This document shows, piece by piece, positions 1-64,000 of a DNA stretch of 64,000 bases (positions are counted from its first letter, which is position 1; each line of letters starts with the position of its first letter). The notes below the pieces were generated by a model, which had not been told where the DNA came from, made no database searches, and saw only the letters and a program-made list of their open reading frames with translations. The stretch lies in assembly GCF_000003815.2 (NCBI RefSeq), contig NC_049994.1, positions 12,542,994 to 12,606,993 on the forward strand, written 5' to 3'. Both the position numbers and the translations under genes were made by a program. The stretch is from Branchiostoma floridae. Lineage: Eukaryota; Chordata; Leptocardii; Amphioxiformes; Branchiostomatidae.

Positions 1-696
1 CTGGCAGCTCTGCAGGGCGAACTGAGGAACAGAGACGAGGAAAAGACAGAGTTGGCTCAAGCCCTTAGTTCTTGTCAATCAGAACTCGAAACCCTGCGAG
101 AAAGTTCGAAACGGGAGCAAATCACCCTAAACAGTAAGATCAAGGAGCACCAGGAGGAGATGAGAAAATTGAAGAGAAAACTCCAGAAAGTGCAGAGTGA
201 GTTTGAAGGGGAAAGGAAGGCTTTGAATGAGGAGATAGAGAAGCTGGAGAGTTTTGGGAAGAAACAACTTGACCAGGCAGGAAAGATGGGGGAAGAGTTA
301 ATGACTCTGAGACAGGAACATAACAGGCTACAGCAGGAGCATCAACTACAGCAGGATTTGAAAAACATCGCTGAAATGGGGCAAAGATCGCTCGCAAACT
401 CGCCCACTCCAAAGAAACGTCGCACGGTGAGAATAGCTGCCCCAGGAGAAGAGGCAGACAGGATCGCCAAGGAACAAGAGAACCTGAAACAGCAGCTTCG
501 TCAGCAGATGTCTCGCCGGGCACGTGCGATGGAGGGAGAGCGGTTCCGTAACCGTGATCAGCTGAACGTTTTACGGGAAAGAGTACGCAACCTAGAGGAC
601 TATGTGAGCAATACCTCTGCAGACTCGTCATTAGCTGATGTGTCAGGATTTTCTTCATACAATAATTCTGGACTGGGGCATTCTCAGGGACATTGA
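1..696 (+). CDS. Coiled-coil protein, C-terminal part (partial)
   Basis: The frame is open from the first base to a TGA at 694-696, giving about 231 residues with no start in view, so this is the 3' end of a larger gene. Roughly the first 120 residues are rich in Glu, Lys, Gln and Leu with heptad-like spacing, typical of a long coiled coil. A basic patch (TPKKRRTVRI) follows and could be a nuclear localisation signal. A second charged helical stretch comes next, then a Ser/Gly/Asn-rich tail. I do not recognise the family; long coiled-coil scaffolds such as centrosomal, golgin or kinesin-tail proteins are all possible. Whether this is one exon cannot be proven, but no splice is needed to keep the frame open. 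Translation is on the same strand as the downstream heme transporter. Confidence 0.75.
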   Translation: MAALQGELRNRDEEKTELAQALSSCQSELETLRESSKREQITLNSKIKEHQEEMRKLKRKLQKVQSEFEGERKALNEEIEKLESFGKKQLDQAGKMGEELMTLRQEHNRLQQEHQLQQDLKNIAEMGQRSLANSPTPKKRRTVRIAAPGEEADRIAKEQENLKQQLRQQMSRRARAMEGERFRNRDQLNVLRERVRNLEDYVSNTSADSSLADVSGFSSYNNSGLGHSQGH

Positions 697-2992
697 GGAG
701 AACAAGTTTGTAGTTATACATAAACCACTATCATGAGGGGTATCTCCATCCTGGAATCCATACTTTTCTAGCTCCATTCCATTTAAATCTTTGGTCCTAC
801 ATGTAATATCATTGAGTAGTTTGATTATTGAATATTTCTCACCAGCAGTCTAACAGGGATTAAACTCTAAATGCCTTTTTAATCCCTGTTACTGTTAGCA
901 TGCAGTTCAGGGCTGTCTTCAGGACCCATTGCTGTCTTCCATCATGGAAACTTGATTGTTTGGATGGATACAAATTTCACACTATGGCCATTTGTCCTAA
1001 AAAAATTAATGCCATTGATAAAAATGTATTTTTGTAAGCTTGACATGGAAGATTTAACATTGAAAATTCACAACCAGACTCCTTAACAATGAGTAGGATG
1101 GAAAAAGATTAAAGCTGGAGACAGCCATGATGCTGTTACAGACGGCAGTGCAACTTGGATCCAATCAGCCATGTTTCAGGCAAATAGTTGAATGTCAAAC
1201 AATCCTCTATTAACCAGAGGCATGCTATTCTGTGGCAGCAAAAGCAGCCAATTTGGTCTGTTGTATGTGTTCTCAGTATTATTTCTGTTTTGACCAGTTT
1301 CTACTTAATTTCAAAAGTAGTATACGTAAACATATTGCCACTAGAAATGATTTTTTGGTTGTTTCTTTTCTTTAGGATAGGACTGTTACAGTGTGTGCAG
1401 TGAGACATATCTTATAACTTGATGTTAAAGTTATTGTAACGTGTACATTGTGTTGTCATGAAGCCACTTAATGTATGGTTATGGTATTTATACTGGTTTG
1501 CTTATTGTTATAAGCCGGCCAAAGTTGCCATCTTACATAGTTACTCTACAAGGATGTATGCTACTAAATGTATGTGTCATATACATTGTACATGCACATG
1601 TAGTGTATGTAACATGCCATGTATCATGAATTTTCTACCACTTACAGTATTCCAATATTTCGTACCATTCAAAATTGAAGTGCCAAAATATACAACATTG
1701 ATAGTACTAGTGTTGGCAATACTGGAAGAGTAATGAATATGTAATGTAATGAATATACTTACTCTGTTTTGAACCCAAAGCCACTAAAATCAAATGCCAT
1801 TGTGTCAAGGTATAACTTTGTACCAGCTCTATTGGATGTGAAACGTTATATATGTGACAAAGCCAAAGATATTTTTCTTACTCTCTTGGACAACAACTTA
1901 AGGCAAGGGATTATTTTTCATGTTTTGTTTCGCATTTGCTTATTTTGTGTGTGTGTTTTTTTAGAAAATTACATTAAAATGGAACAAAATGGTTGGCTAA
2001 AATGTGACTTGCCAGATTATAGAAATAGTCAATACAGTTGTAATCAAATAGAATGAACTGAATGTACATGTTATATGACAATTGTTCTATTTTCATTTGG
2101 GGAGAAAGTCTCTACACGTATGTAGCCAGATACTGTTGAAATATGGTATAAATGCAGAAAGCCCTGTCCAACATGTACTCTTATCTGCATTGAAGCCACA
2201 ATCACAAAGCTTGTTGTAACAGACTTAATATTTAGCTTTTCTCTTTTCAATTAAACAAGTGATGAATTATTCAAACATAATGCTATTCTTCAGATGTAAA
2301 TATTTTGATATCTGAGAAACTAAGAGAGGAGTTTGTATGTTTTGACAATAAATTATGTTTTTCTGTGCAATGCTGTTGTCTTATCAGTTATGTTGAGATT
2401 CGTGCCTTTGGATTTTTTTTAAATTTAGATCATCATCATAGGATCGATTTCTTATTGACCCGCAAACCCCTTAAAATTAATTTTCTCGAAAAAGTCCAAG
2501 AACCAATAAGTTGATGTGACCCGCTTTGAAACGATGCCTTGCGGAAGTGAAATGAACTGCAACCACCCCACAAGGCAAAACAAATGCACTATATCCAGGG
2601 GAAAATGGACTTTCCAAAGGGATGTAAGCTGGTATCCCATGTTTAGGAGTCTCATTTCTCAAACGGGCTTCTATCTGCTGTAATAACACAACAAAGTGCA
2701 TTGCTCGTCCAACGACCTTACGGTGATATTGGTTGTGCAACCTGTTACACAATAACAAAGGTGGCCAACTTTTACATTTCATACTGCCTGCATGAAATAC
2801 GTTAGAAATACTCTCAGAGTGAAAAGAAAATCAGATAACATTTATCTTATATCAAATTTAAAACTTTATTTACATGTTTTTCTCTAGTAAAATATGTTTG
2901 ATTCTATTTGAGATAATTTTCTCTCTGTATGTCAGGCGAAAGGAAAATACAAGTTTGGGCACCTAGTATGTAATAAACTTCGCAAAATCAAG
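697..2992. other. Non-coding: probable 3' UTR and intergenic
   Basis: AT-rich sequence without a convincing coding frame. An AATAAA at 2347-2352 could end the upstream coiled-coil transcript. Positions 907-930 resemble the left end of the putative small element at 4313. Several short open frames here are compositionally random. Confidence 0.5.
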
Positions 2993-4288
2993 ATGGCAGT
3001 ATCACGGCTTAGGCTGGCTTTCCGCATCAGTTTTGCCGTCTTAGGCACATTTGTCGGCCTGTCTGCGGCGGTGTGTTGGATTCAAGTGTTCAAGAGCTAC
3101 GACACAGCGGCTTTTGGTGTCGCTTCAGGTAAGGACAAGGGCGTAGGCGGGAGAAAAAGTGTGTGGAGGGGGTTGTCAGTTACCATGCATGCCCCTATGC
3201 CCTACAAAGTAAACAATTTATCTAGAACTGCACGTTTCAGTCGCGTGATTATGACACAGCATAAAATTGATTTAAAACTTAAGTCCAAGTTTGTTGATGT
3301 AACCAATAGTACATAGTCTGTAAATACAAGAAATTGTGATTATCATGGAAGCTTATCTGTGTTGGTACTGAAACATTCGTGTAGTACAATTTTTGTGAAA
3401 CTTCCTTCCAACACAAAGGTATGCAATTTCAACGATTGCTGTCAACTTCTTCAGGATCAATAGTACTTACACGTTAACTCACTAGAGTTGCAACCACAAA
3501 ACCTTATTGACACGTGATATATATTAGTAACGTTTATATATGATGTAACTGGTCAAAAGTGCCAGGAAGTTTATACCTTTGTATTAGAAGAAAGAAATTG
3601 TGATGTTCTGCACTTTCAGGTCTAACTGCTGCTGTGGCCCTGACCATCCACATCCTCTATGCTCGTGAACAATGGCAGGCCTCGTATCGCTGGCTGCGGG
3701 GGCTGATGCTGTCTGGCTGTTTTGTACAGCTGGCAGGGGTCTGTGGGTTTGTCACCTACCTGGTTCTGGGGATCACCAACCACCAAGGTAAGGGTCTTGT
3801 GCATAGAGCCATCGCTTGGCAGAGGAGAGGTCAAACTCAAAGGGTCACACCAAAGATTTTATCGTCAATATAAAAGTCAAAGACCAACTATGCTACATAT
3901 AGTGCAATTCTTTATCTTAGCAACTTTAGCAGTCACTTTTCAAATGCTAAAATTTTCTCATCACCATTTTTTGATCACTCACCATGCCAGTGAACAATTG
4001 AATTGAAACATTTTTGACAGTGGTATTTGTTCCCATTGCTAAAATCAAGGTTAAATGACATATAACCTTTTTGGAAGAAGCAATGCGTTTATGAAGGTTA
4101 GACATCCAGGTAAACAATGTTCTTTTTTTCTCCCAGCTCTGAAGCCTGACAGTTACTACATCACCTGTGTGTGGTGCTTCCTCACCTGGAAGTGGGGCTT
4201 CCTGCTCTTCCTGTACGCCCGCATGTACAGGCGCGAATTCGACCCGACCTACCAGCGTATGATGGAACCAGGGGATGTCAAGGTGTAG
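2993..4288 (+). CDS. SLC48A1: Heme transporter HRG-1 (SLC48A1)
   Basis: Three exons, 2993-3128, 3620-3787 and 4137-4288, all with GT-AG introns (phase 1 each), give 151 residues against 146 in human HRG1. The family moves heme out of endosomes and lysosomes into the cytosol. Four hydrophobic segments lie at about residues 11-33, 47-60, 74-97 and 109-129. His56 in the second segment (LTIHILYA) aligns with human His56. The sequence after TM4, FLYARMYRREF, matches the conserved aromatic/basic C-terminal motif. The start ATG has A at -3 and G at +4. The tail ends in GDVKV and lacks the human-like acidic/leucine ending. The family call is secure from alignment along the whole length; transport itself is inferred. 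Confidence 0.93.
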
Positions 4289-4312
4289 TGGTTCCTTCAT
4301 CATCATCATCAT

Positions 4313-4499
4313 CAGGGCTGTCTCCAGGACCCATCCCTCAAATTTACTTGTTGAGATGGACAAAACTTCATTCCATCTGCCCCAAAATCTGAACTTCGTT
4401 GATGAAAATAAGTTTTCATAAGCTTAAAATGACAAGGAAAATAGATAACATTGCATGGCTCCCCAAAAAATGAGGAGACTGAAAGGAGGCAGCTCTCAA
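4313..4499. mobile_element. Possible hAT-like MITE in SLC48A1 3' UTR
   Basis: The segment begins CAGGGCTGTCTCC and ends with an imperfect inverted copy (GGAGGCAGCTCTC), 10 of 13 positions matching. Both sides carry an ATC trinucleotide run, which could be a target duplication but is also simple sequence, so the boundaries are weak. It starts 25 bp after the SLC48A1 stop. A similar left end occurs at 907. Confidence 0.35.
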
Positions 4500-7190
4500 C
4501 ATCATCATCTTTCAATTTCTATCAGTGGAGACCAAGCTAACACAGATTTTACTCCACATCAAGGGTACCTTACATAACATCAGGACTGTACAGTTGTACA
4601 GTTTGGTACCTTAGCTTTTATAACCATTTGACAAAGTATATGCATAGTCTTTAGTTACGACAGAAGCATTTTGGTATCTCGTGCAAAAAAGGTATGCTTG
4701 TGAAAGGATCTCAAAACAAAAATGGCTTTAAGATAGTGTAATGCAGTTCTTAAGTTTCAGTTTTGTTGCAGAGATAAGTCACAAAGAATGTATATACTTG
4801 AGTGTAATTTTTTCTCGTCACAGTACTAGTATATGTTATGAAATGGACTTGTACCTGAAAGAGTTCTAGATACTTAAGAAAGACGATTGGAAATTGATTT
4901 CTTTATGAAAAAAAATGACCTTGTGTGTTGCTATTGTTGGTTCCATTTCAATTATATATGATACGTATGCACAAGTAAGTACACAAATATTATGTAACAA
5001 TTTGATGTCAATGAATAACAGTAGATTTATGTCAAAATCAATGTTGAAAAATCATGGAGAAAGGCAACATGTTTGTTTTAAATGAAAGTAAAGAGGTCTT
5101 TCCTTGGGCACTTGAGATTGAAAGCCTATGTAAGATTGTAAATGTATTCAAATGTAATGAAATATAGCAAATAGTGTTACTTGCAAATAGCTATATAGAG
5201 CAAAGAAATTATAATTGCTAAAAAAGCATATAATCCTGAAGATAACAATTAGAACTCATAATGTTTAGTTATTAAGCTGTAAAATTAAAAAATCAGGCTA
5301 TTTTCCTCAAATCTTTATCGGACATGGAATTCATTTTTGTGTCAGATTTATGACAGAAATAAGATTGACAGGGTTGCTGTTTGTTTTAATCCCTAGAATT
5401 ATACACTTAAGAATATTCCCAACTGCCTCCAATCTTTTTGTTATATCAACTATTCCATTACAGTCAAATTAAGGCCTTTGATTAACTCTATTCTACAGCA
5501 GCTGTTACTCAAATAATAGGTTACACAGATGTCTTTGTCATACACTAATCATATTATTACAATTATTGTTATTATTATCATTATGATCATAATAACCTAC
5601 CAATTTCTATGGGGCCAGCTGGTTGTTTCCCAGCCAGGATTAGCCTATTTTCAAGAACTACACAGGTCAGCTCCTCAGCCGTAGGGCCAACATAATCTCC
5701 AAGCAGATCCTACAGTGGCATAAGTATCATAAGCTGGCCAAGTAGTGTAGCCTGCCAAGGAGTGTCCATTTGTTCCAAAGAAAATTTTACCATAGAGATA
5801 GACCCTAAGACATGACTCATAAAATACAGTGATAGAATTTCCTTTGCGGCATCTTGGCCCTTTAGCCAAGGATCTTGCCTGTGATGGCCTTGGAAACATT
5901 CTGGAATCCAGGCTAAGATAGGCTGAGACAGACTGGTTTGAACCAGTCTCGGTAAAGTGCATGCATAGTAAATAGGCTAAAGCATAGCATACACAATATA
6001 GAATTGTTATATCTTTTGATACAATTTCATTATATAACAGTACTAAATCTTCAGCTCCAATGCATGTGGATGTTTACATGCTTTGATAGTGGTTATGCCA
6101 TGTAGTTTTAAATTAATGTTAACCACTGACCAAGTCACGGCCTTGGTAAGCAACTGTCCAAAATGTTCTTGAAGGACCACCCCACTGTTGTTTTTGATAT
6201 GTCTGCTTGTGTCACTTGAATTCCCTGGCACTACCCTCCATTTCTGCATGGGAGAAACCCATCTGATTGACTTTCTCTGTGTATTTGAAGAACAGAACAG
6301 CCAGGAAGGTGAAGGGCAGTCATTGAAATGTCATCTTGAATAAAACACTAATTAATTAGTCTTGTACAAAGAACTTGGTTATGCAGACCAGCCATCGAAG
6401 GAGTCTTCTAGAGCCTAAAAATATTTTTCTTCCCCCTGGAATCTGAATGGAAATCCTGTCAAGCTTTTTTGAGGGGCATATTTTGCTGGAAGAGTAGACT
6501 CAGCTTGGTTCAATAACATCTGTGCTGAATTTCTGGAAATCTTTGAAAAATTTAATTTTTTAGATATCTACATGCTGATCTTTGTCTGTCAGAGGATAGA
6601 ATGGCCAGTATAAGATTATATATACAAGACTCAGTCCTAGTTGAAAGGACGGCACCCAGTACAGGCACACTTAAGCTGCCAAGCCCTGATATATCCAGCA
6701 TACAGATACTAGTACATCATGTACAAAAATGTAACATATATATTTATGTCCTGTGTGCCTTGCCTAGTTATAACCAAGATAGGGTATTTCCTCAAAGTAA
6801 CAGCATTGCGCTCGTGTAATGCATGAAACCCTGACGTTAGGGGCGTCAGCTTTGTTCATGGGTTTCTTTCCGGAGGTCAACGGTCAAACCCTGGTACTGA
6901 CTGAGATCATTTTATTGGGCTGGGCTGAAACTCTGGCAGCTTAAAGTAAGGTTATAAACAACGCACTAGCTAGCTAAGACATTTACCTGACCAGTCCTTT
7001 TCAACGAGATGTTTTTGACACTTTTAGTATCTTCCCAACCAAATAAAAACCGAAAGCAAGCCAGTGCATCCTACATGAGGAAAGGAGGTTTATGAAACAG
7101 CCAGAATGAATAAATATGAGAAAAGCTAGACAATGAATACATTAGGCTGGTTGTTGCAAAGACCACACAGCGAAAACAACAACAGCCAAC
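4500..7190. other. Non-coding: SLC48A1 3' flank to DOK start
   Basis: No supportable gene. An AATAAA at 6339-6344 is a possible end for the SLC48A1 transcript. A MITE fragment is listed separately at 5693. The rest is AT-rich unique-looking sequence. Confidence 0.5.
5693..5775 (+). repeat. Fragment of the TAATCTCC-end MITE family
   Basis: The stretch starts TAATCTCCAAGCAGATCCTA and continues with the GGCATAAG and GCCAAGTAGTGTAG segments seen in the complete copies at 37475 and 58393. The right half with the inverted end is missing, so this copy is truncated. Confidence 0.6.
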
Positions 7191-10100
7191 ATGGCCAAGG
7201 CAGCCAGGATTTTGAAGATGGGGTACCTCGAGATGAAGCTACCACAGAAAAAGGCAAGTTGTTTTCAATTGGTCTTCATTCTGCAGTAAGATTATTTCAC
7301 ATCTTCTGCAGATTCTTCATATTCTAACTTTAAAATTTAAGGCCTTGAGAAAACATGGAAGGAGTAAGACCTTGGTACTGCAATGTCGTCATGATGTTTA
7401 GTGCTAGAATTATGTACCCAGTATTTTTCTCACATTCTCATTTGAAATATGTACCCTTTAAACAAGAAGCACAGAAACAAAAGCCTTAAGGTTTCATAAA
7501 ATTTATCTGGATAGGATGCAGACTCTTTGCTTACAATTTCACCACAGACCACTTAGCATATTTCTCATGATAACACAAAGACACTGTTACACATGTACAT
7601 GTTTTGTTGTTGAATGTTGTTGTATCACTTTTACATAAAAAGAAAACTCAGAACTGTAGATGACATGCCACATGTTGATTTTCTATGGTATTAATAAGCA
7701 GAATGCACATTTGTAGGTATAGCATGTTGTGCATTTTCTATCAGCACAAATGCCCAAACTAAAGTTTCTTCAATTTTTCTGTGCTAAAGTGTTCAAGTTA
7801 ACTTCAAATAAAGAAAGTTTTCTTTCTGCTATCAGGGCACTTGGCAGCTGAAGTGGTGTATCTTCTGCATCCTTGATGACAACTCAACATCTTTTCTGGA
7901 CTATTTCTCAAATGAGGAGTCCTTTCGCAAGGGAGGAAAAGTCGCCAGCATTCGCCTCGATGCCAAAGACAAGCTGTCTGTGTAAGTACTTTTTTCATTC
8001 AAATGAAGACTCATCTGTGTTGGTAGAATCCATAGTTGAACAGTTTTAAGCTTTGTTCCAACACCTGGCAAATTCTTGAATACCGATAGAAAAAGGTTCA
8101 AACAAAAAGCAAACACAGGGTGAACACTCACCATGAATTTTCAGTCGACCTTGCATATGTCTGTCTTACATGAATCAAATGTTTTTCCACCATGTTGAAT
8201 ACCTTACTCTTGATTCTCTCAAGATGAGATTACAAATTAGTAGTCCTTTTCCTTCTAAACTGAAAACAAAATACAATTGTATATTGTACCATTGTTCTCC
8301 CTTGCATTGTTAAGTTAAATGTTGTGTTCAGCTTATTTTAGATGACCTGATTTGATACAAAAAAATCAAATGTATTCAAAGGTTGATTAGACTCATAGGT
8401 CTGTCAGGTGATACGACAAAATGCAGGGTTTGATTATAGAAAATTTCATCAATATGTATAGATATGGGTCACATGTGCACACTGGCCATATTGTGTCTGG
8501 GATATTTCCTTTGTTCTGTCCTTGGTGCTGAATACAACTTCCAACAGTAGTAAGATCTGTAAATGACATGTGAATAAGATAATTTTTGTTTGGTGGTTTG
8601 AGGAACAGATCTCAGATTTTCCTTTCAGTGTCAAGGAGCTAACAAATACCCATATGTAGACAATTCTTCAACGAGAAACATACAGAGAATGAATATGCAA
8701 AAACACAAAATCACAGACAAATTTGCCCCCCTCCCCACCAGAACCTCCTCTTTTTTTGTTCAAGGTTATCGGTATGAACATAGTGAAATTCCCTTTATAA
8801 ACGAATAAATGAATGAATGTGGCAGTTTTAGAGTACCTGATGGAATTATTAGAATTGAAGAATGCACCATTGCAAACATATATGGGATAAAAGGGATGTA
8901 TGTTTACAATTTGTTCTTATCAGGATAATGGACCAGAAGATGAAACAAAACTGTCTGATGGTAGACAATGACAAGGGACCATTTGGCTTCTACCATAAGG
9001 ACCCAATGCAGATGGCCCAATGGCAGAAGGTGTTTCTTTTCTGCCTGACTCCAGGTAAGGACTTGGCCAGTCAGAGAGGCTGTTACAAAGTAATCACATT
9101 GTGGAACAGTTGAAAATTGAATGTATAATGAGGAAGACTTTTAGGGGTAGAGATGTTATTCAAATTGCACAGATGTAACAGATTACACTCTGGAAACTTG
9201 GTTGTTGATGTTTATGTGTTGTACAACAGGATTGCATGACTGATTTCATTTGCATATCTGTGAGAATGATGCAATGAATAAATATCAAGACATAGGCTTC
9301 TATCATTTCACATGATTATGCTCAGAAAAAGTGTGTTTTGTCTTTAGAGAAGGAAAGAAAAACAATTATAAAGACAAATTCACAGTACAACGTACTAGTA
9401 TCACATTGTCCTTGACAACTTTTGCCATAGATGGACTCACAATTCTTTACAGTTTATTTTCCATTGACACTGGAATGATCAAAGTTAAAGCTTTTATACA
9501 TGTGCCATTTCCATACCATACACAGGCTAGTTTGGCAGCCCTGGCTACATGTGTGTCCTGAACAGCCAATCCAACAAATAAACAAATATACATGTGTCTT
9601 CCTTTGAAAATTACTTGCATACCCGTTATGTTGTGTAGAATTGTCCAATAATCTTTGTTGTTTAATCAATGTTATCTGTAGGAGAAGGGGTGGACTTGTC
9701 CCAGCTGAGTGCAGGTCCAGGCACACCTCTCCCTCCTCTGCCCCCAACAGGAGACAGCGATGGTGCTCCCCCAGTTCCACCCATCCCCCCAGGTCATCCA
9801 ATGAATGCCCCCAGGCTCCCTGGGGCCCCCTCACCGCCCCCCTACCCTGGGGGTCAGCCCCTCCCCGCCGCTCTCTCTGGATTGCCCCTTCCTCCCCTCC
9901 CCACTATGTCCATGAGTGGACCTCCCCTACCACCACTGCCCACCTCAGAACATAACTATGAAGAAGGCGTCATGTGTGAGTAGTAGGCTTCTTTTACCAC
10001 TTCAGAATCTGTAGTACTGTCACTTGTCACCTGTAGTGTAACAGTAGTATTAAGTATTATACAATGTGATGTCTTCAGCTGCCATATTGATGTACCTAGT

Positions 10101-13100
10101 ATTTGCATTTCTGTAAATTGCAGTTCTAGCATTAAAAGATCTCAAACAGTTTAAGATCATCTACAGTAACCCTCGCAAATATCCACAATTCAATGGCTAC
10201 ATCTCAACATAGAGAATAAATAGTAACCCAGAATTACTGTAAAACTTGAATGCCAATGAAAGATAATTATGCTGTGTCAGCATGAGTTATGCAAATAGGG
10301 ACACCAACATGGCATTCAGGACCTGCCTGCTTCATTGATACAGAAATTGAACAACAGAGTTGAAATGCTGAAGAATATTGATTTTTTAAGTTTTCTGGTA
10401 ATAATGAACTGATATCCTTTTCACAGATTGTGTCTTACTCTAATGTTTTTACTTTATATCCTAAGACTGGTGGGTATGTCTTGTATCAAATAATTTTTTT
10501 CCTACTTACCACTCTCTACTTACCACTCTACAGCCATGTTCAAAGTGGCTGTTGAGGACACCATTGACTCCAAGCGTCTGGGCCTTTCTGGAGAATACTA
10601 CTTAGTCATCTCCCCGGAGGAGATTGTGGTGATGGAGCGAAAACATGGCAAGGATGGAAACATAGCGGAGAAGGAAGTATGTATATTATGTTTTGTTTGA
10701 TAAATAAAAGGACTTTTGAGGTTGCAGGTCCAGTAGGCTGTTAAAGACAGAGCCCTCTGCTCTCCCTCCACCACATACATCCCCAACCAAACTTAGCACT
10801 AGGGGAGGGTACAAGTACAGGAAATTCAGGTACAGTTCCAGTTCAGGTTCAGAGGATCAGCTTTTTGACCTGATTGTCTGTGAAAACTTGTGAATGGGCT
10901 GTACTCAAAGGAATCTGTTTGGTGGAGTATATCCGACTTTCACTGGCATTTTAAGATACCGGTATTCTATCTTCGTGTTAACTACCTTTGTTAATTCCTG
11001 TGTATTGTTTCTGCTCCCTGTAGGTTCTGACATGGAAGCTGACCACTCTACGTCGTTTCTTCATGACCGTTATCCCGGGGGAGAAAAGTGACCAACTGCT
11101 GTCCATTGAGTCTGGCAGGTATGATGATTCAAGATTGGTGGATTTAAACCCAGAACCTCTGGGTTATGAATCGAACACCCTGCTGATTATGCAACACGAG
11201 ACTCAACCTGAAAATGCTATGAAGGTTACGTTTTGAGTGTGTTTGTCTGTCTGTGTGTGTTTGTGTTAACAGCCTAACTCGAGAAGCCTTGGATGGATCC
11301 TGATGATAATTGGTAGGTGGGTAGAGGTCAGGAAAACAAAGGTCAAGTTCGATAATTTCTTCTGTATTTCAGGCGTTCCAGCACAGGTCCGGGGGTTTTT
11401 CAGTTCTTCACAGCAGAAGGGGATGAGCTGTACTCCTGCATCCGTCAGTGTGCCATTAAAGGCCTGGAGATGATCAAGGCAAGGAAGGCTGCTACAGGCG
11501 GCCAGCAGCAGGGCATGCCACCACCCCAGCAGCCTGGGCCACCTGTACCAGGCCCACGACCGCCCGGGCCGAGACAGCCCGGGCCGCCGGGGCAAAGGCC
11601 GGCTGGACCACCTGGACCCAGGCAGACTAGGCCACCAGGGCCGAGGCAGTCGGGGCCCCCCGGCCCGCGACAGCCTGGCCCGCCTGGCCCACGACAGCCT
11701 AGGCCACCTGGCCCACGGCAGCCTGGCCCCCCTGGGCCAAACCAGGCTGACCCAGGGAAGGCCCCACAGACTACTCAAGGTCCACCCACCACCCCTCGAG
11801 GTCCGAACAACAACAACCAGCCGCAGCAGGCGAACGCAAACGCTCCCAACCAGAAGGCAGCCGCCAAACAGCCTCCCAAACCGGCTGAGGGAACCCCGCC
11901 TCCGCCGCCTAAGGCTCTGGACAGGGCAGAGGAACTCAAGGCTAAGGGAGTTATCATCGACGATGGGATGAACCCTGTGTATGGACAAGGTAGATCATAT
12001 TTCAGTTTCCTATCATGTATCATATTATGTCATGTCATGTCATATCTTGTCATATCATATCATATCATGTATCATACCATATATCATATCATATTATATA
12101 TCATATCATGTATCATATATTGTGTCATATCACACCATTGAAAGCAGTAACGCAATTCATCTTAGAATGGCAATTTCTTTAACATTCTTCTCATATTATT
12201 TCATAATTGGGAAGACAATTATGATTTTTCTGTCTTGCAGGTTTGGCTCCACTACCCCCAGATGATGAAGTTGATGAGAGCAGTGAGTGGAACATAATAC
12301 TCTTGTCGTAGTAGATTGTAACGTTAATCAACTGGGGGAATGTTTGTGACTACATGAAACCTCTTGAGATATATTAAACAAACAGTATCTGTAGTTGTGC
12401 TTCTCACCAGAAACTTTTACATACAATTGTATGGTATCATACAATTGTATGGTACCATACTACCCTGTCAGTTAATCAACTGGGGGAATGTTTGTGACTG
12501 CATGAAACCTTTAGAGATATAACAAACAGTAAGTAAGCTGTTCTTCTCACTAGCAATTGTCCTGCTACCATAATTGTATGGATTGGAATGTTCCGTATAT
12601 GTGTGCTTGCATCTTCTTATCATCCTCTCAAGCCAAGCCCTCTTCTGGTATGTACATGTATGATTTGTGTCAATTGTACCGCTGGGTAAGCACTGGGCAG
12701 CTGTCAGCCAATCAGATATTTTCCCTCCTGTTGTTGGACTCAACTTGAAGGGGATCCAGCCAATCACATTGCCTCTTGATTGTAAGCAGCAATGTGATTG
12801 GCTGGAAACTATATTCCTGCAAGAATAGGAAGTATTTGATTGGATAATGCTGGAAAGTGCTAATGCAGTGGGGATCGGAGGACCAATCACAGGTCATTTG
12901 GCCAGGGGGCTTTTTCTTGACATATACAGTGCACATGTACCTGCAGCAGGCTTGGCTTGAGAAGATGCTTCTTGTTTGCCATGCCCTGTGTTTGTCTGTG
13001 TGGTGTAATTGGGTCTTACCCTTCTCAAACCACTTTGCAATAACAGTGTCCCTTAATGGTATAAACTTATATCAGCCTCATACTCATCTGGGAGAAGTGA

Positions 13101-14670
13101 CGACCTGGTTTGATTTTCCAGTGGGTAATTGTAGCCCTCAAGATAGCGTCACTGAAGGAAGCACAAATACTAGCAGCATATCCAGTGCATAGACAGTCAC
13201 ACAAATACCTTCTCAGGGAGGTCAGTGAATTTGTTAGATGTTGTCATTTTTTATCTTTTGTTTTAGTCTCTATCAGACTACATAGGTTGATGGAAAAAAA
13301 AGTAGAGGTTGGCCAAATAGACTAGTGTGGATTTCCCAATTTTTTTGCCAAATTCTACAATTGCCAATCCCCGCACCCCCGTAGGAAGGCCTGGTGGAGG
13401 CTAGACTCCAGGCTACAAATGGACTGGATAATATGCAAAAGAATTTTGCAAACCTGGGGTGTTCATCGGGAGTCATCTTCTTTTTTGAAGTCCACTAATC
13501 GCTTTCTAATAGGTGCCATTAGTGGAGAAGTAATTTTATTTTTTTGTGAGTAGGCCATGACAGGACTGACAAAAGAACTCCTTTTGTCAACTTGTCGACT
13601 TACTCCTCTGGCAGTATTTATTTTAGTCTATTAGCCAGTTTCTTACATTTTTCCAGCAACCCATGCAGTCTGGTAGAGACTAGTTTTGCAGCTTGCTAAG
13701 CACTGTGTAACTGTAACATTGTCTTCTTTGCTAGATGTTTGCATGTTAGTCTTGTTTTTTGAATAGCAGGAAAAAAATTAGAAAGTAAGAACAAGGTATA
13801 TCTTGTATCAGACAATAGCAGCTATCTTTTTGTAGTTTTTTTTGGCCCGTTCTTGTTCAAATTTTCAGAGTGACACGTTTTATGTTTAAGTTTTAATATC
13901 CATGTCCTTTTTCTACCCATCCCCTTCCTTTAGGGAAAGAAAAGTAAAAGACAAAGTAAGTAATTTCTTAGTATAGTGAATAGTTTAACTGTGCTCCAAC
14001 ACAACAAATAAGTGCCTCTGGATTTTGGGCTGTCCATACTGAACCCTTTATCTACCTATCTCTTACTCTTTGACTTGTTTCTTGTGTTGGAACTCAGTTA
14101 AGCTATTTACTATGTCAACCCACAGAGGAGCCAATTCCTTAGTGAAGAAAAGTTGGCCACTTTTGCATGAAATGGTTACCGCAGTGTTCCATACCCTAGA
14201 TGCCATCTAGCCAGGCCTTCCATGGTGTAACAAGTATGGGAGCCAGGAAGCTAAATAGGATAGCACCTATAGCTAGGCTATATGTAAGTGTCCCAGTGTT
14301 CTGTGGTGTGCTTCTGGAGAGTAGATTGAAATACATCTTGAAAAATGTTGTCCTGGAAAGACATATAAGGGTCATTGTCCCAATATAGTCTGAGCTTTCT
14401 AATATTAATCTTGACCGAAACTCTGACCACCCAGACAAGTCCAAGCCTGACCAAATCAAGCCTCCGATGGGCCACACCCGCAACGCCAGCAACGTCAGCA
14501 ACCTCAGCTTCGACCTGGACCCAGAGTTCGTGGCCAAGGCCAACCTGGTGACTGCCAACTGTAAGACTGAAGAGGACTTGGATGGACTGGAGCAGGAGTT
14601 TGATCTGATGAAGCTGCTGCAGTCCAGCGTCACCACCATTGAGAAGGATTGCTACCAAGGCTCGAAGTAA
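7191..14670 (+). CDS. Docking protein (DOK-like): PH + IRS-type PTB
   Basis: Nine exons: 7191-7253, 7836-7981, 8924-9054, 9682-9975, 10534-10676, 11024-11118, 11373-11989, 12241-12282, 14435-14670, giving about 588 residues. Residues 10-113 form a PH domain beginning GYLEMKLPQKKG; residues 114-211 are a proline-rich SH3-ligand-like linker (PLPPLPP); residues 212-320 are an IRS-type PTB domain (EYYLVISPEEIVVMER, then WKLTTLRRFF and FQFFTAEGDELY). A Pro/Gly/Arg/Gln octapeptide region follows, then an NPVY motif and a Ser/Asp/Leu-rich tail. This order is that of DOK adaptors, which dock to phosphotyrosine receptors at the membrane and recruit SH2/SH3 proteins. Which vertebrate DOK is closest is not resolvable here. 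Intron 1 uses a GC donor. Phases join cleanly across all nine exons. The collagen-like region is not typical of vertebrate DOKs. Confidence 0.85.
11561..11745 (+). repeat. Coding minisatellite in DOK exon 7 (24-bp units)
   Basis: About seven consecutive 24-bp units encode octapeptides of form xGPPGPRQ (for example TRPPGPRQ, SGPPGPRQ, PRPPGPRQ). The GC-rich unit differs sharply in composition from the surrounding AT-rich introns. Copy number is probably variable among individuals. Confidence 0.8.
12000..12127. repeat. Imperfect TCATA/TCATG microsatellite
   Basis: In DOK intron 7, just after the exon 7 donor, the sequence is built of degenerate five-base ATCAT and ATGTC-type repeats over about 125 bp. 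Confidence 0.8.
12323..12560. repeat. Tandem duplication in DOK intron 8
   Basis: A block starting GTTAATCAACTGGGGGAATG at 12323 recurs at 12471, offset 148 bp, with scattered substitutions over about 90 bp. Between them lies a doubled CATACAATTGTATGGTA motif. Confidence 0.85.
12690..12860. mobile_element. Foldback MITE carrying CCAAT motifs, copy A
   Basis: The left arm has GTCAGCCAATCAGATAT and later CCAGCCAATCACATTGC; the right arm carries GCAATGTGATTGGCTGG and TGATTGG in inverse order. The two arms fold on each other around about 12795. It belongs to the same family as 20864-21030. No target duplication is clear. Confidence 0.7.
13934..13955 (+). other. Candidate 22-nt alternative microexon of DOK
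   Basis: A pyrimidine-rich tract ending TTTAG precedes 13934 and AAAGTAAGT follows, so both splice sites look good. In the phase arriving from exon 8 it reads Arg-Lys-Glu-Lys-stop, so inclusion would remove the last exon. There is no transcript evidence. Confidence 0.35.
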
Positions 14671-14683
14671 CCACCTGCGATAG

Positions 14684-15305
14684 AGTGTTTTCACATGATG
14701 TCATTGCTGCATCTGCTGCCATGTTGGTGTCCCTATTTGAATTTTAGTGAAGAATCATAAGTCAAGCCTTTTTGGACATTTTAAGATCTTCTGACCATTC
14801 CAAGTAACAGCTCAAAGAGAGTTTGCATTAGGAGTCCCCACAATGCTTTGTGTTGAATGCAGAAGAACCCCAGGGACCCTATATTTAATGCTTCATGGCA
14901 ATTAGGCAAAATTTGGTCGCCTCACTACAAATCCTGTGAGTAAGATGTCTTTCCTTATTAATGTTGAAAAATCCAAATACACTGCCCAGCCTTACAAAAA
15001 AAGAACATGCAGACCCTCTGCAAAGAAGAGATACAAAAAAAGACAAAAATTTAAAGCTTGAGCTACCATTGCTTTTTGGATATTGTACTCCTCATATAAT
15101 GCTATATGTCCTCCTATTATGATCTTGTATGTAAATTTTAACAAATTATACAAAATGCAATCAAGCCTAATAATTCAACCTCCCAGGAGCAACTTGGCTG
15201 TAAAGAAATGACTCATTCTCTACTATTACTAAATGCAAATAGGGACACCAACATGGCAGTCAGCACCGGCCTGCTTCATTGACGTCGAAAGAGAGTGAAA
15301 ACACT
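14684..15305. mobile_element. 622-bp TIR element just after the DOK stop codon
   Basis: The left end AGTGTTTTCAC and the following CTGCCATGTTGGTGTCCCTA are matched in inverse by TAGGGACACCAACATGGCAG and GTGAAAACACT at the right end. No coding capacity is seen. A related one-ended fragment lies at about 10286-10350 in DOK intron 4. It begins 14 bp after the DOK stop, so the 3' UTR is largely this element. Confidence 0.7.
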
Positions 15306-16602
15306 ATATTTGCAAAGGAAACCTTGAGGAGTGCAGATAAACATACAAGCAACTTAAAATTATGTAGGCCCAATAATTTGAGAGGCTCTGAGTTGTATGT
15401 ACCACATGTAGCCATATAGCAACAAAACAAAGCCGTCACGGCTTAGTAGCTTGCAGACATTTGCCTTTCTTAGTTCTTCTTGTGATGTCCTTTAAAACAC
15501 AATATGATGAGAGGATGCTTTTAAGCATATCATTGATTGATAATTATTTGCAATCATGTAAAGCACATTTTTTAGAGTGTGAAATCTGTGCGTGATTATG
15601 ATATAGGCTTCAACTAAACCAAGAAGTTTATAGAGAGTATTGATAGTAGGGGAGGGACATAATGGCTTTAGTATTTGCATTAAGACATAAATTTTAAGAA
15701 CATTTTCTGACAGTGAATGTTTTTTTAGAAAAAAGGACTTTGAGCCTTAGCTCTGTCATTCTGACACTTTATATTGTCCTGGGACACTGGAAAGAAATAG
15801 ACCAATTGAAAAAGATTCTTAATCAAAGAAAACTGTTTTACCATTCATGGTTATTTGGCAAAAAATGAAAAGTCAGAATGGAAAGTCATAGAAAAACAAA
15901 TTAAGGTGAACTACACTTAAATTCATTGTTCGCTCTACCATGGTGTGTTTCCAACTTCTTGGATGTCTAATATTTGTTGTATTTGTGATATGGTTTGGAT
16001 AGTCATGTTGCGTTTACGTTATAGACAGTTTTAGATTTTAAGATGTTAGCTTTGCATAAATCAGAGAAGTTACAAACTTCTACTGCCCACCTAGGCATGC
16101 AAGTTTTTTAACGGTGTTGTTTGTAGATTTAGTTTTGTGAACTTTGATGTAAGAAAGAACTATGATAACTGCCATTGTTTTCTCAATACAGCATCATTAG
16201 AACTCAAGCTCAGCAACTTTTTCCTTCAGTATTGCCACCATAATGCTGACTTGGTAGTCTGAGTTATTGTACAGTGTAGCACAACTACACCCCTGGTCAG
16301 AATGTACCCAGGTTCAATTTAGACAGGGGTGTATTTTAGCCTGCTTCACCTGTTTTGTGGCATTATAATTCCAGTTAACTGAAATGATGACATGGCATGG
16401 TATGCAATGCTGTACAGAGTAACTTGAAATGATAAAGGGCTTTTTTTGGTTCATGTAAAATGCATTAGAAACTTCAGTTGTATGTGAAAACGTTCAATTC
16501 AATAATTTCAATAATTGATTATATTACAACCTGTAGTGATTGAGTAGCGTGGTACTTGCTGTAATGTGCATTATATGTTGACTTCAGTTTTGTCATGAAA
16601 TC

Positions 16603-16608
16603 AATAAA
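16603..16608 (+). terminator. Likely DOK polyadenylation signal (AATAAA)
   Basis: AATAAA follows about 1.9 kb of AT-rich sequence after the DOK stop, with a T- and TG-rich stretch downstream. It is a candidate only. Confidence 0.35.
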
Positions 16609-16899
16609 GATTTCTCATATGTGTCACACAGGACAGGTGCTTTATTGCCAAATGCATTTATTGTTTTCACAGCCTACAGGTAAAGCACAACATCAAGAAA
16701 CCCCCAGTTGCAGCAAGGTTAATTTTAGAAACAATTGTATGCCACCCAAAATATGGCAAAAAATGACATCGGTTAAGTCCAAGCAACCATGCCATGCACA
16801 AAAGTCACTGATAGGAACATGCTATGCATCATCTAGTCAAAGATGGTCTGTATTTATTAATTTATTTATTCACTTAATGTAGTATCGTAGCCAGTAAGT

Positions 16900-17090
16900 A
16901 CCCAAACTGAGTAATGAAGCTGTTTATTTACGTACTCGATGTACCTCCTCGAACACACTGTCAGGACCCCCATTAGATGTCCCTTCCAAAAGATGAGTGC
17001 AATCCCTTACAACATGTCTGATCTCAGCCGACCCTAGGATTGAACTCAGGCCCATGGATTCGGATCCAGTATTCCATGCCAATCATCATT
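16900..17090 (-). mobile_element. SINE copy, reverse orientation, degraded
   Basis: Read on the minus strand it has a B-box-like GAGTTCAATCC followed by GGAAGGGACATCTAATGGGG and GGTCCTGACAGTGTG. These parallel the GGACGTTAAATGGAGGTCC core of the complete SINE at 62786. Confidence 0.5.
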
Positions 17091-18297
17091 TGCTCTTCTG
17101 AAAATGTTCTTTGGTTGTTGGAATTGACTCATGTTGACACAATTGCTCAATATATTGGGTGTTTTCAAAAATATACAATACACACAACTCTTCAACTTCT
17201 CTTGGTTTTATTTGTTCCCAATCAGTGCTATATCTAGTACAAGTAATCATTCAGAAATTCTGATTTCAGAACTAAATATTAAACTTCGATGACTTTAATA
17301 TGGGGCCTTTTCTTTACACTTGCCAGCAGTTCTTGGGGGAAAAAGTCACACAAACATTTATGTCATTTATCATGATATAGACAATGTTATGATGATTAAC
17401 AATCCGATGAAGTTCTATTCATATGAGACCATCATTCTTCTTCTTTTCAAAAGCAAAATCTGGATGCTTCAGACATATTTGCAGCATTTGTTTCACTTGT
17501 AACAAACATTCCATCCAGATTTTTTTGTGACGAAATATCTTGACGAAACCTCCTTTGGAATACACAGTATTTAACATTAACATAGATCAGTGATGTAGTA
17601 ATCATCATACTTTTTTAGCTATAACAACTTTGTATTTACCGTTTACATATTGGGAAGCCCCCTTTCTAATTGGTTACAATGCATCAATTAAGTACTAAGA
17701 TACAACAGTTTAGAAACTGCAAAACATGATTAGCTATTTCTATAAAACTGTTACATGGTAACAATTTAGACAATACATATTGTTCAACATGTCCTTTCAA
17801 ATTAATGATCATCTTAACATAGTTTCAAACTGATCATTAATATTCAGTTCTTATTTACTTTTTCCAAACAAAATGACAACTTGTCAATTGTCCCACAATC
17901 ACAATAATGTAATCCTTGCAGTTTCTGTATAGTACCAAGTTGAAAATCTAAGTGTGGTAGATACTTGTTACATTTTGCTGAATACATCATCAAAAGTGAT
18001 ACAATAGTACAACAGAATGTCACATCACACAAAAACACAACAAAACACAAAGCTCAGAGTCAGAATAAGACAGTTTAGGACAGATACTTGCAACCTCTAC
18101 ATTTTTCACAACAACAGGGTACAACCAAAGGAGAGCTATAGAAGAACAACAAGAACACAGTAAACAAGCAGAAAGGCATGTAACTTCAAAATTCAAGTGT
18201 AACTCTACTTGGCTCTAATGGAATTTTTATCAGTCTTCATTACATCATTTTTACTACTGTTCACTCATTCTATTGAGGGATGAAAATTCTTACTGTC

Positions 18298-18480
18298 AAA
18301 CATGTACAAGTGACCATCTCTACATAAGAACCAACTGGCTAATGTGACCACATTTTTGTGATCCCTTAGAAAATTTTCCCCACTCATTTTAAGAATCTTG
18401 TCTACAGGGACCACCTGTCCACATAGACCAGATTGTATTGATCTGTAGAGTACTGTTCTTGGGTAGTTTGACTGTACACA
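18298..18480. repeat. GTACAAGTGACC dispersed repeat, copy 1
   Basis: It contains ATGTACAAGTGACCATCTC, CTAATGTGACCACA and AGGGACCACCTG in the same order as the copies at 29654 and 31995. Confidence 0.6.
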
Positions 18481-20863
18481 TGTACATGCATCTAAGAAAG
18501 GTCACTGCAAGTCACATTCTTTCATGTATTCTTTCCACAATGTAATGCACCCTTGTACAGTTTTAACTTTTTGTCTATTAATCATTAAAATTAACTAATA
18601 AACATTAACTAGTAACAGTAACATTAATAGCCTAACAGATACCCTCCAATTTTAGTATAAATCGAGAAAACTTTCTTTTTAGGAAGACAAGAGCATTATC
18701 TGATACTGGTGATGTTACATCATGATGCAGGACACCAATAACTAAGAGGAAACTTTTTTCTTCTATTGACATAATATAGCATTTGCCCAAATTCTGTCGC
18801 AGTTTACCAGCATTCTGTCTGACGTTCCAAGACTTCAGGAGAATTCTGAAGATCTGTCCATGTCCATTGTAACCCTTTCTTAGATCAGACTTGTAGACAT
18901 AAATTCATTTGGTCAATCTGCTTAGAAAAAATCAAACTTTTCCAGACATAGCATGTCCTTCTGGATGTGTTGCCTGTTTTCTTATTATGTACATGTAATC
19001 TAAATCCTCACATTAGTTACTACATAATACCTGTTCTAATCTTAATTTGAAAAAATACATTTTTCAACAAACATTTCTTTTTCTAATGGACCCCTCAAAA
19101 ATAGCACCATCATGAGGGTATTCACCATACTAGCTCTTGCGATGTAATATTGCCACCACCCTAACAATTGCTATGTACTGTAGACTGTATTCTTTATGAC
19201 ACTCGTATACATGTTAAACAGAGCCTGTAAAAATTCTGTGTCTTCTGTCATACTTAACATCTTGAGAGTCACAAAAATCAGTTCTGTAACAACAGTTACC
19301 AAACTATTTATGTCACACATATGTTGCAAACATGAAGATAAAATGCAGCTATCTTCTAGAGACATCTTTAACTCAATACCCGGTCTGTCTTGAGCCTTAG
19401 ATTTCTTTCTGTAACATTATTGGTTCTTTTTGTATTAAATCTGCCATTCTAAGATCAGGAAAGTACAATTTCATGTCTTGCAGTTCAGATTTTGGATCGA
19501 CAAGCAAATTTCTGTTCTGGGAAGGACCCTAGAAAAAGCCCTGCACAACACAGCAAACATAACTAACGTTACAACAGAAAATATTACTACATTCAATACA
19601 AAATATAGGTGTTTTATGTAATGTTGATAGATTGTAAACCTTCATGTACCTGACAGAGAACTGTACTTTGCATTGCATTGAAAGGTGCAAAATCTCTTCT
19701 GTTTATATTCAAAATGAAATACATCTGTAGGAAATAAGTACCCTGATTTAAGTTTGTCAAAATGTAATCTAAGTTGACACTAATGATCTTTTTGCAACTT
19801 GAAAACTTCAAAGGAAATGACCAAAACATTGACTCTTTGATTGTTCCTATCCTACATCTGGGCCATTGAAGCCTAAAACCACACCATTTCCTTCAAACCA
19901 ACAATGCACAAGCCAAACCCAAAGCTACAGCATCCACTCTGAACATGCAATGCTGTGCACATGCGCCCTCTAAGTTTTACTTCTGAACTGCACCCCACTG
20001 CAACCATTTTGCCAGCTCTCCTGACACTTAACTTTGAACTATACCAAGCTCTCCACACCAGTCACTGTAGTAACTTTCTGTTGACAGTATCTTTGAACAA
20101 AGCCCTATAACCTCCTTGAACCAAGGACATTATAGATAATGTCCTTTCTTGAACAAGGCTAGGGCACAACCCAGGTGAATACAGTACAATTGGTGCTTTA
20201 GTCAAATCTACAGACAAAAAAGACCAAACTGGGACCACACTGCAAACTTTTAAAATTGCATTGTTTTTCTCAACATACCAAATTATCAGTGAAAGAATGA
20301 AAAAAAACCTTAACTTTGGACCATTTCCATCTTCCCCAATACCTCATGTATACAACATAATTGTGGCACCATGGTGATAAAAATAAAGATTGTACAGTAC
20401 AACATATTCCTGGATGACTTGCGACAACATTTATAATACAGAAGACAAACTTGACCCCTGAAGATTGTATGTGGACTTGAACTTGGAAGATTGCATTCTA
20501 ACTGAACTTGAATTTAATTTGCAAATCAATTGTTTCATGCTATATTTTGGAGCAGTTAATTCATGGTCTTATCATGGTTATAGGCATAACTTAAATCTCC
20601 TTTGTCTTATAGACCGACTGGCAGAGAGAGAGAGCCCGTGTGAACGATTAGTAATAAAATTATCAAAGACCATCTTGAATTTTTCAACATTACATTCTGC
20701 AATGAAAAACCTGACCTATGTAGTACGAGGTTGTGTAAAAGAAAACTTGAATATCTTATGTTCTAATTTATGTTTACACACACTCTCATCTTAGTCCATG
20801 GATTGTGTAGCACTAACAATGACCCAAGAAAACTGGCCTGAAGTCCCTTATTCTTGCTAAGAT

Positions 20864-21030
20864 AGTACTGAAAATCTGTCAGCCAATCAGCTACTTCCCC
20901 TCCTGCTGTTGGAGGAAAATTACCAGCCAATCACATAGCAGATTATCATAAAGAGATCATGTGATTGGCTGGTAGCTTCCCTCTAACAACAGGAGGGGAG
21001 AATCTGATTGGCTGAAGGCTGGCCAATACT
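20864..21030. mobile_element. Foldback MITE carrying CCAAT motifs, copy B
   Basis: The left arm (AGTACTG, GTCAGCCAATCAG, CCCCTCCTGCTGTT, CCAGCCAATCACAT) is mirrored by the right arm (ATGTGATTGGCTGG, AACAACAGGAGGGG, CTGATTGGCTGA, CAATACT). The loop is about 22 bp. It is the same family as 12690-12860 but better preserved. Confidence 0.8.
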
Positions 21031-21912
21031 GATTGCAGCTAGAAGGATGGATTGCAGGTAGGTATGTCATGGTCATTACTAATGATACACAAGTCGTGGG
21101 CCATCCATGAAAAGGTGAGATAGCACAGTACCCATGGCAGTTTAAGCTTGAAAGCAATACTGAATGGTGTTTTTTTTTTACATTGTAATGTTAGCCTTGG
21201 TACATGTATTACACTTTTCTACATCAGTTCATTTTCAGCCCTCAACTATCCAGCATTAGGACATTCTGTAGTTTTGTTTGCTAGTCATTTTTTATTAATA
21301 TTGGGCAAAATTACTTGTCAAGTTTATGATATAATCTTTTATACAGCACCGCAAATGGATTGATACTTTAAGTACTTGAGCTATCATTGCATCAGTTTAT
21401 ACAACGGTATGTATTTGTCCATGGACCAGTATTTTATTGACTATATCTTCACTCAACTGGAATATTTTCTGCACATTCAAAACAGTTGAGCTTGTACAAA
21501 TATATACCAAATATCTCAGACCCAAAAATTGAAAAGATGACAACATCGTACATGTGCATTATGATGACCTATACAGTCACAATGTTCAGCAAATTTCTGT
21601 TTATTCCACTCAGAAATCTAATAAAGAAGAGTTTATGGAGTTCAGGAATATTACACACATATTACACACACACACAAACACACAGACAGTAGGCAAGTAT
21701 GAATTTGCCAGAAAATACAAACAAAATACAACACTCTTTGAACCACACTTGTTTATCTGTATTGCCTTTTATAAAACAGAGTTACCAATAATGCAATTCT
21801 CATACATGTGACATTACTTATACAAGTATATCTTTAACACACTTTGTAATACAAGTCAAACAACAGTACTCTATGATAGATATTGGGTGTTGGTGAAGTG
21901 AAGACGTAAGCT

Positions 21913-24900
21913 TTATTTTTCAGGACTTGTTTCAAATGTGTGTTCAGCTTGACTTCTGGCCGAAGCGGCCTCTTGCAGTCTTTCTTGTGCTGCGTCTTCC
22001 CCAACAATGTAGGCGTGTTGCAAAGCATCCTTCGCTGTTACTCTTCTGTGGGGGTTGAAGCACAGCATTTTCTGCAGAATAAAAAATACGTAGAATTTTA
22101 TCTATTCATTTAATATGATATTCATTTATTGGTTTGGCTGTTGATTACACACAACCAGGGCTGCCCAACAAGCCTGTGGCAGTTTCAAAGTGCTAGCCCT
22201 GCTGACAGAGACAAATACAATTAAAGTGCAATTTGACGTGGACAGAATTACAATCAAAAACAATATTCTTAATACATACATATAGCCTGTAAAACTTTTT
22301 TTATAGCCTGTACATGGTACCCATCTAAGGGATGCCAAGACAGTTCAAGATCTAGAAATAGCAGCAGCTGTCAGAGGAGATAGCAGTCTGTTACAAGTTC
22401 AAATGGAATGAAGCAGATGTTACTCTAGAAGATCTAAGAAACTATGCCAGGCAAACATAGTTGGCATCAGGAAAGGCATCCAGCCATGAAACCCCCACTC
22501 CAAACCCCTTGAGTTGAGATGTTGTTTTTGCCTGATCTCTTGGAAGTCAGGAATCTGAAGAACATCCCGCAACATCCAACCCTCACAAGATGGGAAACAA
22601 TGGACGTTAAACCGGATAGAGAGAGGGAGTCAGAAATTGTTTTAACATTCAATAGGAAAGATTCTCTCCTCACTTCTAACATGTCCTTTGCTAGTGGTTC
22701 TACTTCAGGCAGCAGGGACTCCAGCGGGATGCCCGGGCGGGGCTGGAAGGACGACCATGGCAACGACACCTCCTCCGGCCATTCCTCCTTAATGGGGGTA
22801 CCTATTACACTGGAGAAGGGGGAACAGGAAAAGAATACTTTACTCCTTTGATTCCTCAATGTCAGGAGTGTGTCTTCAACATTAAAAAGACAAGAGGTAT
22901 TGCCGAAAGCTATTTGAGCAGCAAGTCAAGTCAAGCAAAGTCAAAGTTTATTGCACAACAAGTCAACAACTGTAACAGGTACATTTGTACAATGTAAGGC
23001 AAAGTGATACATACTCTGCAAGGTAACTGGCTATGTTTGTATAAAGTAACATTCAAATACATGCACATGTATATTCTATAGGCTATGCAAAGTAAAAGAA
23101 AACAAATGTAGAATGTAAGCTAACGCGTTGTATCATACTAAAATGAACTCACATACATAACTTGCTTCATACATTAATCTAGAGCATGTGTAAGCACTGG
23201 ATAAAATCTTTAATGTACGTTATCAAATAAGACATAAAATTTCATGTCCATAACATGCAAAACACACAAAACAAAGGCACAAGCATCAGTGCTATGAGAC
23301 CACTTCACACTAAAATACACCAACAGAACATGCATCAAACAGTGTAAAGAATGGTATTGAAAAGGGACACACAGAAAAAGAAGAAAAGTTCATCTTTAAG
23401 CTGGAAAGCTAGAAATGGGGATGCTGGTTTGGTTCAAGATGCATTGTCCAATGTCATAGCATGCACACATGGTTGTGCAAGGCAATGTGATGTATAAAAG
23501 ACACAAAGACATGCATAAAGGTAGAATTCGTACAAAGACACACCAGCAAGAGAGAGGACACCATACTCACTTCTTTCCCTCTCAGTTGACAGACCTGAAC
23601 ACTTTAAGAAACACAGCGAAGACAGAGATGCACATACATAAAGCTTTGCATCCAGAACACTAAACCCACATGTTGGACCTGATCAGAGAGTAACATGTGG
23701 ACAAGTAGGTTCTAAATGTCAAAATTAAACTGTGGAAATAGAAATTTGTTCAAAAAGAGATTGAGATGAATGCAAAAGTATTACAGATGAAGAGGGATAT
23801 GTTTTTTTATTCATTCATAAGAAACTATGCAATGTTTGAAAAGATCGAAGATACATGCTCTTTTTTTATTTGAACTTTCAGCACATGGTTTGGTTAAACC
23901 CCTATGGTCTGACATAACCTAGCCCTAAACAGCTAGGGGATTGTCTGAATGTATTGGCCTCTGAACATAATGTTGTCCCCCATGAATGTGTTTGTATGCA
24001 GATCCATCTGAATATGACAGGAAAATGTATAAAGAGATGGAGGATGGTTTGACAGATCCAGACAAAAAAAGAGAAAGAAAATCAAGTTTGTCACAAAGAT
24101 CTTTTATACTCACTCAAATATTTTATTTAGTTGATCTATATCTGAATTCCCTTGGAAGATTGGTCTGTAAAAATATACATGTATCAACATTAAGTACAGT
24201 TGGAAATAATTACTCAAACAATTAAGATAGATTGTTGCAAATTTCACTATAATGAAACAATGTCACATTCAAGTTACCACAATGACCATTTGACAAATGA
24301 CAAATTAATTTGACAAAAGCATTACTCAGCTCACCATACCAAATGTTACTTTTCATTGCATCAATGAAGAATAGAAACAAAAAGATGTGTTAGAAGATAA
24401 TCATCTATGCAACATAATATGACAGCTAACATTTGAAACTTTATTGGAATGCAAATCAAAGCAAGTTATTGTAGTTACCCACTTTCTAGTATGTAGCTCT
24501 GCAAATATACAGCCAACGCTCCAAATGTCTACAGGGGTGGCGTACGATGCCTGTAACAGCACCTCTGGAGATCTGTACCATAGTGTAACCACCTGCACGG
24601 TAAAGAGAACAGCCGTCACACAATTGCATCTTTAGTATACAGTTGTTTCATTTGACGTCATCTGCGTCATTTTGGATTACACTGTCCGCCCTTAAAGCAC
24701 ACAAAGATGCCATTGCTTAATCCAATTAACTGCTAATATGGACACGGGGATTCAAATTCTAATTACTATGACGTCAATGAATAGTCTGTATACAACTGCT
24801 ATGAATCAATATTAACAGGTGGTTTTTGAGACATACACGTATGATACATACCCACAAAGACTGGTAAAGCAAAAAGAATCATAATAGCAGTAAATGAAAC

Positions 24901-27900
24901 TTTCAGCTCTCATTTTCTTAGATGATTTTAACTTTCACATTGTAATACTAAATGCGCAACCCCTTATACAACAGGTCCAATCACATTTATCCGCCAGGTT
25001 GAATAATTCCGCCACTTAGAAAAACAGTGTGCGTGAGTGATCTCTAGTGCAGTCTCCGCAGGTATGTACAGTTTAGATATACAGGAGTGCATGTAACTGG
25101 GGGACACTGTTCTGGAGATCTCTTAAGATGCAATTTTTGCGGGTGGCAGGTATATAATTTTTTTGGGTGGCAGATATATATTCAACCTAGATCTTACATT
25201 TCTTTCTAAATTTGATATAGAAAAATAAATGAAGTACACATATTTGTACTTGTTTGTTTGTTTACTTTGCACATTAAAAACATTATAACAATGAAATAAA
25301 GAAAACTAATTAAAAGTGCACATTTACCACAGATGTCAGAGCCATCTGGAAGCTGTAGTGTCTTGCGAGGCCGAAGTCCGCCAGCTTGACCTGCCCGGTA
25401 CTGGTGACCAGGATGTTCTGTGGTTTGAGGTCGCGGTGCACCACTCTGTGCATGTGCAGAAACTCCACCCCACTTAGCAGCTGATGCATTATGTCCTGGT
25501 GGGGAAAAAGAAGCAGAATTTAACATTTGAATTTAACATTTGAAAGCCAGGGTAAAATGCATCAATGAAGGTTAGAAATCCACTTAGCTGCTGATGCATT
25601 ATGTCCTAGTGGAGGGAAAAAAATCAGAAATTAAAGGCTAAACATTTGAAAGCCAAGGTGAAATGCGTCAATGAAGGTAAGACATCCAGGTAATACAGTA
25701 AGAAACGCCAAAAAGTAGTTACTTAAGTAACTGGATATGATTGTGAAGAGGGTCAGACGTTTCAAACACCATCCGATTCCAGTGTCACTGATGAAAGACA
25801 TTGGATGGTGTCTGAAACATCCAGGTAATAAGATACTGTACTAAAAAAAAAAAAACAGTTACTCAAGCAAGTGGATAAAATCATGATTGTGGAAAGGGTC
25901 AGATGTTTCAGACACCATCCGATTCCAGTGTCACTGATAGAAGACATTGGAGGGTGTCTGAAACATCTGACTGTTTCCACAATCATATCCAGTTGCTTGA
26001 ATAACTGCTTTTTAGGAAGGTGAAATGGTTTCTTCCCCATGTTTTAGAGTGATGAGCTGAGTATGTCAGCATTAGCCATGGGTACCATTGTAGCTAGCAC
26101 AATGCTACGGTCACAATACTTCTTAGAGCCAATAGCTGGAACTTTTCCTATTTTGTGCTACCAGTAAATTTCCCCACGCCCTCTAGCAACATCATGCCAA
26201 ACTGCAGCCTTCTTGGCAATCCAACAGCCTGGAAGCCAGACTGTAGTCAAGTGTGTTGGGTTCTTTTACATGTAGAGGTTTCACACTAGTGAATATACCT
26301 ACGTGAAGCTAACCCTTATGCATGCGCCTTAAGTCACCATCCGAAGGGTGGGCCCCAGTTGCCTAGTTATACTAGAGGCCTTCTCAAGATTGTCTTGAAT
26401 ATCTGAAGTGTACATACCTCAGGATTACTGATGCTGCATTGGCACATCCCTTACTTGTGTTTCTCCTCATGTGGCGGTATTATGGCACCTGGTGGAATTA
26501 TGTGAGTTGATGTTACACTATAAACACCAGAAACGTACCTTTATTCTGTCGGGCCCGAGCCCAGGTGCAGGGCACTTCTCCAGGTATGTGTGCAGGTCCT
26601 GGTCCACATGCTCAAACACCAGGGTCAGCTTGGTCTCCTTCTCTGCTACTGTCCCATGGCAGATGTCAAGGAGTCTGGAGATGGAAGGAAAGACATTTCT
26701 TATTGAAATGTTCACATCAGGTTGAAAGCATAGCAGTCTGAAGAGGAATTCATCCATAAACTTTACTTGCTATGGCCCTAATTTCAAACCTAGGCAGTGG
26801 GGATCAGGGTAAAACTTGCATGTGCTGTGGGGGAATCGTGGGTAGCCCCAATAATAGCCCAAACTCCTGCTCCCCCAACAAGAAACAGACACCGACTTGG
26901 ATGGTAGGTGATACGAAAACATACGGGATTGAGATTCCAATGCTTTCTGCAAGGAGGCGCAGCTGCATGAGATAACTTGCTCTGCCGTATGCAATGCTCG
27001 AAACCCCCAAAACCGCGGCCTCCGCCAACCCGTTCACACAATGGTACATAAAAGCTATGAGGCTGCACTAAAACAGTAATCTACCACCCAAAAATTGTCA
27101 ACGTAACATGTCCAGCACACGAGATACGGAGACCAGCAGCTATGCTGCAGTGCCAAGGAAAGCTGTCAGGTGGCACCTTAATCTTATCATGTTAGGTGAA
27201 ACCACGCACCGAATATGAGAATCCATCTATGGCTTCTTGAATTACACTGTTAATCCATAAATTACACACTGTTATACTGTTACAGATGCTTCCAAAAGCA
27301 TAACCTTCTTAGCCAGAATTCCTGTCATAACCCCAGGTCTATTTCGACACATTGTGAGCATCCTTCTAAAGACTCCCACCAGGGTACCACACTACAAACA
27401 TGATAACATGGCCTCCCCTGGGTTCCGCCACAAAATACTGGGCATTCTTCTCAGATCAGCTCCCAAATCTGGACCAGCTGCAAGTGAGGGGGGTAAAATG
27501 CTGAGACACCTTACATCATACATGATGTGCAATTAAAACTGCCAAGAAGACCACTCAGGAGATCAATACAATTTGGTCAACAGGATAGTGTTCACCATTG
27601 TCAGGATTAGCAAAAAATCAGCTCACATTGGGCAGGTGGTCTTTTATCATCTTTAAATGTTTTTTTCTTCAGCAAAGTGATTTACTGGAAGTTGTGAAAT
27701 ATCAAGTAGTCATATGTATTTTCAATTCTCACAGCGAGGCGAGGTCTATAAATGTTTTTCAAAAGGTCTTGCTTCAAGCATAGTTTCACTTTTTCTCCTT
27801 CTCACTTTTATTCCCAATCAGGTGTGCAACTTAATTCTTTGTGATCTTTCCAACTTTCACTGCAGACTGTCTGGACTGTAACTTTTAGCAAACTTTAATG

Positions 27901-30900
27901 GTCAGCCAGGCTGATATTAGTTATGAGAAGAGTCAGTAGGGAGAGGGTAACCCCCCCCTAGAAGCATCATGACCTATAAATCTTGGGTGAGCACCCTGGG
28001 AACTTTGCCACCTTACTGACAGGTAATCAGATATACCAGATAAAATTCCTTGAGGTATCTTCTTATCTACCCAGTCCATCTAAGAAAACAAACTCATACA
28101 TTTCAAGTATCTTTCAATATGCCACCATTTGAAGAGGACCTGCATGGGGGTTCCCAACAACACCTTTATGATGAATTTGATGCTTTCCTTATACATCACA
28201 GGGAGTTAAAATAACTTGACAACACCTTACAGAAAAGGGCATGCAGATAGTCCTGAGGGTCTGCATGCCTTTTTCCGTTAAGCGTTGACAAACAGTCAAC
28301 CATCTTGCAACCTTGGCTGAGGACAGAAAAGGGTGGAAAACTTATGTTGATGGATGTGCTGCCCCTACGGCCGGTGAGGCTATGGGACCGGTGAGGTGAG
28401 GTGAGAGGTTACGAGCCATTTTAATTCACCGTTAATCGTTACCGACCCGCTCTAATTCAACGTTAATCGTTATCGGTATATTCTTCGTGAAGCGTTATTG
28501 GTCGTTTCAATTCAACGTTAACCGTTATTTGTTATTCCGAATTCACCGTTAAGCGTTACCAAGACATTCTTCGTAACCCGTTATACACACGAAGTCAAAT
28601 GCCAGATAGAACCCCGGAAAATGCAGGAAATGGCGTTTCAAAGGGTCCAGATTTCAAAATTTTCTCCGAGCCTCCCGGCCTTCAGCTCTGGACAGGGTAA
28701 AATATGTTGCGGAAGCGTCGCCCTCAAAAACTTTATCACTCATACAGATTTCAGTGTAAACTTAGCTTAGTTTCGGGCAAAAAGTACTCCTAGAATGCAG
28801 AAAATGAGGTTTCTCCGGACCTTCCTTGCGACGGCTGGCGCCTTTGGCGCTCACGATGACATGGTGAAAATATGTTAGGGGCGTGGGTAGGCACAAAAAA
28901 ACTTTTCTCTCTAATAAAAAGTCATTTCATTTAGCTTCGTCTTACAGCAAAATGTGTCCTTCAAAATGCAGCAAATGGTGTTTCAGACGGTCCAGATTTT
29001 AATTTTCCCGGACTTATATTGCAACGTCTCGTGCCTTCTGAGCTCGAAATGGTAAAATATGTCGGGGGCTCTGGGGGTGGAGGCCAAAGCTATAATCATT
29101 GTGTAATTTGATGAAAATGTCAAAATCAACCTAGCTTAGTCAGTCGGCAAAATTTGCCGAAAATGCAGGAAACAGCATTTAAGAGGGTCTTGATTTTAAG
29201 ATTTTCCCGGGGGAGCATACCCCTGGACCCCCCTGGGATGCTTCGCGCCTTCGGCGCTCCATGTGCTGAAACAATCGTTCAATCCCTCCATAAGACATTT
29301 GCTGCCGCCGTCTCTGTGGCGAGCCGGGAACTCTGCCTCCGTCAACTTACAGATGCCATGGACATCGTCCCTGTCATTCCTCCGGATTCTGGGCACCTTT
29401 TGCTTTGTCATTAGTCGGATATCTTCCCCCATTGATATAACTACTCTAGCGTTGTATGAATAGGAATGCACGTCAATGTTACTTTCAACGGTGTTATGTT
29501 TTGTAACTCCTTCTGAATTTACCGTTAAGCGTTACCGGGCCTCCTGAATTTACCGTTAACCGTTACCGGGCCTCCTGAATTCACCGTTAAGCGTTACCAA
29601 GACCCCCCCATGCAGACCCTCAGTCCTGCATTCTAAACTTCTTGATTTTCTTCACCTGTACAAGTGACTAGCTCTACATTTGTTATTTTGTACATAAAGA
29701 CCACCTGACCAATGTGACCACTTTTTGGTGGTCCCTTTAAAGTTCGACAACTCTTCCCATTGACACATACATTTCTGTAGTGACCACTTTGATTCTCCAC
29801 ACAAACCAGATTTAATCAGTTCACTGAGTTTTCTTCTTTGGTAGTTTTGACCACAATCGTGAAGACTTTCCGATGAATCATAATTACGGACCAGAAGTAT
29901 TGAAGTTGGCGTGGGAATAGGATAGCCACTTTGGTCAGGCCTGCTCCAGGCTAGACTTACATGTAGTTCTGAAGTATGTTGATGAATAGCTGGGATCACT
30001 TCTCATTTAAGCTGGGTATGTGCGGTATGTCCAGTATGCATGTAAACCATGCAGGGGTTAGGTCACCAGGGGACTCCTGGACAAGCCTATTGTTACCTTC
30101 CTACCTGAGGTTTTATGTGTCCTAGAAACGAACCATAGCCACGAATTCTACAGAAAGGAAGGCGACCACTTATGAGAAAAGGAAAGGCAAAGAGTTTTGG
30201 TCACAAAAACTTCTGGATGTTACACTGTGGGAGTTATCATATATAATCACAAGGGGACTCCTGGACTAGCCTATTGTTACCTTCCTACCTGAGGTTTTAT
30301 GTGTCCTAGAAACAGACCCTCACTACAAACTCTTACCAATCTTACAGAAAGGACTGTTTTGGTCACAAAAACTTGTATTGTTACACAGTGGGAGTTATCA
30401 TAATCACCAGGGGGACTCCTTGACACTTTGTGAGTGCCCAATAACCTTCATCTTCCTATTGTAACTTCAGATAACATAAATAAGAAATGACCAGGTACAA
30501 AGTATTAGTCATGAGACTGTGCAACGTTAAGCCGTTGGCTTATAATGAGCTAAGTTCTAAGTTCAAAGGGTCATTCTTCACAATAACAGAGCTTAAAATA
30601 CATTTTGACAGCCAAAGTACCTGGCAGTGACCCTGAAAGGTCAACTGAAGAATAGAACAAAGGAAAGACTAACAAGTTGAATCCTTTTGGACTACACCAT
30701 TTAAAAAGAGGGGTGAAGACACGATTTCTCAAAATAAATAAATAAAATAGAAGAACACAAATGAAAGCTAATGTTTACATATGGTTAACAATATCAAACA
30801 AATTTTTCAATGACCGATCTTGAATTTAACCCACCCCGAAGGCTATGATGAGCCAATTTGTTTTGGCCAAAATAAAATGGTTACAAAAAGATCTATATTT

Positions 30901-33900
30901 CTTTTTGATTAAAATTAATGCAAATAATTGCCTTTAAAAAATTCATTTCTTTCATACATGGATTAATTTGGTAATTTAAGATTATGAAAATATAGATTTG
31001 TACAAAAATACCCCCAAATGATGACAGAAACATTATTCAAAGTCACAGCCACAGGTCATCTATATCTTTATTTGTTCTTAATAAAAAGTTGAACATGACC
31101 CATTATGATCTGTCTTAATGAAAATTCCAAAAATATTTCTTCAACTAAAAGCAAAACAGGTAGTTGAGGGATTGTACACAAGGTGTAAATCATTTTAGGC
31201 TTTTCACTGAGGCAGACAGGGAGAGATGTTCAGTCATTGTCTATTGCTACATACCACAAACACCTGTCAACCTGCACACACACAAAGAAACAAGTAAAAC
31301 GTCATCAATTCTTCAACAATCCGATGTGAATTATGCCCTGGGCTTCTTTCTCCGCTCTGCTTTTTCTGTGAACGGACTCTTATCATCTTCTTCCCGTGTG
31401 AAAATATTGTGCTAACACCCTGACCTTTCGGCCAATTGACATAGAGGGAAACTCAACACTTATACCTGTATGGTTCCTGAAGGACTACAATATAAAACGG
31501 AATCCTAGAAATGTTACAAATACCCCCATTAGTAGTCGTTCTTTTAGTGTCCAGGCAACCAGCAAAGCACAGACTTAGAGAATGGCAAAAACTTATGAGT
31601 GTTGCAAAGTGGGTGCAGACATGTATTTAACAGATGGTAAACTACAAAGAGTTCTCATGATTGGAATATAACTTTCTACACAAGTCATGTGGAATATAAC
31701 TTGGCTGCCAGGTCATGATGCTTTTATTAACATTCCAATTCTATGAACATTTTTTTCTGGAAAATACATTAGATCTTTAAATGCCAGAGGGATTGTGTGT
31801 AGGAACATCTACCCACCACATAAAAAAAACCTAGTGCCGAATCCTTCAGTGTGAGTGGTCTTTAAAGTAGTGTGAATTCCTAACTTGGGCTTCCTGTAAT
31901 TTCAGCCCTTAATGCTCTGATTGACCATTGAAAAACATTTCAGGCCCTGCTGAAAGTGTATTATGGCTTTGATCACACAAGGATGTCTACATTATCAAAC
32001 CTGTACAAGTGACACCTTTACACAAGGACCACCTGACCAAAGTGACCACATATTCACTGCCAACTGTCTTGTGATATTCAACTAAAGCTATACATTTTTT
32101 GAAGGGGTCATGTAAAGAGCTATCAGTATCACGAGACCACTTTTGAAGACCTTTTCATGGCAGAGAGTGTCTTTGACAGATGTCAGTGGCACATACGGTC
32201 ACTACCTTGAGATGAAAACCAAATCAGGATCTTCCAAGTGCCAATTCAGCGTATGAGAAGTCCTCTTGTTGGAGAGTCCATGGCCCGGGGTAACAGGAAA
32301 TCGCAAAACGGAAACTAGTATAGACAAACGTGGGTGATAGAATACTTCACCACTGTCCTGGGACCAAACATTGCAGGCAAGGTCAACATCTGCCCAATAC
32401 TTCCAACGGAAGTCTGAAGTGAAACTGTGCTTTGGCACATGTACTGACAATGATGCAATATTTGTATTAGAAAATAGAAAGCACATGAAAAGAACGTGTA
32501 AAAGATTTGCTGCTGTGCCATTAACCTTGAAACCTTCAAAGTGGTTTTATTTTCACAGTTTTTGTGGTGACCCTTCCAACATTAATTCATAATACCGCAA
32601 ATACCAGTATGTCTTCCTTGTTAGATAAATGCATTGTGCTACTGCATTGCTTCAAGCACAAATTGAAACACTGCAAAAAAGTTCCTTTTCAACTTCTCAA
32701 AGATTTATTGTCATAGATCTCACAACTGCATTGGACAGTGTCTGTTACCCAACTTCATCAGCAATAAAAGTCATCTACAAGGTTTGATGCTGTGTTTTAT
32801 GACAAGACTGTCACTACCGTTACATACATTGGCTTTGACTTTGCTGAAGCTGACAAAAAAGACACTAAGTCACACCATAGAAGAGGTTGGAAGAGACAGC
32901 CTAAATTTTTCATTTGCTAAGGGTCAAATAGCTCCAAGGTCTTTTACTCGCCGATGACATGGAGCCTGTGGTAGGTCTGTCTGCTTTATGTCTCGTTCTT
33001 GACACAAAATACAGAGGAAAAAAGAAGAAAAAATAGATACATCTCCCGTTTCTGACATTATCAGAATAAATGTTGGTGCAAAAATTTGACAAGTATCGAA
33101 GAGCACTAATATTGCATAGAGATCACGCTATGACGTCATAGGGCGCGAAATTTAAATATCTTGGTGAGAAGCACGTGCTCGGACAGAGTTTACATTCCTC
33201 TTGTCGCCCACCCAAGTTCTCAATATTACTGAAGTCCAAGATCACAGCTCCACACTCTATTTCCCATGCCCCACCATGACCCTTCTGTGCCAAGAATTCC
33301 GTCTCCGGCATTCCTTCAAACTATTCCCATCCTTGTCTCAATCCCGTACAGCGTCTTATATTTGTCGCTCTCCTTCGACTGAAGGCCAACAGTAAGTGCA
33401 CGTTTCGGAATTTCGGAAGAAAGGACCTTCTATTTGCCGTCAAACACTTCCACACAGCCCTGGAATAACAAATCTCGGCTCCAACAGAAAGCAGGAAGAC
33501 TTTGGAAGGGAAACAAGAACAGGTGAAGAAATAGAGCTCGCAGATTAGCATAGCAGGTATGCAATCAAGAGGTCATTATGGTTGAGCGACAATAAAGAAG
33601 TCATTATCCTTACATGAAACACCTGTCCTGCAGATGGCTTGACACAGAACAAAGAGAGGGGGACAACACAGAATGTCAAAGGCCACTTTTGGGGTGTTTT
33701 TCTAAACATTGACTTTCTTTCTACTCTATTCTAGATTGCTTTGCCTTTAACCTTTGTAAACAAAAGTATCTCCTTGGTATCTGGAAAAATATTTGGATAT
33801 ATTTTTTGCAGTCTGTTTTGACTGGACATTTGAAACAATTAAGAAAATCAATATCAAAGCATGACCTACATATGGCTCTATTTCATTTGCAAACATTAAT

Positions 33901-36900
33901 CTATACAAACAACTTTTTTTTATAAGTCAAAACCATGATAATTGAGAATTTACAATCAGGCAATGTTTGTAATTCTTACTATTCTACTTCTACAAGTATG
34001 AATATCCTTCCTTTGATGCTTACAGGTAAACTTATTAAAAGACGGCAGCAACAAAACATGCAAATTTATCATCAGCCAGACATGTCCAAAGTCTGGGGGT
34101 GCAGGTGTAATCATTAACCACTCAAGTACTTGAACAAACACAACTTTTTAAATGTCTTTCAATACACAACAATACATGTTAGAGCACTATCTTCAAAAGA
34201 GAAATTTTAGGAATGTGTTTTCATAAAAGAGTTCTATCACTACAAATTCTCGTAGCTGTGACTGATGGCATTACCCGTTCCTCTAGTGGTATCACCCAAA
34301 GATCACCTTTTCAGTCTGCATGGAAACAATCACGCCAGGCTGCTAAAAATAGCGCAGGCGGGCAGGGGATTCCGAGATTGGGTGGCACCCCAGCAACCAC
34401 TGGTATGCAGAATCCGGTTGCACTCATGACATTTTAACCCCCTTAATTATGGACAAACATCTCAACAGCCATTATCTGGGCCCTTTGAGGGAAACTGGAG
34501 CAGAACACTTGCCAAGTAGGGGGGAAATTCCTGGAGGGACAATATCAAAATACTTCTAAAAATTCTAAAAAATCCAAACTACATGTTTCATCTTTATGTA
34601 ACCTTAAATTTTATTTCTTACAAAAGTATCTATAATTTTCCGGAGACTTGTTAAACAAAGCCAATAAATTAATGTGTTAAGTTCGTCAATCACCCCCATG
34701 TTTTCATAGTCGTCTTTTCTGCTGCTTTGTCTGGTAGGTTAGACCATACAACCTGAGGAATGCTTTAATCTTGCCACCTTGCCCAGACCAGAGGTAATCT
34801 TCTAACGCTTAAAGACTACACACCCAAACATCCTCCAATTAGCAACTTCATTGGCCCTTTCTTTAAACTGATTATAATTAATCATAATAAGGGAGATGGC
34901 GCCGCCTTTCAAGTTGCGGTCCTCCTCATACAATTAAGTTTGTTAGGCTTTGCTGTGACGACAGTTTCCAACGATTTCTGACCTTTAAGTTTGTTTGTTC
35001 TTCAAACTTTTATATGTTTACGTGCTCAGGGGTTAGCCAAACAACTCACAAAAACATTGGGCTGGATTAAAAACATTCTGTGGTAACAGTCATTTCCATA
35101 AAAACAGTAGGATAGAGTACAATCGCAGGCTTGGGTATGATTATAGCATAACTAAAACATAAAAGATGTATTATAATTAAATCATATTAATTTGCAATAA
35201 ACATATCATTATATGTATTAAAACACAGTGTAACTGAGGTGAACCATGATGATTTTCTAAACTTGTAGCTGGTAGTAGCAGAAGTGCAATAGAAGCTTAT
35301 TTTAGCCAAGCACAGTGGGTCACTCTTCAACAAGTGTGTTGGGTTCTTTTACATGCAGAGGTTTATGGCCAGAGGAGTGCGTAAAGCTCCCCCTACATGG
35401 GGGCATCGGCTTTACATCCCCAACTGAAAGGACAAATGCCGCCCCAACCAACGTGTTGTGAAGAATTGTTGTAAGAATTCTCCTTGGAAATGGAATCATT
35501 TGGAAATGACTAATGAGGTCATGGAACACCAAAATTCAAACGTCTTTTATGTTCCTCCCCTATATTTTCCCTTTCCTGAAACAGCCTTTCCCCACAATGC
35601 GTAAATCCTGTACTGCCAGGTACTATATTGACACATGCATATGTGCGAGGCCTTTCAGCCTTTCTTCAACCAGGCCTGACAGGCCACTCCAACTGGGCAA
35701 AGGTCGCGGCTCGGGGTCAACACTCAGACAGGACCGCCCATGCTAAGAAAACTTCCTGACCCTAACACTCTGGAGAGTGCAAGTCCTTACCTATTTATAC
35801 AGTGATATGTACCCAACCCTGTTGACAGGACCCTACCACGTGGCATTCCCGGGGGTGGACAGGACGGGTAAGCTGAATGCTGCAGAGAATTCAGACAACT
35901 TCAAAGGCTGGCGCAATCTTTTTTTTCCAGTCAGCTGTTCCTAGCGAGAGGGTTCCGCACGGTTGTCGTGGTAACCGATGGTTGTCAAGAGGCCTTCCCA
36001 CGATGTTAGAGTTTCCTGAGTTTAGCAGGGACAGCCCTGCAGGGCTTCAGAGAGTGTTACCTACTTCGAAGTGCAGTGTTTGATTTGCAGAGCTTACAGG
36101 GATTTCCTTCGCATTCCAAAACACTCTTTGATCCTGCGACAAAGGCCCTGAGCTACATAAGGACCATATCTTGCTCTACATAACCTAAATTGATACTAAT
36201 TATGTCGTGCCTGTCGCGTCTTTGCCAAAAATTTTAAGAATCCTTGGAGTTACGACCAATCGAACTGCTACATGTATTTGAATTATTTCAATGTCTTTTA
36301 CTTTTAATACAAAATCGTGAAGAGACTTTTCGTCCTTAGATTTTTGAAAAATGATTTTTACAAAAATTCTTTGGCAAATGAATCAACCAATGTACAGGTA
36401 TGTCATGATATACGTATTTGCTATCTGACAACCCTAATAATATACATAATTATCTTTCGGACCAGTTCCTACTTGGAACATTAGACAGGACAAGACGGGG
36501 TACTGTTTCTCCAGTCTGTTTTTGTCACGCACGGATCACGCACTGTTAAAGTATTGTACAAGGTTAAAGTCCGACAAGTCAGTTGCAAACACGGTAACAT
36601 TACAACGAAGGTCTCAAGAACAACCAAGGTAATTTGAGGCAAAAATTTAAACAAACTGACTGAGTTTGAAAGTTGTGCAGAGACTTGATACTGTTTCCAG
36701 ATAGTTGCGTTGTTACGCTTTGGTGTGTCCCCTGCCATATTTACATGTACCTCCCAGATAACAGGACCCCGATAAATCAAACAACAATTAGACCAAGATT
36801 AAGCTTTCAGATGTAAACGTCCAAATCCTTTACACGTTTCCGTCCCCTCGACCCACAATGCACATGAATGGCGAAACATTCTCCGCTGTAGCCCTCATTG

Positions 36901-39900
36901 TCTCCCCCTTTACAGCATGAGTAATGAATGGACGCTAATTCCACCAACTGACAGACGTCTGTGTCGCAAATCCCCGGAAACAATTCCCCTGAGCGAATAG
37001 AGCTCTTAACGTTGTATTTATCGCCGAGCCTTTGAAGTCGCCGCCAGGTGAAAAAGGTCGCTGGCCCTTGTCTAAGGGCAGGACGACGTAAGGAGGTTTG
37101 ACGATCAAAACAATAGAATTCCTCCTGTCACCTACACTGTCTCCAAATTGTCAACTTAGACAAAAGGGTGTTTTGTCGTCGCCATGCTTGAAAGGTCGCT
37201 CCTTCTCCAAAGAGACCACTTATTACACCCTTATCAACTAACTTCACTAAAGGGTCTAATGTCATAAAGGTGTCTTTGTGGGAAGGAGGGAATGTAATAA
37301 TCTTTCAGCAAGGATGGGCCATTGGGAAGACAATGCCTGTTTTGAAGAGACAATGTGTGAATCTCAGACAGTGACACTTGATCCTTAAGGGAAAGAATTT
37401 TGAACTAATCCTGCTTCTTAAGATTGGAGCTTTCCCACCAGGTGACTGTCACGTAAAAGTAAAGGTGAAGGTAGTAATCTCCAAGCAGATCCTACGGTAG
37501 CATAAGATAGTATCAAAAGCTGGCAGAGGAGTGAAGCCAGTTAGGAGTGTGTATGTGCCCGTCTGACTCCCTTTGGTCAGCTATCCTCCTTGGCCTACTT
37601 TGACACTATCTTATGGCACCGTAGGATCTGCTTGGAGATTAGAAGGTAGCTGTATAGCCTTTTTGATGCCATAAGGTGAGCATTTGCTATCCGTTGAGTC
37701 TAGGGCAGGTATAGGAAGGCGGAGCCCATCCCTCACCTTCCACCACCTTTAATATACCTCCCGGATAGATCTAGAGGTCAGGTACCCACTTTTACGCCTA
37801 GCTGGCCAAGGTTGGACAAGTCCACTAGTCTGTTTGTCCAGGGGAACAGAAAGTGCTCATAGAGCAAGCGCACGTCCAACCCCACTTGCCCAACATAAGA
37901 TATTTCTATATATAAGATTTACAGTCATAGCATAACGCATTGGTCTACACAGAAAAATAGAGCCAATCATCAAAGAATTTCATTGCTGCATTAGTGAAAA
38001 TACAATGGAAAATGTCATTAAGATTTTGAGCAAGTGAAAAGTTGATTTGGGCAAGTAAACTTTACACGTACTTGCCTGATAGGACAAGTGAGTTTTAGGA
38101 AACTTGTCCAACCCTAGATGGGATGGATGCATTGATCAGCTAAAGGCTTGCAAAGAAGTCAGTATGGTATTGACATACCTATTGATACAGATATACCAAG
38201 TACAGACATACCTACCAGGTAATGACCAATGCCTTCTAAGTTCCTGTTTGTCTGTAGGTTAAATAAAAGGTCTGCTACTGCAGCTCTTGCTTTCACAGAA
38301 TGCTGTGGCAAAAAATCACTGCAGTGTTTCTGACAGCCTACTGTAAAGTCAATGTAATATTAGGAGGGGAAAAGAGACGTGTGTTGTACTTCAAGTTTGC
38401 GGTTGAGATAACATCAAAGCGCATGTTCACTTTGCAGTTAGTTTCCTGCGAGAGACTTCAATGGCTCTACGCTATGTCTACTCATGTCTCATACCTCCAC
38501 TCAGTGTTAAGACTATACACCGGAACTTGAACATGCAATTCAAGCGGCCAGTAACTGACGGATGCTGTGGTAATGATGACTGAAGCTGTCATTGAATCTC
38601 TTGAGATGAAAAGGGCCTAAAGAAGACATTCCTCAGTGTACAAAATACTTTTCTGAGCCAGGTTGCATGTGTGCAACCTGGGGCAAAAACTAGGTTGCAC
38701 AACTGAATTTCAAGTTGCACCACCAGGTACAATTCACTAATTTCTGAGAAAAAAAAGGTACAATACATCCATGTTTGGCTGATATGAAACGGAGTTGCCA
38801 CAGTCCCATTATTTCTTACAAGTAAATTGACAACAAAATCGAGTTCTGAGGCTCAAAATCTACGTTGCACCCTGTGCAAGTGTGCAATTGGGTATTTTGC
38901 ACGCTGTTCCTGCTAGCTAAAAATCCTTTCTGTACTCCAACACCAGGGCCTACATCCAACACTCTGGTTGAGTGGGTCAGAAATATTTGTACAAACAAAA
39001 TTATGACTTGAACAGGAAAGCAACATTTACATATACATGTAGTAGGACCAGGGCTCTAGCCAGCGTCCGTTTTTCCGTCAATTGACGGAAATTTGCTGCG
39101 TCTGACGGAAAAATTTTCAAACCAATCCGTCAACCTTGACGGACAAAAATCCTTGGTTGGAAGCTACAGGCGGCTTGGGGACGCCGTCCACGACCGTAAA
39201 AGCCACACACTGTTTGTTTTGCTATTGTTATGATTGTTGACAATGTGTGTCGGCACCCTTTCGCATACGATAATCTCATTAAAACCCGTTTTTCAAGGTC
39301 TCAGTTCAGTCCTTCTAATCAATTTTCGCGGTTTTCGCGACGATTGGAATTGGCTGACGGAAAAAAGTTTCGAGCTGGCTAAAGCCCTGAGTAGGACATT
39401 ATTCACTATCATAAGAAACACTCAGAGACTGTGTCCGTCTGAAAAAAATAAATTCCTGACAAGGAAGAAAAGCACTACTTTGGTTTCGACCTCCCACACA
39501 AATTCCTGTGGCCATCTCCCAACTTTCACTTTCTTCCCACCTGCCTTTGAAGTCTGCTTAAGTTCCTCTAAGATATTGGTTCCTTATTTTTTCAAGACCA
39601 TTACATCCACCTACACAAGAATGCAGTCACAAGGGAATGACCAAGCCTTCCCTGTAAAGTCTGGGACAAAGATCTGAGGGAGAGTGGAGGGTCTGGAGGT
39701 TTTAATGTCATCAGGGGTTGAATCACCCACCCCCAGATCTACCCCAGAAAAAGCACCAAGCTTCGTCTTCGTGTGAGCTTGCCTGCATCTTTACTAGAAA
39801 AAGAGTATGCAATATATTTTCTTCTGCAGATCTATCTGTTATTCGCTTATTGCATCTTAAAAAAATGGGTGACCTACGTGTATGACCCACATAATATTTC

Positions 39901-42900
39901 GCTGGTGTTTCTTTCTCTTTTTTCACCTGGTTTTCCATTTAAAACTCAGACGTTGAATTAGTTAACTTGAATCAAACGGTTTTGTACATTTCTGCATTAC
40001 TACCGTCTTTTCTTGATTATAGAAAATACCCCTTTTGTGCCTTAACTTCAAATATAGTATGCACCCAACTTTGGCAATGACTAGGAGTACATTTTTTTAA
40101 ATCTAGAAACTTTGAAAAATTGTACTTTACTTGAGAAACTACAGTAATCCAGCCTTCAATTTCAATTCCAAAACAACCATCAATAGTCATATTGGACTTA
40201 AAGGCAACATTTTAGTGGACATTTATATACTTCAGGTCGTTGAGAAATTTGTTACTAAAAATCTGCAACCTGAAATGAGTATTGATAGAATGTTCCAGTC
40301 TGTAAAATCAATATTAAAAGCTGTCAAAGCATCTGACAAATGATATTCGGTATCAACTAGAGTAAACGACTTTTGCTATTGCTCAATTTATCAGCACAAA
40401 GAGACACTGTGTGTTTGGGTCTCCACTACGTACAGCAAGAATACCTGGGTCTACTTGAACACCAAAATATTTCAATATGACAACAGGTAAATATGCATGA
40501 CCCCTATCAGCTTATTATTAGTAACAGCTATATGTTAAGAGCCCTGTTCGGTGTTGTTTTGGACAAACTATATGTTGAACAAACATATCCTACATGTGAC
40601 ATACTTCTATATAGCAGAAGACAAACTTGACCTGTATTCTTCCTTTATAAGTAGACAAGTGCGCTTTTGCTCAGGTGGCATTTGTCGTGCATACCTGTGC
40701 ACAGGTGAACAAAACATGTTTTTCACGACGCCTTTCAGGTGCATCGTTTACAGTACCTCCTACACACCTAACAGGAGTCTCTTCACAATGGCATGTTTTT
40801 CTCTGTGGTTTGCAAAAGCATGTGCAAGGATTGCATATCCACACCCACACCAAACCACAACTATGCGATGGTGAGTTGTTTGTGTACACCCCCCTCCCAC
40901 CACGCTAGTCACCCAGTGTCCACACCCCCCTTCACACTTTACACCTTACACAAATCGCCCGACATCCGATACGCTGACATGTCTTGGCTATTACCCCACT
41001 GAAAAAGTACCTGGAGAGGTGACAGGGGTCTTAAACGCTGTCATATCTATCAATCTTTTCAGCTTGGTAAGGTGAGGACATCTGTCCTGTCCTCCTATTC
41101 ACCTGAGTTCAAAGCACGAAGGCTACCGGCCACAAAACCACGGACAGACTTTGCAAGGTGTTTGACACTGTACGAGGCATTTTCTCCCATTGTAGTGATC
41201 ACAAAATCGAAATTCCTGCCCCGCCCCCTTGCTCCGCCGTGCTCCGCACGTTGAATGGTTGAAACAGCAGTCGGGTATTTACGGTAAATATTCACAAGAG
41301 GCATTAGCTCGGAGCGTCCGAGGGGGGAAGCGATATGCTTGATATGGTGTCGGGGGATCCTTCAGTTGTTACGGAATGCTGGAAATACGGAAAACCAATC
41401 GTATGCCATTCTTTGTGCACTGTAAGAAAAGTTTTGTCCTATTGAACCTCTCCAGAAAGGCTTTTCCACCTGGTTTGCTGTATAAAAACTTCCTATTTGC
41501 TACCTGCTAATCTCCTTGAGTTGAACCATCAGGGAGAAGGGCCTGTCCTCCTGTTTAATCTTGATGACCTTGACAAACAACATCAATCAACTCCTGAAAG
41601 ACCACTAATTGGTCAACATGGACCAAGATCTGCAAAACACAGTAGCTTGAATCATGCTTCAAGGCAAATGCCAAATTTATGTCCTTACTAGTCATTCAAT
41701 TGCCCTTCTTTTCTTGCTGTCATTCTAATTTTAATCAACATACTTGTAAATAGAGTTCTAGCAGATGTTATGGACTGTCATGATCTGAATAGGAAATACT
41801 AAATTGCAATAGTTGACGGTGGCAAAAACTGACTGAGAAACAGATGTGATACAAAATTGGACAGTTGACATATCATCCTTGATCAGTTGCGGTCTAAAAT
41901 TACAAATTGCAAACCTATTAATCATTCGACAATGAAGTCATTCATAGCAAACTATCTCGTCCTTGGTGGGAATGAATGTTTCCGTCTGTGTTTCCGTCCA
42001 AACTGAACTCTGTAACCCTCATGGCCACAACATGAGTGTCAAAACAATTTCACCGAATTATCCAAAGATAAGTTGAATACCAAACTTAGAATATACCTCA
42101 GGACACATTTTTGTTTAAGATTGTGGGTGGAATTGAAATAGCATTCAGTACAAGTCACTGTGCAGCTCCACCCTTATTATTCACACTGCAAAAGAAACAA
42201 ACTTGAACTTTAAAGGCGTTTTTCTTCCTCCTCTTACTCAGTGACCACATCACAAGAAAACTGGGATTCTTGAGTTCTGACTGTGAGGAGATTCTAAAAC
42301 GATGATTCATCGACTAGTTAAGACTTCTTCGTTCTAGTGGAATCATTCTCCTTCAGCTTGAACCTATTTTCGTTACCTTGGCTTGAGAATCGTATCAAAA
42401 AAGTCTATCTGACTACCATAACTTTGGTCTATTTTCGCAAAATAACCTTCGAACATCAATAAGCTAACAGGTGCCATACTTACAAAATGTTGATTGTTAT
42501 TTTTGGAGCCCACCTAGTGGACCAAATCTCTAGGTATTCTCCGATACTTTTGTCCCACATACAAACACCATGAGTAGAAAATCTTATTGACAGTAAGGTG
42601 TACAATAACACGCTTAGCACAGGTAGCTAATGTGTTTCGAGGTGTAAGTGTACGGCACGTCGTGTCCAAGCTATCACCTGCTTTTGTTCGCCCGAGGGCG
42701 AGGTACATTCTTTCAATCCCGTACTTCTACCTATGGCAGATGGTCATCTCCATATGAAAAGGTGCTGGTATGCCAATCGACTTGGGGGTAAATTCAAGCC
42801 CGTCCCCAGCAAAATACCACAGAAGAAAACCATGCCAATCAAGTGTAGTATTATGTTGTCCGAGAGAAAGCAGTTGTTAGCGTTTGTGATACGCTTCTCG

Positions 42901-45900
42901 CTCTCTCGTTGCGTGGGTTTAATGACACGATCAGAATTGATTACATCATCGCGACGGTATCCCCATCTGCCTTTCCGCATGCTTGCGCTCACCGGACATA
43001 TGCTCTGACCTGTACGTTTAAAAATTGGCCCTTTACATAATTACACACGTGCCTCTGGGCTTAGACACACACTGACAACTTACCCCCAAATGACCCCCAC
43101 ATACACACCTGAAATGACTACTTGATTGACACTAAGGGTGTCTGTGTGGCGCAACGGCTAAAGCGTTAAAATCAGAAGGTCCTGAGAGTTCGATACACGC
43201 CATGCCCCTGCCCTCATGATGGTGGATTGACGCCCACCGAGCCTCAAGGCTAATCTGTCTAAAGTTTAGTAAAGGTGCCCAAAACACCTAGGGATTTGGT
43301 GCTGCCAGTGTGTCAACATCTAAACACTTGCCACTAAGACCCGTGAATTTTTTTTTTTTTAATGACTACTTGATGATTGGCATTACAGTCCAACTGAAAT
43401 CTGCGTCTTGAAACCTTTTTCCAGTCAATTTGCTTTATTAACCGACGTCTATGTAGACGCCTTTAATTGAGTCTTAATCCTAAGAATTCACCAATCTAAA
43501 AGAAGTATGGCTAGAGCCTAAGACTTCTGTAGGAAAATAATCTGGGATTTGAAGTTGCTTCAAGTTGCTTTGATGTAAATGAAAAGACGCTTTCTGCTGT
43601 CGAAGTTGTGATGAGTCCTAATGAGGCTAGTTTAGTCGGGGGACAATGAAAGGCCGGGACCACTTTGTAAGTGCACAATGATAGTGTAATTGGAGGGATG
43701 TTCATTGGACAGAGCACAGGCCAATATTGGGGAAAGAACAATTCAAAGAAAGCTTATTTGTCAAATACAAGTTTTCTACAACAAATAATGAATTAACAAT
43801 TCTCTCTTTTGGAGAAGCATTCTTTTTCCAAGAAAAGACTGTTCAAACCCAATGGATGTTGTATCTGATCTGAGATGGTTTAGAAAAATTTGAGTGATTT
43901 CAAACTTATCACAGCAAACATGAGGTTACATGAAATCCACTTCTCTGCTATTGCCTGCTTTGAAGAGACCTTATCCAATTCCTGAATAAAATTGTTGTCA
44001 TTTCAAATGAGGCATAGATGCAAAAAATTTAAACACTACTCAAAATCAAATGTAGACTTTTCAAAGTTTCTTACTCCATCTTTCAACAACTTCAAAAGTA
44101 GGGCAATTGAGTACAAAACTTGCAAGAAAAGCTAACAACAATTATGTATGCCACTTTGACAGTTAATGTCAACGTAGGTGTTTATCTGTATTTTTGAATA
44201 GATGAGTCAGCTAAGTATTGGGATTTACCTGTATCTAAGTATTGCACACCTTTGGTGTAACAACAGATTAGAAGACAAAAAACAAAAACATGCATGCAAG
44301 TATCTTTCTATAACAATCCATGAAAAGTCTTTATCAACTGTGACAACAGAAAGTTGAGAAATGACTTTATGGCTTGGCCACTAATTACGTGTATCCTGTT
44401 TAACCCTGCGTACTTATCTTATGTGTGTTATCCATGGTGACAATCAACCCAAATATTAACTTAGGCGGTGGTTTAAATACCTTCCTCCTACGCTGTGCTG
44501 TCATCCACGTACTGGAACAAAACAACAACTGCAAATCCTACCTGACAGCTTCTACATTTGGATTTTCTTATTTTTGTTGTACAATATGACTGCCAGACAG
44601 TACCACTATATTCTGGTAAAGTTAAACTGTAATTTCCACAACGAAAATTGGACTTACGGTTACCCAAATTTTGACTGTAAACAGCTCAAGTCTTTGTTAA
44701 AGTTGTTCAGTCGAAAATTTGGTAAGTCCAATTTTCGTCGGAAATTACATTTACAGTTCAACTTTTTCAGAATGTCTTCTACCAACACAGAAGAACTTTC
44801 AAGTTCAGTATCACTATATATTTGTTAAGACTGTAGAAGTTGGAGCTAGTAACCTTGCACGACAAGTTACATTTTAGCACCACGGACAAAAACAACGCAA
44901 AAACCCTCTTCAAGTTCAACAATATGGTTGCTACGGATGTTGAGAGGAAAAGGCGCAGAAAAGCGAGAAAAAACAATGGAAGTAGAACATAGAAGTCAAG
45001 ATATTGTACAATTGAAACAACCAGAGGGGCGAGTAAGAACAGAAAGAAACAACACCCCGACTCCCGGGATTCGAACCCGCGCCGAACCCGGGCAGCCGGA
45101 TCACAAATCGAACGTGCAAACCGTTCGGCCATAAAGGCTTAAGCCGTTAGGCGTCTTCGGTTTAGCAGTCCTTGAACACCACTGTTACACTACTCCCCCT
45201 TTTCTTTTCAAGATTCGTCCTCGAATCTCCGAGATCGACATCCCTGTGTGGCACATACTAGCCTGTTAATCACAGGGCCGGCGTGGGAACCAGTGAAACA
45301 ACCAGAGGGGCGAGTAAGAACAGAAAGAAACAACACCCCGACTCCCGGGATTCGAACCCGCGCCAAACCCGGGCAGCCGGATCACAAATCGAACGTGCAA
45401 ACCGTTCGGCCATAAAGGCTTAAGCCGTTAGGCGTCTTCGGTTTAGCAGTCCTTGAACACCACTGTTACACAATGATAAAATAATGGAAGCAGGATGGAT
45501 GAAAACTTGGTGCGTGAGTAGAGGGCTGGAGGTGTGGTTGGAGGCCTCAGGGCTTGAATACTATCTTTGAAAGTTGATAACAATTCAGTAAGGCAAAATT
45601 TCACCACTTTCGAGTCTTCACTATAGTGTATAGTGACTCTAACATTAGTTGTAGTCACAATTTCAGGCTTTTTACAGCTTTTCGCAACATAGAGAAAGGT
45701 GGAATTGCAGGTGTGGAAAGAACCCCAAACAAGCAAAATTTCCAAATTTTTAAAAATGACAAGATTATACTGAGACCGAGACTTCACATTACCCATTGCT
45801 TTAATATAGGGATAGTCCTGCTATTTATATATATATAGGTTATTTTCCTGGTTATGTTTGCCATAGATGAAGTTCTTTCAACATCTCTTCTGTCTGCAGT

Positions 45901-48900
45901 CCTCAGTTCTTCTTTGTCAAAACCACACACAGATGTGCAATGATTTATCATCAGTCCAACCAGACAAAACTCTTCACCAAACAGAAGTTGTTCCAATTAA
46001 AATCCCTAATTTTGCCACCACAGTTGGCCAGCGCCAGGTGACACCCAGGTAATGCGCATCACCTGCTCAGCCCTTGGGCAAAACTCCCCGACAACAAAGA
46101 CTCCTCTCTGCCTACGCTCCCCACTGTTCCAGGCAAAATAAGGGACCCAGGAGTTTTGTTTGCCAAAACTAATGTCTCCGATTGTAGAAATAGACAAAGC
46201 TTTGATGGGCGGCTTAGCGCCCTGCCAGGGAAGTGCATCATGGGATAATCCGCTGGCACATGGGATTTAAAGAGAGTATTCAGGAGTCGCTGTATATAGT
46301 GGCGGCACATATAGCCTGTTTGTTGGCTTAAACGGGAAGTTCAATGTAGACTTTAAAAAGGACAGGTGGTCTTTTGTACAAGGGAACAGACACTGCTGTC
46401 TTGTTTTTAAATATAGTTCAAACAGATGTCAGAGAAAAAGATGGGTTAAATGTATTTCACCTACAGGTGATAGCTAGGTTGAACTGATGTATTTGCTATA
46501 TTCTATTGATTATTAACAATAACTTTGAGATAGTTTTCAAATATGCCATGTTATCAGTCTCACTATCAATTTCTCCTTGAATGCCACATCCTGCCATAGC
46601 AAATAGGTTCAAACAAAATCATAATCACCATGAAGAACGTAACCTAGGAGCCATTCTTCTATATCTGAGCACAACTTTGTACCACTTAATCTAAATATAA
46701 GAGTAACGTTCTTCATACGTGTGACTATTAGAACAAATTGTCCAAATTTAGTTCTTTTCATCATAAAGTACCTTGTTTTCACAACATGGCATTCCATTAA
46801 TGTCCCTTGCCCAAACCAAGGCTGGCACTTCCCGTCAACTCTCAAAAGAAACTCAACATAAACTAGACGTTCCCACGGTTGAAACATTCTTGCCTTTTTC
46901 TCAAGACGACCTCTTCAGCCCTTGAGTGGCCATTATCATGTTCTCCTTTAATGAAAAGTTTGCTTCAGGGAGCAGAGTGCACATCTTCAACTCACAAGTG
47001 GCACCTATCTCACCCCGTAACAATGAACCAAAGTGTTACAGAACAAGGTTAGTTCAACCTTCAATGTACGCAAACTCCCACCTGAAAAAACACACGACTT
47101 TGAAATTGTTGTCGCACTTCCACTGAACCAATTGACTTGGCACAAAATATGACTTTTTCAAGACGCTACTTCAACAGAAGACAATGCAGTATGACACACT
47201 AAATTGAAAGACTTTCAGCTTGAATAACAGTGGTATTACAAAGACAACTCGGGCTTGTGAAGAGGTGTGGCTTGGTAACATTCCTGTTTTCGTAGTTGGT
47301 TCAACCCACAACCTGAAAACCTTGCCCACCAGAGAGATATGTATGCTCGAATTAGTCACCAAACAAGCATTGCTTGCTTATGACTTTCCTGCAAGATTGA
47401 AAAATGATACCTCCTATTTTCACAAATGTACTGATTTGGGTCTTTGACCATCCAATTGTCACAGCTCAATTAACTTTATTATTTTTCTCAAATCTAGTTC
47501 ATTTGCAACTTTTTCTTGATAGCACATGCCCATTTAACCTTCTTCCTTCTACCTAACCAACCCTGCGACCAATACAAACTTAGTTAGAGCACATGATCTG
47601 CCTTAGTAGCAAAAAGGTTAAACACTGAAAGCTTTATGAAGTCCTAATATCAGGGGTGTTAGAGGGATTCCCTATCAAAACAGGAATCCCGAAAGCCAGC
47701 CCAACTGAGCAGAAATATGCAATATCAGATGTGGTAGCCCCTAAGGCACGAACAGCAGCTTGGACGATCACGGTCGCCTTATCACAGTTCAATACACTCT
47801 GCCGCTGATGTGCGTGATAACAACGTGCCAAAAATATCACACGACAAACTGGTAGTGAACCAGACATATGGCAAATATGTCCCCCACAGCTACCGTATGT
47901 TTTTGCAAAAATTATCACATGGTAGTCGATATCATGAACTGCGTGAGATATTGGCTACCTCATGACTGCTGACTTAATATTGAACTTCTGATATCAAAGT
48001 TTGCTGATTATCGGCGTATCTAGAATATGTCCGAGCTAAAATCGATATGGTCCTAATGGATACATAATTGCCTGTACATAATGGTTTGATCCGCAAGATT
48101 CTGCGACATTTTTTGCAATGAGCATTCCGCGGATTCCGAAGCAAAAGGGACATGTTGTCATGGCAACCAGAGGGCTAAGTAGGACTGACAACTCTGGTTC
48201 GGACAAAGGCGAAAGCAAGGTTTGGCACCGAAAATGAAAGGACTACGTTGATACTTTTCGATGGGGTCCTGCAAGGTCAAGAAGCTCTTATGTGATAACC
48301 TATAATCAATATCAGGCGCCAATGCCTCCCTGCCATGCTGTACAAGAGAGAGGGACCATGGGACCATGTGCAATTTTGACCAGAACAAAGGATATACCAA
48401 AGGGTCAGTCCAGAAAACTGGGCAAAGATTACTGGCATAAAACTGCAAAGAAATACATTTAAAAAATTCACGAGTTAAGCGTTGCAGTAACAAAGTTAGG
48501 TGGTAGAAATGTCAAGAAAGTTTAAAGTGCCAGAGATAAAACGTGCGATTTTATTGCATCACTTGTTGTTGTGGATAAATGGTTGGTCCCGCGGGACGGA
48601 GGGAGGGCAAGGCAAGACATGACAAAGACAGGAGGGGTACATAAAAGGGAAAGACTCGGGGAAAACCCTTGATTTTGTGGGTTATACAAGTTTTGTCTGG
48701 CTTACCTGACAACGTTTGGATGCTCGAAACTCTCCAATTGTCTGAGGAGGGCGATCTCTCGAATGGTGGACATCGGCATGCCTTCTTCACCAGTCTGAAC
48801 CCTCACCCTTTTCAAGGCTACGAACTCTCCCCCATTTTTCAAGTCTCTAGCTTTGTAGACAGTCCCGTAGGCTCCAGTACCGATCTTGGCAACTTTTTCG

Positions 48901-48935
48901 TACTGTTCAGTGCCTGGGTCCGGGTCCGTCTCCAT
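21913..48935 (-). CDS. CDK4/6: Cyclin-dependent kinase 4/6
   Basis: Seven exons in transcript order: 48935-48706, 26674-26539, 25495-25328, 24592-24483, 24164-24114, 22809-22674, 22071-21913, giving 329 residues (human CDK6 has 326). Visible features: ATP loop GTGAYGTVY (19-27), Lys42, the cyclin-binding helix PMSTIRE (54-60) close to CDK6 PLSTIRE, catalytic HRDLKPQN (142-149), DFG (162-164), T-loop [16 protein letters not shown] with Thr176 at the position of CDK6 Thr177, and the C-lobe GTP..EWP segment. Known role: D-cyclin-dependent phosphorylation of RB at the G1/S transition. A single gene equally like CDK4 and CDK6 fits a pre-duplication chordate. Intron 1 is about 22 kb; all splice sites are GT-AG and phases agree. 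The 51-nt exon at 24114 was found by phase and homology only. Start context is AGC-ATG-G. Confidence 0.95.
25475..25690. repeat. Tandem duplication covering a CDK4/6 splice acceptor
   Basis: The block with CACTTAG(C)NGCTGATGCATTATGTCCT at 25481 recurs at 25581, and TCAATGAAGG recurs at 25562 and 25668. The unit of 100-106 bp includes the first part of CDK4/6 exon 3, its acceptor and polypyrimidine tract. Confidence 0.85.
25856..26007. mobile_element. Foldback element in CDK4/6 intron 2, plus partial tandem copy
   Basis: Left arm CAGTTACTCAAGCAAGTGGAT, ATGATTGTGGAAA and CAGATGTTTCAGACACC are mirrored by GGTGTCTGAAACATCTG, TTTCCACAATCAT and ATCCAGTTGCTTGAATAACTG. A second, shorter copy lies directly before it at about 25716-25822 and a fragment at 53290-53350. 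Confidence 0.75.
26245..26345 (-). mobile_element. SINE fragment, reverse orientation
   Basis: The plus strand GTTGGGTTCTTTTACATG is the inverse of the CATGCACGTTAAAGAACCC core of the SINE at 62786. Only this part is recognisable. Confidence 0.45.
28239..29631. mobile_element. 1.4-kb non-autonomous element with subterminal repeats
   Basis: CTGAGGGTCTGCATG near the left end is found inverted (CATGCAGACCCTCAG) at the right end. Inside each end lie copies of CCGTTAAGCGTTACC-like motifs spaced about 30 bp: seven at 28274-28590 and three at 29518-29600. The middle contains four diverged units of about 170 bp. There is no transposase frame. A target duplication was not identified. Confidence 0.65.
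28600..29270. repeat. Four diverged ~170-bp internal tandem units
   Basis: Anchor ATGCAG(G/A/C)AAA occurs at 28621, 28795, 28966 and 29163, preceded by TAGCTT(A/C)GT and GGCAAAA-like words and followed by GG(T/A)CC/T-GATTTT-CCCGG and a GGTAAAATATGT word. Units are strongly diverged, so the array is old. Confidence 0.7.
29654..29840. repeat. GTACAAGTGACC dispersed repeat, copy 2
   Basis: CACCTGTACAAGTGACTAG, AAGACCACCTGACCAATGTG and GACCACTTTTTGGTGGTCCC occur in order. It abuts the 28239-29631 element. Confidence 0.65.
30069..30425. repeat. 2.1-copy tandem repeat in CDK4/6 intron 1
   Basis: GGGGACTCCTGGAC starts units at 30069 and 30253, and a third unit starts at about 30410. Each unit continues through CCTATTGTTACCTTCCTACC to GGTCACAAAAACTT and GTGGGAGTTATCAT. 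Unit lengths are 184 and about 157 bp; the second lacks an internal purine-rich piece. Confidence 0.9.
31995..32095. repeat. GTACAAGTGACC dispersed repeat, copy 3
   Basis: CAAACCTGTACAAGTGACACC, then AAGGACCACCTGACCAAAG and TGACCACAT, in the same order as the other two copies. Confidence 0.65.
35325..35430 (-). mobile_element. SINE fragment, reverse orientation
   Basis: GTGTTGGGTTCTTTTACATG on the plus strand matches the copy at 26245 and the inverse of the SINE core at 62786. Confidence 0.45.
37475..37641. mobile_element. MITE with TAATCTCC ends and 8-bp TSD
   Basis: The 167-bp element starts TAATCTCCAAGCAGATCCTA and ends TAGGATCTGCTTGGAGATTA. The inverted ends extend to ATAAGATAGT/ACTATCTTAT. 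GAAGGTAG flanks both sides (37467-37474 and 37642-37649), an 8-bp target duplication as made by hAT-type transposases. It is the reference copy for the family at 5693, 58393 and 60640. Confidence 0.9.
37808..38115. mobile_element. 308-bp TIR element (GGTTGGACAAGT ends)
   Basis: Left GGTTGGACAAGTCC is inverted at the right as ACTTGTCCAACC. Further GGACAAG/CTTGTCC and GCAAGT words lie near both ends. Flanks AGCTGGCC and AGATGGGA match at only 5 of 8 bases. Confidence 0.6.
39049..39389. mobile_element. hAT-type MITE with 8-bp TSD
   Basis: The 341-bp element begins CAGGGCTCTAGCCAGC and ends GCTGGCTAAAGCCCTG, an inverted repeat with one mismatch in 16. AGTAGGAC flanks it exactly on both sides (39041-39048, 39390-39397). 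Repeated TCCGTC/GACGGA words occur near both ends. Ends and TSD length are those of the hAT superfamily. No transposase. Confidence 0.93.
43127..43360 (+). mobile_element. tRNA-derived SINE with poly-T end and 14-bp TSD
   Basis: A-box-like TGGCGCAACGG (43146-43156) and B-box-like GAGTTCGATAC (43186-43196) mark a tRNA-derived head. The element ends in a run of Ts at 43360. AATGACTACTTGAT lies directly before (43113-43126) and directly after (43361-43374), a perfect 14-bp target duplication typical of LINE-mediated insertion. Confidence 0.85.
44618..44766. mobile_element. Foldback MITE, 149 bp
   Basis: AAAGTTAAACTGTAATTTCC and ACGAAAATTGGACTTAC on the left are inverted on the right as GTAAGTCCAATTTTCGT, GGAAATTACA and CAGTTCAACTTT. 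The loop is about 30 bp. Confidence 0.8.
45013..45189 (-). repeat. TRIM 3' LTR
   Basis: 177 bp. On the minus strand it starts TGTAACAGTGG and ends GGTTGTTTCA. The tRNA-like B box lies at 45067-45077 and the A box at 45121-45131. Confidence 0.88.
45190..45209 (-). other. TRIM polypurine tract
   Basis: The minus strand is almost all purine (GAAAAGAAAAGGGGGAGTAG) and runs straight into the 3' LTR. Confidence 0.8.
45278..45292 (-). other. TRIM primer-binding site (tRNA-Glu-like)
   Basis: The minus strand reads TGGTTCCCACGCCGG one base inside the 5' LTR. The 3' end of animal tRNA-Glu(UUC), as I recall it, ends CCGGTGTGGGAACCA, whose complement differs at one of 15 bases. Confidence 0.75.
45294..45470 (-). 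repeat. TRIM 5' LTR
   Basis: 177 bp, with one A/G difference from the other LTR noticed near the B box. B box at 45348-45358, A box at 45402-45412. Confidence 0.88.
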
Positions 48936-51137
48936 GCTCGGGAGTGAGTGCGCCCTGTCCCGAGAGATCTGCAGCTACCACGCGGTGACTGGCGGCGAGC
49001 CCTTGTGAAACAGTATCCGGCGGCGCACGAGGCCACACACACTGAAAACCCGCTGCAGAACCGGCCGGTCTACACTGCAGCCCACGCCGCGAACAGACGA
49101 CCCCGCAAGCTTTCTGTCATGTAAATTTAAATCTCAAATCAAAATATGCAGGAATTTTCGTCCCTTTTTTCCCAAACGGGCCCCCGCAATACAAGATTCA
49201 CAACTTCAACTCTTTGTGAGAACAAAGTTTTTGAAGCATGTGTCAGCTTTAGGCCGATAGGGCAGGTTTACATATATTTTGGTTTCTCTGGGGATTCCCA
49301 AATCGAATGTTTCCGCATTCCAGGTAAAATTTTGAAGGCTTTCTTTGGTTGAACGGGCCGACCTGGAACCGACCCAAACCCGATCAGCTGATCTGGAAAC
49401 TGCCCCGGTCACCACGGAAATTACACCAGCCTTGGACTCGGAAAAATTCCCATTCATAAAATCTCCGCAATGCATTCAGTCTTCATTCATTCATCACAGC
49501 CATTTGTTGACATCCTCCCCGAACGGCCCCTTTCCGAAGTCCCAGAGCATGCTCTCCGGCGAAGTCGATCTTTTCCGGGGCAAAGAACGACAAAGAAGTT
49601 GCCAGACTCTTCCTCCAAAGTGTCCTGAATATACTTGCCAGCTCCTGAGGCTGTCGTCTGACGGCTAACTTTGTCTTGCTTGGGCGGTGATCGGATCCCT
49701 TTGGCCGACTTGTGTCCTGAAAAAGTGAGTCAAATCAGAGAATCTGCGAAGAAAGAAGTCGGCATATCAAAGGCAATCCTTTCTTCGCAATGTAAACAGA
49801 CATTTTGTAGTGCGACCGCTCGCAAACTTCCCCTCACCGTGTCCTTACGAGCCGCTAAAACTAAACAAAAACACTTTAAAGCAGTAGAACAAATATTCAA
49901 CTTACCGTGGGGCGCAAATTTTACCACTTTTACCTCGCGCGCGATTTTTTTCAAATATTTTAAAGGTTTTCTTGCTCGCGAGAACGCTGTAGGTAGGGAG
50001 CTAATTATGACTTTGAAAAGCCCACGTGGATTTTTCTCTTGACCCCTGTCCGCTGTGATTGGTCGAGCCTAACACGTCAGATAATACAAATGATTTATGT
50101 CGCTAGGGGAGGTGTTTCCCGTCGTGCTACAGGAACAGGAGTTTCCCTCCAAACAAAAACATTGCTGACGCCGGAATCCTGATCAGAAAAGCACCTAGCA
50201 TGGCCCAAAACTTCAGCATAAGTGCGAGTGCGACAGAAAAGGGAACTTTAGACTGAGTATAAAGAATCGCGGGGGTGGTAGTTTACCTCAGACTCCACCC
50301 CTTTGTCGTCTGTAGACTTTCCCGCCACCCCCGGCCAAGGGGTCAACGGTCACGCCTCAATTGGTACATATTGGTATGCAGCAACACAAAGACAACTTGT
50401 GATGCCCAACTTGTAGTTTATTAACTTCCTTGCAAGTTCTGATTCCCGGGTTTATTGGAACCACATGTACTTGTTCGAGAGTAATAGGCACTGCGTGAGT
50501 CTTGCGGTCAAACTGGGTGTGTGCTTGCTTGCGAAACTTTTCCGTTTCGTGGGTTGTTCTTGAAGCGAAGGCCGCGGGTTTTGACCCCATTGTACTTCAC
50601 AAATATTGGAACATTCTTAACACCTGTGTGCCACAGTCCGACACTGTGTCGACGGTAACGTGGTGACCAAGAGGGGCCACAGAAATCAGGATGCAATTTA
50701 TCAGAGCCTGTGTCGAGCTCTAGTCCCTCGGCGCTTTGATCAGTTCGTGCGACTGACACATTTGCTTTGAATCAAGTCCAAAGTAATGTGCCCAGAAATT
50801 TTGGGATCGTGTGTCCAGATGGTCTGACCGATAACGAACTCCCGCTGAAGGGTAGGTAACGGATGTTTTCTCTGCCGTCCTGGGTGGCACAGCGGCCACG
50901 GCCCCACTACTCTCCTGCTACCCACTGGTCATGCCGCAAGGTCGACAGGTGGATAGAGTAGAATGATAAATTATGATGTCAGGTAGCCTAAGACCCGGGC
51001 CTATAAATAACAAAGAAGACAGACCCAGGACAGCCTCCTTCGCAAACTTCCAGAGCGGTTTTCTTTTCAGCGCTCTCCAACTGAGAAAAAAAACGCTTCC
51101 GCTCCAGAAATCTGCAACGAAGTATACTCTTCAGTTT
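48936..51137. other. CDK4/6 5' flank, non-coding
   Basis: This holds the CDK4/6 5' UTR and promoter region. Sequence just upstream of the ATG is GC-richer than the intron. No TATA box is obvious in a fixed position. Open frames at 49345 and 49671 show no family resemblance and no splice support. From about 50050 to the gap nothing is recognisable. Confidence 0.5.
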
Positions 51138-51237
51138 NNNNNNNNNNNNNNNNNNNNNNNNNNNNNNNNNNNNNNNNNNNNNNNNNNNNNNNNNNNNNNN
51201 NNNNNNNNNNNNNNNNNNNNNNNNNNNNNNNNNNNNN
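51138..51237. other. Assembly gap (100 N)
   Basis: Exactly 100 Ns, the usual placeholder for a gap of unknown size. Frames crossing it are meaningless. Confidence 0.99.
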
Positions 51238-51393
51238 AGTAATGACTGCTCGTATTGTCTTCAAGTACCGCAAAGTAAATTGAGTTTCAAATATTTGCGG
51301 AGGAATGGCGTGTTTCTCCAGGATCATGAGGATGGACGAGAGACATTTACTGAGTGACATTTCTGTTGTACATTTTTGTTTTCGATCTCCTTC

Positions 51394-53260
51394 AATCAAT
51401 CAATCAATCAATCAATCAAATGGTTTATTCAGAATAAAAACAAGGCACTGGCAACCAGAGGTTGAATTACGGCCTTGTTGTACAGCACCTCTGTGCTACA
51501 AATACAATAAAATCACGTTACATATATACGATACAATACAGTTGCATTGTTAACATTAATTTCCATTATTTTTGTTCAGCAGGCATATCATATATGGGAT
51601 TGCACTTTTTTTGTAGCGCTCAGTTCTGGGTTTGACAGTGTCTAGTTGGTTGCTGGCCCTTGTGGCTCTCCCAGTGATAGCCCCCCGGGTTTGTGGTAGC
51701 CAGTGACGGAAGTCCGGTGACTGGAGGAGTTTCTGGGCGAACTGCAGGCAGAGGTGGTCTCTCCTTTGATCTAGGGTAGACAAGTTCAGAATCCGGCACG
51801 CCTCTGGGTATGAAGTGTAGGCAGAGCGGAGTATTATCCGACATGCGCGTTTCTGGATGAATTCGATCCTTCGTCGCTGTCTAGCAGTTAGTCCAGGATG
51901 CCAGGCAGGCGCTGCGTACTCACAGCTTGGACGGACGAATGTTTTGTAGCAGGTAAGTATGTCATCCCTAGACAGATCGAACTGGTTGAGTTGTTTAAGC
52001 ATAAATAGCTTTCGGTTGCCTTGTTTGACAATGTGGTCTACATGTGCGTTCCAACCAAGGTCAGCCTGGATGAACAAGCCGAGGAGTTTAACTATCTTGA
52101 CCTCCTCTAACGGTTGGCCAGCAATAGACAGGGGTGGCAGTGGAAGGACTGTTCTCGTAAAGACCACGTGCATGGCTTTGCATTTTTGGGGGTGAAGTTT
52201 CATCTTTCTTGTGGATGCCCATTGGTCGAGGCTGTTGAGGTCCGTTTGAATTGTTGAGGTGTCCCGGATCAACCTGCTCTCAGCTAAGTTAAGATCATCC
52301 ACGAACTTCCACCTCCTAGCAAGGGAATCCTCACTTGCACTGTTGATTAGAGCAAGGAAGATTAAGGGGCCTAACACTGTTCCTTGTGGTAGGCCACAGG
52401 TCGTCTCCCTCCAATCTGAATACGTTCCCTTGTACATCACTCTCTGCTTTCTAGTGGACAGGAACGAACATACCCATTTGGCGAGCGAGCTTCGTAGACC
52501 TGCTCCAAGTAGGCTTGAAATGGCTATGCTGTGGTCCACAAGGTCGAACGCCTTGGCAAAATCCGTAGTTATCAGCGTTGTTATTGTCTCCCTCTTATCT
52601 GCTGTTCTAGCCAGTTGGTCAATTAAATCAACGAGGCAGTGTGTCGTAGAACGACCTGGTATGCAACCAAACTGGTTTGGGTCAATGCTGTGCTTGATGT
52701 CAGAGTACAGATGTTTCGAGATGAAAGTTTCCGCTACTTTTGCTAGGGTAGGTGTCAGGGATATGGGTCTAAGTTCGCTGATCGACGGCGGGCGCGTTTT
52801 AGGTAGTGGTATGATATTTGCCTGTCGCCATTGTTCTGGGACGACCCCCTCCGATAGTGAGGCATTCAATATGGACGTTACTGGTGTAGAAATCTCATAG
52901 GCAAAGCACTTGATGATTCTGTTGGAAAGACCGTCCGGTCCTGCGGCTTTGTTCACTTTGACGTGTTTCAACTTTTCGTACACTTGCCACGGCTGCACCT
53001 CGTCCAAAGGCCTAGCTGGGAGAAATGTTGGTAGTCTAGTGTTGTCCAGTGGGTCGAGTGAGCAGGTTATTGTGCACAGAGCATTGTTTACTGCGTCAGC
53101 GACAGCCTTGTTGTCTCCTGGTGGTGCACCTTCAACGTGGAGGGTGAGACCTGTTCCTGACGTGTTCGTCATGACCTTGATCTGCTGGTACCATGTCCTT
53201 AAGCTCCGTCTCTGACAAATCACCTTTTGAATCCAATAAAGGCTTCAAAAACGATAATTG
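51394..53260 (-). mobile_element. 5'-truncated non-LTR retrotransposon (CR1/L2-like)
   Basis: On the minus strand a reverse-transcriptase frame is followed by a 3' UTR of about 160 bp and an (ATTG)n tail at 51394-51422. A short microsatellite tail is typical of CR1/L2-group LINEs. The endonuclease part is absent. The 5' edge is uncertain: coding-like sequence appears to continue in another frame to about 53260. The next sequence upstream is a fragment of a different repeat. Confidence 0.85.
51556..53223 (-). CDS. Reverse transcriptase of the LINE (5'-truncated)
   Basis: A 555-codon open frame with no true start at its left end (first codon GTG). It contains KAAGPDG (92-98), LRPISLTP (151-158), the catalytic DFAKAFD (221-227), GLPQGTVLGP (277-286) and FVDD (307-310), the equivalent of YxDD. 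The C-terminal thumb region carries R-RRIEFIQKRA, typical of CR1/Jockey-type LINE proteins, which copy RNA into DNA at a nicked target. The upstream 35 bp read LLDSKGDLSETELK in a different frame, so a one-base frameshift near 53190-53200 is likely. It lacks the endonuclease and is probably inactive. Confidence 0.88.
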   Translation of the reverse strand: MICQRRSLRTWYQQIKVMTNTSGTGLTLHVEGAPPGDNKAVADAVNNALCTITCSLDPLDNTRLPTFLPARPLDEVQPWQVYEKLKHVKVNKAAGPDGLSNRIIKCFAYEISTPVTSILNASLSEGVVPEQWRQANIIPLPKTRPPSISELRPISLTPTLAKVAETFISKHLYSDIKHSIDPNQFGCIPGRSTTHCLVDLIDQLARTADKRETITTLITTDFAKAFDLVDHSIAISSLLGAGLRSSLAKWVCSFLSTRKQRVMYKGTYSDWRETTCGLPQGTVLGPLIFLALINSASEDSLARRWKFVDDLNLAESRLIRDTSTIQTDLNSLDQWASTRKMKLHPQKCKAMHVVFTRTVLPLPPLSIAGQPLEEVKIVKLLGLFIQADLGWNAHVDHIVKQGNRKLFMLKQLNQFDLSRDDILTCYKTFVRPSCEYAAPAWHPGLTARQRRRIEFIQKRACRIILRSAYTSYPEACRILNLSTLDQRRDHLCLQFAQKLLQSPDFRHWLPQTRGAITGRATRASNQLDTVKPRTERYKKSAIPYMICLLNKNNGN

Positions 53261-53284
53261 AATCTAACTGAAATAATTGTAATA

Positions 53285-53350
53285 CATCGAAAGAAGGTTA
53301 GACATCCAGGTAACAGATACAACAAACAGCAGTTGCTCGATCAACTGGAT
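53285..53350. repeat. Fragment of the GTTAGACATCCAGGTAA repeat
   Basis: GAAGGTTAGACATCCAGGTAA, then CAGTTGCTCGATCAACTGGAT. The first motif also occurs at 4091-4112 and 25672-25692, and the second resembles the arm of the foldback element at 25856. This marks the site next to the LINE 5' end. Confidence 0.5.
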
Positions 53351-55156
53351 AACCTAAATCATGTCAAGAGTTGCTTGAGTAGTATAGCTACTGCTATGTG
53401 GCGAACAATAATAAGATCTAAAAGTAAAAGTGTGTACAAATTCATGGAGGTGGTTGTCTCTTCAGTTCCACCGCTTCTTTTCAAGCAGCAGCAAGCTATA
53501 AAAGGCGACCATAATTAGGAAAACCTTGGACCAAGGCAATGCCATTAAGCGGGATGGACGAATAGGGACTGAAGTTGTTGTACAAAAAAATAAAACAATA
53601 ATACAGACTCAATGAGGCGGTTCTAAACAAATAAACAGATCAACCACTCATAAATGTTCTCATCAGACATCACAGGTAAACGATAGGAAAAATTACAGGA
53701 ATGGCTGTGTATAGACTTCCCAACAAAAAAGGCGAAGGGATTTACATGTATTCTTTGTCGGATTGTCGGATACGTCGTCTTACGCGAAAAATTCCGGCCT
53801 GCAATCGCGACTTTTCTAACGGGTTACCATTTTCGAGGTTGTCATTAATTTCAATATAAATTTCTTATTTCATTAACATTGCAGACATGCGATGTTTGAT
53901 GCTTAACTGCTACAAGCGTATTGCACAGAGTGATATAGTTACATGTCCCAACTTTGTACAATCCGAAGCCCTCCAAAAAGTACTTTTCGATGAGCACGGA
54001 CGCTCACATATGTTGAGATGGACGATATACGACTGTCCACAAATCGCGCCTTCAAGATGACGTACCATATCATTCCTTCCCAACAAGTACCAGCCTAGCA
54101 ATCAGCAATGTATTTAGTTACTCCAAGGAGGTTCAAAAACCTCCTTGGTTACTCAAAAGATTGCAATTTTCCCGCCGCATTTTGCGGTGCTTCAACTTCA
54201 AGATTACAACACTGCGCCAAGCATCGTTCGCTCGACCAATATATTTTAGCTTTATCTGTTTTTTCTACTACAATACTAAATGACCTGGTGTCGCGTGAAT
54301 ACAACCATCTGCTTTTCTCCAAGCAGATATAAGGCTATGGAGTCCGGCAATCCTTTTTTGCAACATTTATCGTTTCTAGTATGACACGACGTTTTTCAAG
54401 GGCTCGCGGAGGCTGAGACTGACAAGAGTCTGAGACAGTCTATGGTGTTTCCCGCATTTGAGTCCGATAGACCACCAGTATCGTTTATGAACTATATATA
54501 TGGGGCATGTACTTTATATATACGTATATGACCATATATATGATATACTTGTATCAAGGGACTTTTAGTATGGCAGACATCCAAGAAAACTAAACTCTTC
54601 CGAAGTTCCAATTAAGTTCCCCTTCCAGTTGCAGGCTGTTATTTCCTGTGATACGAGTCTATCTTTTCGCTTTGCCATGTCTTTCAATCCACGTCTCCAC
54701 CGGATTCCATAAGTTACTGGAAATAGTAGACATGTGGCAGAAATTGGCCAAATAAACTGAATGATGATGATATGTCAAAGGAGTACATCTGTAACTCCAG
54801 AGGCCTGTAGTCCTGTAGACACCATGGTAGAGACTATTACTATCCTACGCGTTATCCTACGCGTTACGGAATCTTACGGGAATTGAATCGAAGTGGTTGA
54901 TGGACGAAGTGAGTCAGTGAAAGTGGGCAGGGATGGGGTGTGGTCACCGTAGGTGGCCGACAGGGGGCGTTGTTAATTACAGCTCTCCCTGAAAGTCACT
55001 AGGATAAAAGAGGGCGTGTCGCGCGGTTTGGAACGTACGTCAGCCGCGTGGGCCGGCGATGATTAAACCAAGGAGGTTACACCCCTCTTGATTGAAAACA
55101 AGGACTCAGTATAATTCTCCAACAAATCGCATTGTGAAAGACACCACTGTGTCCTT

Positions 55157-55222
55157 ACAATACAATACAATTAGATACAATACAATACAATACAATACAA
55201 TACAATACAATATAATACAATA
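55157..55222. repeat. (ATACA)n microsatellite
   Basis: About a dozen ACAAT/ATACA five-base units with few interruptions. Confidence 0.9.
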
Positions 55223-55252
55223 TTCCATATGTAAACATACACACACACACTC

Positions 55253-55323
55253 CTAGCCTGGTATCCAGCCGTAATATAAATTTAGCTCCCGAGTCTCTTC
55301 TCTCCTCTTGGATACCAGGCTAG
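55253..55323. mobile_element. 71-bp mini foldback with perfect 15-bp ends
   Basis: CTAGCCTGGTATCCA at the left is exactly inverted as TGGATACCAGGCTAG at the right. There is no clear target duplication; a (CA)n run precedes it. Confidence 0.7.
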
Positions 55324-55686
55324 CATACTCTATCATGTAGTATTACAGTATATGGTAGTATTGTTGGTACCACAATAAAAAAATAAATAAAAAAAAACTC
55401 GCATCAGTGGAACTAAGGCTGCACGTTAGACTCCATGTGAAAAGACCTCCTACCTTATTTAGTGATGTGTTGCACTGAAAATTCCAACGACTTCCCTGTC
55501 AAGTCAAAATTAATCGTCATTTATACATACATACATACGGACTAGCTCAGCTACAGGAAGAACTCTCAATATGTTACAAGGACAGGATCAGGAAGTGGTG
55601 CGTCCCCCATCCTCTCAGCTCGTGCCATGTGCAGAACGTGTATTGGACGTGGCCGAGCCTATATCTACATTGGCGTGGTTTGATAG

Positions 55687-55900
55687 TAGCCTCCATAGCA
55701 GGCTCTCTGTGGCCCTTTTTTTGTGTGTTCACAATACACTTTTGCTGGCCATTTCTTTTTGTACTGGGTCGCTGACTGCTGGGCCGCGGGACCGGCAACC
55801 AGCGCCAAGGCCAGCAATCAGCGACCCAGCCAGCAAGAAATGGCCAGCAAAAGTGTATTATGAGCCAAAAAAGACCCCAGAGAGCCTGCTATGGAGGCTA
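55687..55900. mobile_element. Foldback element with 9-bp TSD (MULE-like)
   Basis: TAGCCTCCATAGCAGGCTCTC on the left and GAGAGCCTGCTATGGAGGCTA on the right are perfect inverses. Pairing continues through AATACACTTTTGCTGGCCAT and GGGTCGCTGA almost to the centre, so the whole 214 bp is a hairpin. GTTTGATAG flanks both sides exactly (55678-55686, 55901-55909). A 9-bp TSD with very long ends fits Mutator-like elements. Confidence 0.88.
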
Positions 55901-58392
55901 GTTTGATAGGGAGACCCTCCCAGCCATCCGGCTTCCGACGAGTCATGTTACAACCGCCGGAAAAGTTGACTTTGGCAGTTCAGTCGAGGTCATTTTAAAA
56001 GTTTGCCTCATGACCCAGAACCGTGCGAGTCATTGTGGTCGCCCACACGTCACGAGAATATACTGGGACAATGTCTCATTGGGGCTAGAAAACAGGGGGT
56101 ATACAGGTTTTATTTTTTGGAAACAGAAACGTTGAACGTACATCATACTCATAGAGGGCCATAGAGAAAGAGAAAGAGAATAGGAATTAGGATAATTCTC
56201 TGAAGTGGTCCCAGAAGTTTTTTGAAGAGCTCTAATTCTTCGTGGATATAAGTAAGTAAGGCATGTAAAAAGAAAATGATTCAACCAAGGACAACGCCCT
56301 TGATTCAACCAAATTCTGTACACCTTTTTAAAGTCTATTAGAGTCTAACTTACTCTAAGTCGCTACCCGAAAAGATGATATGGATAACACGGACGGTGAA
56401 AGACTTACAAAGACCGCCAGGTGTCGTCATTTTGCTACGGAACTGATCTATCGACAACAATGTACCTGTTACTATTGTCGTACTCTCCCAGTAGAGGTTC
56501 GGCTGTGGCTATTTTATGGCGTGTTTTATGTGTTTTTGTCGGGCTTTCTATTTTGTCCTGTCCACCGGTCATGTCCACCGGTCATGCCGAAAAAATCCGA
56601 ATCTCTGCTTGGATAATTGTCACGCAATAAAGTTGTGTCTGCCTGTATCATTATATGTCGTCCTCAATTAAATAGACGTTGTACCATAGTTCCAACATAG
56701 AGGATGTTGATGCATTTTTTGTGCATTATAAAACTTTTTGTAACCGGCAAGAAAAGAATCTGCGCCGTGCGTTTGAGGGCATTCAAAAGAGAGATGGCTA
56801 TGGAAAGTCAGCATTGCAACTTTTTCTTCTCATTTCAGTTCTCTAGGCCCCGCGGACACCAACATGGAGATGACTTTGCTTTATTATTCGTGGGTTCCCT
56901 TGCATTTCCTGATCCTCTATCTGTGTAATTATAGCATCCGTACAACATATGATTACGCAAGGGATCCTCAAGTTAGAATATTAACCGGGGCCGTATGTAA
57001 TATCATGACATCTTTTTTAAAAGAAAAGAAGGGATATATTATAAAATGTAACTGACCGACACGTAACAGGTAAAATGGAGAGGAAGGGGGTTGAACCCAA
57101 AATATGACGTATTAAAACATTCCCGTTTATCTATCAATGTATCGCAAATCAATTTGTGAACTGTTGGAAAATGTTGAGTAGGTAAGAATTTCAGAGCAAT
57201 ATACGGGTCAAAATTGCCATTAGAATCCATCGGAATTTCAAGTGCAAGTATTAACAAATCAAATACAAACCTCGAGTGTTTGCTTGAGTCACACAGGCAG
57301 ACATGCCAAAATTATGAACTGAAAGAAATTGGGGAAAGTATTCATAATTTTGCGACATGATGTTTGCAGCAAGTTTCGGCTTGAAATGTTATGCAACTTC
57401 CGTTTGAAACACTAGCATATCTGAAATTCAGATTTGAAGAATGCAATGTGCTCGTATTGGTAGCAATTTGATTAACACACTGTTCCACTGACGCCATATT
57501 CAAAGTTTAGAATCGTCATTGGAGAAATCACAACTACTGGATCAAAGGCACACATTCAGTTACCGCAATACTAATATAGTACTAGCAGTCCGGTTCAGTG
57601 AATCCAAACCGGAAAAAGTGGAGGTAAATTCTCCTGGAGATTATTCCCGCGCCCTGTTCGTTGATCTAGTTACAATTTAGTCGTCACGAAGTGAAATGGA
57701 GGATTCATCATTTAGGTAAACTTACCGACGGTAAAAGCTCGTGCCCCGTCACTACTGGGTTCCCGTCACCGTGCACGAAAAGCTTGAGAAGGCGTGTGCA
57801 CTACCACGAGTCGTTCTAACAATTACTAGTGAGTTAATAACCAACATGCAGCGCGGCGGTTATCGAAAGTGAAAGCAAGCCTAGCCGGAATAAAAGTTAT
57901 AAGTCCGCTCTTACGTCGCTTTCAATACTGAAGTGTAAACTTTCAGGGGTACTATGTGATTGTCCAGAGAAATATCAAAGTTTGGTATATATACCCAAAG
58001 TTTTATGTTAACCGCTGACAAGTTGCAATTGGCAATTGATCGCCGTATCCTGAAAACTTCTTGTACTACCAACAAGCTCAGTAACAGCATTTGACAGTTA
58101 AGTTACGCCACCTTCAGCTGAGCGACGTCTTGTTAAAGTGCACCTAACACTAAACATACCACAATGTGTGTCGTTTAAAACTACCAATTACAACCCGTTA
58201 GTGTTACAGGTGCAACCGCACTGTTGTACGCGTACCTTTGCTATGTAAGAACAGCTCATTCCTACCAGAAGCCAACATCCATTTAGAAATGGTACAATTT
58301 CAATAGAATTATTCTGCATAAGTAACAGTTAAATAAGATATACTACATCTTGTTGCGTCTTTGCTGATGACAAACTATTACGTTGATGAAGG

Positions 58393-58567
58393 TTACACAT
58401 CCAAGCAGATCCTACAATGGCATAAGATAGTACCAAACTAGCCAAGGAGTGTAGTCAGCCAAGAGGTGTCCATTTGCCATGTAGCGAAACATACTCCTTA
58501 GCCGGCTACACGCCCCTGTCAGCCTTTGATACTATCTTATGCTACCGTAGGATCTGCTTGGAGATTA
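58393..58567. mobile_element. MITE of the TAATCTCC-end family
   Basis: CCAAGCAGATCCTACAATGG and ATAAGATAGTA on the left are inverted on the right as TACTATCTTATGCTACCGTAG and GATCTGCTTGGAGATTA. The first bases of the left end have diverged. It is closest to the copy at 37475. Confidence 0.8.
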
Positions 58568-58747
58568 GTTTTTTTTGTCCTCCCAGTTCATTATAGCGAC
58601 GCTGAAGAAGAGAGACGGATATCACTCGACTTGTCTAGAAGTAATCTCCGTATGATTTTGTCCAGTTGCAGGGATTGAACGTCTTTAAAAAGTAAAGTTA
58701 TTCTAATCTTTAACATGTGACATTGTGACTATTTCTCCTGTGCCAGG

Positions 58748-58802
58748 TGAGTCAGCTACCACGCCCACCTCCTGACGATTACGTCAGGATCACATGACGT
58801 CA
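58748..58802. promoter_or_regulatory. AP-1 / CRE site cluster upstream of ALIX
   Basis: TGAGTCA (58748-58754), TTACGTCA (58779-58786) and a perfect palindromic TGACGTCA (58795-58802) lie 220-275 bp before the ALIX start codon. These are consensus AP-1 and CREB/ATF sites; their use here is inferred. Confidence 0.45.
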
Positions 58803-59021
58803 GTCAATACATTCACCGCATGAGTACGCCATAGGCATAACATACACGATAATACCACTTTTTCTATTTAGGATACATCTAGGAGTACTTTGCATAATCT
58901 TTTATACGTCTTATCATAATATTGACTTTTTGCCCTAAGTAGGAGCATTAGATCACCGGACGTAATATCCTTGAACAGTTTTGTTTATTTTGGTAGCATT
59001 TGACTGCGGTTAAAATCCATC

Positions 59022-62000
59022 ATGGCGTCGTCTTTTTTGTCCGTACCACTGAAGAAGTCGTCAGAAGTAGACCTGGTAAAACCCCCGGAAAAATTCATCA
59101 AGAACACTTACTCCGGGCCAGGAGGGACCCAAGATGACTTTGTACCCATGCTGAAGGAACTGGACAAGTTGCGAGACTCTGCAACCTGCAAGACGCTGGA
59201 CAGACATGACAGTTCCTTGGAGCTCATCCAGAAGTGAGCCGATTTTCTTTCTCAGGAATTTTGTTGCAGACAAAGCTTTCAATTCGTGTTTTGTCGTATT
59301 CATTAACGTACTGTAGAAGTGTGACAACGATTGGTAATGTTTAGATCTGTATTTTGCGTAATATATGTCTGATTATTCTTAAAATGTCAAAGTATCAACT
59401 GTTTTTATAGCCGTGACAATGATACAATTTGCATACAAGTACAACGCAGTGTTAAAATATTAAAGATATACCTTTGAGCTTCGTGGCATCATGTTATTTT
59501 TTGCAGCAACAACTAAGATCTTTCCTTGCAACAACATGAGCATTATTTCATTAGTTCTGATATCAAAGTGCATTTATGTACCAAAATCGTTTCGCTAGGA
59601 AGGCCCAGAGCCTCTCCTACAATTTTTGAATGTCACACCCGGAAGTGAGAAGCGCCTCTGGTTATACACTGACGTCATTGTCACAAGTGCTCCGAAGTAC
59701 CTTGCACAGTCGATGTGCAAATTTGATCAGCATCAATATAGCAAAAAAATCTTTGTGGGCATGAGCAAAAATGGAAACAAATAATCAGAAATACAAAATA
59801 ATATCGGTGGGCAGTTTGTCAAAATCACTCAAAACTTGCCAGTGGGAAATTTTAATTTTTTAAAGATATGTATTTCTGTGATATTTTCTTGTGCACAGTT
59901 TTTGCAGCGAGCATTGCATTTGTACCGTAGTATGTTGCCATGGTTGCGCTGTTTCTGCAAACCACGTCTCTTCGCATACCTGTGAACTTGATTAATTTAC
60001 AGTTTCTACCTTTTCCTCCGATCCTCAGGTACTATGATCAGCTCTGTGCAATTGAAGCCAAGCTCCCAATCACAGAGAACCAGGTATGCAGATATGTCGT
60101 AGTGTTAAATGATACACAGTATATAAGGTATAACATCATAGTATAGGCATATAGTATTGTGGTCTTGAACATGTACCTAGACTACATGTATGTCACATTT
60201 TGTCTTTGCCTTCATCAAATTTATGACCATGGAAAACTTACTCCAAAAGTTGGAATTATCTAGAGCATGTAGATGGAATCTCTGTGATTACATGCATAGA
60301 TATTGCAATGGATCCCATTGCCTGCTAAAACTATGGGAAATGCCAGAGGTAAACAACATTATTACCATGACAACATGGTATAATTGTTACTTGCTAGCAT
60401 ATATCCTAGCAGTATAGACTTTAAGAACAGGAAGCGAAGAAAATGAAGCTGAAATTTGCTGTTGTTGCTTTCTTGCACTCTGCTGACACTGCACATTTTA
60501 CCCTCCTCCTCTGTCTGTCACACCTGTTTCTCAATCTACCTTCCTGTAACCTCTGACCTTCCTGTGACATCTGACCTCCCTTCAGGAAGATGAACCCCCT
60601 ACCCCCTACCAGGTAAGGTCAGGGAAGTTCACTCGCACTTAATCTCCAAGCAGATGGAGGTTGTTATGTTACACAGCTATCCCATTGTTTTTACCCATAA
60701 CATTAAACTTAAAGCACTCAGTAAAGTGCAAGTCAATGTTATAACCTCCCAACATCTACTTGGAGATTACTTTCGCAAACTGTCTGTTACCTGTACGTGT
60801 ATAGCTCTTGTTTTTCTTTTGTCTTTCTTAACATCTAATGCTTGTGTTTTGCATATTTGATAACTTTCCATTGTTTCCATAGAAAAATCATACAATAATC
60901 TGCCTTCTCATAAATGTCTCTTTACAGTGTTATGGTTAAATACCTGTTCACCATCTTAACACTGAAAAATCTAACCTAGTCTGTTTATGTGACATTTGTG
61001 CTGTGTCTGCCGCCATATTGTTATCCCTTTTTGCTGCATATGTACAATTAATGAAACCATGAAAACATTGAATTGAATTCTATGAATAATTATAGTTTTC
61101 ATAGTAAATCATACAACATTAATAATATAATGTCTAATAACATACAAGGAGACATCTGTGCCGTTGGGCCAGTTTTTTTTTATAAGATGCCGTAGACATG
61201 ACTAATAAGTCAGTATGAGAACTGCTAATTAACGGCTATTTTCCAACTGGTTCAACAAGGTACTTGTGAGGTATTGGTAAGTTTTTGTATGAATAATAAA
61301 ATTTGGAATCATCTGCATTGTATGTTGTGTACTTCAGATGAGGAAAACCTCAGATGTACTGTAAAAGCATTTAAGTTCACAGGGATTTTATTTAGCAGTA
61401 GCGGAAAAAGAACTTTTTGCGGTGGATTTAATTTCGCGGTAGCACCATGCACTGTAGCATCTTACTGCCATGGGAAAATGTTCGCGGTGGTTTTAAATTT
61501 GCGGTGGAGGCCACCGCAAAAAACGCGAACATTAAACCACCGCGAAAGTTTCTGCATTTACAGTATACTAAAGATATTTTGTCTTACGGCCATACACAGA
61601 AGTCAGAGCTGAATGTTATAAACCTTATTGTTGTTCCTGTAGATCCGAGTCAACTTCACCTGGTACGATGCCTTCGACCAGGGCATGCTGTTTCTGGGAA
61701 AGATGAAGAAGAGTAAGTTATTAGGATATTATTGTTTTTGGTGTGTCTTTGTGTGTACAGATTTTTGTAGTCAGCATAACTCAAGAACCTCTTGATGGAT
61801 TAAGATGATATTTGCTATTTGGGTATTTAGGTCTCTGGATTTGGGACACTGCCGCACCACTGCCGCACCAACTGCAAACATAAAACCACCACGAAAATTT
61901 CTGCATTATATTTCTAATTTTATATAATTCATCTCTGTTTTAAGCCATGTCATCTGGAGACTATGAGAGGATGTGTGTCCTGTTCAACATCGGAGCACTG

Positions 62001-63714
62001 ATGAGCCAAATAGCTGCTGCACAGAACCTGGGCGCCGACGACGGCCTGAAAAATGCTGCCAAATATCTGCAGGTATCTAAAGAAAAATAAATGGAAATAA
62101 CAGCACTGTTCATTGCATATACATTACCTGTAATATGTTGTTAAGGTCAGGGTAGAGATTGGGATCTGGTACAATCAGCAGTTTCACCTCTAGAGATACT
62201 TATCAGAACCTCTGCTACAATCAGGATGATAGAAATTCATTAGGGTGGTCTCCAATTTATAAATCCTCCATATGTAAATCCAAGTCAATCTATCGATGTG
62301 AAATGACTCATGAGTCAAAATCAAAAACTGTCTTTTTAAGGCCCTGCTTGGATATCTTTGATTTTGCCATATGGTAGTCTCTACATGATATAATGATTTG
62401 TACATGTTTGGTCTGCATAACCAGTCAAATGAGTAATTTTTTTGCAGTTCTTATATTTAATATGTTTATTTCAGCAAGCGGCTGGTGTGTTCACACACAT
62501 CAAGGAGTCCATGGCAGGGCCCTTCCAACAGGTGGTGACCCCTGACCTCTCCCTGGAGATGCTGAGCACCCTGTCTGTTGTCATGTTGGCCCAGGCACAG
62601 GAGGCCATCCTGCTCAAGTCTATACAAGGTATGTACACAGCCAGGGAATGGGTTCTTGAATAGTTTCATCAGGTTGGTACGTCCAGGGAATGGATTTTTT
62701 TTTTGTGATGACTCTGAGGCAGAGCTGTTTTCTCAGATCTGAACTTTTTTTTGAAGGAGTTATAGCCAGTTGCTATGTTACAATGTGGGGCCGCGTAGCA
62801 CAGTGGTAGTGTATTCAGCCTGTGACTGAGAGGTCGTCGGTTCGAATCCGCCTGCCGTGTTGCCGGTCTTGTGCCCTTGGGAAAGGCACTTTACACGACT
62901 TTTCTCACTTTACTCAAGTGAAAAATGAGTCGTCCCTCGGACAGGACGTTAAATGGAGGTCCCGTGTATGGGGAGATCCATACCCCATGCACGTTAAAGA
63001 ACCCCCACACGTGCGATGGTGCAGTGTGCGTTGGTGCAAATCCTTCTGTTGGAAGTTGGTGATTCACTTCAAATCACCCGGACGGGTGTGTCACCCCGTA
63101 AGGGGCGGTATAACCCGTCATTGTGCGAACATGTGCGAACATGTATATAGGGCTCCCTTGGAAATCAGTTACTACGTTAACTGAAGGGACTACCCCAAAG
63201 ATCAATAAATAAATAAATGAATAAAAAACAATGAGGGAGCTTCAGGTGTGCCCAACTGGCCGAGGCTTTTACAAGGCCAGGCCTCAGCTAGTTGGGCGAC
63301 CTTGGCTGCCTGTATTGCCAGCCAAACAAATAGGTAACGTGCCCGTTAGATAAATAAATAGATAAGCTTCAGGTATGAAACTTCTCAACTGGATTATTCT
63401 TAGCGGGAGGTATAGAGGAGACCCGGTGAGCTTAGCTAAAAACATGAGCCGTAATGAAGCTGCATCAAGTAGACAGTATTTTTTTTCCTCTGGATTATTC
63501 TGGTGAGGTAAAGCAGTATGTAGTGAAAGAAAAGTCTGAACTGGACAGTGATGTAACACAGAAGCTTCAATTCCATGGTTGAATTTTATGTTGTTCTTTT
63601 GCAGACAAGATGAAGGAAGTCATCATCGCAAAGTTGTCCATGCAGGCGTCTGACTTGTACTCTGATGCCATGAAACAGGCACAGAACCCACACTTTGGAG
63701 ACTTACTCCCAAAG
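59022..63714 (+). CDS. PDCD6IP: ALIX / PDCD6IP, N-terminal Bro1 part (partial)
   Basis: Exons 59022-59233, 60029-60083, 61643-61712, 61945-62072, 62475-62628 and 63605-63714 give the first 243 residues; the gene continues past the window. All introns are GT-AG with matching phases. The product aligns along its length with human ALIX: LKKSSEVDL near the start, KYYDQLCAIEAK, FTWYDAFDQG, CVLFNIGALMSQIAAAQNL, AGVFTHIKE, VVMLAQAQEAILLK, then DKMKEVIIAKL. This is the banana-shaped Bro1 domain, which in ALIX binds the ESCRT-III subunit CHMP4; ALIX works in multivesicular body formation, cytokinesis, membrane repair and exosome release. The V domain and proline-rich tail lie outside. The ATG context (ATC-ATG-G) is good. 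A possible in-frame microexon lies between the second and third exons. Confidence 0.95.
60586..60612 (+). CDS. PDCD6IP: Candidate 27-nt ALIX microexon
   Basis: Preceded by a pyrimidine tract ending TTCAG and followed by GTAAGG. It keeps phase 0 at both ends and would insert EDEPPTPYQ after residue 89, between TENQ and IRVNFTW. The human protein has no such insert in its main form, so this would be alternative or lineage-specific. Confidence 0.55.
60640..60769. mobile_element. Short member of the TAATCTCC-end MITE family
   Basis: TAATCTCCAAGCAGAT with GGAGGTTGTTAT at the left is inverted as ATAACCTCC and ATCTACTTGGAGATTA at the right. It is 130 bp and has a different interior from the other copies. 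It lies 27 bp after the candidate ALIX microexon. Confidence 0.75.
61357..61565. mobile_element. TA-flanked MITE with GCGGTGG motifs
   Basis: TACTGTAAAAGCA on the left matches the inverse of TGCATTTACAGTA on the right. The interior repeats GCGGTGG, TTCGCGGT and their complements (CCACCGCGAA). TA-ended TACTGTAAA termini suit a Tc1/mariner-type element. A related fragment with AAACCACCACGAAAATTTC lies at 61850-61910. Confidence 0.75.
62786..63227 (+). mobile_element. tRNA-derived SINE, complete
   Basis: The head has an A box (TAGCACAGTGG, about 62796) and B box (GGTTCGAATCC, about 62839). Then come a central domain with CCTTGGGAAAGGCACTTTA, GGACGTTAAATGGAGGTCC and CACGTTAAAGAACCC, and a tail of AATA repeats. 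ACAATG flanks it on both sides (62780-62785, 63228-63233). It lies in an ALIX intron; degraded copies of the same central domain are at 16900, 26245 and 35325. Confidence 0.85.
63240..63365. repeat. Hairpin plus AATA tail, repeat fragment
   Basis: CCCAACTGGCCGAGGC is roughly inverted as GCCTCAGCTAGTTGGG, followed by CCTTGGCTGCCTG...CCAGCCAAACAAATA and an ATAAATAA tail. A similar piece (GGCAGCCCTGGCT, CAGCCAATCCAACAAATAAA) lies at 9525-9590. This looks like the 3' part of a retroposon. Confidence 0.4.
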
Positions 63715-64000
63715 GTAACAACAATACCATTGTCTTAGATAATAACTGCCCAAGGCTATGGAGGATAGGGAAGGATGGAGGAAGAGAGTCATGGCCATCC
63801 GTGCAACCAGCACGTCCGGATGATGATGATGAGATAATGATGTGTTTTTGAAGTACTTAAAAGCAGAGGTGTCAAAGTTTAATTGTAACATGTGACACTG
63901 TTTGTGATAACAAGGGTTGTTTCAGACGTGTACAGTTTTCAATCTTAACTACATATGGTTGTCCCTTTAGATGTATAGGAGAGTTTTAGATATCCAATAT

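What the first reader, a model, noticed from the sequence alone, without database searches (positions are those of the whole stretch)
45013..45470. Young TRIM whose LTRs carry a tRNA-like Pol III promoter
A 458-bp element has every hallmark of a miniature LTR retrotransposon: 177-bp TG..CA repeats with about one difference, a CAAT duplication, a tRNA-Glu-like primer site one base from the 5' LTR, and a polypurine tract at the 3' LTR. Each LTR also holds a TGGCCGAACGG A box and a perfect GGTTCGAATCC B box, 44 bp apart, on the element's sense strand. Plant Cassandra TRIMs carry a 5S RNA promoter in their LTRs; a tRNA-like version in an animal would be a parallel invention and would let Pol III make its RNA. 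I know of no described lancelet family like this, but that is only my recollection.
Basis: partly seen in the sequence, partly recalled or inferred. Interest (0 to 1): 0.88.

Follow-up and report, generated by a model that had tools for sequence, protein, structure and literature searches.

The report
Lancelet mini-retrotransposon with tRNA-like promoter
A 458-base mobile element in a lancelet carries a tRNA-like promoter in both of its end repeats; it is one of many copies, belongs to a kind of element (Helenus) published in 2024, and two sister copies have even captured the tRNA that primes their copying.

Summary
45013-45470 is a 458-bp TRIM on the minus strand: two 177-bp LTRs (one difference), 104-bp interior, CAAT duplication, primer site one base from the 5' LTR, polypurine tract, A box and perfect B box in each LTR. 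It is a family: the window's own genome (513 Mb, Branchiostoma, probably B. floridae) gave 42 LTR and 40 interior matches, 40 candidates being scored per search. Of 55 loci examined, 49 were testable and 44 have identical 4-bp duplications. The kind is known: Kojima 2024 (PMC10886601) described Helenus, TRIMs with tRNA-derived LTRs; lancelets are not in its main text. New here: two copies hold a reverse copy of tRNA-Glu(CTC) at the primer site, one complete, which names the primer; the window's LTR difference is a family polymorphism and cannot date the copy; eight loci are three-LTR composites with intact duplications, four of them with outer LTRs closer to each other than to the middle one. 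Pol III transcription is inferred.

The parts
45013..45470 (-). Complete TRIM of Helenus type, 458 bp, non-coding
45294..45470 (-). 5' LTR, 177 bp, TGTAACAG...TTGTTTCA; T at LTR nt 106
45013..45189 (-). 3' LTR, 177 bp; C at LTR nt 106
45471..45474 (.). Target site duplication CAAT, right copy
45009..45012 (.). Target site duplication CAAT, left copy
45278..45292 (-). Primer-binding site TGGTTCCCACGCCGG; 14 of 15 letters identical to the complement of the tRNA-Glu(CTC) 3' end captured in L020/L021, the other base compatible with a G:U pair; base 45293 separates it from the LTR
45193..45209 (-). Polypurine tract GAAAAGAAAAGGGGGAG, followed by TAG and the 3' LTR
45402..45412 (-). A box TGGCCGAACGG, 5' LTR
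45348..45358 (-). B box GGTTCGAATCC, 5' LTR
45121..45131 (-). A box TGGCCGAACGG, 3' LTR
45067..45077 (-). B box GGTTCGAATCC, 3' LTR

Best explanation
[quoted passage not shown] Proposed working: Pol III, recruited by the A and B boxes of the 5' LTR, starts some 10-25 bases upstream of the A box (range partly recalled for tRNA-type promoters), reads across the 104-bp interior and through the 3' LTR, and gives a short RNA with repeated ends (inferred). A borrowed, probably Gypsy-type, RT and integrase use it (inferred from 4-bp duplications and the published pattern): mature tRNA-Glu(CTC) annealed at the primer site starts the first strand (supported by two captured copies), the polypurine tract starts the second strand (inferred from place and sequence), and integration makes a 4-bp duplication (seen at 44 of 49 testable loci). 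Because the RNA is so small, several molecules may be copied together; strand switching would then give the discordant LTR pairs, three-LTR composites and captured primer that are seen (inferred).
For: Anatomy. Family: 42 LTR matches and 40 interior matches, 40 candidates scored in each search out of 1100 and 457. Duplications identical in 44 of 49 testable loci of 55 examined, 35 different sequences. A box exact in 104 and B box exact in 105 of 112 LTRs covering them. Primer site, letters 2-17 of the interior: of 60 interior hits (L064, L065 left out as duplicates) 44 carry the window's letters, 8 another variant, 3 match the captured tRNA over the first 15 letters, 3 are single variants, 2 do not cover it fully. 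tRNA-Glu(CTC), antisense, starting at the primer site: complete in L021 (ARAGORN 980-1054; Rfam 61.8 bits), 5'-truncated in L020 (Rfam 46 bits). The features tested agree with animal Helenus in PMC10886601.
Against: No transcript was examined. In three diverged LTR types the A box keeps only 5, 5 and 6 of 11 letters, against 11, 10 and 10 of 11 for the B box. Absence of TTTT from the sense strand looked striking in a naive shuffle (11 of 5000) but not when the LTR-interior-LTR plan is kept (488 of 10,000); 7.4% of same-length window stretches lack it too. Two other LTR types contain TTTT at nt 55, and the nt-58 deletion creates one (seen in L044); both sit badly with a start as far up as nt 34. 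No autonomous partner was found. No tRNA at default thresholds.
Confidence: 0.93

Rival explanations
1. A tRNA-derived SINE (or a tandem pair) moved by a LINE.
For: The unit has tRNA-type A and B boxes; a tRNA-derived SINE-like element lies in the same window at 62789 (Rfam tRNA 37.2 bits).
Against: TG..CA ends, PBS and PPT, 4-bp duplications (44 of 49 testable), an interior or captured tRNA between LTRs, primer tRNA captured at the PBS.
Confidence: 0.02
2. An ordinary Pol II TRIM whose LTRs contain a dead tRNA or SINE insertion; the boxes are passengers.
For: No tRNA at default thresholds; A box letters not specially kept between LTR types; two LTR types carry TTTT just before the A box; no transcript data.
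Against: None of five TATA or poly(A) motifs searched is on the sense strand, weak evidence in so short an element; B box kept in the three other LTR types compared; LTRs with tRNA-derived boxes recur in many hosts (PMC10886601).
Confidence: 0.17
3. For the LTR differences: they are mutations since insertion.
For: nt 106 is a CpG, a site prone to C-to-T change.
Against: T at nt 106 in 42 of 107 LTRs. In 41 loci with two full LTRs (L066, whose middle LTR is of another type, included; L064 and L065 left out) nt 106 differs in 9, while the other 30 CpG positions together give 17 differences; nt 58, no CpG, differs in 8 (the LTR-picked part of the sample favours such mixed pairs at nt 58). L063 has a 5' LTR with 26 variants from the query against 3 in its 3' LTR, inside one duplication.
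Confidence: 0.07
4. For the discordant LTRs and composites: gene conversion or unequal exchange after insertion rather than strand switching during reverse transcription.
For: Tandem Cassandra arrays are attributed to both routes (PMC7215508, passages). In L018 and L031 the outer LTRs differ (7 and 9 differences), and in L021 the middle LTR, over the letters it has, equals the first while the outer two differ at nt 106.
Against: Crossover between copies at different loci would mismatch the duplications; yet 11 of 13 discordant loci match by the strict end rule (the other two not testable there) and 8 of 8 composites match. In 4 of 8 composites (L026, L056, L058, L066) the outer LTRs are closer to each other than to the middle one, as canonical reverse transcription of the whole unit predicts (in L056 by one site only); L023 has three identical LTRs and says nothing. 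Conversion is not excluded.
Confidence: 0.35

Closest known systems
Helenus (Kojima 2024, PMC10886601), collective term TRIMp3
   Same: TRIM with tRNA-derived A and B boxes in each LTR; PBS for the 3' end of a tRNA (tRNA-Glu is among the bivalve primers); PPT; 4-bp duplications in animals; length within 311-1263 bp; tandem arrays are reported for the zebrafish family.
   Different: Host: lancelet terms do not occur in the main text nor in its distribution table. Sequence relation to published families could not be tested (consensus sequences are in supplements, not readable here). A captured complete primer tRNA and three-LTR composites of mixed LTRs are not in the sections read.
Cassandra (plants)
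   Same: TRIM with a Pol III promoter in the LTRs; multi-LTR tandems (PMC7215508, passages seen).
   Different: 5S rRNA-derived promoter, not tRNA; plants.
Ajax (nemerteans, PMC10886601)
   Same: Animal TRIM with a small-RNA promoter.
   Different: 5S rRNA-derived; 5-bp duplications.
PbTRIM (harvester ant, PMC3532108)
   Same: Animal TRIM with 4-bp duplications and a tRNA primer site.
   Different: No tRNA-like promoter is mentioned in the passages seen; primer site matches tRNA-Leu.

Membership tests
Helenus | Short element with two LTRs (311-1263 bp in the paper) | tested here: met
   458 bp, LTR 177, interior 104
[quoted passage not shown]
In other LTR types of the family the A box is weaker
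Helenus | PBS and PPT between the LTRs | tested here: met
Helenus | 4-bp target duplications (animal families) | tested here: met
   44 of 49 testable loci identical
Helenus | Primer is the 3' end of a tRNA (animal families) | tested here: met
   tRNA-Glu(CTC) captured at the PBS in L020 and L021
Helenus | tRNA-like part mostly does not encode a working tRNA | tested here: met
   None at default thresholds; RF00005 not reported
Helenus | PBS shared with a Gypsy element of the host | not tested
   No search for an autonomous partner was made beyond the interior search, whose 40 listed matches are near-identical TRIM interiors
Helenus | Sequence similarity to a published Helenus family | not testable with these tools
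   Supplementary consensus sequences not readable
Helenus | Transcription by Pol III | not testable with these tools
   Also without experimental test in the paper
Cassandra | 5S rRNA-derived sequence in the LTR | tested here: not met
   No 5S family among the five matches on 45000-45200 at E<=10; tRNA-type boxes instead
tRNA-derived SINE | Single unit without LTRs, PBS or PPT | tested here: not met

The most novel reading that the evidence does not exclude
In this family reverse transcription is habitually multi-molecular: tiny Pol III RNAs are copied several at a time, composites of three LTRs are transcribed through their middle LTR and reproduce as units with regenerated outer LTRs, LTR pairs are mixed at birth, and the primer tRNA-Glu is sometimes copied whole (in L021 to its first base) and built in, leaving an intact tRNA-Glu sequence inside the element. 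The L021 joint would then mark the RNA 5' end at LTR nt 34-35, 24-25 bases upstream of the A box: evidence from the genome itself of where a Helenus transcript starts.
Probability: 0.35. Interest if true: 0.66.

Novelty: new member of a known kind. Interest (0 to 1): 0.52.

Why it matters
It extends a recently named kind of element to cephalochordates, between the fish and invertebrate records. Two sister copies supply what the founding paper inferred from complementarity: the primer tRNA itself, copied in. It also warns that LTR-LTR differences cannot safely date such elements, because mixed LTR pairs are common among the copies examined.

Tried and rejected
The TTTT-absence test was dropped after a fairer control. 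ARAGORN at low thresholds is useless (320 of 500 shuffles hit at 50%). Exact scans of viral contigs, the search for related loci in viral contigs (133 pattern matches, none confirmed) and the first genome-contig scan found no copy; the one genome-contig hit (Lyngbya, L001) is 23 bases without further LTR similarity and I take it as chance. A chance translation of the element found one JGI metagenome protein, P0121, 81% over 36 aa; its residues 2-5 fit the same PBS-LTR junction read in another frame, so it may be an independent copy, but its DNA could not be read; a last protein search added nothing. Paper searches; listings were capped (for example 20 of 227 papers, 10 of 362); none of the rows seen is about a lancelet TRIM with tRNA-like LTRs; one lancelet transposon paper (PMC5802833) was checked by term and has no TRIM or tRNA mention. 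Not settled, because the genome search was mostly unreachable: empty sites, genome-wide solo LTR counts, an autonomous partner, a SINE ancestor, further tRNA captures. No solo LTR with a duplication was among the 29 loci, but these were picked by LTR score.

Full report
Observation. 45013-45470 holds two 177-bp direct repeats, 176 of 177 identical, around 104 bp, with CAAT on both sides. The sense strand is the minus strand of the window. There the element reads TGTAACAG...TTGTTTCA, C, TGGTTCCCACGCCGG (primer site), interior, GAAAAGAAAAGGGGGAG TAG, then the second LTR. Each LTR holds TGGCCGAACGG (nt 59-69) and GGTTCGAATCC (nt 113-123), 43 bp apart. None of 20,000 dinucleotide shuffles of the LTR held such a pair. 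The tRNA-like part is degenerate: no tRNA at ARAGORN's default, no RF00005 at E<=10; at 90% of ARAGORN's threshold it is reported, against 2 of 500 shuffles. No other copy lies in the window.

Host. The 562-aa RT ORF at 51556-53244 is 77% identical, over 74% of its length, to a Branchiostoma belcheri protein. The genome holding the window has 513,431,437 bases in 431 contigs. Its contig C14 is 21,813,864 bases, the length of the longest contig listed for a protein named Branchiostoma floridae (P0119). B. floridae is therefore likely, by inference.

Family. The LTR search gave 42 matches and the interior search 40, with 40 candidates scored in each out of 1100 and 457; these are lower bounds. 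I examined 55 loci: the window, 28 chosen through LTR matches and 26 through interior matches; both sets favour close copies. Of these, 49 had at least two LTR hits and both ends defined; 44 have identical 4-bp duplications, of 35 different sequences; the five others are L013, L019, L044, L045, L064; six loci were not testable (L011, L027, L029, L046, L050, L060). L063, L064 and L065 share flanks at 97-99% and are segmental duplicates of one insertion, so the 44 include one pair that is not independent (L063, L065). A stricter count (ends exactly at LTR nt 1 and 177) gives 39 of 45, with the truncated copies L011 and L029 included.

Captured primer. In L020 and L021 the LTR is followed, at the primer site, by the reverse complement of tRNA-Glu with anticodon CTC. 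In L021 ARAGORN finds the tRNA at 980-1054 and Rfam scores it 61.8 bits; in L020, lacking its 5' part, it scores 46 bits, and ARAGORN does not report it. In L021 the copy runs to the first base of the mature tRNA and then joins LTR nt 34-35; in L020 it stops short and joins LTR nt 149. Both have matching duplications. The simplest account is that plus-strand synthesis ran on along the annealed primer and then switched template; recombination with a tRNA-Glu gene at the primer site is not strictly excluded. This makes tRNA-Glu(CTC) the likely primer. The window's primer site matches it in 14 of the first 15 letters, the other being G:U-compatible. If the L021 switch went to the end of a minus-strand strong-stop DNA, the RNA began at LTR nt 34-35, 24-25 bases upstream of the A box. 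That is one event. Against it: LTRs with the nt-58 deletion and two other LTR types have TTTT at about nt 54-58, which such a transcript would have to cross.

LTR differences. The window's single difference is nt 106, T in the 5' LTR, C in the 3' LTR. Across 61 LTR hits of 29 loci, T occurs in 23 of the 59 that cover the site. Over all 55 loci, 13 of the 50 with two or more LTRs covering the site are discordant at nt 106, 11 of these with matching duplications by the strict rule and two not testable by it; among the 39 loci of the interior search, 9 of 38 (the duplicates L064 and L065 are still counted there). The canonical scheme makes both LTRs alike, so these pairs were mixed at birth or by later conversion. 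In 41 loci with two full LTRs (L066 included, L064 and L065 left out), 14 pairs are identical, 13 differ at one site and 14 at more.

Composites. Eight of 55 loci have three LTRs: L018, L021, L023, L026, L031, L056, L058, L066; all eight have matching duplications. In L021 a captured tRNA, not an interior, lies between the first two LTRs. The outer LTRs differ by 0 in L023, L026, L056 and L058, by 1 in L021 and by 2 in L066. The middle LTR differs from the outer ones by 2 in L026, 1 in L056, 5 in L058, and is of another type in L066: four loci in which the outer pair is the closer one, as reverse transcription of a whole composite would leave. L023 has three identical LTRs and says nothing. 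Three do not fit: in L021 the truncated middle LTR equals the first over its length while the outer two differ at nt 106, and in L018 and L031 the outer LTRs differ by 7 and 9.

Other LTR types. I compared the 5' LTR of L063, the middle LTR of L066 and an old copy in L038 with the window's LTR. Before the A box they keep 41, 38 and 41 of 58 letters; in the A box 5, 5 and 6 of 11; between the boxes 39, 19 and 31 of 43; in the B box 11, 10 and 10 of 11; in the block after it (nt 124-163) 38, 34 and 29 of 40. The B box is the best kept; the A box is not. The primer site is kept beside different LTR ends.

Known kind. Kojima 2024 (PMC10886601; abstract, methods, results, discussion, tables and legends read, passages of the introduction) defines Helenus by the same features, finds 4-bp duplications and tRNA 3'-end primers in animals, proposes Gypsy partners, and groups it with Cassandra and Ajax as TRIMp3. 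Lancelet terms do not occur in its main text. Ten paper searches, with capped listings, showed no lancelet case; the supplements and Repbase were not readable, so absence from print is not proven.

Verdict. A new host for a known kind, with unusually direct traces of how it is copied. Shown: structure, family, duplications, captured tRNA-Glu, mixed LTRs, composites. Inferred: Pol III transcription, Gypsy help, multi-molecule reverse transcription, RNA start.

Noticed in passing
62789-62860 (+), body to about 63155: tRNA-derived SINE-like head (Rfam tRNA 37.2 bits) with a non-tRNA body; useful for contrast.
   Followed up: partly
51556-53244 (-): 562-aa open reverse transcriptase ORF (RVT_1), apparently of a non-LTR element, closest to Branchiostoma belcheri proteins.
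   Followed up: partly
44610-44773: Long imperfect hairpin about 240 bp left of the TRIM (DNA fold of 44600-44790, z-score -8.95); MITE-like.
   Followed up: partly
within 51067-51399: A run of N in the window (seen as X in an ORF).
   Followed up: no
L066 550-717: Middle LTR of another type whose tRNA-like core differs strongly (19 of 43 letters kept between the boxes) while much of the rest is kept; the promoter core may be exchangeable.
   Followed up: partly
P0121 (JGI metagenome protein, 56 aa): Chance ORF that seems to cover a related LTR and its primer-site junction on a 5,686-bp contig of unknown origin.
   Followed up: partly
25737-25967 and 30063-30333: Two-copy direct repeats of 85 and 87 nt, 92% and 89% identical.
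   Followed up: no
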